A DNA stretch of 64,000 nucleotides from Planctomycetota bacterium. Its GTDB lineage: Bacteria > Planctomycetota > Phycisphaerae > UBA1845. A program made the translations under genes and the position numbers. The notes beneath the pieces were generated by a model. The model was not told the DNA's origin, made no database searches, and saw nothing but the letters and a program-made list of their open reading frames with translations. The DNA lies in the NCBI GenBank assembly GCA_016200265.1, contig JACQFE010000051.1, positions 1-64,000 on the forward strand, read 5' to 3'. Below are positions 1-64,000 of this stretch, one piece after another (positions within the stretch are counted from its first letter, which is position 1; every line of letters starts with the position of its first letter).

Positions 1-75
1 CGCCCTGCCGCTCCGCACCAGTTGTTCAAACCTCGCGCGTTCCTCGGCTTCCACCCGAACCACCCAACTCTTCAT
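1..75 (-). CDS. IS630-type transposase, N-terminal fragment (runs off window)
   Basis: The minus strand has an ATG at 73-75 preceded by a strong AAGGAGGA ribosome site. It encodes 25 residues beginning MKSWVVRVEAEERARFEQLV before the window edge. A short beta-strand followed by an acidic/basic helix and 'LVRSG' is typical of the start of IS630-family transposases, before their helix-turn-helix. Only the start is visible, so the DDE catalytic domain cannot be checked. The neighbouring inverted repeats at 165-293 support an insertion element. Another small HTH protein cannot be excluded. Confidence 0.55.
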   Translation of the reverse strand, partial: MKSWVVRVEAEERARFEQLVRSGRA

Positions 76-164
76 GTCGATCCTCCTTGATCGCGGGCAA
101 CATGCCCATCAGGAAGATCGACAAGGGAGCGTTTACACCCGAATCCTCAGACGGAACGAACTAC

Positions 165-293
165 TAGTGTAGTGTCTCATTGATTGCTAATCGTATCGAG
201 CCGCAGGCTTCAACCCGTGCGGACGCAGGAACGCCGAAAACGCTTCGCAAAGGCGACCAACATACGGTTAAATTATTGTGAGTCACTAAACTA
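165..293. repeat. TA-flanked inverted repeats, probable IS630-type element end
   Basis: Plus-strand GTGTAGTGTCTCA at 167-179 and TGAGTCACTAAAC at 279-291 are inverted copies of each other (11 of 13 match). Both abut a TA dinucleotide (165-166 and 292-293), the IS630/Tc1 target. The outer repeat lies inside the last codons of the MFS gene. Either this is a ~125 bp MITE-like unit, or it is the right end of the element carrying the transposase at 1-75, with an internal second copy. Confidence 0.45.
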
Positions 294-1605
294 GTTCCGC
301 GTCACGAGTTTCGTGCCCGAGCCCCAGGAGAATGAGCACAACGGCGCCCGCAGGAAATATCGCACACCAACTCACGACGTGCAGCAAATCGGTGTGATAG
401 GCCGCAGCCAATCCCGGCACCGCGAACGGTCCAAATGCCGCGATGAATCGCCCGATGTTGTAACAGAATCCGGCGCCGGTTCCGCGCAGCCGAGTCGGAA
501 ACAGTTCCGGCAAATAAAACGGCAACGCGCCAAACACGCCGTACACGAAAATCCCCACAAGAAACATCATGCGCAATCGCACCAGCGCGGAAATGTCGCA
601 GCCGAATACAAGATACATGGCGATTGCGCTTCCACCAAAATACAACACAAACAGCGATCGTCGGCCCAACCGCATCGCGATCGGAATGGTCATGAGAGTG
701 CCCAGCAGCCCTCCAAGATTGAACGCCGTCGTTCCGACCGTCACATAATGAGCCTGGTCCGCGATTTTTCCATCCGACACCGCCAATTGCCCGGCGATTC
801 GCGGCAGAAAGCTGTTTGAAGTCCACCACCCCAGCATCATGGATACTGCGATCACCGAGCCGCCGATCGTCTTGCCGCGCAATGCGGGGCTGAACAACTC
901 GGCCACGCGAGGCCGGTCATGATGAGCTTTCCACTTCGCCGGCTCGCGAACCGCCAATCTCAACGCACCGGCGGCCGCCGCGGGAATCAAGCCGGACAGA
1001 AACACCATGCGCCACGCCAGACTTGGATTGCCGGCGATCGATTCCCATCGGCGCGTAAAAAGATCGGTCACAAAAGTCGCCAACAAAAGACCGATCGGCG
1101 ATGCGGTGTACATCAGCGCCCCGGCGAGCACGCGTTTTCGTTCCGGAACCGATTCCGCGACAAGGGACGCCCCTGCGGCCCATTCACCGCCGATTCCCAG
1201 CGCCGAAATGATTCGACACGCAATCAACATCCAGATATTCGTCGCAGCCGCACATGCCGCCGTCCCGATCGAATAGGTCAGCATTGTGAGCAAGAGCGTG
1301 CGTGCGCGACCAATGCGATCAGTAATCTTTCCGAAGATGATCCCGCCGACGCCCCACCCCACAAGCAAAAGGCTGGTGAGTCCGCCGGTCCATGCGTTAA
1401 TGGTTTGATCGATTCCCGGACTTCCGGGCTTCAAGTGCAACAAATCCGGAATGCAAAGCCGCGAGACGAAGTTGAACAATAGCGCGTCGAAACAGTCGAA
1501 GCCCCAACCGAGCCACGCGGCCACGATCACCAGCCACTGGTACCGGTTCAGGCCCCACAGGCGTCCCTTCTCGACGTCACTGATGGCAATCGCTTCATCC
1601 ATCAT
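286..1605 (-). CDS. MFS transporter (metabolite:H+ symporter-like)
   Basis: This is a 439-residue inner-membrane protein with about 12 hydrophobic helices, the usual size of a major facilitator. Between helices 2 and 3 it carries the MFS signature loop GKITDRIGRARTLLL. The N-terminal part (WLGWGFDCFDALLFNFV) and the conserved helix-4/5 region (SALGIGGEWAAGASLVAESV) are characteristic of the sugar/carboxylate/aromatic-acid proton symporter families. The substrate cannot be read from sequence. The start could be either of two adjacent ATGs, and the ribosome site is weak. The last residues (ELV) and the stop codon come from within an inverted repeat that looks like an IS630-type end, so the native C-terminus was probably trimmed by insertion. 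No other transport gene is adjacent. Confidence 0.9.
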   Translation of the reverse strand: MMDEAIAISDVEKGRLWGLNRYQWLVIVAAWLGWGFDCFDALLFNFVSRLCIPDLLHLKPGSPGIDQTINAWTGGLTSLLLVGWGVGGIIFGKITDRIGRARTLLLTMLTYSIGTAACAAATNIWMLIACRIISALGIGGEWAAGASLVAESVPERKRVLAGALMYTASPIGLLLATFVTDLFTRRWESIAGNPSLAWRMVFLSGLIPAAAAGALRLAVREPAKWKAHHDRPRVAELFSPALRGKTIGGSVIAVSMMLGWWTSNSFLPRIAGQLAVSDGKIADQAHYVTVGTTAFNLGGLLGTLMTIPIAMRLGRRSLFVLYFGGSAIAMYLVFGCDISALVRLRMMFLVGIFVYGVFGALPFYLPELFPTRLRGTGAGFCYNIGRFIAAFGPFAVPGLAAAYHTDLLHVVSWCAIFPAGAVVLILLGLGHETRDAELV

Positions 1606-1710
1606 AAGTGGGCGGATGATATGCGAAGTACCCGAATTCGCCGAGTGGGAATATCGGAGCTTGCATCTTAATGCACGAAATCTCGGAGCAACTGAGACAT
1701 GGCCCGCGCC

Positions 1711-1780
1711 GTCATTCTGAGCCTTGGTTCACCAAAGCGAAGAATCTCGAATTCGAGACGCTTCGTTATCGCTTCATATG
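1711..1780 (+). repeat. Dispersed intergenic repeat, GTCATTCTGAG type
   Basis: The segment begins GTCATTCTGAGCCTTGG and continues to GCGAAGAATCTCGA. It matches, in inverse orientation, the repeat between ybaB and recR (10597-10665). It lies in the gap between the divergently transcribed MFS promoter region and the 3' end of the PEP-CTERM gene. Confidence 0.7.
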
Positions 1781-1843
1781 AGGGGCGACGCCATCACAGT
1801 CGACAAGATATGTATTTGTCACAGCAAAACGTAGAATGACCAA

Positions 1844-2518
1844 TCACTTTTTTCGATGGCCGTGGTTCCATCCGGCGGCTAGTAGGCCCCCAATAAAGAA
1901 CATGATTGTGGTCGGCTCAGGTACGCCTACAACTGGTTCGAAGGCACCAAACAAGGACGTAAGATGCGAATTAAACTGATTTCCAAAGGGCGAGATGAGA
2001 AGATCGGCGGATCCATCGTCTGTAAACGCTTGGGCATTAGTTCGGATAAAAAACATGACGCTCTCTTGCCCTGGAAATATCGGCTCGAAATTAAACAAAA
2101 AATTTACGCCTTCGCTGACTCCTGCGCCGACTGGACCGAATACCGCATCGGGAGCGTTTCCAGCGATTTCAACAAGAAAATTGACGTCTGGTTCTGATCC
2201 GCCAAAGTCTGACGTTCGCAGTGCGACAATTGGTGAGTGGGATTCTAGTAGATTTGAAACTCGAAAGTAGAAGTCGAGTGTTCCTAAGAGTTCGGAGCGC
2301 TGGACAATCTCTTCGACTGAACCCACATTGCCTTGCCCATCACTCCAGTTCACAATTGCAGCTGCGACAGGAGTTCCCTCTAGTGTAGGATCCCACGCTT
2401 TGCTTGTTCCCGGAATTGATACCATCGACCCAGGTGGCAGCGGTACGGCATCGGTCGGTGCGATTCCGAATATGATTTGGCCGGTCAACGCAATGACCGT
2501 TCTCATCGTCCATCTCAT
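1844..2518 (-). CDS. PEP-CTERM sorting domain protein
   Basis: This is a secreted protein of about 224 residues. The start at 2518 (MRWTMRTVIALTGQIIFG) has an AAGGCGG ribosome site and gives a classical signal peptide; a longer reading lacks one. The C-terminus has the tripartite PEP-CTERM signal: VPEPTT, a hydrophobic helix (IMFFIGGLLAAGW) and a basic tail (HGHRKK). In other bacteria this signal directs recognition and processing by exosortase. No exosortase gene is in this window. The middle is a beta-rich domain of unknown function with no recognisable catalytic motif. The gene sits alone, downstream of lhr on the same strand with a 179-base gap. Confidence 0.85.
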   Translation of the reverse strand: MRWTMRTVIALTGQIIFGIAPTDAVPLPPGSMVSIPGTSKAWDPTLEGTPVAAAIVNWSDGQGNVGSVEEIVQRSELLGTLDFYFRVSNLLESHSPIVALRTSDFGGSEPDVNFLVEIAGNAPDAVFGPVGAGVSEGVNFLFNFEPIFPGQESVMFFIRTNAQAFTDDGSADLLISPFGNQFNSHLTSLFGAFEPVVGVPEPTTIMFFIGGLLAAGWNHGHRKK

Positions 2519-2697
2519 CAATGCGTCCGCCTTGCATTTCCGAGCCATCACCAGTTTGGGTGATGCCTTGGCATGGTACCCAAGCGCCCAGGTGGTTACA
2601 ATCATCTTCTCCGTATTGCCTTCAATCGAATTCAACAAGCAAATTAGCCGATGGCGCAATTACGACCGATTCGCACAATGCATGGTGCATCCACGAT

Positions 2698-5600
2698 TTA
2701 TCCGACCCGCACTCGTCGCTGAAGGTTCGGCGCGACGCGGACTTCGGGAGTTAAGATTCCCTGGAAATTCAGCGGATCGGCCGAAGAAACTTCGATGGCC
2801 GGGCGCATTCCGTCACGCCGCAGACGGCGCATCAAACTCACCGCATCAGGCAAACCGTATTGCTCGCCGGAGAAGCCGGCCACAAAACGACCGCCTCGCA
2901 CTTCGCCGCGAAGCTCCATCAATCGAAGCACGCGCACCATTTCCGACCACGTACACGGAATTCTCCCGCGGTCCAACACTTTGCGGAAAATGACACCTGT
3001 GCGTCTCAAGAGTTGGCGAATGATGAATTCCGCGCCCGGCCCGGCCGGCGGCGTCGAACGGAATCGACTCCATCGCCCCACCGCTTTCACAGGTCGATGA
3101 CGACGCGACGGCGGCGTGATCAATTGTCGTAGAGCTGCGAATGAATCACAGGTTGCGAAGCCCTGTGCGATCAACTCGGCCAATCCCATTTCCACATGAG
3201 CGGGAACGAGTCGAGCGGCCTTTTGCAAATCTTGCGGGAACATCGCTCCTCGCGTTGTCATTGCATCGAGCAGATCGCGAGCCGGACCGTGCAAGGACTC
3301 AACGCACGGGGCATCGGTCAACCCAAGCCAGGCCTCAATGTTTTCTCGCGGAACGAAACTCAGCGGCGTCACGCGAATGGCACTGTGACCAGCACCCCAC
3401 AAACGTCCCCACGCAAATTCACCCGCAAGCGTCAATTCATCCAGCCACTCGCGGCGATAATCCTTCACGCGAGCGGGCAGAATATGAACCTCCCACGCCC
3501 TCGGAGACGCCTCAAAACCGGCAAGCTGATTGAGCACGTCGGCCAACCCGCGCGGGCCTTCAAGCTGATATTCCGCGTCCACATGCTGCCAGCACGCAAG
3601 AAATTGCAGGAATTCCGCGGCACTGACCGGCTCGATCTCGCGGCGCAAGGTCTCCAGCGTGTAGCGGTGAATTCTCGCCAGCAGTCGGCGCTCACACCAC
3701 GCTGTTTTCCCATCAATCCGCGTACGGAGTATACTGCCCTCACGCTCCATCTCGAGCAACAGATTGTTGACCGATTCACTTACATCGCCGCGTGAAACGT
3801 CAATTCGCGGATCGCCTTCAAATACCGGTCCAAGCGCTTCGAGCCGACCAAAAAGTATTCGCTTCGGCTCCTGCATTCCGTCCACAGCGAACCAGCGATT
3901 GCGATCTCGCGCCACCCGCCGCTGCAACGAAAGCTCCATCAACCAAGACAACCAAGGTCCGGCCTCATCGTCCGTGACAAACCCCATCCACAGCAGAGCC
4001 TCGTGGACTTCCTCCGCGCTTTCTGGTTGCGGCCAGGCTTCTTCGCGAACCCGCGCCACCGCCGCAGGATCGAGAGCTCCGATCTCGTCCGACGTTTTTG
4101 GATCAAGAGCGCGGCGATTGAGAACGGCCTGCGTACGACGTTCTTCGAGAGGTGCGTCATCGAGGAACGCATACGGTTTCGCCGTCAGAATGCCCTTTGC
4201 AAACGCCGATGGCTCGGGCGTATCGACCGCAACCTTCTCAATTGAGCCGTCGCGCAGACCATTCAAAACCTCGATGAGTCCCTTCACATCCGTCGATTCC
4301 ACGAGGCAATCCTCGATGGTCTGCCGCACCAGCGGATGCTCCATCGGGATCGGAAGATCGCCTGCGGGCATATTTTCAGGGCATGCGACGGCAGCCGGAA
4401 ATGTGGCCGCAAGTAGATCAGCCGCCCGCATTCGCATGATCGCTGGCGGCACCTGCTTGCCCTGTTGAAACCGCTCCAGCACCAGCGATCGCGTCGCGTT
4501 CCAGCGCCAACGCGACTCGAACATCGGTTGATCGAGAACTGCCTGTGTCAGCACTTTTTCCACGCTGTTGGGGTGCAAATAGTTGAACACGTCGTCGAGC
4601 GGAAAACTGTGCTGAAGTCCGAGCGAAATAACGATCGCCTCTTCATTCGCGGCGGCCTGGAGTTCGTAGCCGAAGCCGCGACAAAACCGCTTGCGAAGGG
4701 CCAATCCCCAGGCCCGATTGATTCGCCCGCCAAATGGCGCGTGCAAGACCATCTGCATCCCGCCGCTCTCATCGAAAAAGCGTTCGAGAATGACTCGTTT
4801 CTGCGTGGGCACAGTTCCAAGCACGCGGCGACCATCGGCCAAGTATTCTGCGATCTGCTTCGCTGCCTCAGCCGAAAGACCGATTTCATCCACGAGCCGC
4901 TGTGGATCAATCGCATCCTCGCGAACCGTTCCAACTTCCGCGGACAATTCCGTCGTGCGCGAAGCACCCTCACCCAGCCAGAACGGAATCGAAGGCGGCT
5001 GACCCTTGGCATCAGCAACTCGTAAGACTCCTTTTTCGATTCGCAGGATTCGCCACGACGTGTTCCCAAGCTGGATGATGTCGCCGACGTTGGATTCAAT
5101 CGCGAAATCCTCATTGACGGTGCCGATGAACGTTGCATCCGGCTCCTGCAAGACCTTGAAATCGGCCACGTCGGGAATCGCGCCGCCACAGGTGACGGCG
5201 GCAATCCGCGCTCGCTTCTTGGCCAGCAGCCGTCCATTCACGCCGTCGCGATGAAGCAATCCGCGCCGACCCTCAGTGTGCAATCGTGTAGTTGCGTCAA
5301 ATTCTTCGTGAGCGAGTTCGCGATAGGGCCAAGCGCGGCGAAATGTTTCGTAAAGATCATCTTCAAGCAATCCATCATCGCCCGCTCCCGCACATTCGGC
5401 CACAATCTGCTGGGCAAGAATGTCTCTCGGTGCTGTCGGCTGCGGCGTGCGATCCAGATCGCCGCGAAGTGCCGCGCGAAGAAGTGCGGCGGACTCCACC
5501 AATTCGTCGATCGTGAGTGGAAAAATGCGCCCTTTCGGCGTGGCGCGAACCGCGTGCCCGCTTCGTCCGACACGTTGCAAAAACGTGGCGATCGAGCGTG

Positions 5601-6627
5601 TCGCCCCGACTTGAATGACCAGGTCCACATCGCCAATGTCAATTCCCAGTTCGAGCGATGCGGTCGCGACCAACGCTCGCAAGCTTCCCGCCTTCAATCG
5701 TTGCTCGGCGTCAAGCCGGTGTTCCCTCGACAAGCTGCTATGGTGGCACGTGACCAGATTCTCGCCGAGAACGTCGGTCAGCCGTGCCGCAATGCGTTCG
5801 GCCAGCTTTCGAGTGTTTACAAAGATAAGCGTCGTGCGATGTGCTTCAATCAGTTGCGAAATGCGATCGTAAATTTCGCCCCATTGCTCGTGCGAGCAAA
5901 CCGTCGTCAACGGCGACGGCGGCACCTCAATGGCTACATCCATCTTCCTTCGATGTCCTACATCGACAAGCTCACATTCCCGCCCGACACCGACCAGAAA
6001 CCTCGCCACATCCGCAAGCGGTTTCTGCGTCGCGGACAAGCCAATCCGCTGAAATCCGCCCGCCCCCGCCGTGAGCATCTCCAGTCGTTCAAGTGATAAT
6101 GCCAGGTGTGAGCCGCGCTTGTCGCGAACCAGAGCGTGAATTTCGTCCACGATCACGGTCTTCACATTTCGCGACAACTCGCGACCGCCCGCGCTCGTGA
6201 GCAGGATATACAACGATTCCGGCGTCGTAACCAAAATATGCGGCGGGTTGCGAAGCATGGCCGACCGCTGACTCGTCGGCGTGTCGCCGGTCCGCACAAG
6301 CACGCGAATTTCGGGCACATCGGCATCGAGCAGCCGCAATTCGCAAAGCGGCCCGTACAGATTCTTTTGAACGTCATTGCTGAGGGCTCGGAGCGGCGAT
6401 ACATAAAGCACGCTCGTTTCGTCGGCAAGCGAAGTCCCCTGCCGCATCAACCCGTCAATCGCCGATAAGAAGGCTGCGAGCGTTTTTCCGGTTCCCGTGG
6501 GCGCGGCGATGAGAGTGTGCCGACCTTTTTGAATTCGCGGCCAGCCTTCGCGCTGCGGCTCGGTCGGATCGCCGAATCGGCGAGCGAACCATTGTTGAAT
6601 CGTGGGATGAAATCCTGAAAGCGGCAT
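2698..6627 (-). CDS. lhr: Lhr family ATP-dependent helicase
   Basis: This 1309-residue superfamily 2 helicase is a DNA-repair-associated 3'-5' translocase in its family. The start at 6627 (MPLSGFHPTIQQWFARRFGD) matches the family N-terminus; an upstream in-frame ATG overlaps the divergent gene. Visible motifs are Q-like TEPQREGWP at 23-30, Walker A PTGTGKT at 43-49, DEIH at 161-164, LSATQ near 207, and motif VI QRVGRSGH. After the two RecA domains come the winged-helix and Lhr-specific core (for example HAPFGGRINRAWGLALRKRF), then a long C-terminal extension, so this is the long Lhr form. It is divergently transcribed from the SPASM protein with only 55 bases between starts. Confidence 0.93.
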   Translation of the reverse strand: MPLSGFHPTIQQWFARRFGDPTEPQREGWPRIQKGRHTLIAAPTGTGKTLAAFLSAIDGLMRQGTSLADETSVLYVSPLRALSNDVQKNLYGPLCELRLLDADVPEIRVLVRTGDTPTSQRSAMLRNPPHILVTTPESLYILLTSAGGRELSRNVKTVIVDEIHALVRDKRGSHLALSLERLEMLTAGAGGFQRIGLSATQKPLADVARFLVGVGRECELVDVGHRRKMDVAIEVPPSPLTTVCSHEQWGEIYDRISQLIEAHRTTLIFVNTRKLAERIAARLTDVLGENLVTCHHSSLSREHRLDAEQRLKAGSLRALVATASLELGIDIGDVDLVIQVGATRSIATFLQRVGRSGHAVRATPKGRIFPLTIDELVESAALLRAALRGDLDRTPQPTAPRDILAQQIVAECAGAGDDGLLEDDLYETFRRAWPYRELAHEEFDATTRLHTEGRRGLLHRDGVNGRLLAKKRARIAAVTCGGAIPDVADFKVLQEPDATFIGTVNEDFAIESNVGDIIQLGNTSWRILRIEKGVLRVADAKGQPPSIPFWLGEGASRTTELSAEVGTVREDAIDPQRLVDEIGLSAEAAKQIAEYLADGRRVLGTVPTQKRVILERFFDESGGMQMVLHAPFGGRINRAWGLALRKRFCRGFGYELQAAANEEAIVISLGLQHSFPLDDVFNYLHPNSVEKVLTQAVLDQPMFESRWRWNATRSLVLERFQQGKQVPPAIMRMRAADLLAATFPAAVACPENMPAGDLPIPMEHPLVRQTIEDCLVESTDVKGLIEVLNGLRDGSIEKVAVDTPEPSAFAKGILTAKPYAFLDDAPLEERRTQAVLNRRALDPKTSDEIGALDPAAVARVREEAWPQPESAEEVHEALLWMGFVTDDEAGPWLSWLMELSLQRRVARDRNRWFAVDGMQEPKRILFGRLEALGPVFEGDPRIDVSRGDVSESVNNLLLEMEREGSILRTRIDGKTAWCERRLLARIHRYTLETLRREIEPVSAAEFLQFLACWQHVDAEYQLEGPRGLADVLNQLAGFEASPRAWEVHILPARVKDYRREWLDELTLAGEFAWGRLWGAGHSAIRVTPLSFVPRENIEAWLGLTDAPCVESLHGPARDLLDAMTTRGAMFPQDLQKAARLVPAHVEMGLAELIAQGFATCDSFAALRQLITPPSRRHRPVKAVGRWSRFRSTPPAGPGAEFIIRQLLRRTGVIFRKVLDRGRIPCTWSEMVRVLRLMELRGEVRGGRFVAGFSGEQYGLPDAVSLMRRLRRDGMRPAIEVSSADPLNFQGILTPEVRVAPNLQRRVRVG

Positions 6628-6682
6628 TCGGCCATTATAGCCAATTGTTCGGGTTCTGTCATGTTGGGGTAAATTACGAAAA

Positions 6683-8350
6683 ATGAAGGTAATCGCCGCA
6701 ATCCAAATTGATTTGGAAACGACGCCGCTCGGCACGCGAAGCCGCCTGCGCGATGAACTTGGCGGCGTGTCGATCTTTTGGCGAACCGTTAAGCAGGCCG
6801 AAAGGATTCAGCCCCCGATAGACATCTTTGTACTTTGTCCGCAAACGCAGGAATCTGAAACTCGCAATTTGCTCGCCGATTCGCGGGCAATCGTCCAGAC
6901 GCACGACGCCGGACCCCCTCCATGGAATGCCCTCATTCGCGCGTCGCGCAAGTGGTCATTGGACGGCTGGCGTGGCGGAATCGGACAGACCATTTCGTTC
7001 GACGAATTCATCGACTGCCGAGTGCTTGCGGGGCTTCTCACTCACGCGCAAGCCGACGCCATTCTCGCGATCCCCCCCGCCGCGCCATTTTTCAGCCCTG
7101 AATTCGCCCAAAAAATGATCCGACAGCGAATCGAGTCAGGAGATGAAGACACGCGAATCATTTTCAGCGCCGCCCCGCCGGGCATCGCCGGTGTTCTTCT
7201 CGACGCGTCACTGATTCGCGAATTGGCCCTGAACAATCTTCCCTTGAGTTGGATCTTCGCCTATCAGCCGGAACACCCTCGAAAGGACATGATCTTCCTA
7301 CCGTGTGCCTGCGAAGTGCCCGCCCCGCTTCGGTTTGCCTCCGGTCGGCTCTGCGCGGACTCGGATCGATCGTTCGAACGGGCGCAAGCACTTTGGGACG
7401 CATCCCGCGAGGAGCCTAATTTTGGGCTCCAGAGAATCGGCGATTGGTTGATCGAGCACGAGAAATCACACGTTGATCTCTTGCCGCACGAGTTGGAAAT
7501 CGAATTGACCACGGATGATTCCTTGCCGAACGCTCGATTGCGACCCAGAGGCAATCGCCTGGAGCGCAACGCATCCATTGAGGTCCGCACGGTAGGAGCT
7601 TTGTTCGATGAAGTGACGGAGTTTGATGATTCACTGGTAGTTCTTGGAGGCTTCGGCGATCCATTAAGGCATCCAGAATTCAACGAAGTTCTCTCTGCCA
7701 TTCGCAGCGTTCGCCGATCGATCAACATTTACGGCCTCGCGGTTCGCACCTCCGGAGTCAATCTCACCGATGAGTCCATTGTGGCGTTGATCGAACATCG
7801 CGTTGACGTCTTGGAAATCCTTCTGGATGCATGGACCCCCGCGACGTATGCCCGCGTTCAATCCACCAATGGCAAGGACGATGCGACTCTGCAGCATGTT
7901 CTCTCGCGGATCGAACGGGTCGAGGAAATGCGCCGAGAGCGGTCTTCCGTATTTCCGTTGATTGTCCCGAGCTTTACCAAGAGCCGCGAAAATGTCCATG
8001 AGCTTGATGATTTCTATGACGGTTGGACACGGCGGCTCGGGGCCGTTTGCATCACCGGGGCCAATCATTACTCTCGGCAATTCGATGACCAGTCGGTCAT
8101 TCCCATGGCCCCGGCCACCCGGACCGCGTGTCGCCGAATCATGTCTCGATGCCTCGTGCTGGCGGACGGTCGCGTGACCATGTGCGACCAGGATTTCCAA
8201 GGATTGCACACGGTCGGTTCGCTGCATGAACATTCGCTTTCGACCATCTGGCGGAATACAAAATTCCAGCGGATTCGCGCCGATCACGCCTCCGACAAGT
8301 TTCAATCACACGAATTGTGCGCGGCCTGCGATGAATGGCATCGACCATAA
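6683..8350 (+). CDS. SPASM-domain protein with degenerate radical-SAM motif
   Basis: This 555-residue protein appears to have three parts. Residues 1-240 resemble nucleotidyltransferase- or glycosyltransferase-like N-terminal domains found ahead of some radical-SAM enzymes. Residues about 265-450 resemble a radical-SAM barrel. A C-terminal SPASM region (about 475-555) has cysteines in ACRRIMSRC, VTMCDQDFQG and ELCAACDEW, expected to bind an auxiliary 4Fe-4S cluster. At the position of the radical-SAM CxxxCxxC, after the 'ELTT' strand, the protein reads DDSLPNARLRPRGN with no cysteine. The SAM-cluster site therefore seems lost while the auxiliary-cluster site is kept. The ATG at 6683 has only a weak ribosome site. 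Function unknown; surface-polysaccharide or peptide modification is a guess. Confidence 0.7.
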   Translation: MKVIAAIQIDLETTPLGTRSRLRDELGGVSIFWRTVKQAERIQPPIDIFVLCPQTQESETRNLLADSRAIVQTHDAGPPPWNALIRASRKWSLDGWRGGIGQTISFDEFIDCRVLAGLLTHAQADAILAIPPAAPFFSPEFAQKMIRQRIESGDEDTRIIFSAAPPGIAGVLLDASLIRELALNNLPLSWIFAYQPEHPRKDMIFLPCACEVPAPLRFASGRLCADSDRSFERAQALWDASREEPNFGLQRIGDWLIEHEKSHVDLLPHELEIELTTDDSLPNARLRPRGNRLERNASIEVRTVGALFDEVTEFDDSLVVLGGFGDPLRHPEFNEVLSAIRSVRRSINIYGLAVRTSGVNLTDESIVALIEHRVDVLEILLDAWTPATYARVQSTNGKDDATLQHVLSRIERVEEMRRERSSVFPLIVPSFTKSRENVHELDDFYDGWTRRLGAVCITGANHYSRQFDDQSVIPMAPATRTACRRIMSRCLVLADGRVTMCDQDFQGLHTVGSLHEHSLSTIWRNTKFQRIRADHASDKFQSHELCAACDEWHRP

Positions 8351-8418
8351 ACGTACACACTCTGAAATGCGCTGCACCGAAGCACCGCTCACTCACTTCT
8401 ATATCCGGTGATCGCTGC

Positions 8419-8424
8419 TATAAT
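8419..8424 (+). promoter_or_regulatory. -10 box (TATAAT) of SRP RNA promoter
   Basis: A perfect TATAAT lies 22 bases before the long SRP RNA helix, placing the transcript start near 8431. No good -35 hexamer is visible 17 bases upstream. Confidence 0.55.
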
Positions 8425-8439
8425 CATGGGATGCGTTGA

Positions 8440-8582
8440 TGCCAGGCCTTGCGGCGCTCGGTGACGACCAGGTCCCATGCAGTGAATGCGTCAGGCAACG
8501 GGTCAGGCTGGAGACAGAGCAGCCCATCTGATTCAGTCAGGTGCCGTGGATCACCTGGTCGTCACCGATCGCCGCAGGCAAA
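8440..8582 (+). ncRNA. ffs: Signal recognition particle RNA (4.5S-like)
   Basis: Positions 8446-8473 pair almost perfectly with 8553-8579 to form the long SRP hairpin. At the apex, 8501-8525 contains GGTCAGGCTGGAGACAGAGC followed by AGCCC. This matches the conserved domain IV that binds Ffh (GGTCAGG, a GGA-type tetraloop and the asymmetric loop ending AGCAGCC). The RNA is therefore the short bacterial form with no Alu domain. It functions with Ffh in targeting membrane proteins to the translocon. The ends are uncertain by a few bases. It lies just upstream of dnaX, an arrangement seen in several other bacteria. Confidence 0.9.
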
Positions 8583-8607
8583 GTAGCATGTTGGCGTTGG
8601 AGTCACT

Positions 8608-10254
8608 GTGTCTTATCGAGTCCTCGCAAGAGCGTATCGCAGCCGCACATTCGACGAAGTCGTCGGACAGGAGAGCACCGCGACCACGTTGAAAAACGCG
8701 ATCACGTCCGGTCGCATCCACCATGGCTATTTGTTCACAGGCACGCGCGGCGTGGGCAAGACGTCGATGGCGCGAATTCTTGCCAAGGCCCTCAATTGTC
8801 TCGCTTTCGATGCTCCGACTCCAACTCCTTGCTGCAAATGTGAATCGTGCATTGCCATCGCCGAAGGACAGGACATCGATGTCGTCGAAATCGACGCGGC
8901 CAGCAACACAGGCGTTGACAACATACGCGAGCTTCGCAGCAACGCCAATCTCAGACCGGCCCGCTCGCGATTCAAGGTCTACATCATCGACGAAGTCCAC
9001 ATGCTGAGCACGGGGGCGTTCAACGCCCTGCTCAAAACGCTCGAAGAGCCGCCGCCGCACGTCAAGTTCATTCTTGCGACGACCGAAGCACAAAAAGTTC
9101 CGGCGACGATCCAGAGTCGCTGCCAGCGATTCGACTTCAAGTCCATCGACGTTGCGGCGTTGGCGGGCCACCTGGCACAGATCGTTGAGGCGGAAAAAGT
9201 TCGGGCGGATGAAACGGCCTTGCGGCGCATCGCGCGCCTGGCGAACGGCTCCATGCGCGACGCGCTGTCGTTGCTCGACAAACTTCTGTCGTACGACCCG
9301 AACGAACTCACCCTGCAGACGCTCGACACGCTCGTGCCTCCGGCGCATGACGAGCTGGCCATGACGATTGTGGGTCGAATCGCACAGTCCGATGCGGCTG
9401 GGGCGTTGGATTCGCTGGATGCCGCACTCCAGACGGGCCGCACGATCGACCGCTTCTGTGACCATCTGATCGAACATTTCCGCACCCTCATGCTCGTTCG
9501 TGTGGTCGGCAAGGACACCGATTTGATCGACGTGCCGGATTCGAGTCGCGGGGCGCTTGCGGAACAAGCTGCGGCGTTCGATGCGCCCACCTTCGTGTAC
9601 ATGATTTCGCTGCTCGAAGAGCTTCGCCGCAACGTGAAATACAGCGGTGCGGCCCGAGCCTTGGCCGATGCAGCCATCGTCCGCCTGGCCATGAGCGAAA
9701 AATTCACCGACCTCAAAACACTTCTCGAAGGCGTCACTTCCGGCGGAGAAATTACGGCAACATCTTCATCGCCAACGGACTCAAAAAAAAACGCCATAGC
9801 TAAGACCGTCGGAAACATTGAAGGTTTAACCTCCCCCAACCCCCTCCTTGGTAAGGAGGGTGGCACGTATGTGCCGCGAACTTCAGTTCGCGCGGACGAA
9901 ACACTTGTAAGTCGGGCTTCGTCCGCCGAAACATGTGCGAGAACGGATTCTCGCACCAGCGAAGTTTCGCCGACTCCAACGGATGCGAGATCGGAATCTC
10001 GCGCTAGCACACCCTCTCCCTCGCAGGGAGAGGGCAAGGGTGACGGTCGCAGCCCAGCAATCACGAGTTCGTCCCGAAGAGTTACGCCTTCAGAACAAGT
10101 CGCTCGCGATCCGCTGGTGCAACGAATCAAAGCCGCGGTCGATGGCACGGTCGTCGATGTACGCGCGGCTCGCCGAACGGAAGCTTCGGAAACACCCAGT
10201 GAGCCCCAGCTCGATTTGAATGTCGAACAAAAAGCGCAAACCGCATTGGAGTAA
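8608..10254 (+). CDS. dnaX: DNA polymerase III subunit tau/gamma
   Basis: This 548-residue clamp-loader ATPase starts at a GTG (MSYRVLARAYRSRTFDEVVG); no in-frame ATG fits better. Visible features are Walker A TGTRGVGKTSM at 44-54, a zinc-binding Cys set (C64, C75/76, C78, C81), Walker B IIDEVHML, and sensor 1/arginine-finger region ILATTEAQKVPATIQSRCQRF. The AAA+ and collar domains end near residue 370. An A9 run at codons 392-395 could give a short gamma-like product by slippage. The segment 408-476 is encoded by a train of palindromes rather than by ordinary tau linker sequence. The remaining C-terminus is short and lacks a recognisable tau domain V. It is followed by ybaB (3-base gap) and recR, the common dnaX-ybaB-recR order. 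Confidence 0.95.
   Translation: MSYRVLARAYRSRTFDEVVGQESTATTLKNAITSGRIHHGYLFTGTRGVGKTSMARILAKALNCLAFDAPTPTPCCKCESCIAIAEGQDIDVVEIDAASNTGVDNIRELRSNANLRPARSRFKVYIIDEVHMLSTGAFNALLKTLEEPPPHVKFILATTEAQKVPATIQSRCQRFDFKSIDVAALAGHLAQIVEAEKVRADETALRRIARLANGSMRDALSLLDKLLSYDPNELTLQTLDTLVPPAHDELAMTIVGRIAQSDAAGALDSLDAALQTGRTIDRFCDHLIEHFRTLMLVRVVGKDTDLIDVPDSSRGALAEQAAAFDAPTFVYMISLLEELRRNVKYSGAARALADAAIVRLAMSEKFTDLKTLLEGVTSGGEITATSSSPTDSKKNAIAKTVGNIEGLTSPNPLLGKEGGTYVPRTSVRADETLVSRASSAETCARTDSRTSEVSPTPTDARSESRASTPSPSQGEGKGDGRSPAITSSSRRVTPSEQVARDPLVQRIKAAVDGTVVDVRAARRTEASETPSEPQLDLNVEQKAQTALE
9783..9791 (+). promoter_or_regulatory. A9 slippery run in dnaX (possible gamma-product site)
   Basis: The frame reads TCA AAA AAA AAC GCC at codons 392-396. 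Gaining one A gives ...AAA CGC CAT AGC TAA, and losing one gives ...ACG CCA TAG. Both shifted frames therefore stop within 3-4 codons, giving a protein of about 396-398 residues that ends just after the clamp-loader core. Thermus dnaX uses an A9 run for transcriptional slippage to make gamma. Confidence 0.6.
9829..10034 (+). repeat. Train of seven palindromes inside dnaX
   Basis: Consecutive perfect hairpins lie in the coding frame: CCCTCCTT/AAGGAGGG (9842-9860), GGCAC/GTGCC (9862-9875), CGCGAAC/GTTCGCG (9875-9892), GGACGAA/TTCGTCC (9894-9924), GTGCGAGAA/TTCTCGCAC (9935-9956), GCGAGAT/ATCTCGC (9985-10002) and CCCTCTCCC/GGGAGAGGG (10012-10034). The first resembles the repeats at 30877-30910 and 58211-58243; the third recurs at 55965-55982. 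Confidence 0.8.
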
Positions 10255-10257
10255 AGA

Positions 10258-10593
10258 ATGTTCGGAAATCTCGGAAATTTCACCAACCTCCTGAAATCGG
10301 CCAAGGATCTGCAACAGAATGTCGCCAAGCTTCGTGAAGAGCTCGCGGCGCGGCGATTCGAAGCCAGCGCCGGCGGCGATATGGTCAAAGCAACGGTCGA
10401 TGGTCGAGGCACGCTCATGGACATCAAGATCGAGCCATCCGCGCTCTGCGACTGCGAACTGCTCGAAGACATGATCAAGGCAGCTATCGGTGCGGCGATG
10501 AGCAAATCCAGCGAGTCGATGAAACAGGACATGGCCGCTCTCACCGGCGGCATCAGCCTTCCGGGTCTGACCGACTTTTTCGCGGGAGGGTGA
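10258..10593 (+). CDS. ybaB: YbaB/EbfC nucleoid-associated protein
   Basis: This 111-residue protein has the family layout: an N-terminal helical arm (NLLKSAKDLQQNVAKLREEL), a central beta sheet (VKATVDGRGTLMDIKIEPSA) and a C-terminal helix with 'LLEDMIKAAIGAAMSKS'. YbaB dimers bind DNA without strong sequence preference and help organise the nucleoid. The C-terminus ends in the usual Gly/Pro-rich tail. It starts 3 bases after the dnaX stop, so the two are surely co-transcribed, and recR follows after a repeat-filled gap of 137 bases. Confidence 0.93.
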   Translation: MFGNLGNFTNLLKSAKDLQQNVAKLREELAARRFEASAGGDMVKATVDGRGTLMDIKIEPSALCDCELLEDMIKAAIGAAMSKSSESMKQDMAALTGGISLPGLTDFFAGG

Positions 10594-10596
10594 GAC

Positions 10597-10665
10597 GTCA
10601 TGCTGAACGAAGTGAAGCATCTCGTCGAGGTTCTTCGCCTTGGCAAGCCAAGGCTCAGAATGACG
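10597..10665 (-). repeat. Dispersed intergenic repeat, GTCATTCTGAG type
   Basis: Read on the minus strand this matches the repeat at 1711-1780 (GTCATTCTGAGCCTTGG, then GCGAAGAA, CTCGA). It includes a perfect 8-base-stem palindrome, GCCTTGGC-aa-GCCAAGGC, at 10637-10654, and fills most of the ybaB-recR gap. Confidence 0.75.
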
Positions 10666-10730
10666 TGCGGCGCGGCCAAGTTCCAATTGGCGTGTGATTT
10701 TACTCGCGACAGCATCTCTTCGACCGCGTC

Positions 10731-11333
10731 ATGACCAGCGAACCTATCGAATCTCTCGGACGCCTGAAAGAGCAGCTTCGCAAGCTGCCGGGGATCGGAC
10801 CGCGCGGGGCCGAACGCATCGCCTTTCACATTCTTCGCGAGCCGAAGCCCTATGCCGAAGCGCTCGTTGCGGCCATCAATGACGTCAAGAACAAAATCAT
10901 TCACTGCCGCACGTGCTTCAACCTGACCGAGCGCGATCCGTGCCCGATCTGCGCCGATCCACGACGCGATCACGCCGAAATCTGGGTCGTCGAGCAGCCC
11001 AAGGACGTGCTCGCGCTCGAAGCGACAGGCATGGTGCGGGCCGTCTATCATGTACTCATGGGGCACATCGCACCGCTCGACGGCGTCGGGCCGGAGCACC
11101 TGACCATCGACGCATTGGTCAAGCGCGTGAAGGCCGGCGGCGTCCGAGAAGTCGTCCTCGCCCTGAACCCCACGCTCGAAGGCGACGGAACCGCTCTGCA
11201 CATCCGCAGCCTGCTCGCCGACACCGGCGTCAGCGTCACCCGCCCCGCCCGCGGCCTCGCCGTTGGCTCGCAAATCGAATACGCGAACGTGGCCATGCTG
11301 GAATCGGCGATCCGGGGCCGAACGCCGATGTGA
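10731..11333 (+). CDS. recR: Recombination mediator RecR
   Basis: This 200-residue protein works with RecF/RecO to load RecA at gaps. Family features in order are the helix-hairpin-helix KLPGIGPRGAERIAFHIL (about 18-35), the C4 zinc finger CRTCFNLTERDPCPIC (about 62-77), the Toprim domain starting WVVEQPKDVLALEATG with the acidic LNPTLEGDGTA, and the C-terminal Walker-B-like VGSQIEYANVAMLESAIRGR. The length equals the standard RecR length. It is the third gene of the dnaX-ybaB-recR group; the intervening repeat may attenuate co-transcription. Confidence 0.96.
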   Translation: MTSEPIESLGRLKEQLRKLPGIGPRGAERIAFHILREPKPYAEALVAAINDVKNKIIHCRTCFNLTERDPCPICADPRRDHAEIWVVEQPKDVLALEATGMVRAVYHVLMGHIAPLDGVGPEHLTIDALVKRVKAGGVREVVLALNPTLEGDGTALHIRSLLADTGVSVTRPARGLAVGSQIEYANVAMLESAIRGRTPM

Positions 11334-11806
11334 TTTGAAGAGGCAAGAAGGCGGCAAGGCCAAGATCGAAGAGCGAATGGCGAAGATCGATACGGGGCGA
11401 TTCGCTACGGATGAGCGAATGAATTGCATTGGCAGCGGCAATTCCAAGAACTGTTGCCTCATGCGGAGATAACTTCAGGGGTGATTGGTGAATTTTAGGA
11501 AAAGGCAGAGCGCGTGAATTCGTCAGCGGCCGGCAGCTTTTCTTTCATGATTCAGGTCGTCCGAGTGAATCATGGTCCCGCCAAGAGACAAGTGTGTGAA
11601 TCCGGCGACCTGGCCACATGGGGGCTTCAATTGGTCGTTCCTGAAAAAGTGACCTTTTCCCGCGCGGGCACATTGTGTGGTGAATTGCCGTAGGCATTGC
11701 CGGCAAAAAAACCCGCCACAAATCGCACATTCACCCCAAAAACAGCCGGAAAGCAGAGTTCTTCGGAGAAAACTGCATAGCGGTTACAAAGTGCCGCTCC
11801 GGAAGG
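11334..11806. other. Intergenic region, convergent recR / tadG
   Basis: The 473 bases lie between the 3' ends of recR and tadG. No credible gene, tRNA or strong terminator was seen; short open frames here lack ribosome sites and coding character. A short palindromic CCCGCGCGGG occurs near 11659. Confidence 0.5.
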
Positions 11807-13213
11807 TCACTCGACGAGGAATATCCTGGTTCCAGGAGACGGGTTGCGGCCATCGTATTGGATGGTGAAGTTATCCGTTCCGCCAAGGCTCAATCGATAA
11901 GAAATGAGTTGATTGCCGAGTGCGATTCCGGTTCCCTGCACGTCAAGCTCGGCATTTGGAAAATACAAAGTGCCTTGAAGATTCATGCCCGCCGTGCCCG
12001 TAATTCTCGATGTGGTCGTATTCGATCGCGCCTGGTAGATGCTGATTCCGACGAACTCCGAAGGCGCCCCAGTTGGAATTGAGTCAGTCATCGGAGTAAT
12101 TTCCGTCGTACCGCTTCCCGACAGATCCAATGGCCCTTTCAGTATGTAGAGCATCACGTTGTGGGCGATCAAGCTGGAACTGCCGCCTGTTTGCAGTCCG
12201 CCTCTGTTGTTGCCGGTATCCGAAAGAACATAAATGCCCTGGTTCAGTGTAAAGGTCTTGTTGCCGGTGATGTTCAACCCACCGGAATAGTATCCAGGGT
12301 CATATATGGTCTTGCCACCATTGGGGATCGAACCGAGGTCGGCGCCAATCGTCGGCGCACCCAAGCCTGCCAAAGGATCGGGCATGGCTGGACTGTCGGG
12401 ATTGATGTACGTGCTAAGCGTTGGATTCCCGGTTGGACAGTAGCCCGGCACGCCAACGATGTTGGTCTCAGGGGCCGTAAGATTAAAGGAAGCTCCGCTC
12501 GTACACATTGCGCAGTCGCTGTCGGAATTTACCTGGATGGCGTTATCGCCGGTGTATCCGTTACCCGAATTCAGCGTGAGGTTGTCATTACCGTTGATGC
12601 TCAGGGCGCAGTCGCCATGAGGATCGAGGGTGATCAAGCCGGAACCTGTGCCGCCGGAAATGATGGCAGTTGCCTTGCGAGTGACGTCAACTCCGGTAAC
12701 GCCGAAAACCGGAGCGGCCCCGAAGACCAAGGGCACCTGTTTGTCAGGAGACGCGCTGGTGCGGCGTGCATACACCCGGACCGCGTTCGGCGTGTCAATT
12801 GCAAGATTGGTCAGAAAGCAGGGCGGCGTGCCGCATTTGCCGGTTTGGGCAAAGCGAAAATAATGACCGATGACGACGTCACTGCCGGGATCGACGCTGA
12901 CCGGTATGCCCGCAGCCTTGTTTTCATGGGCGATGTTTACCGCCGCATTGCGCGCAAGTGACAGATCTGTGTCACGCACGAAACGCGTGGCGGCGAGTGC
13001 GCCGGCGTCCGCCGCGACCTGCAAGTTTGTGCCCGCCAGATACGTCACGGCCACGTCCATCGCCAGGCCGATAAAACCGATCAGCGCAAATCCCATGACC
13101 GCCACCCAGACCAAAGCCATCGCCCGTCGTTTCGCCGCCGGGGGGTGGAGCGCAAGCATAGTTTTTATCCGTCGAATGCTGAACACGAGTTTCATTGTCT
13201 TTGCCGTTGGCAT
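11807..13213 (-). CDS. tadG: TadG-like Flp pilus assembly protein
   Basis: This 468-residue protein starts with AGGAG five bases before the ATG at 13213. Near the N-terminus is a single membrane segment preceded by basic residues (KRRAMALVWVAVMGFALIGFIG). It is followed by DVAVTYLAGTNLQVAADAGALA, the conserved start of TadG-like and TadE/F pseudopilin-like proteins. The remaining ~400 residues are a periplasmic beta-rich region of low complexity in Gly/Asn/Ser/Thr, with some cysteines and no von Willebrand A motif, so it is not a canonical vWA TadG. It is the last gene of the tad operon, 29 bases after tadC. Confidence 0.8.
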   Translation of the reverse strand: MPTAKTMKLVFSIRRIKTMLALHPPAAKRRAMALVWVAVMGFALIGFIGLAMDVAVTYLAGTNLQVAADAGALAATRFVRDTDLSLARNAAVNIAHENKAAGIPVSVDPGSDVVIGHYFRFAQTGKCGTPPCFLTNLAIDTPNAVRVYARRTSASPDKQVPLVFGAAPVFGVTGVDVTRKATAIISGGTGSGLITLDPHGDCALSINGNDNLTLNSGNGYTGDNAIQVNSDSDCAMCTSGASFNLTAPETNIVGVPGYCPTGNPTLSTYINPDSPAMPDPLAGLGAPTIGADLGSIPNGGKTIYDPGYYSGGLNITGNKTFTLNQGIYVLSDTGNNRGGLQTGGSSSLIAHNVMLYILKGPLDLSGSGTTEITPMTDSIPTGAPSEFVGISIYQARSNTTTSRITGTAGMNLQGTLYFPNAELDVQGTGIALGNQLISYRLSLGGTDNFTIQYDGRNPSPGTRIFLVE

Positions 13214-13242
13214 GACCTACTCCTTGCACCTCATACGATTAG

Positions 13243-14157
13243 CTATGGTCGGCCGCTGATCATCCTGTACAACTGAATCGCCGCGGGCCCGGCCGTGACG
13301 ACGAACACGGTCGGAAAAATGAAGATCACCATCGGGAACAGAAGCTTGACCGCCGTTTTTTCCGCCGCTTCGGCCGCATTCTGACTGCGTCGATCGCGCA
13401 TCGAAGCCGCGAAGGTACGAAGCGCTTCGCTGATGCTCGTTCCGAATCGCTCTGATTGAACGAGCACGGCGACCAGAGACGACACGTCATCGACGCCGGT
13501 GCGCTCGGCCATGGTGCGCATCGCCACGGAGCGAGAAGCGCCCAGGCGAAGCTGCAAACTGGTCAACGCCATTTCGTCCGCCAATGCCGGGCTGACGCCA
13601 CGGACTTCATCGGCGACCGAATTCCATGCGGTGTCCAGCCCCATTCCTGAAGAAACACAGATTTCCAAAAGGTCCAAAGCGTCCGGCAAATGCCTGCGAA
13701 TATCGCCCGCACGCGAACTGCGACGCATGCTCAACACGACGTTGGGAACAAACGATAACAAGGTGGAAATCAGGAGTACGGCACCCATGGTAGGTGCGAC
13801 CGCAGCCCCCAACGGCAGCAATATCGCCGTCAACCCCGCCAACGACCCCAAAAAGATCAATGTCTTAAGTCCCAAATACACCGACGCCGCGTTGGGGGCG
13901 AAATACCCCGCGCGAGCGAGCTCTTCACGTAGTTTCGGCGATGGCTTGCCCAGCGACACCGCCGTCGCAGCCCGCTCAATCGTTTGAACCATGCCGCGAT
14001 TCGAAAGTGTCTCGGGGGACGAAACATCCCGCATGGCACTTGTGAAGCGCATTCGGACGGCCGCAGACGCCCGGCTACGATACAGCATCACCGCGCCGCC
14101 GGTGGCGATCACGGCAATCAATACGAGGAAGGGAATGAATATTTCGTAAACGCCCAT
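13243..14157 (-). CDS. tadC: Tad inner-membrane platform protein TadC
   Basis: This 304-residue type II secretion F-domain protein has an N-terminal membrane helix (YEIFIPFLVLIAVIATGGAV), a central pair of helices, the cytoplasmic helical T2SSF domain (residues about 130-255, LLEICVSSGMGLDTAWNSVA and MAERTGVDDVSSLVAVLVQS), and a C-terminal helix. With TadB it forms the platform on which ATPase TadA works. It lies 10 bases after tadB and 29 bases before tadG, so operonic. Confidence 0.92.
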   Translation of the reverse strand: MGVYEIFIPFLVLIAVIATGGAVMLYRSRASAAVRMRFTSAMRDVSSPETLSNRGMVQTIERAATAVSLGKPSPKLREELARAGYFAPNAASVYLGLKTLIFLGSLAGLTAILLPLGAAVAPTMGAVLLISTLLSFVPNVVLSMRRSSRAGDIRRHLPDALDLLEICVSSGMGLDTAWNSVADEVRGVSPALADEMALTSLQLRLGASRSVAMRTMAERTGVDDVSSLVAVLVQSERFGTSISEALRTFAASMRDRRSQNAAEAAEKTAVKLLFPMVIFIFPTVFVVTAGPAAIQLYRMISGRP

Positions 14158-14167
14158 ATGACTACCA

Positions 14168-15172
14168 TCAGTATTTGAGCCGCACCATGCGGTTCATCAC
14201 CCACATTCCCACCAGCAGGCTGACCACTCCGAAGGCTATCAAATAGCGGCCTTCCGAACTGCGAATCAGCGGCTCCATGTAGCCCGGGTTCACCACGTTC
14301 AGCACAACGAAAAGGAAGAACGGCAATGCCAGTAGAATCCGCTTGCTCAGCTGCGTTTGGGCGGTGAGCACACGGGCGTGGCGAGCCAACCGCAGCCGGT
14401 CACGAATGACTCCGGTCAAACGATCCATCATGTCCGCGAGATTTCCGCCGCTCTCCAATTGAATGACGACCGAGGTTGCGAACAGCTTCAGGTCTGCGCT
14501 GTCATGCGCCAGTGATGCCCGTCGCAGCGACTCTTCCAAGCTCAGGCCGAGGTCCTGCTGTTGACCGATTTCCTTGAAGATGGTTCCGACCGGGGCGGAA
14601 ATCTCCTCGCCAGCCAGCTGAAAAGCGCCCGTGAGCGGATGTCCGGCACGAAGCGAACGCGAAGCCAGGTCCAGCGCGTCGATGAATTGCATCTCGAACA
14701 GCGTGGTCCCTTTGGACTCCAATTGTTTTAGGTAACCCCACAGCACTATGGCAATGACGGCGTCAACGCCGAATGACGCGAAGAAGCTGTGCGTCATGAC
14801 GAACGTCAGCGCAAAGGCACCGCTGCACATGCCCACCGTACCCAAGATGATGCTGCTGACAGGCACCTTGATCCGCGCCTTCTGCCGCCAGTTTTCCACA
14901 GATTCGGCGAGGCTTGTCTTCTTCTTCTTGTTGTCACTGACAAGCGTGGTATGCTCTTCACCCTGACTCCATAACCGAAGCTCTTTGGCGGCCTCCACAT
15001 TCGGTTCAATCATCCCAAGTCGCGAGTTCATTCGGCGAGCGCGGATTGAATGTCGGAGCCACCAGATCCAGATCCCCCCTGTCCAAACCAACAGGACGAA
15101 CAGGAAAGCTGAACCTCGCGCCACGAACTCACGCAGGTCGGCCGATTCAAAGAGACGACGGGCAAAATTCAT
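14168..15172 (-). CDS. tadB: Tad inner-membrane platform protein TadB
   Basis: This 334-residue T2SSF-domain protein begins with one membrane helix (RGSAFLFVLLVWTGGIWIWW), followed by a basic cytoplasmic stretch and two helices near 108-150. The T2SSF core (about 165-290) includes QFIDALDLASRSLRAGHPLT and LESGGNLADMMDRL. A final helix pair ends at VMNRMVRLKY. The start overlaps the tadA stop (ATGA at 15169-15172), indicating translational coupling. Confidence 0.92.
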   Translation of the reverse strand: MNFARRLFESADLREFVARGSAFLFVLLVWTGGIWIWWLRHSIRARRMNSRLGMIEPNVEAAKELRLWSQGEEHTTLVSDNKKKKTSLAESVENWRQKARIKVPVSSIILGTVGMCSGAFALTFVMTHSFFASFGVDAVIAIVLWGYLKQLESKGTTLFEMQFIDALDLASRSLRAGHPLTGAFQLAGEEISAPVGTIFKEIGQQQDLGLSLEESLRRASLAHDSADLKLFATSVVIQLESGGNLADMMDRLTGVIRDRLRLARHARVLTAQTQLSKRILLALPFFLFVVLNVVNPGYMEPLIRSSEGRYLIAFGVVSLLVGMWVMNRMVRLKY

Positions 15173-16539
15173 GCCGCCGCTCCGTTTCCATGCGACAGGA
15201 CTTGACGACGAAACATCTCCGCGGGCAGGTCAATGCCTTCTTCCAAGAGGCGATCAAGCATCTGTGGACGTACGCCGCAGGCTTCGAAGTGAACACGAGC
15301 GTGTCCGCTGGCATCGATTCCCGTCTGCCGCAGGCGAAAGATTTCCTGCAAGCACACGGCATCGCCTTCCATCCCTGTGATCTCCGCAATGGAAAGAATT
15401 TTTCGCCGCCCGCCCGTGACGCGACCCACATGAACGAGCAAGTGCAATGCCGATGCCATCTGTTCGCGAATGACGCGCACGGGATAGTTGAGACCCGCCA
15501 TGCTGACCATGTTTTCCACGCGACGAATGGCGTCGCGCGGATTGTTGGCGTGAACCGTGGTCATGGAGCCTTCGTGCCCTGTGTTCATGGCCTGGAGCAT
15601 GTCCAACGCTTCAGCGCCGCGAACTTCGCCGATGATAATTCGATCGGGGCGCATACGAAGGCTGTTTCGCAACAGCTCGCGCTGTGTCACCTCGCCCTTG
15701 CCTTCGATGTTCGGCGGACGCGTTTCCAGTCGGACGACATGCTCTCTCTGCATGAGCAGTTCGGCCGCATCCTCGATGGTCACCACACGGGCGCTCTCGG
15801 GGATCCACTTGGAAAGAACGTTCAACATCGTTGTCTTGCCGGTTCCCGTGCCGCCTGAAATGAGAATATTGATTCGTGAGCGGACGGATCCCTTGAGAAA
15901 TTCGATCATTTCCGGAGCCACCGCGTTCAGCTCGATGAGACGTTTTGCATCAATGGGAACCGTGCCAAATCGTCGCACGCTCATCGAAGGTCCATCGAGT
16001 GAAAGCGGAGGAATGATCGCGTTGACGCGTGAGCCGTCGAGCAATCGCGCGTCGAGCATTGGCGAGCTCTCATCAATGCGGCGACCGACGCGGGCCGCGA
16101 TGCGTTGGATCACCTGCATCAGATGCTTTTCGTCCCGGAATCGCACATTGGTTTTTTCCAAAACGCCGTCCCGTTCGATGTAGACCAGCTTCGGACCGTT
16201 GACGAGCACATCGCAGATTGTGGGGTCGCGGAGAAATTCTTCGATCGGGCCCAGACCAAACACTTCATCCAATACGCCGCGAAGCAGTCGTTGCCGTTCC
16301 GGCGCGGAAAGCGGACACCGCTGTTCCGTGAGAAGCGTGTCAATTCGGCGGGAGCACTCCTTCTGCAATTGTTCAACCGGCATTCGCTGAGCTTCGTTCA
16401 AGTCGAGCGTGTCCAGCAGCGTATTGTGCACGCGGGACTTGATCGCCTCAAACGCGTTGGCGTCGATCCCCTCCGGCAGACGGCCTCCAGCGCCGGGGGG
16501 TTGCAACGATCCGTTGAGATTGACACCGGTTGAATGCAT
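15169..16539 (-). CDS. tadA: Tad pilus ATPase TadA/CpaF
   Basis: This 456-residue secretion ATPase powers Flp pilus extension (and retraction in some species). An N-terminal helical domain ([20 protein letters not shown]) precedes the ATPase core. Core motifs are Walker [13 protein letters not shown] near residue 230, the Asp/Glu box EDAAELLMQ, Walker [20 protein letters not shown], and the His box [20 protein letters not shown]. The length is standard for CpaF. It is 4 bases downstream of cpaE and overlaps tadB. Confidence 0.96.
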
Positions 16540-16543
16540 ACGT

Positions 16544-17734
16544 TCACCCTATGGTCAAGGCATCGGAGCCGACCAACATGTATTGAAGCAATTTGGACGC
16601 CAACTGAGTGATGTCGCGGCGAAGTGCGGATCGAGGTGCGGCATCCGCCAGCAACTGACCCAAATTCTGTGCCGCCATCGCCGGCTTGTAATCATTGGGC
16701 AGACGCCAGATGCGATCGCCGATCACGGCTGCGGCGTCCTCGATCCCCACCATGGCGTGGCGCTTGCGAAACCGATTGGCCACCATGACGACCCGACTGG
16801 CATCAACCCCTTCTTCCAACAGGCCGTTGCGAATAAACTTGGCGACGCGAATGTCCTTGACGCAAAGCTGAAATACAATCACCGTGACGGTGCTGGCGCG
16901 AGCCAGGGCGGATTCCAACACCGATCCCATTCTCGGGGCGTCGGCGACGACAAATCGCGAGGCGTCTGTGATAGCGGTCAAGGCTTCGCCGATGCGATCG
17001 CTGGTCAAAGGGCCGGTGGTTCGAAAATTTGTGCTGGCGGGGCTCAGCAACACCCGAAGCCCGCTTCCATACGGGATCGTCGTGGTTTGAATCAGATCAC
17101 GGTCAATCGCCGTGGGATGATTCAAAACATCCAAGAGACCATATTGACCGGTCAATCCCAGATAGGTGCCAACTCCGCCAAAGTAGGTGTCAAAGTCCAC
17201 CAACAACGTCTTTTCCCCGTCGAGCAGATGAAGCTCATGAGCGATATTCGTCGCAATGGTCGTCGCCCCGCAGCCCCCGCTCGCGGAAAGAACAGTCACC
17301 ATTCGGCCTTGAGAACTTCGCCTCAGCGTGTTTTTCGGAATCAATCGGTTGAGCACGTCAGTCAAGTTGTTGGAAATGGACTGCTTGACAAGGAAATGGC
17401 GGACTCCGATCTGCATCGCCTCCAGCATCAACCCTTCGGCATGCTGGTTGGAAAGCACAACGAACCGCGTTTCGGGAAAGCGCGCGATAATCGGCTCGAG
17501 TGCGGCAAGCGCGTTCTTGGGTTGCGCACCGATGTCAACCAAGACGGCGGCGGTGGGACTGTACGCAAGCCGCGTGTCAAGTTGTTGAAGGGTGCGGCAG
17601 ACCCGATGACTGGAGAACTCACCGTTTGTCGATAAAGCTTCCGCGACCGCAGAAACCGTCGAGTGCTCCTCGGTCATCAGAAGAACCTGATAAATATCAA
17701 AGGCCCGCTCCACGGACTTTGTTGGCACGGACAT
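16544..17734 (-). CDS. cpaE: Tad localisation ATPase CpaE/TadZ
   Basis: This 396-residue protein has an atypical receiver-like domain (about 1-130) and a ParA/MinD-type ATPase domain. The P-loop is deviant, SASGGCGATTIATNIA, and lacks the usual first lysine (GGCGATT in place of KGGxGKT), as in several CpaE/TadZ proteins. A Walker B-like LLVDFDTYFG follows. Family members position the Tad machine in the cell, often at a pole. It lies 12 bases after cpaB and 4 bases before tadA. Confidence 0.9.
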   Translation of the reverse strand: MSVPTKSVERAFDIYQVLLMTEEHSTVSAVAEALSTNGEFSSHRVCRTLQQLDTRLAYSPTAAVLVDIGAQPKNALAALEPIIARFPETRFVVLSNQHAEGLMLEAMQIGVRHFLVKQSISNNLTDVLNRLIPKNTLRRSSQGRMVTVLSASGGCGATTIATNIAHELHLLDGEKTLLVDFDTYFGGVGTYLGLTGQYGLLDVLNHPTAIDRDLIQTTTIPYGSGLRVLLSPASTNFRTTGPLTSDRIGEALTAITDASRFVVADAPRMGSVLESALARASTVTVIVFQLCVKDIRVAKFIRNGLLEEGVDASRVVMVANRFRKRHAMVGIEDAAAVIGDRIWRLPNDYKPAMAAQNLGQLLADAAPRSALRRDITQLASKLLQYMLVGSDALTIG

Positions 17735-17746
17735 GAACCAGCCTCC

Positions 17747-18871
17747 CTACTTTCCGCCTTTGTCACTCGAAACGGAATGCCCGTCCCAGAACCATTGAAG
17801 CGTGCCTGGCAACGTTTGCGATCCAAAATCGCCGTGTCGATAAAACCGCACAAGCTCCACAAGCTGGCCGCGAGCAATGAGGGTTTCCCACTTCACATCC
17901 TCTGACTTGGGAGCAAAACCCGCCACTGCAATCGGCGCTGCTCCGTTGACTTCGCGCTTTTCATCCATCCCCCGCCTGGAAGATTCCCGACTGGCGGATT
18001 CCGGATTTTTCGGCGCTGGCGGTGCGGATGGCGCCGGCTGGTCATGGCGAGGCTCGTCATTTTGCGCAATGGCCACATGTTGGTTCCCCAGTGCCGCGAC
18101 GATCCGCGTATATTCGTCCGCGAGATCGCTCAACATTGTGGATTCAGCGTCCACCGGCGCCGCGTCGAGGGGATTTCTCAATGCCAGGGAGATGGCGCCG
18201 TATTGAGCGGCAAGTTGAAGTGCTTTGGCCTGATTGGAATTCACCACCAGCGTGACCAGTCGGTCCCGTTGATCGCGGCGTGACGCTGTTTTCGTCTCCG
18301 ACGCCGATGGATCGGCCGATGTTGCATCAGTCATTACACTGGCATCGTCAATGGCGAGCACTTGCACGCTTTGAAGCAAAGTCATCGCCATGGCCTCTTT
18401 GACGCTGGGACCCTCCTTCGATGGTCGATTCAACGAAACCAAGACATCGACGACGCAACCCGGGTAAAGCAGGCCCGCCTTTTCCGGCTTGAGAGATACA
18501 CTGACAGCTCGCATTCCCTTGCCCAATCCGGATGCCAGTCGAGCACCTGATTTTTCATCCGCAAAAAACGCCGAAGTAAACACCTGCCCTTCGACAATGG
18601 GAACGAGTAGCAATTTGCCGATGACGTCCGTCGGCTGGTGCAGGCAGTTTTTCGGAGCCCCGTTCGCCTGAATTGTCCGCAGAGACACCGACGACGCGTC
18701 CACGATGCTCATCGCGGCCATCGATTTCGACGCCACGATAATCTGAGTTTCTTCGACCCCTCGCTGAGTCGCGACTGCCGCAGGAGCCACTCGGATCGTG
18801 GCAATCATCACCGACGCACTGACGGCTGCCGCAATTCCCACCAGAAACAACCCGACAATGGACCATTTCAT
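17747..18871 (-). CDS. cpaB: Flp pilus assembly protein CpaB/RcpC
   Basis: This 374-residue periplasmic protein has an N-terminal membrane anchor (SIVGLFLVGIAAAVSASVMIA), then a SAF-type domain (VASKSMAAMSIVDASSVSLR) and the conserved KGMRAVSVSLKPEKAGLLYPG...VDVLVSLNR block. CpaB proteins are thought to stabilise the secretin channel. The C-terminal third is a proline/serine-rich linker of variable sequence followed by a short conserved-looking segment. No secretin (cpaC/rcpA) gene is in this locus. Confidence 0.9.
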   Translation of the reverse strand: MKWSIVGLFLVGIAAAVSASVMIATIRVAPAAVATQRGVEETQIIVASKSMAAMSIVDASSVSLRTIQANGAPKNCLHQPTDVIGKLLLVPIVEGQVFTSAFFADEKSGARLASGLGKGMRAVSVSLKPEKAGLLYPGCVVDVLVSLNRPSKEGPSVKEAMAMTLLQSVQVLAIDDASVMTDATSADPSASETKTASRRDQRDRLVTLVVNSNQAKALQLAAQYGAISLALRNPLDAAPVDAESTMLSDLADEYTRIVAALGNQHVAIAQNDEPRHDQPAPSAPPAPKNPESASRESSRRGMDEKREVNGAAPIAVAGFAPKSEDVKWETLIARGQLVELVRFYRHGDFGSQTLPGTLQWFWDGHSVSSDKGGK

Positions 18872-18964
18872 AACACAGCTCCCCGATGCACGCGACCTGA
18901 CACTTTCTTCCTCATCAACCTGTGCATCATTTGCAAATCGTCAAGAAATTCCACACCCAACTGC

Positions 18965-19375
18965 TCACCGCGGCCCCTCCTTGGCCATGCTCGCAACTCC
19001 ATGAATCGCACTCGGCACAGGAACAATCGCGGCGTTTACCAGCGCCAAATCCTTGGTCAGTACTTGAATGTCAACTTTTATGGCCGTGCCCGCTACAACT
19101 GTCGACACGTCGCTTGGAGTCGTTGTAAGGGTATAGGTGGCCATTCCGGACTGGGTCATCCAGGCGCTGATGATACTGGAGACCTTTCCATTCGTGGCGT
19201 CCGCCACGATGGCGGCACGAGCACCCGCTCGCGCGGCCTGCGTCAGTTGCTCAACCTTCAGGTATAACCAGCCGTAATCAACAAGTCCGATCAACAACAA
19301 GAAAAGTGGAACGGCGACCAGCGCGAACTCCACAGCCGCTGCACCCCGCCTTCGTCTTTTTTTCAAATATGCCAC
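18965..19375 (-). CDS. tadE: TadE-like pseudopilin
   Basis: This protein is about 136 residues. The best start is the GTG at 19373-19375, nine bases after AGGAGG; it overlaps the end of tadV by 13 bases. The N-terminus has a basic leader (LKKRRRRGAAAVEFALVAVP) followed by a hydrophobic helix, the TadE pattern in which the prepilin peptidase cleaves near Gly with Glu in the mature N-terminus. Then come GWLYLKVEQLTQAARAGARA and a small beta domain. It is probably a minor pilin of the Flp pilus. Confidence 0.85.
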   Translation of the reverse strand: MAYLKKRRRRGAAAVEFALVAVPLFLLLIGLVDYGWLYLKVEQLTQAARAGARAAIVADATNGKVSSIISAWMTQSGMATYTLTTTPSDVSTVVAGTAIKVDIQVLTKDLALVNAAIVPVPSAIHGVASMAKEGPR

Positions 19376-19944
19376 AGCCAACGACCTCCTGCCGCGACCC
19401 AGACTCCCAGACAGATCGCCACGCCGTACGGCATTGGTTGCATGGATTGCTCCCCAGGCATCAACGCCCCAGCATCGCGCACGCTCCGCGACCAAATGGC
19501 AAATCCGAATGAGCGGACGATTCTCATAAGATTGGCCGACACATCTGCGAGCCGACCTCGCAGCAATGCGCTAATGATTCCGCACACTGCCCCCGCACTC
19601 GCAACACAAATGAGTGCGAAAACTGCATCATGAAGGGTCAGCCAAGCGCCTAAGGCGCCGAGGAGTTTCACATCCCCGGCGCCTCCGCCCGCAAATACGA
19701 ACAGGATAAAACATGGTAGCGCTAGTAGCAGTGCGCTTTCAATAGCAACCACAAGTCCGAAAACTCCGCCCGTAGACGTGGACACGAGCAGACCACAAGC
19801 AAGCAACGGAAGAGTGATGAAGTTTGGGATGCGCCCAGTGCGCACGTCCCATGCGGCCGCCACGAGCGCAGCGCATAAGACAACACACCACCCCATCGCC
19901 GCGGGAAGCGACGAGATTCCCTCGACTGGAGTGTTTCCAATCAT
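19363..19944 (-). CDS. tadV: Prepilin peptidase TadV/CpaA
   Basis: This 193-residue integral membrane aspartic protease is read from MIGNTPVEGISS at 19944; longer frames start inside the flp gap and lack a ribosome site. The two catalytic-Asp regions of the A24 family are present: AWDVRTGRIPNFITLPLL and GGGAGDVKLLGALGAW (the GxGD motif). It cleaves the Flp and TadE-type leader peptides. It lies 41 bases after flp. Confidence 0.9.
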   Translation of the reverse strand: MIGNTPVEGISSLPAAMGWCVVLCAALVAAAWDVRTGRIPNFITLPLLACGLLVSTSTGGVFGLVVAIESALLLALPCFILFVFAGGGAGDVKLLGALGAWLTLHDAVFALICVASAGAVCGIISALLRGRLADVSANLMRIVRSFGFAIWSRSVRDAGALMPGEQSMQPMPYGVAICLGVWVAAGGRWLWHI

Positions 19945-19985
19945 GGATGAATCTTTGTGTATGCCTGTGAAAGCCGTTCGGGGCT

Positions 19986-20150
19986 TTACGCACCAACGTC
20001 GGTCTTCAGCGTCGTGAACTGGAGCTTGACCCAAGTGCCGATCGCCGCGATGGTGGCAACCAGGCCCACGACAATAAGCCCCGTCATGATGGCGTACTCC
20101 ACGGTCTCGAGACCGCGCTCGTCAGAAATGAGTCTCTTGATGGTGTTCAT
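19986..20150 (-). CDS. flp: Flp-type major pilin
   Basis: A short 54-residue gene starts MNTIKRLISDERGLETVEYA and ends in TLKTDVGA. It has AGGAG eight bases before its ATG. It has the Flp/Fap prepilin pattern: a short basic leader, a cleavage site after Gly (RG|LETVEYA), conserved Glu5 and Tyr6 of the mature protein, and a ~20-residue hydrophobic helix (IMTGLIVVGLVATIAAIGTW). The mature pilin would be about 41 residues. It is the first gene of the tad operon, and a strong leader hairpin precedes it. Confidence 0.95.
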   Translation of the reverse strand: MNTIKRLISDERGLETVEYAIMTGLIVVGLVATIAAIGTWVKLQFTTLKTDVGA

Positions 20151-20179
20151 GTTTCCAACTCCTCTACAGCAAGACTAAT

Positions 20180-20267
20180 GTGAAGCCCGATGTCCACACG
20201 GACGTCGGCCACGCTTCACACGTTACATCAACAGCATGAGGATCGCGTTGAATCTTACCGATTCAAC
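20180..20267 (-). promoter_or_regulatory. Structured leader upstream of flp (two hairpins)
   Basis: On the minus strand, 20219-20180 folds as GTGAAGC, internal GTGG, CCGACGTCC-gtgt-GGACATCGG, GCTTCAC (stems of 9 and 7 pairs). Farther upstream, GTTGAATC/GATTCAAC (20267-20247) forms an 8-pair hairpin. The first ends about 30 bases before the flp start. It may be an mRNA stabiliser or attenuator; no U-tract follows it. Confidence 0.5.
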
Positions 20268-20600
20268 CTCCTTTGCTGTGGACCGCTAATCCTGTGAGCG
20301 CGAGGCAAACCGTGCGCGCTTCGTCCAGGCCGCGAAAGTCTCTATTGAATCATCCTTGAAATGCATCCGGCGCTGCTCCCCAGCGACGCATCGAAATTGA
20401 GGAATCCCCCAACGAAGGCTATTTTGCCAGTGTTGGTGTACCTGTGTCAAGGGCGGCAAGCAAGATTTTTGACATTTGTTTAGCTAATTTCCTGAAATCG
20501 CGGCAACCTGTTGAAAAACAGTGATCTCAAATCGCTGTGAATTTAAATGAGAGAAGCTGTCCATCCAGAAAATTCCATCCGCCTTGCCAGTAAAGGGCTT

Positions 20601-20860
20601 ACGGTTATCGCATTCGATCACCGTCTCGAAGGAAAGGCCCTCGTGTACGGCCATGATCGCGATTCCGTGGTGCCCGATATCCCCACCGGGGAGGATATGA
20701 GGGATGATCACGTAGGAGTCCGTGGTGAAGGCAAGCCGCACGCCTTTCACAGCGATCACCGCGGGATCGTGCCGATTCTCGAGAGCGTCGTTTCGAAAGG
20801 CGGAGATGATGATTCCTCCGCGGTGATAGCCGTCACTCCAAAGCGGCGCTCCGCGTCGAA
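20601..20860 (-). pseudogene. hypE-like remnant with internal deletion
   Basis: The minus strand encodes [19 protein letters not shown], then KGVRLAFTTDSYVIIPHILP and GGDIG. This matches the N-terminal strand of HypE, the [NiFe]-hydrogenase cyanide-ligand maturation protein. It runs directly into HHGIAIMAVHEGLSFET and VIECDNR, which resembles a HypE segment roughly a hundred residues farther on. The intervening domain is missing, there is no proper start, and the frame then enters unrelated sequence. Read as a decayed gene; identification is from memory of the family. Confidence 0.6.
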
Positions 20861-20904
20861 TGCGCGGTACGGCTCGCGAAGAACCAATCCGCTTTGAGGA
20901 ATGA

Positions 20905-21609
20905 CACCAATCCCGCGCTAGCGCCGCGGGCCGATGCGCGCTCGATTTCCGCGGCCTTGGGCTACGTCGCAGGTCAGTGTGAGGTCTTTTCGAGAATCTG
21001 CGAGCCGCGTTGTGAGCCTACTTCAATGATAAAGTAGTGCCGTGAGAGGTTGGTGACTTCGGTGAGCGGTAGATCGAATACGGATTCGGGATGTGGCCCA
21101 GTGCTCATCGAATTGCAGAATCACGTTTTTCCGGCCAGGCCGCAGTTCACGGCAAGGATGAAAAGCCGTTCGCGCCGGGCGCGATAATTCGCATCGACGT
21201 CCATGAAGACCTTGTCCTGTTCCGCAATGGCGTGAATCTCGCAGGAACGGACGCCGAAGAATGCGAATTTTGTGTCGTCCGTCGGCGCCTCAACAAAACG
21301 CACCGCGCCATTCACGCGCTCCACTTTCCAGAGCATGGACCGCGGTGGAAACAGATATTTTTTCCATGATTGCAGGCCGACGACATACCCGAAAAGGGCG
21401 CCATCATCGCGCTTCTTTATTCGATAAATCCCCGCCTCCTGTTCATCAGCCCATCCCACAGGAAGCTCGTTCACGAATCGAAGTTCGTCGTATACCATTG
21501 CCCCGTCTTGCACGCGTGGCCCGATGATGCGATATCCCGCAGCCGCCAGGGCGTCGAGCAATCCCTGGAAGCCCTCACGTTCAATGATGTGCGGCTGTTC
21601 TGACCTCAT
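20905..21609 (-). pseudogene. Sulfhydrogenase beta / sulfite reductase A-like gene, decayed
   Basis: The first 162 residues (MRSEQPHIIEREGFQGLLDA, then the conserved FFGVRSCEIHAI) match the N-terminal part of HydB/AsrA-type Fe-S proteins. An in-frame TGA replaces a position that is Cys in the family motif (G-G-T-C-F-C); the frame continues FCNSMSTGPHPESVFDLPLT and HYFIIEVGSQRGSQ. It then meets further in-frame stops (TGA, TAG) before [16 protein letters not shown]. The C-terminal ferredoxin-like region is absent. The start overlaps the end of porB by 29 bases. A nonfunctional remnant is likely. Confidence 0.7.
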
Positions 21610-22675
21610 CGGCAGAACCTTTCATGCGTCGTCCGACCAGCGGACCCTGCGGTGGATCTTGGTTCGATTCGGCATCGGAGGTTTGCGATGCATTTCCGAA
21701 TTCTTGCGGCGGCTCGGAGAGCGCTGCCTTTCCCGGCGCAACGGATTCAGACAATTCGCCGTGCAACTGTTCCTGTGATGGATCGGCAGGAAACTCCCAT
21801 TCGAGCGATTCCAAGCGCGTCCATTGATCCGCGATCCGAGCCTGGAGTCGCTGCGGATCGGTCGTCGCCAGGCCATATCGCTTTTGCCGCGAAACGTATT
21901 CGTTCGGCGAAGTCGTTTCCGGCCTCACGTTGATGCGAAACCGACGACCGTCAAAAATTTCGTAGACCGGAAAGAGCCCACAAAGGACGGCCTCTCGCAC
22001 CAATTCGATGCTCTCCTGAGGTTCCGATTTCCATCCCGTCGGACACGGCGACAACATCAGGAGAAATCGGAATCCGCGGGTCTCCAACGCCGTTTGCACC
22101 TTGCCCAAGAAATCGTCGCGATGAGCGAGAGAAAGCGTCGCCGCATACGGAATCCGATGCGCGGCCATGATCGCCATGATATCCTTCTTCTGTTCAAGTT
22201 TTCCGCGCGCGGTCGTCGAAGTTCGCACCCATTCCGGTGTGGCGCTGCTCCGCTGGCCTCCGGTGTTTCCATAAATTTCATTGTCATAGCAAATGTAAAT
22301 CAGATTTTCATTACGCTCCGCAGCCGCGGACAGCGTCGCCATGCCGATATCATACGTCCCGCCATCGCCGGCCCAGCAGATCACCGGATTTTTATCGCCA
22401 TTCATGGCCAGCACCGAGGCGATTCCGCTTGCAAATGCAGGGGCACTGGCGAATGTCGAGGCGGCCACGGCAGCGCCGTACGAAGTCGTGGGAAACGCGC
22501 CGGCCGTCACAATCCCGCAACACGCCGGGATCACCAGATACGGTGCATTGCCCTCGAGCGCTTCTCCAAGCCAGCGCAATCCGAGAGACATGCCGCACCC
22601 GGCGCAATTGGTATTGCCCGGACGCAGCAGCGCGTCGCACGATGCGGACCCGCAATGTGTCGAATCAGCGATCAT
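21581..22675 (-). CDS. porB: 2-oxoacid:ferredoxin oxidoreductase, beta (TPP) subunit
   Basis: This 364-residue subunit starts MIADSTHCGSASC at 22675, overlapping the alpha stop (22672). Cluster cysteines lie in NTNCAGCGMSLGLRW. The thiamine pyrophosphate/Mg motif is GDGGTYDIGMATLSAAAERN followed by YDNEIYGNTGGQRS, typical of pyruvate:ferredoxin oxidoreductase beta chains. The C-terminal ~70 residues form a Ser/Pro/Glu-rich extension beyond the usual end. With alpha and the fused gamma protein it should decarboxylate a 2-oxoacid (pyruvate or a close analogue) to the acyl-CoA with reduction of ferredoxin. Substrate is not determinable here. Confidence 0.92.
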   Translation of the reverse strand: MIADSTHCGSASCDALLRPGNTNCAGCGMSLGLRWLGEALEGNAPYLVIPACCGIVTAGAFPTTSYGAAVAASTFASAPAFASGIASVLAMNGDKNPVICWAGDGGTYDIGMATLSAAAERNENLIYICYDNEIYGNTGGQRSSATPEWVRTSTTARGKLEQKKDIMAIMAAHRIPYAATLSLAHRDDFLGKVQTALETRGFRFLLMLSPCPTGWKSEPQESIELVREAVLCGLFPVYEIFDGRRFRINVRPETTSPNEYVSRQKRYGLATTDPQRLQARIADQWTRLESLEWEFPADPSQEQLHGELSESVAPGKAALSEPPQEFGNASQTSDAESNQDPPQGPLVGRRMKGSADEVRTAAHH

Positions 22676-23844
22676 GCGGCCACCTCCTTCCAAATCGGAT
22701 CCGTGGCCGAACTCCGCCGTGTGAGGTCATCGATCACACCGTTCAGTGCTGCCGGTCGAACGTCACCGCCTCCAATACCCATGATGTAGTTCTGGACAAG
22801 GGCTTCATGTTTCGGTTGAAGTGTCGCGGCAACTTCCTGCCAGAAAATGCCTCCGGAGCCGGGCGAGTGATTTCGATCAATGACTCCGATGCGTTTCGCT
22901 CCGCCGATCGCCGCCAGGACCTCGCGGCGCGGGAACGGGCGGAACATCTTGATTCTCAGCATTCCGATTTTTTCCCCAAGTTTGCGGCGCTCCCGAATCA
23001 CGCCGCGCAATGTCTGAGCCATGGTTCCGCTCGCGATCAACACGGTTTCGGCACCTTCAGTATCAAACGGAACGACTGCCTCGTCCGGTCGGCGACCAAA
23101 AACACTCTCGAATGAGTCCGCCGCTTCACGAAGGACCGCAGGAACTCGTTCCATAGCCGACTGAATATCGCGCCGTTGTTTCTCCGTTTCATTCGGCCAG
23201 GTCAGCCCCCCGATCGTGGACGGCGATTCCGCGCGAAGGCGATGGGGCATGTCGCACAGCGGAAGAAAACGATCGACCTGGCTTTGATCGGGAATCTCCA
23301 CCGGCATCTGCATGTGCGAGATAATGAAGCCGTCCATGGCCACAATCGAAGGCAGCAGGATGCGATGATCCTCCGCCACGCGAAACGCCATCAGGATGGT
23401 GTCGACCAGGTCCTGATGTGAATCGGAGTAGAACTGGAGCCAGGGAGCATCTCGAAGCGTCAGACTATCGCCCTGATCGACCCAAATGTTCCACGGCGGT
23501 CCAAGCGTGCGGTTCACCGCGATCAGAACAATAGGCAGCCGATAATATCCCGCGCAGAATACATTTTCCGTCATGTACGCCAGGCCGTTTGACGAACTTG
23601 CCGTGAACGCTCGTGCGCCGGCCAATGCCGCACCAATGCAAACACCCATCGCACTGTGCTCCGACTCCACGGGCACAATGCGACCTTTGGTGAACTGCGT
23701 GTCGCTCAACACCTCGATGATTTCGGTTTGCGGCGTGATCGGATAAGCACCGCTCGCGCAGCCACGCGCGCCGCGATTGGCCTCTCCGGCCAGAGCCAGC
23801 ACTTTCCCTGCGGCGTAGTTACCCGTTAGCAGCATTCTCGACAT
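22672..23844 (-). CDS. porA: 2-oxoacid:ferredoxin oxidoreductase, alpha subunit
   Basis: This 390-residue alpha chain has the opening ANRGARGCASGAYPITPQTE, then VPVESEHSAMGVCIGAALAG, a region contacting the cofactor, and ASSSNGLAYMTENVFCAGYY. The C-terminal transketolase-like domain includes VLIASGTMAQTLRGVI and IGMLRIKMFRPFPRREVLAA. It lies between the gamma/GltD fusion (24-base gap) and beta (ATG overlap), so a three-gene operon. The start ATG at 23844 overlaps no other gene. Confidence 0.93.
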   Translation of the reverse strand: MSRMLLTGNYAAGKVLALAGEANRGARGCASGAYPITPQTEIIEVLSDTQFTKGRIVPVESEHSAMGVCIGAALAGARAFTASSSNGLAYMTENVFCAGYYRLPIVLIAVNRTLGPPWNIWVDQGDSLTLRDAPWLQFYSDSHQDLVDTILMAFRVAEDHRILLPSIVAMDGFIISHMQMPVEIPDQSQVDRFLPLCDMPHRLRAESPSTIGGLTWPNETEKQRRDIQSAMERVPAVLREAADSFESVFGRRPDEAVVPFDTEGAETVLIASGTMAQTLRGVIRERRKLGEKIGMLRIKMFRPFPRREVLAAIGGAKRIGVIDRNHSPGSGGIFWQEVAATLQPKHEALVQNYIMGIGGGDVRPAALNGVIDDLTRRSSATDPIWKEVAA

Positions 23845-23868
23845 GGGTCCACCTTTCGAACTCCGCGA

Positions 23869-26118
23869 TTACTCCTTCTCGATTGCGACCATTTCGAGCA
23901 CGCCGCGCGGGCACTCCGTGACGCAGACGCCGCATCCCTTGCAATAGACGGGATCGTACGAATGACCGCACGCCTGCGATCCCATGATGTTTTCCGGACA
24001 ATGCATCGCGCACCGATCACATCCGTTGCACACGCCGCAACTGCAGCAACGCCCCGCCTCTTCGACCACCTGTCGGATTCCCGCTTCACCTTCAAATCCG
24101 AGATGCACCTCGCGGAAATTCCGCCGACGCAGGGCAGGCGGGACCACGCCACCATGATGTTCGCGCATCCGGGGAAAAAGCGCGGGATGCAGGATGTCGT
24201 ACGAGGCAATGGTCGGGCTTGCCGGCGACAGCAAATCGCTCCCGGTGAGCGCGTGATGCACGCGAGAGGCCGTCATCCGACCGCTTCCGATCGCGGCTGA
24301 CACCGTCCCCTCGTTATTCGCGAAGTCGCCGCAGGAGAAGATGGGGCAGCCGCCGAATCCAGTGAGCGCGATGTTGCCGGGAGGTTGCGAGCCGTTCAAG
24401 ATTGATGAATCCGCGGACTGTCCAAGTGCAAGGACGACCCGATCACAGCGCACGTCGAAATAGGCGTCTTCGGTTGTCTCCGGGATGGGTCGTCTTCGAC
24501 CGCTCTCATCGGGTTCGCCAAGACGCATCCGAACGCACGTCAGGAGCGGCCCGAGTGCATCCGACCGGAGCTGCATCGGAGCCACAAGCTCATCGAGCAC
24601 CACACCTTCCTCAATCGCCGCGTCAACCTCTTCGCTGATCGCGGGCATCTTATTCCGCGTGCGACGGTAGAGGATATGGACCGTGGTCGCTCCCGCCCGA
24701 AGTGCCGAACGCGCGGCGTCAATCGCCGTGTTCCCACCGCCAACGACGACGACCTTGGCACCGTCCAATTCAAGCGCGCGGGAGCGCGTACGATTCAGAA
24801 ACTCAAGGCCGTTAAGAACCACGTCCGCGCCGTCGGTCCGCAGCTCCATGGTTTGTTCGAGCTGCAGTCCTGACGCGACAACGACAGCCGCATATTCCTG
24901 ACTCAATCGGCGAAGGCTGGACGCGTCGATTCGATGCCCCCGGGAATCGCAGACGCCGTGGGCAAGGATGTAGGAGATCTCATTGTCGAGCACTTCCCGC
25001 GGCAGCCGATAGGGCGGAATGCCGGTACGGAGCAAGCCACCCAACTCGCGACCGGCTTCAAATAAAGTCACCGGGTAGCCAAGTTTTGCCAGTTGATAAG
25101 CAGCACTCAATCCTGCCGGCCCCGAACCGATGACCGCTACGATCTCATCACGCGACGGCGCGTCCGGGGCGCTCGGCCGAGTTCCGTGCTCTGCGGCAAA
25201 GCGCTCCAGCTCGCGCACGTTAACTTCACCATCGAGGAATCGTCGATTGCAATTCTGCATGCAGGGAGCCGGACACACACGCCCACAAACACCGGGGAAA
25301 GGCGACGTGCGCAGCAGAATCGACAACGCCCCATCGAAATTCTCTTCGTGCATGGCACGGAGGAACGCATGAACATCATTGCCGGCCGGACATGCGACGT
25401 TGCAAGGCGGGGTTAGTTCTCGACGTTCAGGTCGTCGAGTCGCCCATGAGCCGGTTCGAATGCGCGGCGTCTCACTCGCTTGCAATTCAACTTGCTCACG
25501 CCCCAATATCGCGCCATTTGTGGCGACGATTGCCGGCTCATCCGTGTTCAAAATCGGCTCGGGTGCCGGCCGCAACTCCAACATCCGCACTTGTTCAAAC
25601 GCCGTCGTGGCGGATTCAAGATTGGCTCCGGTTAACTTCGCCTCGCCGAGAGCTGTCCGGACATCGTCGAGCGTAAGCCCCAAAACGCGAGCCACGGCCC
25701 CGAACATCGTGGTGTTCACAATCGGAACTGTTTTCGTGCCCAAGCCGTGCTGGAGGGCAAGCCTTGTGGCACCAACCGTAGCGACCCGACGCCCTGCGGA
25801 AATTTCCACAAGAGCATCCGCGGATTCCGGTGTATTCAGCACGATCCACCCGCCGGACTTCATTCCGTCAAGCGTAAGTGGACCCAAGAGGGCGCGATCC
25901 AGGACAATGACGTGATCCGGCTCGGAAATCTGATTGTAATTCGTGATCTGCTCATCACTTATCCGCACAAATGCCTGCAACGGAGCCCCGGATCGCTCTG
26001 CGGCATATACCCCAAACGCCTGCGTAAATTTCCCACTCTTGAAAAAAGCTGTCGCTATGAGCTTGGCAAGAGTCACACCCCCCTGTCCGCCGCGCCCAAG
26101 GATGGTGATTTCCGTCAT
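23869..26118 (-). CDS. Fused POR gamma / GltD-like flavoprotein / ferredoxin
   Basis: This 749-residue protein joins three modules. Residues 1-190 are the gamma subunit of 2-oxoacid:ferredoxin oxidoreductase (GRGGQGGVTLAKLIATAFF). Residues about 225-640 are a glutamate-synthase-small-subunit-like FAD/NAD(P)H module: Cys set PCNVACPAGN and CGRVCPAPCMQNC, FAD fold VIGSGPAGLSAAYQLAKLG, NAD(P) fold VVVVGGGNTAIDAARSALRA. Residues about 685-745 are a two-cluster ferredoxin (CSCGVCNGCDRCAMHCP and CKGCGVCVTECP), acting as the delta subunit. The fusion could pass electrons between ferredoxin clusters and NAD(P)H within one complex. A sigma-54-type promoter lies at 26182-26197. Confidence 0.92.
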   Translation of the reverse strand: MTEITILGRGGQGGVTLAKLIATAFFKSGKFTQAFGVYAAERSGAPLQAFVRISDEQITNYNQISEPDHVIVLDRALLGPLTLDGMKSGGWIVLNTPESADALVEISAGRRVATVGATRLALQHGLGTKTVPIVNTTMFGAVARVLGLTLDDVRTALGEAKLTGANLESATTAFEQVRMLELRPAPEPILNTDEPAIVATNGAILGREQVELQASETPRIRTGSWATRRPERRELTPPCNVACPAGNDVHAFLRAMHEENFDGALSILLRTSPFPGVCGRVCPAPCMQNCNRRFLDGEVNVRELERFAAEHGTRPSAPDAPSRDEIVAVIGSGPAGLSAAYQLAKLGYPVTLFEAGRELGGLLRTGIPPYRLPREVLDNEISYILAHGVCDSRGHRIDASSLRRLSQEYAAVVVASGLQLEQTMELRTDGADVVLNGLEFLNRTRSRALELDGAKVVVVGGGNTAIDAARSALRAGATTVHILYRRTRNKMPAISEEVDAAIEEGVVLDELVAPMQLRSDALGPLLTCVRMRLGEPDESGRRRPIPETTEDAYFDVRCDRVVLALGQSADSSILNGSQPPGNIALTGFGGCPIFSCGDFANNEGTVSAAIGSGRMTASRVHHALTGSDLLSPASPTIASYDILHPALFPRMREHHGGVVPPALRRRNFREVHLGFEGEAGIRQVVEEAGRCCSCGVCNGCDRCAMHCPENIMGSQACGHSYDPVYCKGCGVCVTECPRGVLEMVAIEKE

Positions 26119-26181
26119 CTTGGCACCAGTGGTGCGCGAATTCGCGCACTCCCTGAAACTGTGAGCCGCTATGAAACCCCT

Positions 26182-26197
26182 GCACGGCGCGTGCCAG
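26182..26197 (-). promoter_or_regulatory. Sigma-54-type promoter for POR operon
   Basis: The minus strand reads TGGCACGCGCCGTGCA. It matches TGGCACG-N4-TTGCW except G for the first T of the -12 box. GG and GC are 12 bases apart as required. It lies 64 bases upstream of the gamma-fusion start. Confidence 0.6.
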
Positions 26198-26263
26198 ACT
26201 GTAGGAGCATCCTCCCTGGATCACCGCAAAATAAATCGAATTATTGGGCGTCCCGCCTTCGCG

Positions 26264-26279
26264 CGGCACGCAACTTGCT
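26264..26279 (+). promoter_or_regulatory. Sigma-54-type promoter for asnA
   Basis: CGGCACGCAACTTGCT matches the -24/-12 consensus at every base except the first (C for T), with exact 12-base GG-GC spacing. It lies 117 bases before the asnA start and diverges from the site at 26182-26197. Confidence 0.7.
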
Positions 26280-26395
26280 GCGAAATGGATTGCAATTGCC
26301 GCACCTTGGGCTCCATCAGCGACACCGTGTCGCCATCATTTCTCTGAGGAGCATCGGGGCGGTCATGATTCCATTTTTCGTGGGGAGGCGTCAAT

Positions 26396-27526
26396 ATGGC
26401 CAACAAACTTGCCGATCTGAAAGGCCCGGGGATTGGGGATTACAACGAACTGGAGCGGATCCTGCCGCAGGACTATCGCTCCCTGCTGACGCCGAAACAG
26501 ACGCAGCAGGCCATCTTCGAGGTCAAGAACTACATCGAGGAGAAACTCTGCAAAGAGCTGAACCTGATGATGGTCACGGTTCCGTTGATTGTGGACGCGG
26601 AAAGCGGCGTCAACGACATGCTCGATCGCGACGGCTCGCGGACTCCGGTACACTTTCACATCCCAAACGATCGAGATTTGCACCCCATCGACGCTCAGGT
26701 CGTTCAGGCCGCCACGAAGTGGAAGAGATTGGCCCTCAAGCAGTTCGAGATGAAGCCGGGCGAGGGACTCTGCACCGACATGCGTGCTGTGCGGAAGGAT
26801 TATTTCCTGGACCACGATCATAGTGCATACGTCGATCAATGGGACTGGGAGCGTGCCATCACGCCCAAGGAGCGTAACTTGCAGTTTCTCACGCACATCG
26901 TGCGGGCAATCTGGAATGTCCTCAAGGGTGCGGAGAAACATGTTCAATCGACGTTTCCGCAGCTCCAGACCGATCAATATCCCAATCTTCCGCACAATCT
27001 GACATTCCTTCACGCCGAGGACATTCTCGCTCGCTATCCCGACCTCCCGCGAAAGGCACGCGAGACGGCTATTCTCCAGGACTATCCCGCCGTGTTCATT
27101 TATGGCATCGGCTGGAAACTCGACGACGGCTATCCGCACGAGATGCGCGCGTCCGATTACGACGATTGGGTAACGGAAACGCGCTCGGAAGATGGGCGTC
27201 CGATGCACGGCCTGAACGGGGATATCCTCGTGTGGAATCCGGTCACAAAGCGCCGACACGAGCTTTCGTCCATGGGAATCCGCGTCAATGCCGAGTCGCT
27301 GCGGAAGCAGCTCAAACTTTCCGGGCAGCTCGACTTCCTGAAGTTCCCCTACCATCAGGCGATCTTGAAAGACGAAATCCCTTTCAGCATCGGCGGCGGC
27401 ATCGGTCAGTCGCGAACCTACATGCTGCTCTTGAAGAAGGCGCATCTCGGCGAGGTGAGCGTGACCGTTTGGCCTCGGGTTCTCAAGTCGATTTGCCGGA
27501 AGAAACACATTGATGTGCTTGAATAG
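26396..27526 (+). CDS. asnA: Aspartate-ammonia ligase (asparagine synthetase A)
   Basis: This 376-residue class II aaRS-like enzyme makes asparagine from aspartate, ammonia and ATP. Family blocks seen are VTVPLIVDAESGVNDMLD, ATKWKRLALKQF, GEGLCTDMRAVRKD, HSAYVDQWDWER, LNGDILVWNPVTKRRHELSS, MGIRV, and the class II motif 3 region IGGGIGQSRTYMLLL. It is about 45 residues longer than the E. coli enzyme, with additions near the N-terminus, between motifs and at the C-terminus. The ATG has a strong GGGGAGG site. A sigma-54-type promoter upstream and an intrinsic terminator downstream (27631-27660) suggest a single-gene unit tied to nitrogen status. Confidence 0.95.
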   Translation: MANKLADLKGPGIGDYNELERILPQDYRSLLTPKQTQQAIFEVKNYIEEKLCKELNLMMVTVPLIVDAESGVNDMLDRDGSRTPVHFHIPNDRDLHPIDAQVVQAATKWKRLALKQFEMKPGEGLCTDMRAVRKDYFLDHDHSAYVDQWDWERAITPKERNLQFLTHIVRAIWNVLKGAEKHVQSTFPQLQTDQYPNLPHNLTFLHAEDILARYPDLPRKARETAILQDYPAVFIYGIGWKLDDGYPHEMRASDYDDWVTETRSEDGRPMHGLNGDILVWNPVTKRRHELSSMGIRVNAESLRKQLKLSGQLDFLKFPYHQAILKDEIPFSIGGGIGQSRTYMLLLKKAHLGEVSVTVWPRVLKSICRKKHIDVLE

Positions 27527-27630
27527 CGGGATGTAGTACAAGCTGGATGGCGGCCTGCTCGCCGAAATCGCTACGATGTCGTATCAGTTCGGCCGAGCAC
27601 ATTTTTCATCTCCTGAGCGAATCGCCCATT

Positions 27631-27660
27631 ATGCCTTCCTATTGAAGGGAGGCATTTTTT
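27631..27660 (+). terminator. Intrinsic terminator after asnA
   Basis: ATGCCTTCC (27631-27639) pairs with GGGAGGCAT (27647-27655) around a short loop, followed by a run of T. It lies 105 bases after the asnA stop and is the clearest rho-independent terminator in the window. Confidence 0.85.
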
Positions 27661-27764
27661 CATGTCGCGTGATGCGATAAGGAGATCAGAGAGCGGATTA
27701 TTCTGGCATCGCAAGGGCTTCAGGCTCTTCAGGCGATGGAGGTCTCGAACGGGGAAAGTCGGCC

Positions 27765-27845
27765 GACCGGAACTGAATCGAAGCCACATGCTTATCGAGC
27801 ACCACACCCTCCTCAATCGCTGCGTCAACCTCTTCGCTGATCGCG
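27765..27845 (-). pseudogene. Fragment of GltD-like flavoprotein gene
   Basis: The minus strand encodes AISEEVDAAIEEGVVLD then KHVASIQFRS. It is nearly identical in DNA and protein to residues of the fused flavoprotein at about 24580-24645 (AISEEVDAAIEEGVVLDELV). Flanks are unrelated and no full domain exists, so this is a short duplicated scar. The surrounding 27661-28082 has no other convincing gene. Confidence 0.6.
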
Positions 27846-28082
27846 AGGGAATCCACGGCGAGCGCTTCCGTGAACGCGTCGCCAACATGGGCTTCGAAGA
27901 AGTCGTGATCTCGCTGCGTTCCCCCTGACAGAATCCTTATTGCGAACGCATGCTTGGTTCGATCCGGCGCGACGTGTTCCAACCAGGCCGAATGGAATTT
28001 TCGGGATGTGCAACCAGTACCCAGTGTCTGTTTCCGCCCGGTGCTCTTTCTGGTAGACTGCCTCTCCATTGAAAGGATCCAT

Positions 28083-28640
28083 ATGGAACTCTTGATCCCC
28101 CTCTGGCTCCCGATTCTCCTCTCCGCTGCGGTCGTCTGGATCGTCTCTGCGATCGTGTGGATGGCACTGCCCCATCACAAGCAGGACTTCATCGGCCTCC
28201 CCGACGAGGATGCGTTCATCGAGTTCATTCGCAGGAGCGAGATCAAGCCCGGCAACTACGTCTTCCCCGATTTCCGAGGTCGAGAGGCGATGAAATCAGA
28301 GAAGACCTGCAAAACGTTGGAGGAAGGCCCGGTGGGCCACCTCAGCGTCTGGCAGACGCCGGTGACGATGGGCAATAAGATGGTCGCCACGTTCATCGTC
28401 TATCTTGTCGTCAGCACGTTGATCGCGTACCTCACGCGCGTCGCACTTCCCGGCGCAGCGCCCTTCTCCAATGTCTTCCAGGTCTCCGCGACCGCGGGCG
28501 TGCTCGCATACTGCTTCTCGTTCATTCCCAACGGCGTCTGGTTTGGCGCGTACAAACGCACGATCGTCGCGTCGTTCATCGACGGCATCGTCTACGGCTG
28601 CATCACCGGCGCAATCTTTGCGTGGTACTGGCAACACTAA
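28083..28640 (+). CDS. Small integral membrane protein, unknown
   Basis: This 185-residue protein starts at an ATG after AAAGGAT (MELLIPLWLPILLSAAVVWI). It has one N-terminal membrane helix, then a ~75-residue soluble segment (LPHHKQDFIGLPDEDAFIEF, GNYVFPDFRG), then three further helices (VATFIVYLVVSTLIAYL, FSNVFQVSATAGVLAYCFSF, IVASFIDGIVYGCITGAIFA). No catalytic motif is recognised. It stands alone between two stretches of fragmentary sequence. Its clean reading frame and ribosome site argue that it is real. Confidence 0.75.
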   Translation: MELLIPLWLPILLSAAVVWIVSAIVWMALPHHKQDFIGLPDEDAFIEFIRRSEIKPGNYVFPDFRGREAMKSEKTCKTLEEGPVGHLSVWQTPVTMGNKMVATFIVYLVVSTLIAYLTRVALPGAAPFSNVFQVSATAGVLAYCFSFIPNGVWFGAYKRTIVASFIDGIVYGCITGAIFAWYWQH

Positions 28641-28703
28641 TGTCATTTTGCCACGGCCTCGCTGCTGCTCGGAGCGGCAAGCCGTGCCGAACGCCGCAAT
28701 CCC

Positions 28704-28745
28704 CTGTCCATCCAGAAAATTCCGTCCGCCTAGTCAACAAGAAAC
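28704..28745 (-). repeat. Short repeat shared with 20555-20600
   Basis: On the minus strand both sites contain the core GGCGGA(C/T)GGAATTTTCT followed by GGATGGACAG, with weaker similarity upstream (GTAAG). At 20.6 kb it sits at the point where the hypE-like remnant loses homology. The rest of 28641-28881 has no gene, apart from a possible short reading frame ending in the thioesterase start. Confidence 0.5.
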
Positions 28746-28881
28746 TTACAGATTGACGACATCGACGACCCAGCTACCGATTCCAGGCCGTGGTTGATCT
28801 TTCCGGAGACGATGACGCTCCCGATCGCTGGATGCCACTTAACAATCTGAAGGTAGAGATGCGCGATAAGGATTCCAAACA

Positions 28882-29352
28882 ATGAGCGACGAAGCGGTTC
28901 AGGACTTTTACCCCGATGATGTCGCGCATTGCTACGGGTGCGGGCGACTCAACGAACATGGCTTGCACATCCGCAGTGTGTGGGATGGCGATGAGACGGT
29001 TGCGGTACTTGTTCCCCGCCCATTCCACACTGCGATCCCCGGTTATGTCTACGGCGGACTTCTCGCCTCGCTTGTGGATTGTCATGGAACCGGCTCTGCA
29101 GCGTTAGCAGCCTACCGCGCCGCAGGACGCGACCCGGGCACGCCACCGCCACTGAGATTCGTCACCGCCTCTCTGAAGGTCGATTACCTGCGCCCGACGC
29201 CGCTCGGACCACCACTTAAAGCCCGGGGCCGCATCCTGGAGGTGAAACCTCGAAAAGTGAGCGTCGACGTCGCCGTGTCCGCCGATGGGCAGGTCTGTGT
29301 GCGTGGACACGTCGTCGCGGTGCTCATGCCGGAGAATTGGACGCCTTCATGA
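28882..29352 (+). CDS. PaaI-type hotdog thioesterase
   Basis: This 156-residue hotdog-fold protein has conserved features CYGCGRLNEHGLHIRS, PGYVYGGLLASLVDCHGTGS (the region carrying the hotdog active-site helix) and TASLKVDYLRPTPLGPPLKA, typical of small acyl-CoA thioesterases of the PaaI/YbgC type. Substrate unknown. The ATG at 28882 overlaps the TGA of a short preceding reading frame (...NLKVEMRDKDSKQ), hinting at coupling to a now-lost upstream gene. Confidence 0.85.
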   Translation: MSDEAVQDFYPDDVAHCYGCGRLNEHGLHIRSVWDGDETVAVLVPRPFHTAIPGYVYGGLLASLVDCHGTGSAALAAYRAAGRDPGTPPPLRFVTASLKVDYLRPTPLGPPLKARGRILEVKPRKVSVDVAVSADGQVCVRGHVVAVLMPENWTPS

Positions 29353-29599
29353 CAACAGGATGGGACAAGGCGCGAATGGCTCTCAATATCCCTTCCATGC
29401 TGCAACAATAAAAGCCGGGGCCAACATCCGTGAAATCGATCTGAATTCAAGGCTCTCAACAGAATCGTCGCGTGATCAGACAATCGCGCTTGAAGCGCAC
29501 TTGCCTCCACAGAAAATATCGAGGGTGATCGGCTTGATTCTCGAATTTAGCGATCGCGTCGCGTTGAACCGAAGCTGCATTCAAGCTCCGCCCAAGGTA

Positions 29600-30763
29600 C
29601 TATTCGCGGAAGCGGCCCTTTTTCTCGCGCTCCCGGTTTATGCATGTTGGAAGCAGCTTGGTTTCAAAGATTGATTGCATTTTCGGATCGGGATCGTCGT
29701 AGATGGAATTGATATACTCTTTTATTTCTGGATCGTTTTTGCATTGCCGCGCGAGCACCGACATGGCCATGGTTCGCACCATGAGATCGTCATGGGAGAG
29801 TACCTCCTTCGCAAACCGGATTACTTCAGGGGTGATCGGGCGCTCGTTTAAGGCGTATGTCGCGCTCGCACGCAGGCTAACATCATCGCCATGCAGCAGT
29901 TGCTGGTAGAGATTTTCCGCAGGCTCAAACTTGAGTCCCATTTTTGCCAGACCGCGCATGGCTGCGGCGGCCATCGAACGGTCTGGATCGTTTAGAAAGG
30001 TACGGAGGAGCGTAAACGATTCATCGGTTGGAAACCGCCCGAGGGCAGCAACCGCAGAGCTTCGATCACCGTTCCGAAACGGATCAAGATTCCAGACCTC
30101 CGCTCCCGTGGCCAAGTCACGCACGGTAGCAAAGTTTCCATAAGGGACGGCCAACGTGTCGCGCCGAGCGGCGGCAATCACCTCGGGACGCGCCCTGCCC
30201 TTGCCCGTATTGCTGATCAAATTGACTGGCAACTTGGGGAGCTTTCCCATTTCCATGTCCATGTAAAAATCATCGGGAGTGTCATCTGACAACAGATATT
30301 CATCGTCACGGTACATCCTAAAGCGGACTTTTCGCTCTTCACCCTGAGACGGGAAATCGCCGAAGAGTGAAAAATACTCGCCGGGCCGTAGACTCGGCGT
30401 GACCATGTAGCTGTTTCCGCACCACGAGGATTGGTGCGTTTGGGCACGTTCCCACTCACCATCTTCAGAAGCGGCTTCCAACATGACGTAAATATCACCG
30501 TCCTGCGAGGAGAAGCCGATTCGCGACTGGGTGCGGTTCACCAGATAGAGCCGCACAGAGTTTCCTTGTACATCGTTGTAATCCGCGAACAACGTAAGTT
30601 CACCATCAGCGGCTACAACATTGGGCGGCAAGAACTTGATAGAGTGAGCGGGACCCGCGACACGAGAGTGATAAGTCACGGTATTAGGCTCTTCAGCAGA
30701 TGATCTCGCCGCGAACGGTGCCAAAACCAACAATAGCGAAGACAGACCACAGAGAATCCTCAT
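29600..30763 (-). CDS. Secreted HEAT-repeat protein
   Basis: This 387-residue protein starts at the ATG after AGGAGTCACCCC (MRILCGLSSLLLVLAPFAAR), giving a signal peptide ending near SSAEE. Residues about 30-190 are a beta domain of unknown type. Residues about 235-370 are HEAT-like helical repeats (SSAVAALGRFPTDESFTLLR, MAAAAMRGLAKMG, LRASATYALNERP, VRTMAMSVLARQC). Such repeats usually bind partner proteins. It is a single gene with its own promoter at 30800-30805. The 247-base gap before it (29353-29599) shows nothing else. Confidence 0.8.
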   Translation of the reverse strand: MRILCGLSSLLLVLAPFAARSSAEEPNTVTYHSRVAGPAHSIKFLPPNVVAADGELTLFADYNDVQGNSVRLYLVNRTQSRIGFSSQDGDIYVMLEAASEDGEWERAQTHQSSWCGNSYMVTPSLRPGEYFSLFGDFPSQGEERKVRFRMYRDDEYLLSDDTPDDFYMDMEMGKLPKLPVNLISNTGKGRARPEVIAAARRDTLAVPYGNFATVRDLATGAEVWNLDPFRNGDRSSAVAALGRFPTDESFTLLRTFLNDPDRSMAAAAMRGLAKMGLKFEPAENLYQQLLHGDDVSLRASATYALNERPITPEVIRFAKEVLSHDDLMVRTMAMSVLARQCKNDPEIKEYINSIYDDPDPKMQSIFETKLLPTCINREREKKGRFRE

Positions 30764-30799
30764 GGGGTGACTCCTCTTAAGAGCGGCCAATTCCAAAGT

Positions 30800-30805
30800 A
30801 TTATA
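30800..30805 (-). promoter_or_regulatory. -10 box (TATAAT) for HEAT-repeat gene
   Basis: The minus strand reads TATAAT 36 bases upstream of the start codon at 30763; the -35 region is not well conserved. Confidence 0.45.
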
Positions 30806-30876
30806 CCGGAGTCAGCGCGTCCGTGTTGCACTTCAGAGGATTGCGTGCATTGACAGGAGTGCATTCTGTTCAGACT

Positions 30877-30910
30877 AACCCCCCTTTTTCCCCCTTGGTA
30901 AGGGGGGAGG
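30877..30910. repeat. Dispersed palindromic repeat, CCCCCTTGGTAAGGGGG type
   Basis: AACCCCCC, TTTTT, CCCCCTTGGTAAGGGGGGAGG. The same arrangement (C-run, spacer, CCCCCTT-loop-AAGGGGG) occurs in dnaX (9829-9863) and before flhF (58211-58243). It may also act as a hairpin after the sudA remnant. Confidence 0.75.
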
Positions 30911-30928
30911 CTGCGGAAGTGCGGCTAT

Positions 30929-31720
30929 CTACAAATTTGATGCGTATTCTATACTCGACGACGAAACTGGCGTGGCGGAACCATCTGGAGCCTTCAAATA
31001 CCGATCAATCGCCGCGGCGGCGTTTTTGCCGTCGCCCATGGAAAGAATGACCGTGGCTCCGCCGCGGACGATGTCGCCGCCGACGAAGACGCCGGGAATG
31101 CTGGTCATGTGGTTTTCATTGACGGTGATGTTGCTCCATTTGTTGGTCTTCAGGTCGGGAGTCGTCTGCGTAAGCAGTGGGTTGACCTTTGTGCCGATGG
31201 CCTGAATGAAGACCTGACAGGGGATGTCGAATTCGCTGCCACTGACTGGCACAGGTCGCCGCCGGCCGGAGGCGTCGGGCTCACCCAATTCCATGCGAAT
31301 GCACCGAACGCCGCCAACCCAGCCTTTCTCGTCTCCGAGCACTTCGAGCGGATTGGTAAGGAACTGGAACTGTACGCCTTTTTCTTCGGCGTGTTTGACT
31401 TCTTCGGCACGGGCGGGCATTTCCGCGCGTGAGCGGCGATACACGAGTGTCGCGGGATTGGCACCGAGGCGACGGGCCGTGCGGACACCGTCCATCGCCG
31501 TCTTGCCGCCGCCGCAGACCACGATCTGACTGGCCTTGATTACGGGAGTATCGGATTGTCCGATTCGATTCGCGCCCATGAGATTGACGCGAGTGAGGAA
31601 TTCGTTGGCGGAATAGACGCCCTTCAAATTCTCTCCGGGGATGCCTTGAAACATCGGCAATCCCGCGCCGTTGGCGACAAAGATCGCCTCGATCCTCACA
31701 TGTCGCCGCGTCTGCGTTCG
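30929..31720 (-). pseudogene. sudA/gltD-like flavoprotein, 5'-truncated
   Basis: About 260 codons match the C-terminal half of SudA/NfnB/glutamate synthase small chain: ANEFLTRVNLMGANR, the NAD(P) fold VVCGGGKTAMDGVRTARRLG, VYRRSRAEMPARAEEVKHAE and the C-terminal FAD motif GVFVGGDIVRGGATVILSMG. The N-terminal Fe-S and FAD-binding half is missing. The frame is joined directly to the 3' end of the sudB-like gene, so a deletion removed roughly the first 200 codons. The remaining frame is uninterrupted, but the protein could not bind FAD normally. Confidence 0.75.
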
Positions 31721-31744
31721 TGCCTGACGCGAATTGCAACCGCC

Positions 31745-32600
31745 CATTGCATTCGGAATGCTCGCGAACAGACAATCTCAACTCATGCAAACGGTTCCAC
31801 GCCAGGGCTTCCTGTTCGCGATAGGTGGTCAGGCGATCGGTCAACTCCGCTAAATCCACCGTGTGGGCGTCGAACTCCAGTCCATCGACGCAAGCGAACT
31901 TCATTTCGCCATCGATAGTGACGCGGCAACCGCCACACATTCCGGTGCCGTCAACCATGATGGGATTGAGGGATGCGATCGTCTTGATTTGAAACGGTTT
32001 CGTGACCGCCGCGACCGCTCGCATCATCGGAACTGGTCCGGCAGTCAAAACGGCGCCGACATCGCCGCTCTCTTCGATCAACTTTTTCAATCTGGCGGTG
32101 ACGAAGCCGTGGAATCCGTAGCTTCCGTCATTCGTACATGGGTACGCATGATCACATTTCGCAGCCAGCTCCGACTCAAGAATGACATACTCGCGCGATC
32201 GCCCGCCGATGATCGCCGACACGCGGTTGCCGGCTTCACGCAATGCTGCAGCTTGCGGATAAATGACCGCAGTCCCGACGCCCCCGCGCACAAGCACGGC
32301 GTTTGCGAAGTTCTCGATCTCAGTAGCTCGACCAAGCGGTCCGGCCACATTGACGATTCGTTCACCCTATTCGAGGGCACAGAGTTTCTCAGTGGTCGCG
32401 CCAATCACCTGCACGATCAGGGTGATCGTTCCTGGCTGCGAATCCGAGTCCGCAATCGTCAGTGGAATTAGTTCTCCATTCTCACGCACACGCACGATGA
32501 CAAAGTGCCCCTGTTTGTTATGGGAGGCCACGCGCGGAGCGTAGACTACCAGGCACCGGACCTTCGGAGCCAACCATTCCGCCTGTTGAATGCCAAACAT
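31745..32600 (-). pseudogene. sudB/nfnA-like subunit with in-frame TAG
   Basis: The start at 32600 has GGAGGCG (MFGIQQAEWLAPKVRCLVVY). The frame runs 77 codons to TAG at 32367-32369, then continues in the same frame GERIVNVAGPLGRATEIENF. It includes the FAD/NAD region GGVGTAVIYPQAAALREAGN and the 2Fe-2S cysteines VDGTGMCGGCRVTID...FACVDG. This matches the FNR-like subunit of sulfide dehydrogenase / NADH-dependent reduced ferredoxin:NADP oxidoreductase. The stop splits the domain, and the 3' end is fused to truncated sudA. A sequencing error cannot be excluded for the stop alone. Confidence 0.75.
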
Positions 32601-32681
32601 GTGGATCGCCTCCGTTATCGGTCGTGTGCGTCTTTTTAAACGCTTGTGCGTGAAATCACACAGATCCCCCCTCGCTTTCAA

Positions 32682-32915
32682 TCAACCTGGGTAGAGCGTC
32701 TTTCCGGTGGCTGCATCCTGCACCTGAATAATGTCCAGCGGGCAACTCCTTGCCGCCGTCAGAATGTCCTCCAATTCATCACTCGGACCGTCAAGGACGC
32801 GGGCTTTTTGATCGTCGTCCAGCTCAAAAGTCGCCGGGGCCTCGCTCACGCAAATTCCGTCGCCGATGCACTGTTCGCAGTCAATACTAATTTTCAGTTT
32901 TGCAGCGTCACCCAT
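32682..32915 (-). CDS. Ferredoxin, probably [3Fe-4S] type
   Basis: This 77-residue protein starts at the ATG after GAGGAG. The cluster region is DCEQCIGDGICVSEAPATFE with a distal SCPLDIIQV. Relative to four-cysteine 4Fe-4S ferredoxins, the second ligand position holds Asp19 and the third Ala26, leaving Cys16, Cys22 and Cys58 (plus Cys13). This is the pattern of small acidic [3Fe-4S] (or convertible) ferredoxins. It lies 81 bases upstream of the sudB-like gene and probably headed that operon; a sigma-54-type promoter is at 32966-32981. Confidence 0.88.
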   Translation of the reverse strand: MGDAAKLKISIDCEQCIGDGICVSEAPATFELDDDQKARVLDGPSDELEDILTAARSCPLDIIQVQDAATGKTLYPG

Positions 32916-32965
32916 TATTTTCTCCTCGCCAATGGTCTGGGAGCCCAACTTTGTCGTATTACGAT

Positions 32966-32981
32966 AGCATTTTGCGTGCCA
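32966..32981 (-). promoter_or_regulatory. Sigma-54-type promoter for ferredoxin/sud operon
   Basis: The minus strand reads TGGCACGCAAAATGCT, matching TGGCACG-N4-TTGCW at all but one base (A for the first T of TTGC), with correct GG-GC spacing. It lies 51 bases upstream of the ferredoxin ATG. Confidence 0.7.
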
Positions 32982-33156
32982 GTACACTTGCCACGGTGAG
33001 GGCTTGGACTTGCTAATTTAAAAAATAGGGGCGATCATGGGCATTCGACCCAAGACGTGCACGCCTCGAAAGTAGAGACAATTGACGAAAACATGGCACG
33101 CCAGTCGTCCCTATAGATGCGTGCACCAACGTCAATTTTGCACGAAATGCTCATCC

Positions 33157-33172
33157 TGGCACGGATATTGCT
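33157..33172 (+). promoter_or_regulatory. Sigma-54-type promoter for citrate synthase
   Basis: TGGCACGGATATTGCT is an exact match to the bacterial -24/-12 consensus TGGCACG-N4-TTGCW. The predicted start of transcription is near 33183, about 95 bases before the preferred citrate synthase ATG. Confidence 0.85.
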
Positions 33173-33276
33173 CGACGAATCTCCTACAATGCGTGTTCGG
33201 CGATTTGAGACGCGTCTAAGGCCACGTGGCGTACGCGGTTGCTTTCGTCATGCGCAAGTCTGGGAGATCTGAGGCC

Positions 33277-34470
33277 ATGTCGATTCCCTCAATTGCAACC
33301 GAGCAGATGACTGCGTGTAAACCCAATCCACCTTCTCCTGCACCGCCGGCGCTTGTCCCGGGTCTGGAGGGCGTGCCCATTGCCGAATCGTCCATCAGCC
33401 ACGTCGATGGCCAAGCGGGGAAACTCGAATACCGAGGGATAAACGTCGAGCGATTAGCCGAACACAGCACGTTTGAAGAGACGTCATATCTGTTGCTTTT
33501 CGGGAAGTTGCCGACGGAGGCGCAGCTCAATGAATTCAACGGAGATCTCACGCACCACCGTCGCCTTAAATATCGCATTGCGGACCTGCTCAAATGCCTA
33601 CCAGAGACGGGTCATCCCATGGACGCGTTGCAGACCGGGATCGCGGCAATCGGCATGTTCTATTCCCAGCGGGAATACACGACGCCTGCAAATCGTCAAC
33701 TTGCCTGCGTGCGGGCGATTGCCAAAATGCCCACGCTCGTTGCTGCGTTCGAACGACTCAGAAAGGGCGATGAACACATTGTTCCGCGCGATGAGTTCAA
33801 TCACTCGGCCAACTTCTTTTACATGTTGAGGGGTGAAGAGCCGGATCCGCAAAAGGCCCGCATCCTCGACGTGGCTTTGATCCTCCACGCCGATCACACC
33901 ATGAATGCTTCGACCTTCGCGGGCCGCGTCGTAGGCTCCACGCTGGCGGATCCGTATTGCGTAGTCAGTTCCGCGCTCGGAGCGCTATCGGGTCCATTGC
34001 ACGGCGGAGCGAACGAGGACACGATTCAGTTGTTCAACCGCATCGGATCGCCCAAAAACGCGCGGGCTGTAGTCGAGGAAATGGTCGCGAAGAAGGAGAA
34101 GATCCCCGGTTGTGGGCACCGTGTGTACAAGACCGTCGACCCGCGGGCGAAAATCCTCAAACGGTACGCTGAGGAACTTACCCAAAAAAGCGGGAACAAT
34201 CATTTCGAGATCGCACTGGAAGTGGAGAAGGTCGTCCAGGAACGTTACGCAGACAAGGGCATTTGGCCCAACGTGGATTTCTTTTCCGGAATCGTTTACG
34301 CCGAGTTGGGCATTCCGCCCTGTTGTTTCACGCCGATTTTCGCAATGGCCCGCGTGTCAGGCTGGTTGGCGCACTGGTTGGAGCAATTGGAAAATAATCG
34401 CATTTTCCGACCTACGCAGCGCTACGTCGGCGAACACGATCGACCGTATCTTGACATTGAGGCTCGCTGA
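33277..34470 (+). CDS. gltA: Citrate synthase
   Basis: This enzyme, about 397 residues long, condenses oxaloacetate and acetyl-CoA. It is the short type related to Bacillus/archaeal enzymes. Conserved blocks are GKLEYRGINVERLAEHSTFE, ILHADHTMNASTFAGRVV, LGALSGPLHGGANE (catalytic His), KIPGCGHRVYKTVDPRA (second His) and GIWPNVDFFSG (catalytic Asp). The start is uncertain: ATGs at 33250 and 33277 are possible, and an upstream extension to 33226 reads through. The consensus sigma-54-type promoter at 33157-33172 supports starts downstream of about 33183. Confidence 0.95.
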   Translation: MSIPSIATEQMTACKPNPPSPAPPALVPGLEGVPIAESSISHVDGQAGKLEYRGINVERLAEHSTFEETSYLLLFGKLPTEAQLNEFNGDLTHHRRLKYRIADLLKCLPETGHPMDALQTGIAAIGMFYSQREYTTPANRQLACVRAIAKMPTLVAAFERLRKGDEHIVPRDEFNHSANFFYMLRGEEPDPQKARILDVALILHADHTMNASTFAGRVVGSTLADPYCVVSSALGALSGPLHGGANEDTIQLFNRIGSPKNARAVVEEMVAKKEKIPGCGHRVYKTVDPRAKILKRYAEELTQKSGNNHFEIALEVEKVVQERYADKGIWPNVDFFSGIVYAELGIPPCCFTPIFAMARVSGWLAHWLEQLENNRIFRPTQRYVGEHDRPYLDIEAR

Positions 34471-34723
34471 CGTGGATCTCGTCGATTCATTCAGCAATGG
34501 AGGCACAGAGGCAAGATTCTGGCGCGATTACTGGAGGATGACCATTGCCGCAGAGTTTCGTGCCGTGCCCGGCATAGAGAATTTTCAATAATGATGCACA
34601 AGGAGTTCGGCCTGATTCCCAAGACTTGAATAAATCCGTACGAGCGTCAAAACCCGATCGCTGACGTCGCCTCCGCAAAGCGAGGATTACCGCTAATAAC
34701 CAATTCGCTCACCGGGCAAACCC

Positions 34724-34802
34724 CAGCATCATAACCGGAAGCGTTGCGTTCCCCTGAAGGAACGCAACATCGAATACGTCTCTGTCGCGCGCGAGACTTT
34801 CG
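34724..34802. repeat. Two-hairpin 79-base element, copy 1
   Basis: Hairpin 1 is GTTGCGTTCC-cctgaa-GGAACGCAAC (34743-34768). Hairpin 2 is GTCTC...GAGAC (34778-34797). The whole 79 bases align without gaps to 42349-42427, with about 61 identities by eye. Strand and function unknown. Confidence 0.7.
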
Positions 34803-35122
34803 TTAAACAGCATAACTAACAACACTTGAAGCTGTTTCAAAACTGCCAATATCCCGCATTTGTAGCCTTTCCTAGGCCGCCTTTTTTGAGTTTCATAATC
34901 AGTTCTGATCATTTGGATGCCCCCTCCCATCGTATCTTACGAAGGCCTAATTTGCTGAAACGCTGTTTTTGAAGTTGGACAAGGCAAATATTGAAGTTTT
35001 CGCAAATACAGGCGAGAACGGGACTTGCGCCACTTTGGCGGCCGTGTTGCGGTTGAAAGTCAATTGCATCCAAGATACATTTATACCTGCATTATTTTTT
35101 CCAACAAAGACTGTCGTTCTGC

Positions 35123-35128
35123 TATATT
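35123..35128 (+). promoter_or_regulatory. Possible extended -10 box (TGCTATATT)
   Basis: TGC-TATATT at the end of an AT-rich stretch, with a GCCGA/TCGGC hairpin in the following leader, precedes the small open frame at 35192. Confidence 0.35.
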
Positions 35129-35191
35129 AACCGTAGTGTTCGCGCCGAGTTTCTTCGGCTATTTCGCAGCGGACAAAAGCGGGGAAAGAGT

Positions 35192-35566
35192 ATGCCCGTA
35201 GGTCACGATCATCGGCGCAAGAAACTTGCGCAGCTGCGTTCAGCCGGAACGGCTCGGCGATATGAATCGGGGGCACTCTTGAGACGGCTTTCCATAAGAT
35301 CCGTCAGTCCTTTTTTCTGTTCTGGCAATTTCATCGTTGCGGCCACCGATTCACACCCGCCGATCCTTGCAAGCGAAGATGACTTACGGTCCAACCTACG
35401 TCGCGCGCTCGGCACTCTGAAAGCGCGCAGTGGTCATTGTCGGGCGACGCGGCTGCGCGATTCTGTTGAATTTTTCGCGCGTTTGAATTCGTACCGGCAA
35501 GGATGGAAGAATGTGCTTCTGTGCTCGGTGGTGCCAATTTTTGGCAGACGCGTCGGATCGCGATGA
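35192..35566 (+). CDS. Small hypothetical protein, doubtful
   Basis: A 124-codon frame starts MPVGHDHRRKKLAQLRSAGT after a GGGGAAAGAG ribosome site and a possible promoter. The protein is Arg/Ser-rich, with one weakly hydrophobic stretch (SVSPFFCSGNFIVAAT). No domain is recognised, and codon character is poorer than in neighbours. It could be a real leader-region protein or a chance frame ahead of the secreted-protein cluster. Confidence 0.3.
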   Translation: MPVGHDHRRKKLAQLRSAGTARRYESGALLRRLSIRSVSPFFCSGNFIVAATDSHPPILASEDDLRSNLRRALGTLKARSGHCRATRLRDSVEFFARLNSYRQGWKNVLLCSVVPIFGRRVGSR

Positions 35567-35763
35567 TGATGATTGCTTATCGCCTGGTGAGATTCGACGC
35601 GATAATTGCGCACTTTTGAAATTCTTGACGCGTTGTTGCGCGATCTCGTCGTCGCCGAGGCACTCAAGCAACGCATTATTTGATGATTGATGGAGCATTC
35701 GAATCCGCACAGGATTGCCGGGGTCAGCAATGTTCCACCTGGATTGATCGGAAACTGACTGGC

Positions 35764-35779
35764 ATGCAAAAAATTGCAT
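35764..35779. promoter_or_regulatory. Palindrome ATGCAA-aaaa-TTGCAT upstream of 35851 gene
   Basis: A 6-base perfect inverted repeat with a 4-base A spacer lies 72 bases before the start of the large secreted protein. Its size suits a dimeric repressor or activator site; it is not followed by a U-tract that would indicate termination. Confidence 0.3.
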
Positions 35780-35850
35780 CGTAGGGTTTCCGACCGAAGC
35801 GCATACATGCCACGCGGAATCATAAGCCAAGAGGATAGGAGCGTCACCTT

Positions 35851-38733
35851 ATGTGCATAAGGAGAAGTATTCTGGCCGTCCTGTCGGCTTTGCTTGCCTT
35901 TCAAAACACGTTGCGCGCTTCGGATCGTCCTGTTCTTCCCCCAGGTGTCCAGACCTCCGTGACGTCGCACGCGTTGGCCGCACGGCCGTCAGCACAACTG
36001 TCGTCGGCCCATCCGGCTGAATGGCAAGCGCCCGTTGGAATGTCACGGATGGCGAACAGCTCGAAGGGTTCAATGGCCGCCGCCGACTTCACTATGCAAA
36101 GCGCAGCCGATCACACCATCACATTGCAATGCCCGAACGGGGGATGGAACGTGCCGGGCAGTGTCATCGACTGCAGCGCGACGTACAATGATATCACGGC
36201 CCCGATTGCGTTGGGACTCCTCCACGCCAACGTGTACACCGGCGACCCGGACCAATTGGCAGCCGCGGTTTCCGGTGGAAATTACGATCTGACATTCGTG
36301 TTTGGGAACGGCGAGGCTCGATTCGGCGTTTTTGCGCCATACTTCCTCTGGAAACTTTCAGCAGCGTCGGGGGACCTCGCCTACAGTCATCACGCAGCGT
36401 CCAAGTTCTTTGATGAATTGATGGCAGGAACCTACGGTCCGAGCGACCTAGACACGGCAGGATGGATTGCTGGTGTGCAGGCAGCTCATGGAGGCGACCA
36501 GATCAATCTTCGCCCGTGGGATTTTCATACCCTCGTTGCGACGGCTTCGGCAATCGGAAATACCGGGCAGGGCGCGGCGTTCCGGCGGGCCTTGCTCGAC
36601 GGGCTAGACACGCTTGACAACACCGATGCGCAAAACGTGAGTCACGATCTGATCGGATTGGCCGGCGGCATTCGTGGGCTTGCCTTGAGCGGTACGATCT
36701 CCTTCGCCGCGATCAATAGCCCAAAGTTCGCGCCGATCAACGGCGTTACAGCTCTCTGCGATCTCGCCGACGTACTCGCCAGCGATCAGAACGCCGATGG
36801 TTCCTGGTACCGCGCCTCCACCATTCCGATTCCGGGATTGACCGATAAAGACACGCAGACAACCGCATACGCTGTGATGGCTTTGGCCGAAGCGGAAGGT
36901 CGGGGGTGCTGTGGTTTGGCGGAACACATCGCGAACGGACGCGCCTGGCTTCGCACCATGCAATTGACAAATGGGTCTTTCGCTACCTATCCGACAGCTG
37001 GAAATTCGAATGTCGAAATCGATGGTGAGACGCTGAACGCCCTGATCCCCTCATTGTGCGCAGGCGATGTGCTGGAATTCCGCCTGCCGACAGGTTCGAA
37101 CTGTGTGAAGACCGGTGACACGGTGATCGTGGATCTTTGGCAGCGGGCGCTCAATCAGCCAATTGGCGGCTTTCAGGCATTTTCTCTGTTTGACACGTCT
37201 GCCCTGACTTTCGCGAGCGGAACCTATACGGCATCACCGTATGGATTTCCGGTGATCACGCCCATCGCCGCCTCAGGAGGCAACATTGACATGGCCGCAG
37301 ACGTCTACACCCTGGGAGGACAATTACCGACAAGCAATGATGCGAAACTTTTGACACTGTCCTTTACAGCAGGGGCGACGGAAGGCCCCACGGTGGTCAG
37401 TTTTCGCCCCCACGATCCGCCAAGCCGGTTCACCGATGGCGGAGGAGCTGAGGTCCTGCCTTGCCTGATAGAGTCGCCAACCATCGTGATCGACAACACG
37501 AATCCGGTCATTGCGTGCCCATCCAACGTGACCGTCGAATGTTCCGCGTCCCCACTGCCAAGCAACACAGGCTCAGCATCGACGACTGACAATCTCGATT
37601 GTAGCCCGGTTGTCACCTTCACTGATTCAGTCGCCGGGGGCAGTTGTGCGCAGTCAAGCGTGATCACGCGTACATGGAAGGCGGCGGATGCCTGCGGCAA
37701 TTTTTCTACTTGTGATCAGGTCATTACCGTAGTGGATACGACGGCCCCAGTTCTTTCGGCGTGCCCGGCGAACATCACGGTGCCGGCCGACGCCGGAGGT
37801 TGCACGGCAATTGTTTCCTTTCCTCCGCCGACCGCGGTTGACCCGTGCGATCCGTCGCCGTCTGTCGTGTGTTCGCCACCAAGCGGTTCGACATTTGCAC
37901 CCGGCACAACGCTGGTCACCTGCACGGCCCATGACGGCTGCCTGAACTCGTCGCCAATCTGCAGCTTTTCGATCACGGTCACGGCAGTCAATATAGTCGA
38001 TGTCTCCGTGCAGCTGCAGCCGACGGTCCTAGCAGGCCCATTCACTCATTGCGTCAGTTTTGAGTTGTGGGATTGCCAGGGATCTACGCCAGCAGCCTCG
38101 CTGGACAAAGTCGTGACATTCCAAGACGGTTTGGCATCTGAAACGCTGAGCATCGCGTGCGGCAATTACCACTGCATGACGGCACGCGACAAGCGTCACA
38201 CCCTGCAACGCAAAGACGGGACATTGGGCATCGTTGGGTCCCATTATTCGGCCGACTTCACCGGGGACCCGGCCAGCGGAGGTAACTGGCTGATTGGTGG
38301 TAATCTCAACGGTGATGGTTTCATCGACATCTTGGATTTCGGTTTGTTTTCGTCGCATTATCTGCAACACTTCGCCTCGGAAAACACGACGTGCTCGAAT
38401 TCGGCCCCACACGCTGACATCAATGGCGATGGAATTGTGAATCTTGCAGAATTTAGTTTCATTGGAGTCAACTTTCTCAAGGGAGACGATGCAAATTGCT
38501 GTGGGGCTGCCGCAGTGGCGGCACAGAAAGACCCGGTGGCCCGAATCTCTGTGCTCGAACTCGCCGCCAGGGGGTTGGGCGATCTGTCCGTGGGTGATCT
38601 GAATGGCGACGGTTGGCTGGATGAGGCCGACATTGCGGCATTCGCGTCGGGCGTGCGGCCGCAGGCGCGGCTCCCTGTCGGCGATGGTGACAAAGGCAAG
38701 CATATTCGGTCGAATCGCGAATTCGGGCGTTGA
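35851..38733 (+). CDS. Secreted toroid-HYR-dockerin multidomain protein
   Basis: This 960-residue exported protein has a good AGGAGCG site and signal peptide (RRSILAVLSALLAFQNTLRA). Residues about 90-400 are repeated helix pairs with QNADGSWY and QLTNGSFATYP, a terpene-cyclase-like alpha/alpha toroid. Residues about 405-540 are a cohesin-like beta domain. Residues about 549-633 and 634-715 are two HYR-type Ig-like domains (PVIACPSNVTVECSASPLPS; VLSACPANITVPADAGGCTA). The C-terminus has dockerin-type EF-hand loops NLNGDGFIDILDF (~817), DINGDGIVNLAEF (~855) and DLNGDGWLDEADI (~913), likely calcium-binding. No catalytic site is evident. It opens a + strand cluster of three secreted proteins. Confidence 0.85.
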   Translation: MCIRRSILAVLSALLAFQNTLRASDRPVLPPGVQTSVTSHALAARPSAQLSSAHPAEWQAPVGMSRMANSSKGSMAAADFTMQSAADHTITLQCPNGGWNVPGSVIDCSATYNDITAPIALGLLHANVYTGDPDQLAAAVSGGNYDLTFVFGNGEARFGVFAPYFLWKLSAASGDLAYSHHAASKFFDELMAGTYGPSDLDTAGWIAGVQAAHGGDQINLRPWDFHTLVATASAIGNTGQGAAFRRALLDGLDTLDNTDAQNVSHDLIGLAGGIRGLALSGTISFAAINSPKFAPINGVTALCDLADVLASDQNADGSWYRASTIPIPGLTDKDTQTTAYAVMALAEAEGRGCCGLAEHIANGRAWLRTMQLTNGSFATYPTAGNSNVEIDGETLNALIPSLCAGDVLEFRLPTGSNCVKTGDTVIVDLWQRALNQPIGGFQAFSLFDTSALTFASGTYTASPYGFPVITPIAASGGNIDMAADVYTLGGQLPTSNDAKLLTLSFTAGATEGPTVVSFRPHDPPSRFTDGGGAEVLPCLIESPTIVIDNTNPVIACPSNVTVECSASPLPSNTGSASTTDNLDCSPVVTFTDSVAGGSCAQSSVITRTWKAADACGNFSTCDQVITVVDTTAPVLSACPANITVPADAGGCTAIVSFPPPTAVDPCDPSPSVVCSPPSGSTFAPGTTLVTCTAHDGCLNSSPICSFSITVTAVNIVDVSVQLQPTVLAGPFTHCVSFELWDCQGSTPAASLDKVVTFQDGLASETLSIACGNYHCMTARDKRHTLQRKDGTLGIVGSHYSADFTGDPASGGNWLIGGNLNGDGFIDILDFGLFSSHYLQHFASENTTCSNSAPHADINGDGIVNLAEFSFIGVNFLKGDDANCCGAAAVAAQKDPVARISVLELAARGLGDLSVGDLNGDGWLDEADIAAFASGVRPQARLPVGDGDKGKHIRSNREFGR

Positions 38734-38928
38734 GCGAGTCCTCGCAGATTTGATTGTGACCGACGAATGTCTGTGAATGGCGAACGGATCGAGACAGTAC
38801 AAAGTTAGAAGAGACGGAATTGAAGCTGTGATAGTTTTCATGGACGGAGATTCAGGCGAACTGGACGACGCGGGCCAATTGGCCGCGTGCCGCGAAGCTC
38901 AAACGCCTAGTTTGGGGAAGGATTGAGT

Positions 38929-39666
38929 ATGTTCATTCAGGCCAGATCAGTGGCCGTAATTGCTTTTGTTATCCTGGTCTTCACATGGGCTCCCCATTCA
39001 AGTCGAGGCGCTGTGGATCTTGAATTTCGGCCTAGCATCCAAACAGCCAATCCCGGCGACATCATCGAAATCAAGTTATACGCCGTGTCTACAGGCGCAT
39101 CGCAGGCCATGAGCGCAATCGAAGCCATTGTTGCTTGGGATCCGGCCGCGTTGGAGCTTTTGGGGCTTAACAACAATGGCCCTTACACGTGGTTGTCTTC
39201 AGGGTTTCCAAACGACTCTCCCCAGGATGGGCTGAATAATCCCTTTACAGGACTGCCTGCAAATGATGGGATCGCGTGGTACAACGCGCTGAGCCGATTT
39301 CCGCCGTCTCCCCCAGCGACAGCTACGCCCTCAGGACTCCTCGTGACATCGTTTCGCTTCAAGATTCTGAATGCCGGGACGACTGGGGTGAGCATGCCAT
39401 CTTTATACGGACAATTTACGCAGACCGAAGTTTGGGACGGCGTGATCCCGGGGCTCGTCGTTACAAGAAGAATCGGCGGATCATCAATTATCCTAAGCGA
39501 TAACTCAATTCCGTCCGTGTCCTTTGGGGGAATCTTTGTCATGGGCCTGGTAATCGTTGTAATGGGTGGTTGGGTTCTTCGCCTCCGCCGAATCCCAAGC
39601 GATTCGCTTCGCTCGGGATCCCATGGTTGGGCCGGTATCACAATAAATGGTGGAAGGGTGCGATGA
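38929..39666 (+). CDS. Cohesin-like surface protein with IPTL-like C-terminal signal
   Basis: This protein, about 245 residues long, starts at the ATG with GGAAGGA (MFIQARSVAVIAFVILVFTW) and has a signal peptide. Residues about 28-185 resemble a cohesin domain (AVDLEFRPSIQTANPGDIIE, VAWDPAALELLGL, LLVTSFRFKILNAG). The C-terminus reads IPSVSFGGIFVMGLVIVVMG then GWVLRLRR, close in layout to IPTL-CTERM/PEP-CTERM-type signals (short motif, helix, basic cluster), but followed by an extra ~25-residue hydrophilic tail. Its stop overlaps the start of the next gene (ATGA), so the two are coupled. Confidence 0.8.
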   Translation: MFIQARSVAVIAFVILVFTWAPHSSRGAVDLEFRPSIQTANPGDIIEIKLYAVSTGASQAMSAIEAIVAWDPAALELLGLNNNGPYTWLSSGFPNDSPQDGLNNPFTGLPANDGIAWYNALSRFPPSPPATATPSGLLVTSFRFKILNAGTTGVSMPSLYGQFTQTEVWDGVIPGLVVTRRIGGSSIILSDNSIPSVSFGGIFVMGLVIVVMGGWVLRLRRIPSDSLRSGSHGWAGITINGGRVR

Positions 39667-42182
39667 TCAGCATGAGACGTTGGGGATTATATGGAGGTGC
39701 TCTACTGTTGGTGGCGGCTTGGGCAGATCTCCCATCCAAGGCCGCAGATCTCACACTCACCACAGTTCAGCCCTGTTACGGGTCTGCGGGAACCACGTTG
39801 TCCGTCAATATTCGCCTGACAAATGCCGGCTTGTCGGTGATCGGCGGCCAGTTTTTCCTGCGCTATGATCAGAGTGTTCTGCAATTCCACGACATTGCGC
39901 CGGGCGAAGCGCCGTTCGTGAATGAGATTTATGAGATCGTGCCCGGCGATGGCGGACCGGGGACAATCGACTACGCAATAGGCACGGTACCCGGCGGCCT
40001 TGGTACATCGTTAGATTCAACCATGGCTGTCATCCATTTCACGGCGCTCACTGAGTTCTGTGGCTTGTCGGGATTTGTCTCGTTCCGGCAGCACAATCCT
40101 CCGACGCGGTTGAGCGACGACACAGGAGGAGACGTCTCCGTCACTGTGGCTAATTTGGTATGTCCGGGAGAAACCTGTGACGACGGCAATGCATGCACCG
40201 CTAACGACGTGTGTTCAAATGGAAAATGCGGCGGCGTGCCCGTGGACTGCAGCGACAACAATATCTGCACGAATGATCTCTGCAATCCCACGACGGGTTG
40301 TTACCACGTCAACAACACCATATCGTGCGATGATGGGAACATCTGCACAACAAACGATGCTTGTACCGGCGGAACCTGCGCGGGGACGACCATGAATTGT
40401 GACGATGACAATCCCTGCACCGACGATTTCTGCAATCCGGAAACCGAATGCGGCTGCTATCACGTCAACAACACCAGACCTTGCGACGACGGGAACATCT
40501 GCACGACAAGCGACATTTGTTCCGGCGGCATCTGCGTGGGAGGCCCGCTGTTGGGATGCAACCTCGGCACGGTGTGCACTACCGGCACTTGTCGTCCGGA
40601 CACCGGTTGCACGTATGCCTACAACAGCGTCACGTGCGACGATGGTAACGCTTGCACCGCTTACGACGTTTGTTCAAACGGCATTTGCAGCGGCGTGCCT
40701 GTGGACTGTGACGACAACAACGCTTGCACGGACGATTTATGCAATCCATTAACAGGTTGTTATCACGTCAACAACACCGCTCGTTGCAACGACCATCACA
40801 GTTGCAAGATCAACGATGTGTGCACTGGGGGCGTCTGCAGTGGAGTATCATCCAGCCCGACTTGCGTGGAATGCATAGCCGATGGCCAGTGTAATGATGG
40901 CAATAATTGCACAACCGATACTTGCTTTCACGGAATTTGCTTTTACACACCCAACTCCAATTCCTGCGACGACGGCAATGCGTGCACAACGAACGACACT
41001 TGCGCAAGCGGCGTGTGCATTGGCGGTGCGGCCCTCGATTGCGACGACGGCAGCATTTGCACTGATGATTCGTGTAATCCGTCCAGCGGATGTGTCCACG
41101 TCGTTAACTCGGATCCCTGTGATTCCGGAAATGCATGCACGACCTACGACACATGTTTCGGCGGAGTCTGCCTCGGCGGTCCGCCGATCAATTGCGATGA
41201 CGGCAACGCCTGTACGGACGACTTTTGCAACCCGGCCAGCGGTTGCCTGCATATCAACAATTCAGCGCCGTGCAATGACGGATGCGAGTGTACAACGAAC
41301 GATGTGTGTTCGGGCGGGCTTTGTGTCGGCGGACCCCCACCCGATTGTGACGACGGCAACCCTTGTACCGATGATTCATGCGACGTGACGTTGGGTTGCT
41401 ACCACATCTTTAACACCAACCCGTGTGACGATGGAAACGATTGCACCAACAACGATATTTGCACTTTCGGAGCGTGCCGTGGAACGTTGTTTTGCGGTCT
41501 GTCTACGCCGTTTCCGGACCCCAACGGCCCTGACAAAGTACGTTATCTATCGTTCCAGATTCAGGGCTCGCAGTCCGGTCCGAGCGAAACTGCACTCCAA
41601 GTCAAGTTGGTCAGCCTAATGCATCCAAATCCGCTGGGCCTGTCGCAATTCCCGCCCCCAGACTTTATCGCCTTAGAGGGTCAAGTGCGATACGTCGGTG
41701 TTCCCCTAGATTGCACAGAGACTGAGGTTTTGCCTGCAACTTTCAAGTGCGCGCCACTGCAATGTACTCCACATTACATGGACTGGGGCGATGCGCTCGG
41801 TGGACGATCATTGCACGTGACCAGCCAGGAAGTAGTTCCGAGTTCAACTTATGAAGTTCGCCAACTCGCTGCAAGCTGTCAGGGCGACGAAGGGACATGT
41901 ACGGCGATCTCCGACCCGCTGACGATTCACACGCAACGTTGGGGTGATGTCGCAGCGCCGTTCCAGGCGCCGTTTCCGGCTCCGCTTACGCAGCCAAACA
42001 TCACAGACGTGGCCGCGTGCGTGGACAAGTTTAAGGCCGTTCCGGCGGCCATTATCGTGGCTCGCGCCGACGTTAATCCGGCAGTTCCCAACGGCCGCGT
42101 TGATATTGCCGACGTTGCGAACATCGTGGATGCATTTAAGAACCTCGCGTATCCGTTTCCTGGCCCGACGGCGTGTCCGTAG
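39663..42182 (+). CDS. Cohesin-like / Cys-rich repeat / dockerin protein
   Basis: This 839-residue secreted protein starts MISMRRWGLYGGALLLVAAW at the ATGA overlap with the preceding gene. Residues about 28-165 are a cohesin-like domain. Residues about 166-611 are roughly nine repeats with the pattern C-D-D-G-N-x-C-T-x(2)-D-x-C...G-x-C...C-D-D-x-N-x-C-T-D-D-x-C-N-P-x(2)-G-C-x-H; they resemble Cys/Asp-rich repeats of myxobacterial and planctomycete surface proteins. A beta domain follows, then DVNPAVPNGRVDIADVANIV near the end, a dockerin-like loop in which only one good calcium loop is visible. Function is probably structural or adhesive. Confidence 0.82.
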   Translation: MISMRRWGLYGGALLLVAAWADLPSKAADLTLTTVQPCYGSAGTTLSVNIRLTNAGLSVIGGQFFLRYDQSVLQFHDIAPGEAPFVNEIYEIVPGDGGPGTIDYAIGTVPGGLGTSLDSTMAVIHFTALTEFCGLSGFVSFRQHNPPTRLSDDTGGDVSVTVANLVCPGETCDDGNACTANDVCSNGKCGGVPVDCSDNNICTNDLCNPTTGCYHVNNTISCDDGNICTTNDACTGGTCAGTTMNCDDDNPCTDDFCNPETECGCYHVNNTRPCDDGNICTTSDICSGGICVGGPLLGCNLGTVCTTGTCRPDTGCTYAYNSVTCDDGNACTAYDVCSNGICSGVPVDCDDNNACTDDLCNPLTGCYHVNNTARCNDHHSCKINDVCTGGVCSGVSSSPTCVECIADGQCNDGNNCTTDTCFHGICFYTPNSNSCDDGNACTTNDTCASGVCIGGAALDCDDGSICTDDSCNPSSGCVHVVNSDPCDSGNACTTYDTCFGGVCLGGPPINCDDGNACTDDFCNPASGCLHINNSAPCNDGCECTTNDVCSGGLCVGGPPPDCDDGNPCTDDSCDVTLGCYHIFNTNPCDDGNDCTNNDICTFGACRGTLFCGLSTPFPDPNGPDKVRYLSFQIQGSQSGPSETALQVKLVSLMHPNPLGLSQFPPPDFIALEGQVRYVGVPLDCTETEVLPATFKCAPLQCTPHYMDWGDALGGRSLHVTSQEVVPSSTYEVRQLAASCQGDEGTCTAISDPLTIHTQRWGDVAAPFQAPFPAPLTQPNITDVAACVDKFKAVPAAIIVARADVNPAVPNGRVDIADVANIVDAFKNLAYPFPGPTACP
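40162..41497 (+). repeat. Tandem Cys/Asp-rich coding repeats
   Basis: About nine imperfect tandem units of roughly 130-150 bases encode the CDDGNxCT...CDDxNxCTDDxCNP units. DNA identity between units is moderate, so these are protein-level repeats rather than a recent satellite. Confidence 0.8.
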
Positions 42183-42348
42183 TTTCGATTCGAATCCAAT
42201 TGGGCAGGAAATTCCTACCGCCATTCTGAATGGGTCTGATGGTGCCATCGTTTTTGCATCGACATTGACAATGGATCAGCAATGTGCGGTGATGTCGAAT
42301 GCAGATTCATAAACATGCCGTCGAGCCGCAATAGACGACGCCCAGATT

Positions 42349-42427
42349 CAGCATCATAGCACCCATCGTTACGTTCGCCTGAGGGAATGGAACATCGAAA
42401 GAGTCTCTGCTGCGCGCGAGACACTCG
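42349..42427. repeat. Two-hairpin 79-base element, copy 2
   Basis: GTTACGTTC/GAATGGAAC forms a weakened version of hairpin 1 of copy 1 (two non-Watson-Crick positions). GTCTC/GAGAC is retained. It lies in the 307-base convergent gap 42183-42489, which otherwise shows no gene. Confidence 0.7.
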
Positions 42428-42489
42428 ATTTGAAGAACGCGTCGTTCCCGTTAGTTGACGGGTGTTAGCGGAATTGAATGACGCAGCAG

Positions 42490-45033
42490 CTACGGGTAAA
42501 CGTCGGTTTGCCGTGTCGTGAGTTCCGAACGCCATCGACCAGCAGTTTCCAATTGATTACAGGATTCATAGAGATCAATGATTCGCTGCAATGCCTCCTG
42601 TTTGTATTTTCGTGGGAGTTGCGGCTGGCTCTTGAGTCCCTCATAGCCGTGGATCAAATAGGGTTCCGCCTCGGCGAATTTTCCTTCTCCGGCCAACGCG
42701 GCACCCAGCACGCTCATCGTAGCAAATCGACGCCAGTGGCCTTCAGGCAGTACAGATTCACGAATCAGGAGTGATTCTCGTAACAAAGGCTCTGCTTCCG
42801 CAAATGACTTTTGCGCCAGCAGGACCAATCCGAGTCCCGCGGTCGCATTTCCAATGTCGATATGTCCTTCCGGCAGGGTCCTACGCCAGATCGCCAGTGC
42901 TTCGCGGTACAGCGTTTCTGCACCCTCGTAATTTCCATTGTCGTACAAAAAAAACGCCAGATTGTTCAGGCTTTGCGCGACTTGAGGGTGTTCCGCTTTC
43001 AACACTTTGCGCCGCATCGCCAAAGCTTCACGCAGCAGGGACTCGGCCTCCATCGTCTTTCTGCGCTGTGTAAGGAGATTCGCCAAATTGTTCAAACTGT
43101 CGGCCACAATGGGATGTGGGTCGCCGAGCAGCTTTCGCCTCATGGCCAACGCCTCGCGAAAGAGCGGCTCCGCGCCGACCGCATCGCCCTTGTCTTGCAG
43201 CAGAAGCGCCAGGCTGTTGATGCTTTGGGCAACGTCAAGATGCTCGGCGGGAAGGAGTTCACGACGCATGATCAGTGCATTTCGATAGAACGGCTCGGCC
43301 TCGGCCAACTTCTGTTGACTGCGTAATGCTGCGCCCAGACTTTGCATCGTGGAGGCCACATCCGCGTGTTTCGGACCATGCAGACGAGTCTGCATTTCCA
43401 ACGCATCACGGAGGATTGATTCCTCTTCGGCATGGCGGCCTTGAGCGCTGTATACGTAGGCCAAATTGGTCAGGCTGACTGCGACATCTTCACAGGCGTC
43501 ACTGCAGAGCCGCCTTCGAATATCCAGGGCTGCACGAAGTTGCGGCTCGGCCTCGTCATAATGTCCAAGCCCGAGATATGTCGTGCCGATCGTTGTGCGT
43601 AAATCAGCTTCAATTGCGGGCTGATCTTTGAGCGTCCCGGATTCGATTTTCACGGCGGCCTCATCGAGGGCCTGGCGGATGGTGATTTCGCGGCCGAGCG
43701 ACTTCGCGGGATCAACCGAGGAGAGCATTTCCTGAAGGAAGTTGTTCACAGCCATGGCCTTTGCGGCCGATCGCTGCGATTCGTCAGAACGCTGGATTGC
43801 GACTCGCTGTGCTTCTCTGGTTTTGAGAAGCGATGCAGTGATGCCAATGACGGCAATTACCAATGTAATGAAGACGGCCGCGACTCCTCCGACGATTGCC
43901 TTATTGCGTTTCGCGAACTTACGAATGTGATAGGTGGCGCTCGCCGGTCTAGCGGTAATCGGCTCGTCCCGTAGATAGAGCCGAATGTCTTCGCCCAATC
44001 CCACGGCGGACTGGTAGCGGTGCTCTTTCTCCTTGGTTAACGCCTTGGCGACAATCGTCTCGACATCTCCACGAAGCACCGGATCAATTGCGCCCAGAAG
44101 CGGCGGTTCCATTTCGCGAATCATGCGACCCGCCTCGGGAATCGAATGCTCAGCAAGGTCATAGGGTCTTCTTGAAGCAAGAAGCTCGTAAAGAATCACT
44201 CCCAATGTGTACACGTCGGATCGTACGTCCAGTTCATCCGGGCGACCTGCAATCTGTTCCGGACTCATGTAAGACAACGTGCCCATGAGCTGGCCAGCCT
44301 CCGTGTGCATGGTCACAAGTTTGAGATCAGAATGAACGGCGCGGGCGACGCCAAAATCCAGAATCTTTGGATGGGGCTTCTCCGCGTGCGATTCCTCCAC
44401 GAGTATATTGGCCGGCTTCAAATCACGATGAATGACCCCTTTTTGATGCGCGTGATGAACCGCATCACAGATGTCGGCGAAGAGTTCCAGCCGCTGTCGA
44501 ATCGAAAGGCGATGATGCGCGACAAATTCAAGCAGCGCCCGCCCTTGGATATATTCCATGGCAAAATATGGCACTGGACCGGCGCCATCGTCATACATTC
44601 CCGCCTCATAAATTTGGGCAATGCCGGGATGTTTGAGCTGACCCAGGATTTGCACTTCGTATTCAAACCGTCGAACGATTGAATCGGACACCATCGCGAA
44701 TCGAACGACCTTTAATGCAACTTTGCGGCGCGGATGTTCCTGTTCGGCCTCGAATACGGAACCCATCCCCCCTTCGCCGATTTTGCGAAGCAGACGGAAT
44801 CCTCTAATCCGCTGAGGCATTCGTGATTCGACTTTCGGCTGCGTAGATTCTTGCAAGAAGCGGCCATGAACGTGCTCGTCTGAATGCAAGAGCTTCTCGA
44901 CTTGATCCCGCAACAACAAGTCAGCGGCACAGCTTTCGTTGAGGTACCGTTCACGGCTGTCGCCGGAGAGTGCGCAGGCCTCGTCGAAAATCCTCTTAAT
45001 AAGCTGGGCGCGATCGTCGGAGATAGGATTCAC
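42490..45033 (-). CDS. Transmembrane Ser/Thr protein kinase with TPRs
   Basis: This 847-residue PknB-type kinase uses a GTG start at 45033, overlapping the sigma-factor stop (GTGA). After a ~70-residue helical head come the Gly loop IGEGGMGSV (85-93), Lys108 (VALKVV), HRDLKPANI (202-210), DFG (226-228) and SPEQ (257-260). A membrane helix spans about 379-402 (AIVGGVAAVFITLVIAVIGI). The outside part (about 465-830) is a series of kinesin-light-chain-like TPRs (AEPLFREALAMRRKLLG and close variants, about 42-residue period). Together with the ECF factor this forms a signalling pair common in planctomycetes; the phosphorylation target is unknown. Confidence 0.93.
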   Translation of the reverse strand: MNPISDDRAQLIKRIFDEACALSGDSRERYLNESCAADLLLRDQVEKLLHSDEHVHGRFLQESTQPKVESRMPQRIRGFRLLRKIGEGGMGSVFEAEQEHPRRKVALKVVRFAMVSDSIVRRFEYEVQILGQLKHPGIAQIYEAGMYDDGAGPVPYFAMEYIQGRALLEFVAHHRLSIRQRLELFADICDAVHHAHQKGVIHRDLKPANILVEESHAEKPHPKILDFGVARAVHSDLKLVTMHTEAGQLMGTLSYMSPEQIAGRPDELDVRSDVYTLGVILYELLASRRPYDLAEHSIPEAGRMIREMEPPLLGAIDPVLRGDVETIVAKALTKEKEHRYQSAVGLGEDIRLYLRDEPITARPASATYHIRKFAKRNKAIVGGVAAVFITLVIAVIGITASLLKTREAQRVAIQRSDESQRSAAKAMAVNNFLQEMLSSVDPAKSLGREITIRQALDEAAVKIESGTLKDQPAIEADLRTTIGTTYLGLGHYDEAEPQLRAALDIRRRLCSDACEDVAVSLTNLAYVYSAQGRHAEEESILRDALEMQTRLHGPKHADVASTMQSLGAALRSQQKLAEAEPFYRNALIMRRELLPAEHLDVAQSINSLALLLQDKGDAVGAEPLFREALAMRRKLLGDPHPIVADSLNNLANLLTQRRKTMEAESLLREALAMRRKVLKAEHPQVAQSLNNLAFFLYDNGNYEGAETLYREALAIWRRTLPEGHIDIGNATAGLGLVLLAQKSFAEAEPLLRESLLIRESVLPEGHWRRFATMSVLGAALAGEGKFAEAEPYLIHGYEGLKSQPQLPRKYKQEALQRIIDLYESCNQLETAGRWRSELTTRQTDVYP

Positions 45034-45614
45034 GGAGAATGTTCCAAATCGTTGGCATTCAGCGTTTGATGCAACCAGGCGCGGGCAAACCGCCAATCGC
45101 GCTCGATGGTCCGAAGCGGCGCGGACATGGCGGAAGCGGTCTCTTCATTGGTCATGCCGGCGAAGAAGCGCAACGTGACGATACGATGCTCCCACGGATA
45201 CTCCGATTCCATTCGCTGCATCGCTTCATCAAGTGCGAGCAAGTCGCCATCCTCGGCATCAACGGCGACAGACAGGTTTTCAAAGTCAACTCGTCGCCTC
45301 CCACCGCCTCGTTTCAATCGCCCGGCGGAGCGCGCCCTCTCAACGAGAATGTCGCGCATCGCCCGGCCCGCAGCGAAGAAAAAGTGCCCCCGATTCTCCC
45401 AGGACTGAGTCTCCTTCCCCACCAGTCGCAAATAGACCTCGTGAACCAGTGCGGTGGCCTGGAGTGTTTGACCGGGAGGAGTATTCGCCATCAACGCCCC
45501 GGCAAGCCGGCGTAGTTCGGCATAAACGAGGCGGAGCAGGTCATCGCTTGCTTTGACGTCACCGCGCTCGACTGCATTCAATAGCCGGGTCAAGTCCGGC
45601 GGTCCTGTGTCCAT
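45030..45614 (-). CDS. ECF-type RNA polymerase sigma factor
   Basis: This 194-residue sigma factor is read from MDTGPPDLTRLLNAVERGDV; longer frames reach into the divergent promoter region. Region 2 is ALVHEVYLRLVGKETQSWEN plus RAMRDILVERARSAGRLKRG. Region 4 is WEHRIVTLRFFAGMTNEETA with SAPLRTIERDWRFARAWL. This is the subfamily often paired with PknB-type kinases in Planctomycetota, where phosphorylation rather than an anti-sigma factor is thought to control activity. It overlaps the kinase gene by 4 bases. Confidence 0.92.
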   Translation of the reverse strand: MDTGPPDLTRLLNAVERGDVKASDDLLRLVYAELRRLAGALMANTPPGQTLQATALVHEVYLRLVGKETQSWENRGHFFFAAGRAMRDILVERARSAGRLKRGGGRRRVDFENLSVAVDAEDGDLLALDEAMQRMESEYPWEHRIVTLRFFAGMTNEETASAMSAPLRTIERDWRFARAWLHQTLNANDLEHSP

Positions 45615-45788
45615 CGAAAAATATTCCCCCGATTTGGCGGACGATCCCGCCCAACGTCGGCTGAAGGGTGACGGGCGGAGTTGCTCTGTAGCGGCGGTCA
45701 AAGGTACATGCCGCGGAAATACCCATCGTATCCATCGGAGGCGGCAAACACAATGTTTCGAGCGAGATGCACGGAAACGGAGATTCGC

Positions 45789-47687
45789 ATGAAAAAGTTA
45801 TTGGCAACAGGCGTACTGGCCGTTTGCTGGCTCACGTCCAGTAACGCGCTCGGGCAGCCTGCGTCGTTCACGTATCAAGGTCAGCTCAAGCAACAAGGGT
45901 TTCCGGTCAATGATCTGGCGGACATGAAGTTCCAATTATTCGACTCCGATACTGCGGAAACGCCTGTTGCAGGTCCATTGGTATTCGACGGATTGAATTT
46001 TCCGTCCGTACAATTGTCGAGCGGTTTGTTCTCTGTCGAGCTGGATTTTGGAATCGATGCCCTGCAACAAGGCGGCCAGTGGCTAGAAATTGCCATTCGC
46101 TCTCCGCACGATGGATCCGATGCGGGTGCTTACACCACGCTGACGCCCCGACAACGGCTCACCGCAGCGCCATTTGCACTCAGCGTGCCCGGTTTGGCCA
46201 CGACCGCCGCGGGAGTGGAAGTAGAGGGCGACATCCATGCTTTTGGCCACATCGCGGCAAGTGCGTATACAAGCAACAGCCCGCTCATTTTCAAGGTGAA
46301 TCCACTGGATATGGAGTGCGCTCGATTCGAGGATATGCACTGTTATTTGGGATTGGGAACCACGGACCCTCAAGCGAAGCTGCATGTCGGGGGCGTGGCC
46401 GGTGTTGACGGAATCATGTTTCCTGATGGCACACTTCAGACGACCGCCGCCGGAAACGTCGTCGGAGGAGACAGCGTTTGGTCCTTGGCCAATAGCGGAG
46501 GAATTTTTTATTCGCAAGGGAACGTCGGCGTCGGAACATCTGCGCCGGCCGCAAAGCTGGATATTGCCGCATCGGGAGAGGGTGCGGAACTGCTTCGCTT
46601 CAGCACGGAACGCCCTTGGGTTTTCCGCCAGGTCTATACCGGTCCGTCGGCGAGTCTCCGACTATTCTCCACCACAGGTCAAAAGCGATTCGAGATCACC
46701 GCGAATGATTTGACGAATGTCGCTACGTTTTTGGCCGACAGTGTGAATTCGAAGGTGGGCATCGGCACAACGGCGCCCGCCTCGAAATTGGATATCACCG
46801 CGACCGGTGACGGAGCGGAGCTGCTCCGATTCAGCACAGAGCGTCCGTGGGTGTTCCGTCAGATTCGCACGGGGCCCTCCGCGGGTCTCCAACTCCTGTC
46901 CACCGTCGGGCAAAAGGCGTTCGAACTTACGGCAGTGAATGGAGAAAACGTCGCCACGTTCCTGGCCGATGGCACCAACTCCCGAGTGGGCATCGGGACG
47001 ACCGGCCCCACCCTCGGGACTCGCCTTGACGTGATTGGATATACAGGCGACGCGGTTCACGCAATACATGTTGGATCGGCCACGACTGCAGCGGTGTCCG
47101 GCGTATCCCTTACCGTAAATGGTAACGGGCTTAGCGGGCGAGCCGACATCGGTAGCGGTGCTTACGGCGTCTGGGGGCAGGCCGCCAGTGGAATCGGCGG
47201 GTATTTCACTGGAGGGACGTATGCCATGGTCGCCGACGGCCGGGCTAAGGTCGGCCTGCTCGAGATCGCCGGCGCGGACGTCGCGGAGAAGTTCCCCAGC
47301 AGTGATGAAAATGTCGAGCCGGGAACGGTGATGGAAATCGATCCCGAACATGCGGGGGCACTTCGCGTCGCACACGCCGCGTATAGCACGCTCGTTGCGG
47401 GAATCGTCAGCGGCGCAGGTGACATCCCTGTTGGCGCAGTGCTCGGCAATCTGCCCGGCCATGAGAAAGCCCCGGCGATCGCCCTGTCTGGTCGCGTGTG
47501 GGTGCGTTGTGATGCAAGCACGTCAGCGATCGCCCCAGGCGACTTGTTGACCACATCCGATACCCCCGGACATGCAATGAAGGCTTTGAATTTATCGCGA
47601 GCTCATGGGACCGTCATCGGCAAAGCCATGACCTCGCTTGCGCAGGGTGAAACCGGATTGGTTCTTGTGCTTGTGAGCCTTCAGTAA
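45789..47687 (+). CDS. Secreted tail-fibre/S74-like repeat protein
   Basis: This 632-residue exported protein begins MKKLLATGVLAVCWLTSSNA. It opens with ASFTYQGQLKQQGFPVND, an N-terminal domain common to large secreted proteins of planctomycetes. It then carries repeated VGIGTTAPASKLDI-type motifs like those upstream of phage-tail S74 chaperone domains. Two ~70-residue blocks (residues about 255-325 and 326-398) are close duplicates (ELLRFSTERPWVFRQ in both). The C-terminal part (ADVAEKFPSSDENVEPGTVM, GIVSGAGDIPVGAVLGNLPG, GRVWVRCDASTSAIAPGDLL) resembles a self-processing peptidase-like trimer domain, but catalytic residues were not identified. Confidence 0.75.
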   Translation: MKKLLATGVLAVCWLTSSNALGQPASFTYQGQLKQQGFPVNDLADMKFQLFDSDTAETPVAGPLVFDGLNFPSVQLSSGLFSVELDFGIDALQQGGQWLEIAIRSPHDGSDAGAYTTLTPRQRLTAAPFALSVPGLATTAAGVEVEGDIHAFGHIAASAYTSNSPLIFKVNPLDMECARFEDMHCYLGLGTTDPQAKLHVGGVAGVDGIMFPDGTLQTTAAGNVVGGDSVWSLANSGGIFYSQGNVGVGTSAPAAKLDIAASGEGAELLRFSTERPWVFRQVYTGPSASLRLFSTTGQKRFEITANDLTNVATFLADSVNSKVGIGTTAPASKLDITATGDGAELLRFSTERPWVFRQIRTGPSAGLQLLSTVGQKAFELTAVNGENVATFLADGTNSRVGIGTTGPTLGTRLDVIGYTGDAVHAIHVGSATTAAVSGVSLTVNGNGLSGRADIGSGAYGVWGQAASGIGGYFTGGTYAMVADGRAKVGLLEIAGADVAEKFPSSDENVEPGTVMEIDPEHAGALRVAHAAYSTLVAGIVSGAGDIPVGAVLGNLPGHEKAPAIALSGRVWVRCDASTSAIAPGDLLTTSDTPGHAMKALNLSRAHGTVIGKAMTSLAQGETGLVLVLVSLQ

Positions 47688-47780
47688 CGGGCTTGGACAA
47701 ATCTTCGGGCGCTAAGACGCATTTCCTTTGGAAGGCGTACCGAACGCGCACGATGTGACAGTGATATTCGGAGCAATGAG

Positions 47781-48827
47781 ATGCAAATACACAAAATGTT
47801 GAAAATGCCGGAGTATTATCTCTTCCTCTTCAGTGCCGCGCTGATTTTGAGCGCCGCGCCAGGCGCGAATGCCCAGGACACTAACCCCCTGAATCCGCCC
47901 GCTGTCGAAGATATTCCCAAGGGGTATGTCTTGATTGATGGTGACATGCTTTTTCCTCAATCGATCCTCGGAAACACGGCCGCGGGATACCAGACCAACT
48001 TCTGGCTCAACGGCAGAATTCCGTACGAATTCGACGCCAATGTAACCCCAGCGAATACGGGGGTAGCCAATCCCCAGTCCGCGATGCTCACGGCGATGGG
48101 ATTCTGGCAGGCGGCGGTTCCCAATGTCCATTTCGTTCCCCGAAACGGCACCGATATTTTCTTTTATGTTCACATTCAAAACTCCACGGGGAACAATTCG
48201 CAAGTCGGCGAGGTCGGAGCGCAAGTTATCAACATTGCAAGCTGGGGATCGCCCTACATTATGGCCCATGAACTCGGTCACTGCATGGGGTATGTCCATG
48301 AACACCAGCGACCCGATCGTGATTCCTTTGTGTCAGTTACCCAGAGCAATGTCCAAAACGGCTTTGGTAATCAGTTGACGCTGATGACTGACCCACTGGT
48401 GTATGGACCGTACGATTTCGATTCCCTGATGCATTACGACGGCTGTTCGTTCTCGGTGTGTTGTCCGGCCGGTTCCACCTGCAATTGCTCTGCGGCGTGC
48501 CAAACCATCACGGTACTTCCCGCAAACAACGCCGTTTGGCAATCAAAAATTGGACAACGATCGCACATTAGCTATTGGGACGCCCTGATAATGTCATTCG
48601 CCTATCCGCCCTCCAATTGGCGTTTCCAGCGGACAAGTATGGGCAATGATGTCTTTTTTTCAGGCGACTTCGTGTTTCCTTTCCAATCATTCGCAAAAGG
48701 ATACGACGAGACCCCGAGCGGCGGGACGCTATGGATCCTTGAACCAGGAACCTTCGCTGTGGGTCCGGTGCTTGACAAGCCCATTACGATTGGCGCACCA
48801 GTGGGCACGGTCACGCTCACGCGTTGA
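47781..48827 (+). CDS. Astacin-family (M12A) zinc metalloprotease
   Basis: This 348-residue secreted protease has a signal peptide (FLFSAALILSAAPGANA). The zinc site HELGHCMGYVHEHQRPDRD (163-181) fits the astacin consensus HExxHxxGxxHExxRxDRD. The Met-turn with its Tyr ligand is SLMHYD (215-220). A Cys-rich insert follows (CSFSVCCPAGSTCNCSAAC). The C-terminal ~70 residues after IMSFAYPP are a short beta region. A propeptide probably spans 32-75. It is followed closely by a small dockerin protein on the same strand. Confidence 0.95.
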   Translation: MQIHKMLKMPEYYLFLFSAALILSAAPGANAQDTNPLNPPAVEDIPKGYVLIDGDMLFPQSILGNTAAGYQTNFWLNGRIPYEFDANVTPANTGVANPQSAMLTAMGFWQAAVPNVHFVPRNGTDIFFYVHIQNSTGNNSQVGEVGAQVINIASWGSPYIMAHELGHCMGYVHEHQRPDRDSFVSVTQSNVQNGFGNQLTLMTDPLVYGPYDFDSLMHYDGCSFSVCCPAGSTCNCSAACQTITVLPANNAVWQSKIGQRSHISYWDALIMSFAYPPSNWRFQRTSMGNDVFFSGDFVFPFQSFAKGYDETPSGGTLWILEPGTFAVGPVLDKPITIGAPVGTVTLTR

Positions 48828-48865
48828 GAAGTTGTTCAATCTGAAAGTGAGAGGCAATACTCGAT

Positions 48866-49267
48866 ATGAAAACAGCATTGTTCGCAGTGGCGTTACTTGG
48901 CATGGCCTCGAAAGTCACGATCGGCGAAGAGTTTGACCTATCCTGGCACACGATCGACGGCGGCGGAGCGATGCGAAGCACCGGCGGCGCATTTAAATTG
49001 TCCGGCACGATTGGCCAACCCGATGCCGGATTGCTTTCAGGCGGTGAGTTTTCCCTCTCAGGAGGATTTTGGTTTCCGATTGTAACCGGCGACTGCAATC
49101 AAGACGGCGGGATCGACCCGATCGAACTCGCTTCATTTGAATTGTGCATCGTCGGGCCGCAGCATTCGATGACCGACGCTGGCTGCGCTTGCTACGACTT
49201 CGACGTCGACGGCGATGCGGACCTGGCCGACTTCGCAATACTTCAGAATGCATTTACCGGTCAATAA
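48866..49267 (+). CDS. Small secreted dockerin-type protein
   Basis: This 133-residue protein has a signal peptide (MKTALFAVALLGMASKVTIG). A short beta domain (LSWHTIDGGGAMRSTGGAFK, LSGTIGQPDAGLLSGG) is widespread in planctomycete secreted proteins. The C-terminus has dockerin-like calcium loops GDCNQDGGIDPIELASFE and DFDVDGDADLADFAILQNAF. It probably anchors to or recruits cohesin-like surface partners. It starts 39 bases after the astacin gene, so likely co-transcribed. Confidence 0.85.
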   Translation: MKTALFAVALLGMASKVTIGEEFDLSWHTIDGGGAMRSTGGAFKLSGTIGQPDAGLLSGGEFSLSGGFWFPIVTGDCNQDGGIDPIELASFELCIVGPQHSMTDAGCACYDFDVDGDADLADFAILQNAFTGQ

Positions 49268-49430
49268 GAATGCAGGAAGCAGGGGGACCCGTCAGTTCAG
49301 CCTGAACTTCAAGACCCGAATCACCGCTTCCGATACCGGGATCGGAAAATCGCGAAAATCCCCCACCAGTGAGAAACATCCGTTCGAGGGACACTTCGAT
49401 TCCTCCTCGAAAAGCGATGATTGCTCTCAG

Positions 49431-50801
49431 TCATGTTTCATTGCCGCCACGTAAAAGTATTGACAAAACCGGTGCCGTGAGCAGCGTGGTAACGACGGCC
49501 ATGATGACCAGCATGGCGAAAAGCGTCGGGCTGATTATGTCCAGTTCCAGACCGACGTTGAGGACTATCAGCTCCATCAAACCGCGTGTATTCATCAAGA
49601 CTCCGAGAGCGGCCGATTGTCGGGGGCTGCGACCTGTGAGCCATGCGGGAACGGCGCTGCCGCCGAATTTTCCAAGACACGCGACGACAATGATCGCCGC
49701 ACAAATGGCCCATTGCATCGTGCTGCTGACGAGGTTCACCTGTGTGCGCATTCCTGTGTAGGCGAAAAACGCGGGCAGAAAAAGGCACACGACGATGTCT
49801 TCTAGCCGGTGGGTGAACTCACGGGCGATCAGGCTGCCGTGCGGGATCATCGCACCCAGGAGAAACGCCCCAAAGATCGCATGGATGCCGATCATTTCGG
49901 ATGCAAGCGCTGCGGTCAGAAATGCGGCGACGAGTCCGGCGATCGCTCCTTGCGAAAGCGAACCGTGCGCATCGACCGCACGAGCGACGCGAACCAACAC
50001 AGGCCGCACGAGCACGATCATCACGACAATGAACGCGACAGTGAGTGCGACCGTTATCATCGCACTTGAGGCGCGGGCCTGGGCAAAGCCGGTGACGAAA
50101 GCGAGAAGGCACCAGGCCGTCGCGTCGCCGACCGCGGCGCAGCTCAACGCGATCGCGCCGAGCTCAGTATGCTGCATTCTGCGATCTGTGAGGATGCGGG
50201 CGAGCACCGGAAACGCGGTCACAGACATGGATACGCCGAGAAACATGGCAAACACGCGAAATGGAACGTCGGACGTCGCGCAATGCGGATAAATCCAAAG
50301 TGCAAGCAGTGAGCCAAGGATGAATGGGATGACGATGCCGGCATGCGAAACGGCGATGGTGGCGTGAGGGGCTTGTCGGAGGCGCGACGTGTTCAATTCG
50401 AGTCCGACGATGAACATGTAGAGGATCACGCCGATTTGTGCGAGCACCTGAAGGTATGGCGCGGTGGAGTCAGGCAGTACATAGCTCGCGACACTCGGTG
50501 CGATTCGACCCAGCAGCGACGGGCCGAGAAGAATGCCCGCGACGACTTCGCCGATCACTGGGGGTTGATGGATGAGGCGGAAGAGTTCCCCAAGCAACCG
50601 GGCGGCCAGAATAACGACGATGAGAGTAAGCAGGACGTGGAAGAGAATGTCGGGGTGTGGCACGGTTCTCAGCGGAGCAGTGGGAGCGGCGAGCAGAAGC
50701 CGCCCGACACCACTCGTACCGAAGTGGCTGATCAGTTCGAAGGCCACGATTGTGGCGACGATCATGAGGGCGTATGCCAGAAGGAACCGAAATCGAAACA
50801 T
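49431..50801 (-). CDS. CPA2-type cation/proton antiporter
   Basis: This 456-residue membrane protein has 12-13 helices. The start at 50801 (MFRFRFLLAYALMIVATIVA) is preferred. Family landmarks are LFRLIHQPPVIGEVVAGILLGPSLLG (helix 2), AQIGVILYMFIVGLELN, FLGVSMSVTAFPVLARIL, AAVGDATAWCLLAF (ion-binding Asp region) and LMNTRGLMELIVLNVG. It exchanges Na+ or K+ for H+; the ion is not determinable. No RCK/TrkA domain is attached. Confidence 0.92.
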   Translation of the reverse strand: MFRFRFLLAYALMIVATIVAFELISHFGTSGVGRLLLAAPTAPLRTVPHPDILFHVLLTLIVVILAARLLGELFRLIHQPPVIGEVVAGILLGPSLLGRIAPSVASYVLPDSTAPYLQVLAQIGVILYMFIVGLELNTSRLRQAPHATIAVSHAGIVIPFILGSLLALWIYPHCATSDVPFRVFAMFLGVSMSVTAFPVLARILTDRRMQHTELGAIALSCAAVGDATAWCLLAFVTGFAQARASSAMITVALTVAFIVVMIVLVRPVLVRVARAVDAHGSLSQGAIAGLVAAFLTAALASEMIGIHAIFGAFLLGAMIPHGSLIAREFTHRLEDIVVCLFLPAFFAYTGMRTQVNLVSSTMQWAICAAIIVVACLGKFGGSAVPAWLTGRSPRQSAALGVLMNTRGLMELIVLNVGLELDIISPTLFAMLVIMAVVTTLLTAPVLSILLRGGNET

Positions 50802-50844
50802 ACTCGCTTGCAACAAATTGACCTCGAATGTGCCAAGCAAATGG

Positions 50845-50945
50845 CACTTTCTTCCGCCCCTTCGGGGCTACACTCTCGCCCTCACGCATTCCGGGGGCTT
50901 ACGCCCCCGGCTATTTGCTTTCGCCCCAATGGGGCTACCAAAGAG
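50845..50945. repeat. Cluster of palindromes overlapping 3' end of natB
   Basis: GCCCCttcGGGGC (about 50856), CCGGGGGC-ttac-GCCCCCGG (50891-50910) and GCCCC-aat-GGGGC (50923-50935) follow one another. The last ~20 codons of the NatB-CPBP fusion are read through this element. Confidence 0.75.
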
Positions 50946-53140
50946 GACAAGGCGATTGCCGACAGGAACACAATAATCCCGATTGCAATTGTAAACGCGG
51001 GAAGGTGCGCGGATTCGGCGTTGCTGCTCGGATTCTGCGCCGGGATCAAGCGCAATTGGGTGAACCATTCCGGGCGGACGGCGCTCAAGGCGCCGATGGT
51101 GTTGTGCAGGCAATGGGCGATCATGCCGGGAATGATCGAGCGTGAGCGCCAGCATAGATATGCAAGCACGACACCAAGACCGGCCGTGACAACGAATTTG
51201 AACAAGAAGAAATGGAACACACCGAAGATGGCTGCGGAGGCTAGGATCGCGGACCACGCGCGGCGATTCCCAAACAAGCCGCTCAACAAGAAGCCACGGA
51301 ATAGAAGCTCTTCGCAGATCGCGGGAATGATTGCAATCACGAGCACGAGCATGCCAAGTGGCATGTGCTGAAATGTGTCAACTAGAAGTTGGGCGTTGCG
51401 TTCGAGCGATTCCGGCACGCCGATGATGTGCTGCTGGATGAGATTGATTTCGTGAGCAGGAATCCAGGCGCTTAAGCCGAGAAACAAACCTGCAATGACG
51501 AATTTGCTTTCGGGCAGGCGTAGGGCAAATGCGCCGCGAAGATCGACTTTCCAATACCACGCGATGAATGCCGGTATCGCGACGAACAAAATCGGCATGA
51601 GTTTCGACGTTGCATATAGCAAGGCCTTGGCGTCTTCGCCACCGGCGGGCGAGAGAGCGGCCTGAATAAAGAACCAGAGCGGGAACAGGAGTGACGCGTA
51701 CAGGACACTCATCGAGAGACTTGGCCGCGGCGCGGGACGGAACATGGTCCTCGCAAAATGGCCGCGAAATGACTCGACATCCGCGAATACGACAGACTCG
51801 CGACCAAAGATGTTGGCCGCAATCGCCACCGCCGCGACGGCATACAACGTCGTGGACAGCAGAACGATGACCACCTGCCATCCGTGTACGACTGCGCCGA
51901 GAAGCAAATCGCGGGCCAGTAGCACCATGTTCCCGACGGGCATGACCAGCATCACGCCATCGAGTCGCGTGGCAGGCATGGCCGCTATGCCGCCGGGAAT
52001 GAGCACCGCCAGAATCACCGGCGTCACATAGTTCTGCGCTTCTTTGAATGTCCGCGCGTAACTGCAAACGGCGATCATGATGGCGGACATGAGTACGGCA
52101 AAAGGAATCAGGCAAATGAGGATAAGTGCCATTTTCCCGAGCGGCAGCGAGCCGCCAGTCGTGCTGATGATCTTGTTGAAGCCGCCGAAATAGACGGTGG
52201 CCGTGACGCTGCCGAGATTGAGCGCTGCGCCCATGATCGCGACCGTGGTGACCACGAGAAATTTGCCAACGATCAGATGAATGACCGGCACCGGACAGAC
52301 CATCAGTGATTCGAGCGTGTTTCGTTCACGTTCGCCGGCGGTGAGATCGATGGCCGGATAGATCGCGCCGGTGATCGTCATCAGGATGAGGATCAGCGGG
52401 AGCACTTGGCCGAGTATCGAGGGCGGAGCGGAGAGATCGACGGTTTCGACGGCGAATGGTTCGTCGAAGGTTTGCGGCAGACCACGTTCGGATTTGCGTC
52501 GAGCATCGGTTCGATCGGCGGTGCGTTGGATGACGTCGCGCAGGCGGCGCTCGGCATTGCTGCTGCGCACGTCTTCCTTGTCGCTGTGGAATTGGATTTT
52601 ATTTTGGATGTCGGGTTGATCGACAAGCTCGTCGCGATCGAGAATCACGCCGACGTGGATGGAGCGTTCGCGCACGGCCGCGTCAATTCGCTCTTCGCTG
52701 CCGAGAACGAGAATTCGAATCTTGTTGATGGGCTGCGGCGCAGAATCGCGATCAATGAGCGTGCCAGGTGCGAACATCTTGTCACGGGCGGCACCCCGGG
52801 AAATCGAAGAATCACGCATTGTCCTGGATTCCCATCGCTCACGCTCCGGGCTCTGATGCTGAGACAATTGTTCGTCGTTGCTTTCGCGTTTCAATGCCGC
52901 GGCGTCGGCGTGGATCAGGCGATTGAGGCTCTGGCCTTGTTCGTCATTGAGCACGCCGACGATGATTTCTTCTTCGCGCATGGCCTCTTTTTGATAACTG
53001 ACGGCCTGCACCGATCCGAGCATGAGCATCGGATAGAGCACGATCGGCACCACGATCATGGCGATGAGGGTGCGGTGATCGCGAAGGATATCGACAAGTT
53101 CTTTGACGTAGATGGTGCCGACGAGTGAAGTCCACCTCAT
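50882..53140 (-). CDS. natB: ABC-2 permease NatB fused to CPBP protease domain
   Basis: This 752-residue membrane protein has two parts. The N-terminal half is an ABC-2/NatB-like permease: a first helix (TLIAMIVVPIVLYPMLML), a large extracytoplasmic loop to about 255, then five helices (ILGQVLPLILILMTITGAIY, GERERNTLESLMVCPVPVIH). The C-terminal half (about 490-740) is a CPBP/Abi-type intramembrane metalloprotease, with AICEELLFRGFLLS (EExxxR), GVFHFFLFKFV and AHCLHNTIGAL. The same fusion is known in other phyla. The start overlaps the natA stop (ATGA). The extreme C-terminus is encoded by a palindromic repeat. Confidence 0.92.
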   Translation of the reverse strand: MRWTSLVGTIYVKELVDILRDHRTLIAMIVVPIVLYPMLMLGSVQAVSYQKEAMREEEIIVGVLNDEQGQSLNRLIHADAAALKRESNDEQLSQHQSPERERWESRTMRDSSISRGAARDKMFAPGTLIDRDSAPQPINKIRILVLGSEERIDAAVRERSIHVGVILDRDELVDQPDIQNKIQFHSDKEDVRSSNAERRLRDVIQRTADRTDARRKSERGLPQTFDEPFAVETVDLSAPPSILGQVLPLILILMTITGAIYPAIDLTAGERERNTLESLMVCPVPVIHLIVGKFLVVTTVAIMGAALNLGSVTATVYFGGFNKIISTTGGSLPLGKMALILICLIPFAVLMSAIMIAVCSYARTFKEAQNYVTPVILAVLIPGGIAAMPATRLDGVMLVMPVGNMVLLARDLLLGAVVHGWQVVIVLLSTTLYAVAAVAIAANIFGRESVVFADVESFRGHFARTMFRPAPRPSLSMSVLYASLLFPLWFFIQAALSPAGGEDAKALLYATSKLMPILFVAIPAFIAWYWKVDLRGAFALRLPESKFVIAGLFLGLSAWIPAHEINLIQQHIIGVPESLERNAQLLVDTFQHMPLGMLVLVIAIIPAICEELLFRGFLLSGLFGNRRAWSAILASAAIFGVFHFFLFKFVVTAGLGVVLAYLCWRSRSIIPGMIAHCLHNTIGALSAVRPEWFTQLRLIPAQNPSSNAESAHLPAFTIAIGIIVFLSAIALSSLVAPLGRKQIAGGVSPRNA

Positions 53141-53892
53141 GCGGCGGCTCCGAGATCGGCGTGGATGAGTTTCAAAAAAATGCTGCTCAGTCGCTCTTCA
53201 CCGGCGAGATTGCGGAGATAAGCGATATCACCTTCGGCGATAAGTCGGCCTTCGTGAAGTAGCCCGATCTGGTCGCACAATGTCTCGGCCTCATCGAGAT
53301 AATGAGTCGAAAGAACGATGGACTTTCCTTCGTCTCGCTGGAGGCGAATGAAATCGAGAATGACGCGATTGGAAAGAACGTCGAGGCCGAGCGTCGGTTC
53401 GTCCATGATGAGCACCGGTGGATCGGCGATCAGCGCACGAGCTATGTTGACACGCTGCTTCTGGCCGGTGGACATTGCACCACACCGCAATTTTGCGAAT
53501 CCGCTGATCCCCATTCGTTGAATCAATTCGTCTGCGCGGGCCGCGGCTTCGCGCTTGTCGAGCCCGTGCAAACTTGCAAAATAACGAAGCAACTCGGTTG
53601 CGCTGAGCCGTTGGTAAAGCCCGGTGTTGGCAGTCAGGAATCCGAGAACGCGCTTGACCTCGTCTGGCTGCCGGCTGACATCGAAGCCTGCCAGCGTCGC
53701 GCGGCCACTGGTCGAAGTCATCAGCCCGCTGAGGATTCGCAAGCTCGTGGTCTTTCCGGCGCCGTTGGGACCGAGCAGCCCGTAGATTTGGCCTTTCCCT
53801 ACGCGAAAACCGAGGCCATCGACCGCACGCTTTTCTCCACCATCAGGAAGCGGAAAAGATTTCACGAGGTTTTCAGCGACGATCATGTCCAC
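53137..53892 (-). CDS. natA: ABC exporter ATPase NatA
   Basis: This 251-residue nucleotide-binding subunit has Walker A GLLGPNGAGKTTSLRIL, a Q-loop region GFLTANTGLYQRL, the signature MSTGQKQRVNIARAL, Walker B VLIMDEPTLGLD and the switch His LSTHYLDEAE. It is the usual NatA type, proposed to export Na+ or other small substrates with NatB. It may start at the first or second Met (two residues apart). Confidence 0.95.
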   Translation of the reverse strand: MDMIVAENLVKSFPLPDGGEKRAVDGLGFRVGKGQIYGLLGPNGAGKTTSLRILSGLMTSTSGRATLAGFDVSRQPDEVKRVLGFLTANTGLYQRLSATELLRYFASLHGLDKREAAARADELIQRMGISGFAKLRCGAMSTGQKQRVNIARALIADPPVLIMDEPTLGLDVLSNRVILDFIRLQRDEGKSIVLSTHYLDEAETLCDQIGLLHEGRLIAEGDIAYLRNLAGEERLSSIFLKLIHADLGAAA

Positions 53893-54115
53893 GGTGGAAT
53901 CTTATCGGAACAAACCAGAGGTGCGAATACTGTCATGGATCGCTTGGCAAACTGGAGCGGTGGACAACACAATCTGCACAACCGCCGCCTGGGCAATCGC
54001 ACGCCGGAGTCTTGAAGCTTTGCCAATGCAACGCGCGGCGTCTTCGCTACGGCGACGGCCGGTTGTTGAGATCCTGCAGGATCCGGTTCTGATTCAGGAA
54101 GCCGAACGGGTCATA

Positions 54116-55225
54116 CTAATTCTGCAGGCTCGAGTTGTCGTTCCCGCCACCGCTTTGCTGGCTAGTGCGGTTCATGTATTCCAGACCTGTCACACTATAA
54201 TTCACGCTCACGCCTGCACGCAGGAAGATGTTGCGGTTGACCCATTCCTGGACGCGAGTCTGCCATGTCTCCGGGACCCAGAGGATATCGCCCGGAGCCA
54301 GGTCAATATTGGGATCATCTCCGCGAGCAATCCGATTCAGATCGAGCTTCACATGCACATCGTTGCCGTCCGGCATGCGTCGAACGAGGGTGCCTTCCTT
54401 GGGAAATATGTCCGTCCGCAGACCGGAGGCAGCGGCGATGGCCTGAAGTATGCTCACGCGAGTGCCGGCGGGATAGTTCTGCGGAGATGGACGGTACACG
54501 AGACCGCCCACGAAAACTTCATTCGGTTGAGCGGCCTCGACGGTGATGATATCGCCGTTGTTGAGTGGAGCCACTGCAAGTGCCTCGCGAAGCTGAACGG
54601 GATCCGTCAAGTCAAACGTTGAAGGTACGTCGGGCTGACGAAGGCGGCGCAGTTGTGCTTTTCCCGAAGCGTTCACAGAAACACCGCCCGCACCGACGAT
54701 TGCAAAGAGCATGCTTCGCTCATTGTGGCGGAGTTTCACGAGCCCCGGGGTGGTCACGGCCCCAACCACGAGGACATTCGTCGGTTCCGGGGCGATGAGT
54801 TACGTATTGACTGTGACTTCACTGTACACGCGCGGAAGGTAGGCTTCGCGAATTGTCGTGTCGACATTCTCGAGCTCCTTGTCGAGCACGTTGACCGGTC
54901 CGACAACGGGTAACTCAATCACTCCATTTCGGTCGACGCGAACCTGGAATACGGGCGTCAAACCGACTTGTGGGCCGGCAAAGGCAATTCCAAGGGTATC
55001 ACCCGGACCCACACGGTATGGCCCCATTGCGTTCTCAGGCACTTCGATGCCAGCGGATGCGGCGGAACGCGCCTCCGGATCGGTCACGTGTTGGGGCGCG
55101 ATGGCCCGCTGTTGATCCATGAATTGTTGCAAGGAGATTCGGCGATCCGGAGCGCAACTAACGAGCGTGCCGAAGGACACGCTCATGAGCAACAACAGAC
55201 AATTGCGAAAGTGCCACCTTGGCAT
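54116..55225 (-). pseudogene. Polysaccharide export lipoprotein (Wza-like) with in-frame TAA
   Basis: The start at 55225 has AGGGATG and gives a lipoprotein signal ending LVSC. Then come the export domain (GPYRVGPGDTLGIAFAGPQV, VDRNGVIELPVVGPVNVLDK) and, in the same frame after TAA at 54800-54802, SLBB-like domains (VLVVGAVTTPGLVKLRHNER; EVFVGGLVYRPSPQNYPAGT). The frame ends at a TAG (54116), but the next codons (YDPFGFLNQNRILQDLNNRP) still look protein-like. No other capsule or exopolysaccharide gene is nearby. Either a pseudogene or a sequencing error at 54800. Confidence 0.75.
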
Positions 55226-55274
55226 GGCGAGTTCATCCCTGTGATTCATGGCATCCACATCCTCAATGTTCTTT

Positions 55275-55294
55275 GATTTCGCGGCACTCCGCGA
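55275..55294. repeat. Perfect palindrome TTTCGCGG-cact-CCGCGAAA
   Basis: An 8-base stem hairpin lies 50 bases upstream of the Wza-like start. It could be an operator or a leader hairpin. Confidence 0.35.
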
Positions 55295-55485
55295 AAGTGA
55301 CGTAACCTATGAATCGGACGCTTGCCATGGCGTGGGACAGTGAAATGCGAAATGGAGTGTCAAGCGATTGGCATCAAGCGGCGGGTAGCGGCAAATCATG
55401 CCGGTCGTCTTCGTGCCGCTGCGCACTCAAATCTCGAACTCATGCAATTCCCTGCATTGAAAACGCAATGTCCGCCAGTCGTTCC

Positions 55486-55812
55486 TTAGACTTGCAGATC
55501 AACATGGGGTCTACCGTCGGAGCCCTTAGTGACGACGTCGGAATCGTCGGACTGCTCGTTGCGCAAACTATTTTCTTTGTTTTCACTGTCAAGACTGCGA
55601 CCCTGGCTGCCTGCCCCTTCGGAATTAGTGAAAACAGCCACGTCGCTGTCGGTCGTTTCGACGGTCGTACCTTCTTCCGTGACTGTTTTCGCTTGCGATC
55701 TTGCCGCCTGAGCCTGGCCGGCACGACGAGCCTCGCGAACGTCGGTCGTGGTTTTGGCCTGAAAACTCGCCTGAGCGGCTGACGAGGCTACAGGAGACGG
55801 GGCGTCAGCCAT
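55486..55812 (-). CDS. Small hydrophilic protein downstream of fliA
   Basis: A 108-residue, highly charged Ala/Ser/Thr/Gln-rich protein begins MADAPSPVASSAAQASFQAK, then DVREARRAGQAQAARSQ and acidic DSENKENSLRNEQSDDSD. There is no membrane helix, no cysteine and no recognised domain. Composition suggests an intrinsically disordered protein, such as a flagellar chaperone or a gene-product remnant. It lies on the flagellar strand 193 bases after fliA. No clear ribosome site was found, so existence is only moderately supported. Confidence 0.45.
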   Translation of the reverse strand: MADAPSPVASSAAQASFQAKTTTDVREARRAGQAQAARSQAKTVTEEGTTVETTDSDVAVFTNSEGAGSQGRSLDSENKENSLRNEQSDDSDVVTKGSDGRPHVDLQV

Positions 55813-55964
55813 ATCAACGATCCACGATCACGGTTGCCAGCAAACAATCGAGCGCCGGCTGGAACCATGTCAATTGAACGAAATTGCCAAATTCCGATTT
55901 CCAAATCACCATTCAAGGAAATCAGACAACGACTTTGAAACAATCCGTACCGCCTTTGGTTCCT

Positions 55965-55982
55965 CGCGAACTGAAGTTCGCG
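55965..55982. repeat. Palindrome CGCGAAC-tgaa-GTTCGCG
   Basis: Its inverse complement is the palindrome at 9875-9892 in dnaX (CGCGAAC-ttca-GTTCGCG). Here it is intergenic, 23 bases past the fliA stop. Confidence 0.7.
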
Positions 55983-56004
55983 GCTTGCTTGGCCATCAAC
56001 CCGG

Positions 56005-56799
56005 CTAGCTTACAAATTCTTTTCGGCGCGTTTCCAATTGATCCTTGAGTCGGCGAAGGATGGACGAATGCATCTGAGAAACGCGGCTTTCAGAGAGATC
56101 TAGGGTTACGCCGATTTCCTTCATCGTCATTTCCTCATAGTAATAGAGAATAAGGATAAGGCGCTCGGCACGGGTCAGGCCGCGAGTCAGAATATCCTTA
56201 AGGTCCTTTTTGGTTAAATCGGCGATTGGGCTGGGACCGCGGCGATCCTGGATCACGTCGATTTCGCAAACTTCTTTGCTGGAATCGGTCTCGGCGTATT
56301 TTCGAGAAAGCGAAACTTGAGCGACGGCGTTGGCGTCACGAACAAGCTTTTCAAATTCCGGCTGGGGCAGATTGAGCCTGCGAGAGATTTCGCTTTCCGT
56401 CGGCGCGCGCCCCAAGGTGGCCTCAAGCTCGCGCGATACTCGTTCGAGTTCAGCAGATCGACGACGGACCAATCGCGGCACCCAGTCGAGACTGCGAAGC
56501 TCGTCGAGAATCGCGCCCCGTATGCGAGGAGCACAGAAAGTCTCAAATTTCACTCCGCGACCCGGGTCATACGATGCGATCGCATCCATCAGGCCGAAAA
56601 TGCCTGCAGAGACGAGGTCATCATTTTCCACTTCGTCGGGGAGCTTGGCACCGATGCGCTCGGCGTTGTATTTAACAATCGGCAAAAATCGCTCCATCAA
56701 GACATTTCGAAGAGACGTGCGCCGGGACGGGTCTCTTGTTTTCTTATAATCTTTCCAGACACCATCCATGCTTTTCAAGTTTTTGGCTTCAGTCCTCAT
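56005..56799 (-). CDS. fliA: Flagellar sigma factor sigma-28 (FliA)
   Basis: This 264-residue sigma-70 family factor starts at the ATG with AAGGAG five bases upstream (MRTEAKNLKSMDGVWKDYKK). Region 2 is DLVSAGIFGLMDAIASYDPG plus FETFCAPRIRGAILDELRSLDWVP, the hallmark of FliA/SigD. Region 3 is LERVSRELEATLGRAPTESE. Region 4 is LTRAERLILILYYYEEMTMK and VTLDLSESRVSQMHSSI. It directs late flagellar gene transcription. It is next to flhG and flhF, as in many flagellates. Confidence 0.96.
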   Translation of the reverse strand: MRTEAKNLKSMDGVWKDYKKTRDPSRRTSLRNVLMERFLPIVKYNAERIGAKLPDEVENDDLVSAGIFGLMDAIASYDPGRGVKFETFCAPRIRGAILDELRSLDWVPRLVRRRSAELERVSRELEATLGRAPTESEISRRLNLPQPEFEKLVRDANAVAQVSLSRKYAETDSSKEVCEIDVIQDRRGPSPIADLTKKDLKDILTRGLTRAERLILILYYYEEMTMKEIGVTLDLSESRVSQMHSSILRRLKDQLETRRKEFVS

Positions 56800-56835
56800 A
56801 GGCACTCCTTGGGCATCCTTTCCAAGTCGAAGGCA

Positions 56836-57213
56836 TCATTGCCTTTTCTGCGGAGGCGCGGCGCCATCCGCGGACGTTTCGGGTGACAATACTTGTCGGA
56901 ATCGGTTACGAATTTCAGCTTCTCGAGCTCGTTGGTGTTCCGAAATCACCAATTGAGCGGCACTGCCGAGCAGTAGCCCAATGAAACAGAATATGAAAAG
57001 CGCGAGAATGCCTCGTGAAAGCGTGGTGGTGACCGGGTTCTGGGTGAGCAGACCGGCGATGAGAACAACGGTAAAGGCGGCGAGACCCAAACTAGCAGCC
57101 GCGTATCGAGCAATCATCCTGTAGTGCAACATCCATGTCGCAGACCGTCCGTGATCCTCTGGGCGTTTGAATGATCGCGTGTGGATTGCGACGGATCCTC
57201 CCGCTGCAACCAT
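56836..57213 (-). CDS. Small two-helix membrane protein in flagellar operon
   Basis: A frame of up to 125 codons; the start may be 57213 or an internal ATG at 57132 (MLHYRMIARYAAASLG). Two membrane helices (SLGLAAFTVVLIAGLLT; GILALFIFCFIGLLLGSAAQLV) are followed by a helical, charged tail (EHQRAREAEIRNRFRQVLSP). No domain is known to me. The position between flhG (69-base gap) and fliA suggests a membrane adaptor of the flagellar placement or regulation proteins. Confidence 0.65.
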   Translation of the reverse strand: MVAAGGSVAIHTRSFKRPEDHGRSATWMLHYRMIARYAAASLGLAAFTVVLIAGLLTQNPVTTTLSRGILALFIFCFIGLLLGSAAQLVISEHQRAREAEIRNRFRQVLSPETSADGAAPPQKRQ

Positions 57214-57281
57214 TCCGCCCGCTTCGTCGCGATTCGACTTCCGTGCCGAATTTGCGCGAACTCAATTCGTTTGAAGTTGGT

Positions 57282-58154
57282 TCAAACGAAAAGCCCGGCA
57301 ACGCGACGCAACAGCCCGCCGCGTGATCGCTCCAGCTCGTACGATTGCACAAGCTCGCCAGCCATCACCGCGAGGCACAAGCTGGCATTCGAATTCGGAT
57401 GCGATAAAACAAATGGGCATCTCGCTCGAACGGCCAACTCGACGGTCCTATCTTGCAGCATGTAGCCGCCGTTGGCAATAGAATAATTCAAAAATTTTTG
57501 GGCCACCGAAGAGAGCCTCCGAAAGGTTGCCTCCGCTTCGGCACGATTCGCTGCCATGTTGACGAACAATCGCAGCTGTGAATTGGTGTTTTCGCGAGAC
57601 AGAACTTTGATGACCGCATAGGCATCGGTGACCGCCGTCGGTTCCGGAGTGGTGACGACGATCACCTGGTCGGCGGCGTCGGCAAAGGAAATCACATTTC
57701 GGCCTATGCCTGCTCCGCAATCCAATACTGTGATATCAGTACTGCGAGAGAGCTTTTGGATTTCGAAGAGCAAACTGCGGCGTTCAAATTCTGACATCGC
57801 GGCAAGGGAATGCACCCCCGACGCGCCGGGGACGAACCGCAAACCGCATGGTCCGCTGATGATAATTTCGTCCAGCGTGCGGAGACCTGCGAGCACGTGT
57901 GCCAGCGTGTTGGTGGGGGCCAAATTCAGGAGAACATCGGCGTTGGAAAGGCCCATGTCGAGGTCAACGAGTGTGACGCTAAGCCCTCGTGCTGCAAGAT
58001 AGATGGACAGGTTGACGGCGAGGTTTGACTTTCCGACGCCGCCTTTTCCGCTGAGGACTGTAATAATTTGGCTGGACCCGATTGATCCGCGCATGAGCCT
58101 TCTCAGGCTCGAAGCCTGATCGGACCGCGAGTGGGCTCTCTCAGCATGAGGCAT
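57282..58154 (-). CDS. flhG: FlhG/FleN MinD-like ATPase
   Basis: This 290-residue protein limits flagellar number with FlhF. The N-terminal SDQASSLRRLM (residues about 12-22) is the conserved DQAxxLR motif that in the family activates the FlhF GTPase, so the start must lie upstream of it (58154 preferred, 58181 possible). The ATPase core has the deviant Walker A LSGKGGVGKSNLAVNL, DLDMGLSNADVLLNL and VLDCGAGIGRN. The C-terminal helix contains hydrophobic/basic residues suited to membrane contact. A repeat-bearing gap of 64-91 bases separates it from flhF. Confidence 0.93.
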   Translation of the reverse strand: MPHAERAHSRSDQASSLRRLMRGSIGSSQIITVLSGKGGVGKSNLAVNLSIYLAARGLSVTLVDLDMGLSNADVLLNLAPTNTLAHVLAGLRTLDEIIISGPCGLRFVPGASGVHSLAAMSEFERRSLLFEIQKLSRSTDITVLDCGAGIGRNVISFADAADQVIVVTTPEPTAVTDAYAVIKVLSRENTNSQLRLFVNMAANRAEAEATFRRLSSVAQKFLNYSIANGGYMLQDRTVELAVRARCPFVLSHPNSNASLCLAVMAGELVQSYELERSRGGLLRRVAGLFV

Positions 58155-58210
58155 GGCAGAATATGAACATCCCAGGCGCATAATTCACGCCACAGTCAAA
58201 CACGTCCGCT

Positions 58211-58243
58211 TACCCCCTCAATCCCCCTTTACAAAGGGGGGAG
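58211..58243. repeat. Dispersed palindromic repeat, CCCCCTTTACAAAGGGGG type
   Basis: TACCCCCTCAAT followed by CCCCCTTTACAAAGGGGGGAG lies 3 bases after the flhF stop. It belongs to the same family as 9829-9863 and 30877-30910. Confidence 0.75.
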
Positions 58244-58245
58244 AC

Positions 58246-59454
58246 TCAAGCGGCTGCTGGGCCGGTGAAATTGTGGCTGCGTAAGCCTCGTGCATCGTCG
58301 AGAATCATTTGTGCGAGCGTCGATGCATCGGCCACAGCGATATCACTCGGCACATCCTGCCCGGTTGTCACATAAGACAACCCCGCATTGGCTCGTTTCA
58401 GGGCGCCTAAAATAATTCCCAGCCCGATGGCCTCGTCGAGCTTCGTAAACAAAACACGGTTCACGCCGACGGGCTTGAAACGGTCCACGACATCGGACAA
58501 CGTCTGCTCGCTGCATCCCGCAGATAGGACCATATGGATTTCATCCGGAGGTGCGGCCACAAAAAACCTGCGAAGATCCTCGATCCTCGCGGAATCGCGC
58601 TGTCCGCGACCTGCCGTGTCTACGAGCACAAGCTGGCAGTCCCCGAGTCGTGCCAGTGCATCCGGTAGTTCCTCCGGCGCGCATACGACTTCCAATGGTA
58701 TTTCCATGATCTGGGCGTACGTTCTCAGTTGATCGACAGCCCCGATCCGGTAAGTGTCGATCGTAATTAGCCCCACCGAAGTGCGGTCGCGAAGCATTGC
58801 ACCTGCGGCGAGCTTTGCGATTGTAGTGGTCTTGCCCGATCCGGTTGGGCCCACGAGTGCGACGACCGTGGGACGACCCTTGCGTCGAAGCTGGATCGGA
58901 CCGGATATGGGAAGCATGGGGGCGATCAGGCTCGCCAGCGTCCCTCGCACCTCCGTCGAATCGGACAAACTCGCATCACCCAGTGATTCATGCACTTTCT
59001 CGATCAACTGCAAGGCGAGGTCTTCCGCGAATGCCTTTTGGACCAGTTCGTGGTACGTGCCGTGCAGGTTGCTCGGGAGCTGAGTGGCCCGCGACGTGCG
59101 AGTCTGGGCCACGAGAGATTGGACGAGACCCTTCAATTCACCTACCTCAGAGAACAAGATATTGTCGACGCTTGATGACGATGGCGAACTAGAATGCACC
59201 GACTTTTGGGGTCGAATCGGTCGATTCTCTAAGCCGGTATGCCGCAAACCGACGGATGTGCCCTGGAGAGCCTTCGGCACGGCGGCCGTATCGGGTGCTG
59301 CGGTGATCTCCACGCATGGCTTGCCGCCAAGTCCCAACGCTCCACGCGTCGAGATGGTTCGCGTGCTGAGAATCACGGCGTCGCGACCGAATTCGCGTTT
59401 CACGCGTTGAAGCGCCTCGGCCATTGTGCTGCCTTGGAAAGTCTTAAGCTTCAT
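58246..59454 (-). CDS. flhF: Flagellar GTPase FlhF
   Basis: This 402-residue SRP-type GTPase determines where flagella are built. The N-terminal basic segment (KLKTFQGSTMAEALQRVKRE) and a variable linker precede the NG domain: G1 GPTGSGKTTTIAKLAAGAM near residue 208, ITIDTYRIGAVDQLRTYAQI, G3 LVDTAGRGQRD and G4 TKLDEAIGLG. It overlaps flhA by 11 bases and pairs functionally with flhG downstream. Confidence 0.95.
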   Translation of the reverse strand: MKLKTFQGSTMAEALQRVKREFGRDAVILSTRTISTRGALGLGGKPCVEITAAPDTAAVPKALQGTSVGLRHTGLENRPIRPQKSVHSSSPSSSSVDNILFSEVGELKGLVQSLVAQTRTSRATQLPSNLHGTYHELVQKAFAEDLALQLIEKVHESLGDASLSDSTEVRGTLASLIAPMLPISGPIQLRRKGRPTVVALVGPTGSGKTTTIAKLAAGAMLRDRTSVGLITIDTYRIGAVDQLRTYAQIMEIPLEVVCAPEELPDALARLGDCQLVLVDTAGRGQRDSARIEDLRRFFVAAPPDEIHMVLSAGCSEQTLSDVVDRFKPVGVNRVLFTKLDEAIGLGIILGALKRANAGLSYVTTGQDVPSDIAVADASTLAQMILDDARGLRSHNFTGPAAA

Positions 59455-61525
59455 CGTTCAGCACCACCATCCCATGGGACTCAACTTCAAATCCGCGAGC
59501 GATTTCGTTGTACGCCAGCACAGCCACATTCGGCGCCTGCACCTCGAGCATCTTCCTTATCCAGATTCGGACTTGCGGGGGTGTTAACATGACAGGGAGT
59601 TTTCCGCGGGTTTCCGTACTCGCCTTGGCCAACTGGGCGCGAATCGCCTCAACGATGCGGGATTGGAGGCTTGGAGCAAGCGTCAAAGTCGAGCCGCGGT
59701 CGGATCGCTCGATGTTTTTGGCCACTAGCTGCTCGATCCCGGGATCGAGCGTGATGCAATGGATGCGACCGTCGTCGGCCTTGTGGAGATTGCAGAGCGT
59801 TCGAGCCAACGCATTGCGGGCATATTCCGTGAGAATTTCGGTGTCTTTGGTACGTGGAGCGATATCGGCAATGGCTTCGAGAATCGATTCAAGGTCGCGG
59901 ATCGGGACTCGCTCTTTGAGCAAGCCCTGGAGGACGCGCTGGATTTCCCCCGGCTTCAACACGCTGGGCACGACTTCCTCGACGAGCTTGGCCGAGGTTT
60001 CTTTCAGATGATCGAGGAGCCGATTGACTTCCTGTCGGGTCAGGAGTTCGTCGGCGTGGCGGCGGATCAACTCCGCAAGATAGGTGCTGATGACGCTGGT
60101 CGGCTCGACGACGGTGTAATTTCGATGTTCCGCATCGTGTCGCTGGCCTGCGTCAATCCAGATTGCGGAGAGACCGAATGCAGGCTCCTTCGTCTCGACG
60201 CCGCGGACACGATCCGTCACCGTGCCGGAATCGATTGCCAAAAGCTGCCCCGGCAGCACGTCCGCCAAGCCTATCTTCAGTCCCTTGAGATTGACCTGAA
60301 ACTGGTTGGGTTCGAGTTGGATCTCATCGCGAATGCGGATCGGCGGAACGATGATTCCGATCTCCTGGGCAATCTGGCGGCGAAGATTGGTGATTCGGTC
60401 AAGGAGATCGCCGCCCTGTTTGCGATCCACCAAACGGATAAGCCCATATCCGACGTTCAATTCCATTGGATCAGGTGAAAGATGTTTTTCGACCTTTTCG
60501 GCAGGCGCTGCTTTTGTTTTGGCTGCAGCGGTCTGCGCAACAGCAATTTGGCTCTTCTGTCGCAAGAAATACGAAATCACGACTGATGATCCTGCTAACG
60601 AGAGCAGCGGGAGTTTCGGCAGTGGTGTCAATCCCAAAGTGAACAGGAATGCTCCAGTTAGGCCAAGTGCGACTGGCTGACTGACCAATTGACCGAGCAG
60701 TTCTTCCCCTAGGTTCTTCTTCTCAGCCGAGCGCGTCACGATCATTGCAGCAGCGACAGATACGATGAATGCGGGAATTTGGGAGACGAGACCGTCACCG
60801 ATGGTCAGAATGGTGAAGCGCCGTAACGTCTCGGAGATCGGAAGTCCCATCTGGACGAGTCCGACAAATATCCCGCCCAGGATATTGACAAGAATAATAA
60901 TGACGCCCGCAATCGCGTCGCCACGGACGAATTTGCTGGCACCGTCCATGGCTCCGTAGAAGTCGGCCTCGCGGGTGATTTCGGATCGTCTTCGACGGGC
61001 ATCTTCGTCGGTGATCGTCCCCGCATTGAGATCGGCGTCAACCGCCATCTGCTTTCCGGGCATGCCGTCCAATGTGAATCTTGCGGCCACTTCTGCAATT
61101 CGCGTTGCGCCTTTGGTGATGACGACAAATTGAATGATCACGATGATGGCAAAAATCACAACGCCAACCGCAAGTGATCCGCCCGCGACGAAGTTTCCGA
61201 AGGTCGCGACGACAGCGCCGGCATACCCCTGGGTCAAAACCAATCGAGTCGTGGCGACTGCGAGCACCAGTCGAAACAATGTCATACCCAAGAGCAGTGA
61301 CGGAAAGGATGAAAATGCCAGCGGCCCTTCGATGTACATCACGGTAAGCATCACAATCCCGGAAAGGGTGATGTTAATCAGCAAAAGGAAATCCATGACG
61401 GCCGTCGGCAGTGGGACGAGGATCACCAAAAAGAGACCCATGACCGCGATGGGCAGCAGCACACTGCGATGAGCATGTATGCTCAGCAATGGCCGCGACT
61501 TGAGGATGTCCGGTACCGTGGTCAT
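59444..61525 (-). CDS. flhA: Flagellar export gate protein FlhA
   Basis: This 693-residue protein has eight N-terminal membrane helices and a ~350-residue cytoplasmic domain. The FHIPEP-type signature is ITKGATRIAEVAARFTLDGM with PGKQMAVDADLNAG. The cytoplasmic domain includes VVEPTSVISTYLAELIRRHA and the C-terminal NVAVLAYNEIARGF. It forms the nonameric ring of the type III export gate. The length is typical. It lies 40 bases after flhB. Confidence 0.97.
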   Translation of the reverse strand: MTTVPDILKSRPLLSIHAHRSVLLPIAVMGLFLVILVPLPTAVMDFLLLINITLSGIVMLTVMYIEGPLAFSSFPSLLLGMTLFRLVLAVATTRLVLTQGYAGAVVATFGNFVAGGSLAVGVVIFAIIVIIQFVVITKGATRIAEVAARFTLDGMPGKQMAVDADLNAGTITDEDARRRRSEITREADFYGAMDGASKFVRGDAIAGVIIILVNILGGIFVGLVQMGLPISETLRRFTILTIGDGLVSQIPAFIVSVAAAMIVTRSAEKKNLGEELLGQLVSQPVALGLTGAFLFTLGLTPLPKLPLLSLAGSSVVISYFLRQKSQIAVAQTAAAKTKAAPAEKVEKHLSPDPMELNVGYGLIRLVDRKQGGDLLDRITNLRRQIAQEIGIIVPPIRIRDEIQLEPNQFQVNLKGLKIGLADVLPGQLLAIDSGTVTDRVRGVETKEPAFGLSAIWIDAGQRHDAEHRNYTVVEPTSVISTYLAELIRRHADELLTRQEVNRLLDHLKETSAKLVEEVVPSVLKPGEIQRVLQGLLKERVPIRDLESILEAIADIAPRTKDTEILTEYARNALARTLCNLHKADDGRIHCITLDPGIEQLVAKNIERSDRGSTLTLAPSLQSRIVEAIRAQLAKASTETRGKLPVMLTPPQVRIWIRKMLEVQAPNVAVLAYNEIARGFEVESHGMVVLNDEA

Positions 61526-61565
61526 ACTAGGTTAATTCGCTGTCAACGTGCACAATTGTCCTCTG

Positions 61566-62651
61566 TCATGCCGCGCTTGTCACCGGCCGCCCTACCGGCG
61601 ATTGACCCGTCAGCTCATAGACATACGCGAGAATTTCAGCAATTGCTCGATAGAATCGCTCTGGAATATATTGCCCCACTGCGACGGAGTCATAGAGCGC
61701 TCTTGCGAGCGGCTTGCGTTCGACGATGGGAATCCCAAACTCGCTCGCAATCTGCCGAATGCGGATGGCCGCATAATCGGCGCCCTTCGCGACGACCTTC
61801 GGCGCGGACATTGTGTCCGAATCATATTGTATTGCCACTGCCAGGTGCGTCGGATTGGTCACGATGACGTCCGCCTTGGGCACGTCCTTGCGCAATCGTC
61901 GCATCACCGATTGCAATTGCAGTTGACGTCGACGGCGCTTGATTTGCGGATCGCCTTCCATGCTCCGCAATTCGTCCTTCACTTCTTCCTTGGTCATGCG
62001 CAAGTCACGTTCACTTCGGTATCGTTGCCAGGCATAGTCTATAATGGCAAGAATCAGAATCGCCACACTTAGGCGAACACAAAGTTGAAAAATCAGCGAC
62101 GATGACGCCCGAACAAAATCTGTCAGGTCAAGAGCGGCAGTGCCCATGATCGCTCCAAACCAGGGATGAATCGTCAAATAGGCGACAAGGCCGATGGCGA
62201 TGACCTTAATCACATTGATCGCGGCGCTGCCGGCGGATCGAGCCGAGAACAGGCGGCCGAATCCGGAAATAGGGTTTAGCTTTGACAGAGAAGGAATCAG
62301 AGGCTCCCACGTAAACACAAAACCGATTTGACCTAAGAGAACCACCAATCCCACAGCAAACAGCAAGAGAAGAAATGGTCCGAGCACCCGCACCAGTTCC
62401 CACCCCGTCGCACGCATATACGTGGAGAGCCCTTGAATGGACGTGGAGTGCTCATCTTCCAAAACACCAACGATGACTTGCTGGAGGCAAATCCATAAGT
62501 TGGTTCCCCAAAGGCGCAGTCCGACAAAGGCGGCACAGAGGATTGCCGCCGCGGTCAAATCGTGACTTCTCGCAACCTGCCCTCGATTTCGCGCCTCCAT
62601 GCGGCGACGCGGGGTTGGGGCCTCGGTCCTTTCCTCGGATTCACCCGGCAT
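61566..62651 (-). CDS. flhB: Flagellar export switch protein FlhB
   Basis: This 361-residue protein, read from MPGESEERTEAPTPRRRMEA (GGGGGAG upstream), overlaps the fliR stop by 11 bases. Four membrane helices are followed by the cytoplasmic switch domain with the self-cleaving NPTH (IVTNPTHLAVAIQYD), which sets export specificity from rod/hook to filament substrates. It ends ILAYVYELTGQSPVG plus a short tail. Confidence 0.97.
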   Translation of the reverse strand: MPGESEERTEAPTPRRRMEARNRGQVARSHDLTAAAILCAAFVGLRLWGTNLWICLQQVIVGVLEDEHSTSIQGLSTYMRATGWELVRVLGPFLLLLFAVGLVVLLGQIGFVFTWEPLIPSLSKLNPISGFGRLFSARSAGSAAINVIKVIAIGLVAYLTIHPWFGAIMGTAALDLTDFVRASSSLIFQLCVRLSVAILILAIIDYAWQRYRSERDLRMTKEEVKDELRSMEGDPQIKRRRRQLQLQSVMRRLRKDVPKADVIVTNPTHLAVAIQYDSDTMSAPKVVAKGADYAAIRIRQIASEFGIPIVERKPLARALYDSVAVGQYIPERFYRAIAEILAYVYELTGQSPVGRPVTSAA

Positions 62652-63453
62652 TGGACAAGCTCCCCCACCGCGAATCGGGCAAATGCAACCCGGCGCGCAG
62701 CAATCCAATGCCCTCGTCGAATGCCTTCAACAACAGACCTTCGCTTGTGGTGACGCTGACCGCGATCACGCCAAGAGCGATGAGTCCACGAATGGCGAAT
62801 CCGACGGAGAGAATGTTCAGTTGCGGCACAGTGCGAGATACAAAACCCAACGCGGTCTCAGTCAGGAACAGTGCGACAAGGACCGGACCGGCGAGCCGAA
62901 TGCCAAAGTTGAACGCCCCCGTTACGGCATCGACAAGAAGCAAGAGGATTGAGTCATTGACCGCAAACGTGAGAACGGGAATCGCTCGGTAGCTGTCGAG
63001 AAGGGCCGCGATCATCGCTCGATGCCCCCCCACCGCAAGAAAACACAGCCCAAAGATCGTCATGTAACTTTGTCCAAGCACCGACGTCTGCGAATCTTGC
63101 AACGGATTGATCACTTCGCTCAGGGAAAGGCCCGCCTGTTGGGCGGCAAGAGCACCAGCGACTTCGGCACACATCAGAGTAATTCCAAATACCAACCCAA
63201 TCACCAAGCCGAGCAACGCTTCACACAGACCGCCGGATATCACCGAAGAAAAGTCCAGTGATTTCGATGTTTGTGCAATGACGAGCGGGGTCATGATGGC
63301 CGCAAGCAAGACGACCATTCCCCCTCGAATTCGCACAGGAATTCCACTTCCACCAAAAAACGGTGCGGCCAGGAACATGCCGCCAATTCGAAAGAGAGTC
63401 AGCGCAAATGCCGGCAGCGGCGCAAACAGCTGGATATACGGGGCCAGATTCAT
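62641..63453 (-). CDS. fliR: Flagellar export gate protein FliR
   Basis: This 270-residue membrane protein has the family pattern LFRIGGMFLAAPFFGGSGIP at its start, then VGLVFGITLMCAEVAGALAAQQAGLSLS (shown in the family as the plug/gate helices) and LFLTETALGFVSRTVPQLNI. Together with FliP and FliQ it forms the export channel. It lies 45 bases after fliQ and overlaps flhB. Confidence 0.96.
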   Translation of the reverse strand: MNLAPYIQLFAPLPAFALTLFRIGGMFLAAPFFGGSGIPVRIRGGMVVLLAAIMTPLVIAQTSKSLDFSSVISGGLCEALLGLVIGLVFGITLMCAEVAGALAAQQAGLSLSEVINPLQDSQTSVLGQSYMTIFGLCFLAVGGHRAMIAALLDSYRAIPVLTFAVNDSILLLLVDAVTGAFNFGIRLAGPVLVALFLTETALGFVSRTVPQLNILSVGFAIRGLIALGVIAVSVTTSEGLLLKAFDEGIGLLRAGLHLPDSRWGSLSNAG

Positions 63454-63498
63454 GGACCTACCCTATTCATGATCCGTATCGCACGTTCCTGGCGTTCC

Positions 63499-63759
63499 TT
63501 ACCATGCCGGCGGACCCAGCATTTGCTTTGTGTACTCGACCATTTGTCCGGCAATCCAGGGAATAAACAGCACTGCGGCGACAACCATCGCGGCGATCTT
63601 TGGCACAAACGTGAGCGACTGCTCTTGAAGCTGGGTCACGGCCTGAAATAGGGAAATACACAAGCCGACTAAGAGTCCAATGACCAAAATCGGCGCGGCC
63701 ACGATAAGCGTCATCCAAAATGCATGTCTTCCGATTTCAAGAGCGGTATTCAGATCCAT
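63499..63759 (-). CDS. fliQ: Flagellar export gate protein FliQ
   Basis: This 86-residue protein starts at the ATG with GAGG eight bases upstream (MDLNTALEIGRHAFWMTLIV). It has two membrane hairpin helices, and the conserved LFQAVTQLQEQSLTFVPKIA connects them. The length and pattern are exactly those of FliQ. Confidence 0.96.
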   Translation of the reverse strand: MDLNTALEIGRHAFWMTLIVAAPILVIGLLVGLCISLFQAVTQLQEQSLTFVPKIAAMVVAAVLFIPWIAGQMVEYTKQMLGPPAW

Positions 63760-63805
63760 GATTTTCCTCAACTCGCGCCGATATGGCGCTCCGGACGACA
63801 CTCAA

Positions 63806-64000
63806 TTATTGAAAACTCGTCAGCAAATTTTCCACAACCAGGTGCCAGCCATCCGCAAGGACAAAGAGCAACAATTTGAATGGCAACGAAATCAACACCG
63901 GTGGAAGCATCATCATGCCCATCGAGAGTAGGATCGTGGCAACGACCATATCAATGACAAGGAACGGAAGATAAATCCGAAATCCCATCACAAAACCGGT
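63806..64000 (-). CDS. fliP: Flagellar export gate protein FliP, C-terminal part
   Basis: The frame is open to the window edge. The visible 64 residues ([58 protein letters not shown]) match the last helices of FliP, including the invariant MGMMMLPP. The N-terminus lies beyond the window. It is 46 bases upstream of fliQ in the standard fliPQR order. Confidence 0.95.

Follow-up and report, generated by a model that had tools for sequence, protein, structure and literature searches.

Short REP-like palindromes of several families as probable in-frame insertions in the dnaX linker of an uncultured Phycisphaerae bacterium

How does a stretch of protein-coding sequence come to be built of one hairpin after another? 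The question is raised by the dnaX gene in the 64,000-nucleotide stretch of DNA analysed here (the window), which comes from a single metagenome-type genome of an uncultured Phycisphaerae bacterium (assembly 4.56 Mb, 80 contigs). This genome (G000) holds one full-length dnaX match and thus a single orthologue, which stands first in the gene order dnaX, ybaB/ebfC, recR. The linker of DnaX lies in the C-terminal third of the protein, between clamp-loader domain III (which ends near residue 378) and a conserved tail. AlphaFold predicts residues 379–491 to be disordered (pLDDT < 50) and places helices at residues 494–499 and 502–511.

The initial annotation had counted seven palindromes in this linker, and both its count and its coordinates proved right: the minimum-energy fold of 9826–10050 has exactly seven hairpins (9842–9860, 9862–9875, 9876–9891, 9892–9926, 9935–9956, 9984–10002, and 10012–10034), and the block that they form occupies 9829–10046 (Table 1). 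The energy of this fold is −107.2 kcal/mol, compared with −77.9 ± 4.9 kcal/mol for 200 dinucleotide shuffles (z = −6.0), none of which did as well. Five perfect stems of at least 7 bp are present in the block, whereas codon shuffles of the same peptide (n = 2000) produced at most two. A chance origin of the hairpins is excluded. The 3′ end of an HSP70 gene matches 17 bases of the dnaX flank immediately ahead of the family A element; this match was also considered, and was set aside because it is read in another frame and encodes unrelated residues.

Table 1. Positions, in the window, of dnaX, its landmarks, the linker hairpins, and copies of the same families elsewhere
Feature	Position	Strand	Basis or remark
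dnaX	8608–10254	+	548 aa; Pfam DNA_pol3_delta2, DNAX_ATPase_lid, DNA_pol3_gamma3
A9 run, probable gamma/tau slippage site	9783–9791	+	slipped frames stop within 5–7 codons
Family A palindromic element, encodes TSPNPLLGKEGG	9829–9864	+	nhmmer E 2.9e-9
Small palindrome GGCACGTATGTGCC	9862–9875		MFE fold; unique in 774 kb sample
Family B palindromic element, GAGCCGCGAACTTCAGTTCGCGCGG type	9872–9896	+	nhmmer E 4.6e-8
Long-loop hairpin GCGGACGAA/TTCGTCCGC	9892–9926		inverted repeat and MFE; unique in 774 kb sample
Family C palindromic element GTGCGAGAANGGATTCTCGCACCAGC	9935–9960	+	nhmmer E 1.9e-7
Diverged family C element	9984–10008	+	stem 9985–9991/9996–10002; compensating A-T swap keeps stem
Family D palindromic element CCCTCTCCCT...AGGGAGAGGG	10009–10046	+	nhmmer E 5.3e-9; 10 bp perfect stem
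Conserved C-terminal tail DPLVQRIKAAVDGTVVDVR, residues 501–519	10108–10164	+	in frame again after insert; V504 invariant, D501 nearly so (alignment)
Intergenic family A copy	30878–30911	+	nhmmer; between called genes
Family B copy outside called genes	55961–55985	−	nhmmer; not among in-CDS copies
Weak family A copy	58213–58243	+	nhmmer E 3.9e-4

When the organism's own assembly was searched with the linker DNA, 34 matches were returned, in separate blocks, and families were sorted by profile searches and by de novo clustering of hairpins in about 774 kb of the genome. Five of the seven hairpins could be assigned to four multicopy families (A to D), whose elements measure about 25–38 nt. Family A (CCCCCTTGGTAAGGGGG type), which frequently occurs as inverted pairs, has about 100 pattern matches genome-wide; the patterns of families B and C gave 48 and 49 hits, respectively, which correspond to about 25–35 places each because a palindrome can match on both strands; and family D (CCCTCTCCCTNNNAGGGAGAGGG type) has fewer copies than the other three. 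The family B pattern was found in several relatives as well. These four rank with the genome's largest hairpin families, alongside a CCCAGCCC family and a parS-like site. About 52 parS-like sites (TGTTTCACGTGAAACA, 36 of them exact) are spread over about 30 contigs, many paired 31–32 bp apart (e.g., at C37:52803–53020 and C52:27786–27833), a number that seems far above what is usual for a chromosome.

The hairpins are thus not unique to dnaX, and the sites near 30877, 55965, and 58211 with which they had been compared are indeed copies of families A, B, and, weakly, A. The initial annotation had also held that the stretch is made almost entirely of hairpin types found between genes. Five of the seven belong to multicopy families; for the hairpins at 9862–9875 and 9892–9926, a search for dedicated families found no relatives in 774 kb of the genome. 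A variant resembling the diverged family C hairpin (GTGTGAGATGGGAATCTCGCAC) is present elsewhere in the genome. All four families are in frame in dnaX, so several different families do share one disordered linker, as had been proposed. The dnaX copies of A, B, and C are only one or two bases off their family consensus, and with so small a divergence their arrival looks recent.

For comparison we used 50 genomes of the same family, none of which belongs to the same genus. Twenty-six DnaX proteins were aligned, those of the other genomes being 42–69% identical to that of the window; the tail is conserved and the linker cannot be aligned; a linker shared with relatives by conserved protein sequence, the outcome that would have spoken against insertion, was not found. 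From the A-run to the tail there are 109 residues in the window dnaX, as against 44–104 in the other family members with both landmarks and 44 in the closest relative (L012), from which it would follow that the palindromes lengthened the linker by roughly 65 residues. Several such hairpins occur in the window dnaX only, and one stem of at least 8 bp was seen in just 2 of 37 other dnaX loci. Because the linker is unalignable, the tail conserved, and the hairpins nearly absent in relatives, we infer that a variable linker was already there when the palindromes arrived in this lineage. The idea that palindromes had been captured in frame as the linker must be amended accordingly: the capture in frame stands, but the linker is older than the palindromes, which only made it longer.

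Upstream of the block, the dnaX gene carries the sole A or T run of at least nine in the 774 kb sampled. A run of nine or ten A occupies the same place in 24 of 30 dnaX genes of the family (compared across loci L012–L040), and in 16 of these 24 both shifted frames stop within 15 codons. In Thermus dnaX, tau is read from a single frame, stops lie close by in the frames shifted from an A9 run, and transcriptional slippage yields gamma (PMC5009743, PMC3711429). The window dnaX has the same layout, with an A run of at least nine after domain III and stops in the shifted frames, so the run is probably a gamma/tau slippage site of the Thermus type, here in a GC-rich planctomycete family and judged from sequence alone. 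Because the insert lies downstream of this conserved site, it would be carried by the tau form only. Three loci (L026, L033, and L038) are arranged otherwise: the zero frame stops soon after the A-run and a shifted frame is open, so tau might need a slip, and they resemble the two-ORF type of dnaX (PMC3711429).

These observations lead us to favor, with a probability of roughly 0.8, the reading that short REP-like palindromes of four or more families inserted separately, in this lineage only, into the part of the dnaX linker that tau alone would have, piling up there and being captured in frame in the manner of Rickettsia palindromic elements (RPEs). It rests on the multicopy families, the absence of the hairpins in relatives, the open reading frame, and the conserved tail that resumes after the insert. 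Each element would have been copied in by mobile-element machinery, which for the GAGCCGC-headed group, family B included, may have been a RAYT transposase. Insertions would have survived where the total inserted length was divisible by three and the frame used held no stop, and the encoded peptides, rich in Pro, Gly, Ser, Arg, and Glu, would be flexible enough to be tolerated. The linker itself may be tolerant because it is disordered and downstream of the A9 site, at which RNA polymerase slippage would give a gamma that ends before the insert, leaving tau to carry it. Most likely the insert itself serves no function.

The position of strongly structured hairpins just downstream of the A9 run suggests a different reading, namely that they act as functional RNA in the dnaX message and either stimulate frameshifting or tune the gamma/tau ratio. 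Ribosomal frameshift stimulators have a reach far shorter than about 50 nt, and it is at about this distance past the run that the first hairpin begins; moreover, relatives that share the A9–A10 site have no such hairpins. Given the distance and the absence in relatives, we reject a frameshift-stimulator role. Elements of the same families also occur in many unrelated genes. The precedent is a stem-loop in Escherichia coli dnaX that does stimulate frameshifting, but slippage in Thermus is transcriptional (PMC5009743), and we consider a functional RNA very unlikely. Slightly less probable still is that selection favored the peptide for making the tau linker longer, with the palindromes present only incidentally. 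Linker length does vary widely in the family and the insert is predicted to be disordered, as such a reading would have it; however, the hairpins never arose when the codons of the same peptide were shuffled, and the DNA matches intergenic repeats that have another coding frame or none.

Insertion of separate elements is further borne out by copies in other genes, as counted with a simple purpose-written gene caller. In a first sample, 20 of 29 copies of family A, 4 of 12 of B, 3 of 19 of C, and 3 of 7 of D were inside strongly coding genes. Because this sample had been picked partly around hits, a second set was chosen by the family A pattern alone; of these 38 context-blind copies, 17 were internal to strong genes and in frame (LeuRS, AspRS, TilS, and MnmA among them) and 19 were intergenic. 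Intergenic family A copies lay between convergent (11), co-directional (11), or, less often, divergent (4) genes, which is the bias of REPs. The hosts confirmed by Pfam are AlaRS, TsaD, HSP70, LeuRS (with two copies), AspRS, another class I synthetase, TilS, MnmA, a Clp ATPase, an arginase-family enzyme, and several transferases. Alignment to solved structures showed AlaRS and TsaD to be interrupted by insert blocks, with 79 extra residues in TsaD between two halves that both match solved TsaD. In-frame insertion of this kind is therefore not special to dnaX and has affected dozens of other genes, essential ones included.

The frame is kept in essential genes present in single copy, which speaks for translation of the inserts. 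The converse, that they are bypassed or spliced out and missing from the mature protein, would have a parallel in yeast mitochondria, where ribosomes skip mobile hairpins, and would suit those inserts inside conserved folded domains of essential enzymes, yet it is the least likely reading of all, because every insert examined in essential single-copy hosts is stop-free and frame-keeping, neither of which bypass would need, and a Pfam search of the host proteins found no splicing (intein) domain. tRNA synthetases and tRNA-modifying enzymes account for 7 of about 30 hosts and seem over-represented; taking their share of coding length to be 2–3%, which is our own estimate, the binomial chance comes to about 2e-6 to 2e-5. 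With a small and partly biased sample, we treat this enrichment as a lead.

The sole alaS found in G000 (L133:7959–11963, contig C54) also contains a RAYT (Pfam Y1_Tnp) in frame, flanked by palindromes of the GAGCCGCGNCCGTRAGGRAGCGG family that are translated as PSRDRKEA- and PLPYGRGS-type peptides. Across the order, 13 genomes have a RAYT, together with palindromes of its own, in frame within a synthetase (loci L133, L166, L167, L168, L170, L188, L190–L195, and L214). In nine of them, which represent three families, the AlaRS site is the same; in G040, G071 (with two RAYT copies in one frame), and G009 the RAYT lies elsewhere in AlaRS, and in G080 the host is a class I synthetase, probably ValRS. 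The HVH and Tyr-xxxx-Gln motifs are intact in every embedded RAYT examined. Free-standing copies also exist in the order, and in the RAYT tree one of these falls within the group formed by the embedded copies (group support 90/91, just under the starring threshold). That the sites are separate and the hosts are two different genes speaks for RAYTs having inserted in frame more than once.

RAYTs with GAGCCGC-headed palindromes on their flanks, related to family B, occur here; no transposase was seen for family A, C, or D. A second RAYT (L163:8000–10825, contig C75) has many GAGCCGC-headed palindromes around it, some inside the neighboring RCC1/S74 gene, and its 580-aa frame runs into what follows. 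Yet another (L144:1361–2140, at G000:C16:21098) has its own distinct pair of palindromes (CCCCCAYCCTCGCGAAGCGAGGGTGGGGG type), and the genome would thus host several unrelated RAYT/REP systems. One broader proposal, which we hold to be possible rather than probable, is that the palindromes and RAYTs of this order are specialized to in-frame life in essential, mostly translation-related genes, with the transposase expressed as an internal domain of AlaRS or another synthetase and the palindromes as flexible peptides, and with the host protecting the element against loss and frameshifts; on this view the dnaX linker would be one by-product.

Until now, most known cases of in-frame capture of short palindromes have come from Rickettsia and a few genomes rich in REPs, and here it occurs at high density in an unrelated phylum. 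Three features appear to be new: several families are stacked in one linker, a large share of copies lies inside genes, and RAYTs sit inside synthetases, for the last of which we found no description in the open literature searched (most subscription papers lay outside the search). Together the inserts form a natural collection of places where essential proteins tolerate insertion, and a RAYT inside alaS suggests a way for such elements to secure both expression and retention of their transposase. The A9–A10 run of dnaX, probably a site of programmed slippage and conserved within a planctomycete family, is directly testable.

Among known systems, the inserts differ from inteins in that they have no splicing domain. 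The RAYTs have the familiar form of a Y1 transposase with flanking palindromes; what sets them apart in the 13 genomes here is that they are internal, in-frame synthetase domains. As multicopy palindromes of 20–40 bp, often in inverted pairs, families A to D are REPs in the broad sense, but REPs are predominantly extragenic, which family A (17 of 38 in genes) is not. GTAG/CGTC REPs are likewise short and in inverted pairs, with intergenic copies mainly convergent or co-directional; intragenic clusters of them coding for 43–82 residues have been reported, as have hits in DNA-repair genes and tRNA synthetases (PMC3733652). However, the GTAG/CGTC tag was present, on either strand and within 10 nt of the element, in only a small minority of 109 copies, a rarity that rules out membership; nearly half of family A copies are intragenic here, and dnaX goes unmentioned in that report (PMC3733652). 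RPEs, which were the comparison first proposed, likewise comprise several palindromic repeat families in frame in ordinary protein genes (PMC10969869, PMC3733652, PMC3767692). At about 25–38 nt, the present elements are shorter than RPEs (about 100–150 bp; PMC3767692), their host belongs to the Phycisphaerae, and several families share one linker; the likeness claimed is one of insertion mode, palindromic repeats captured in frame within ordinary genes, and to that extent the comparison holds.
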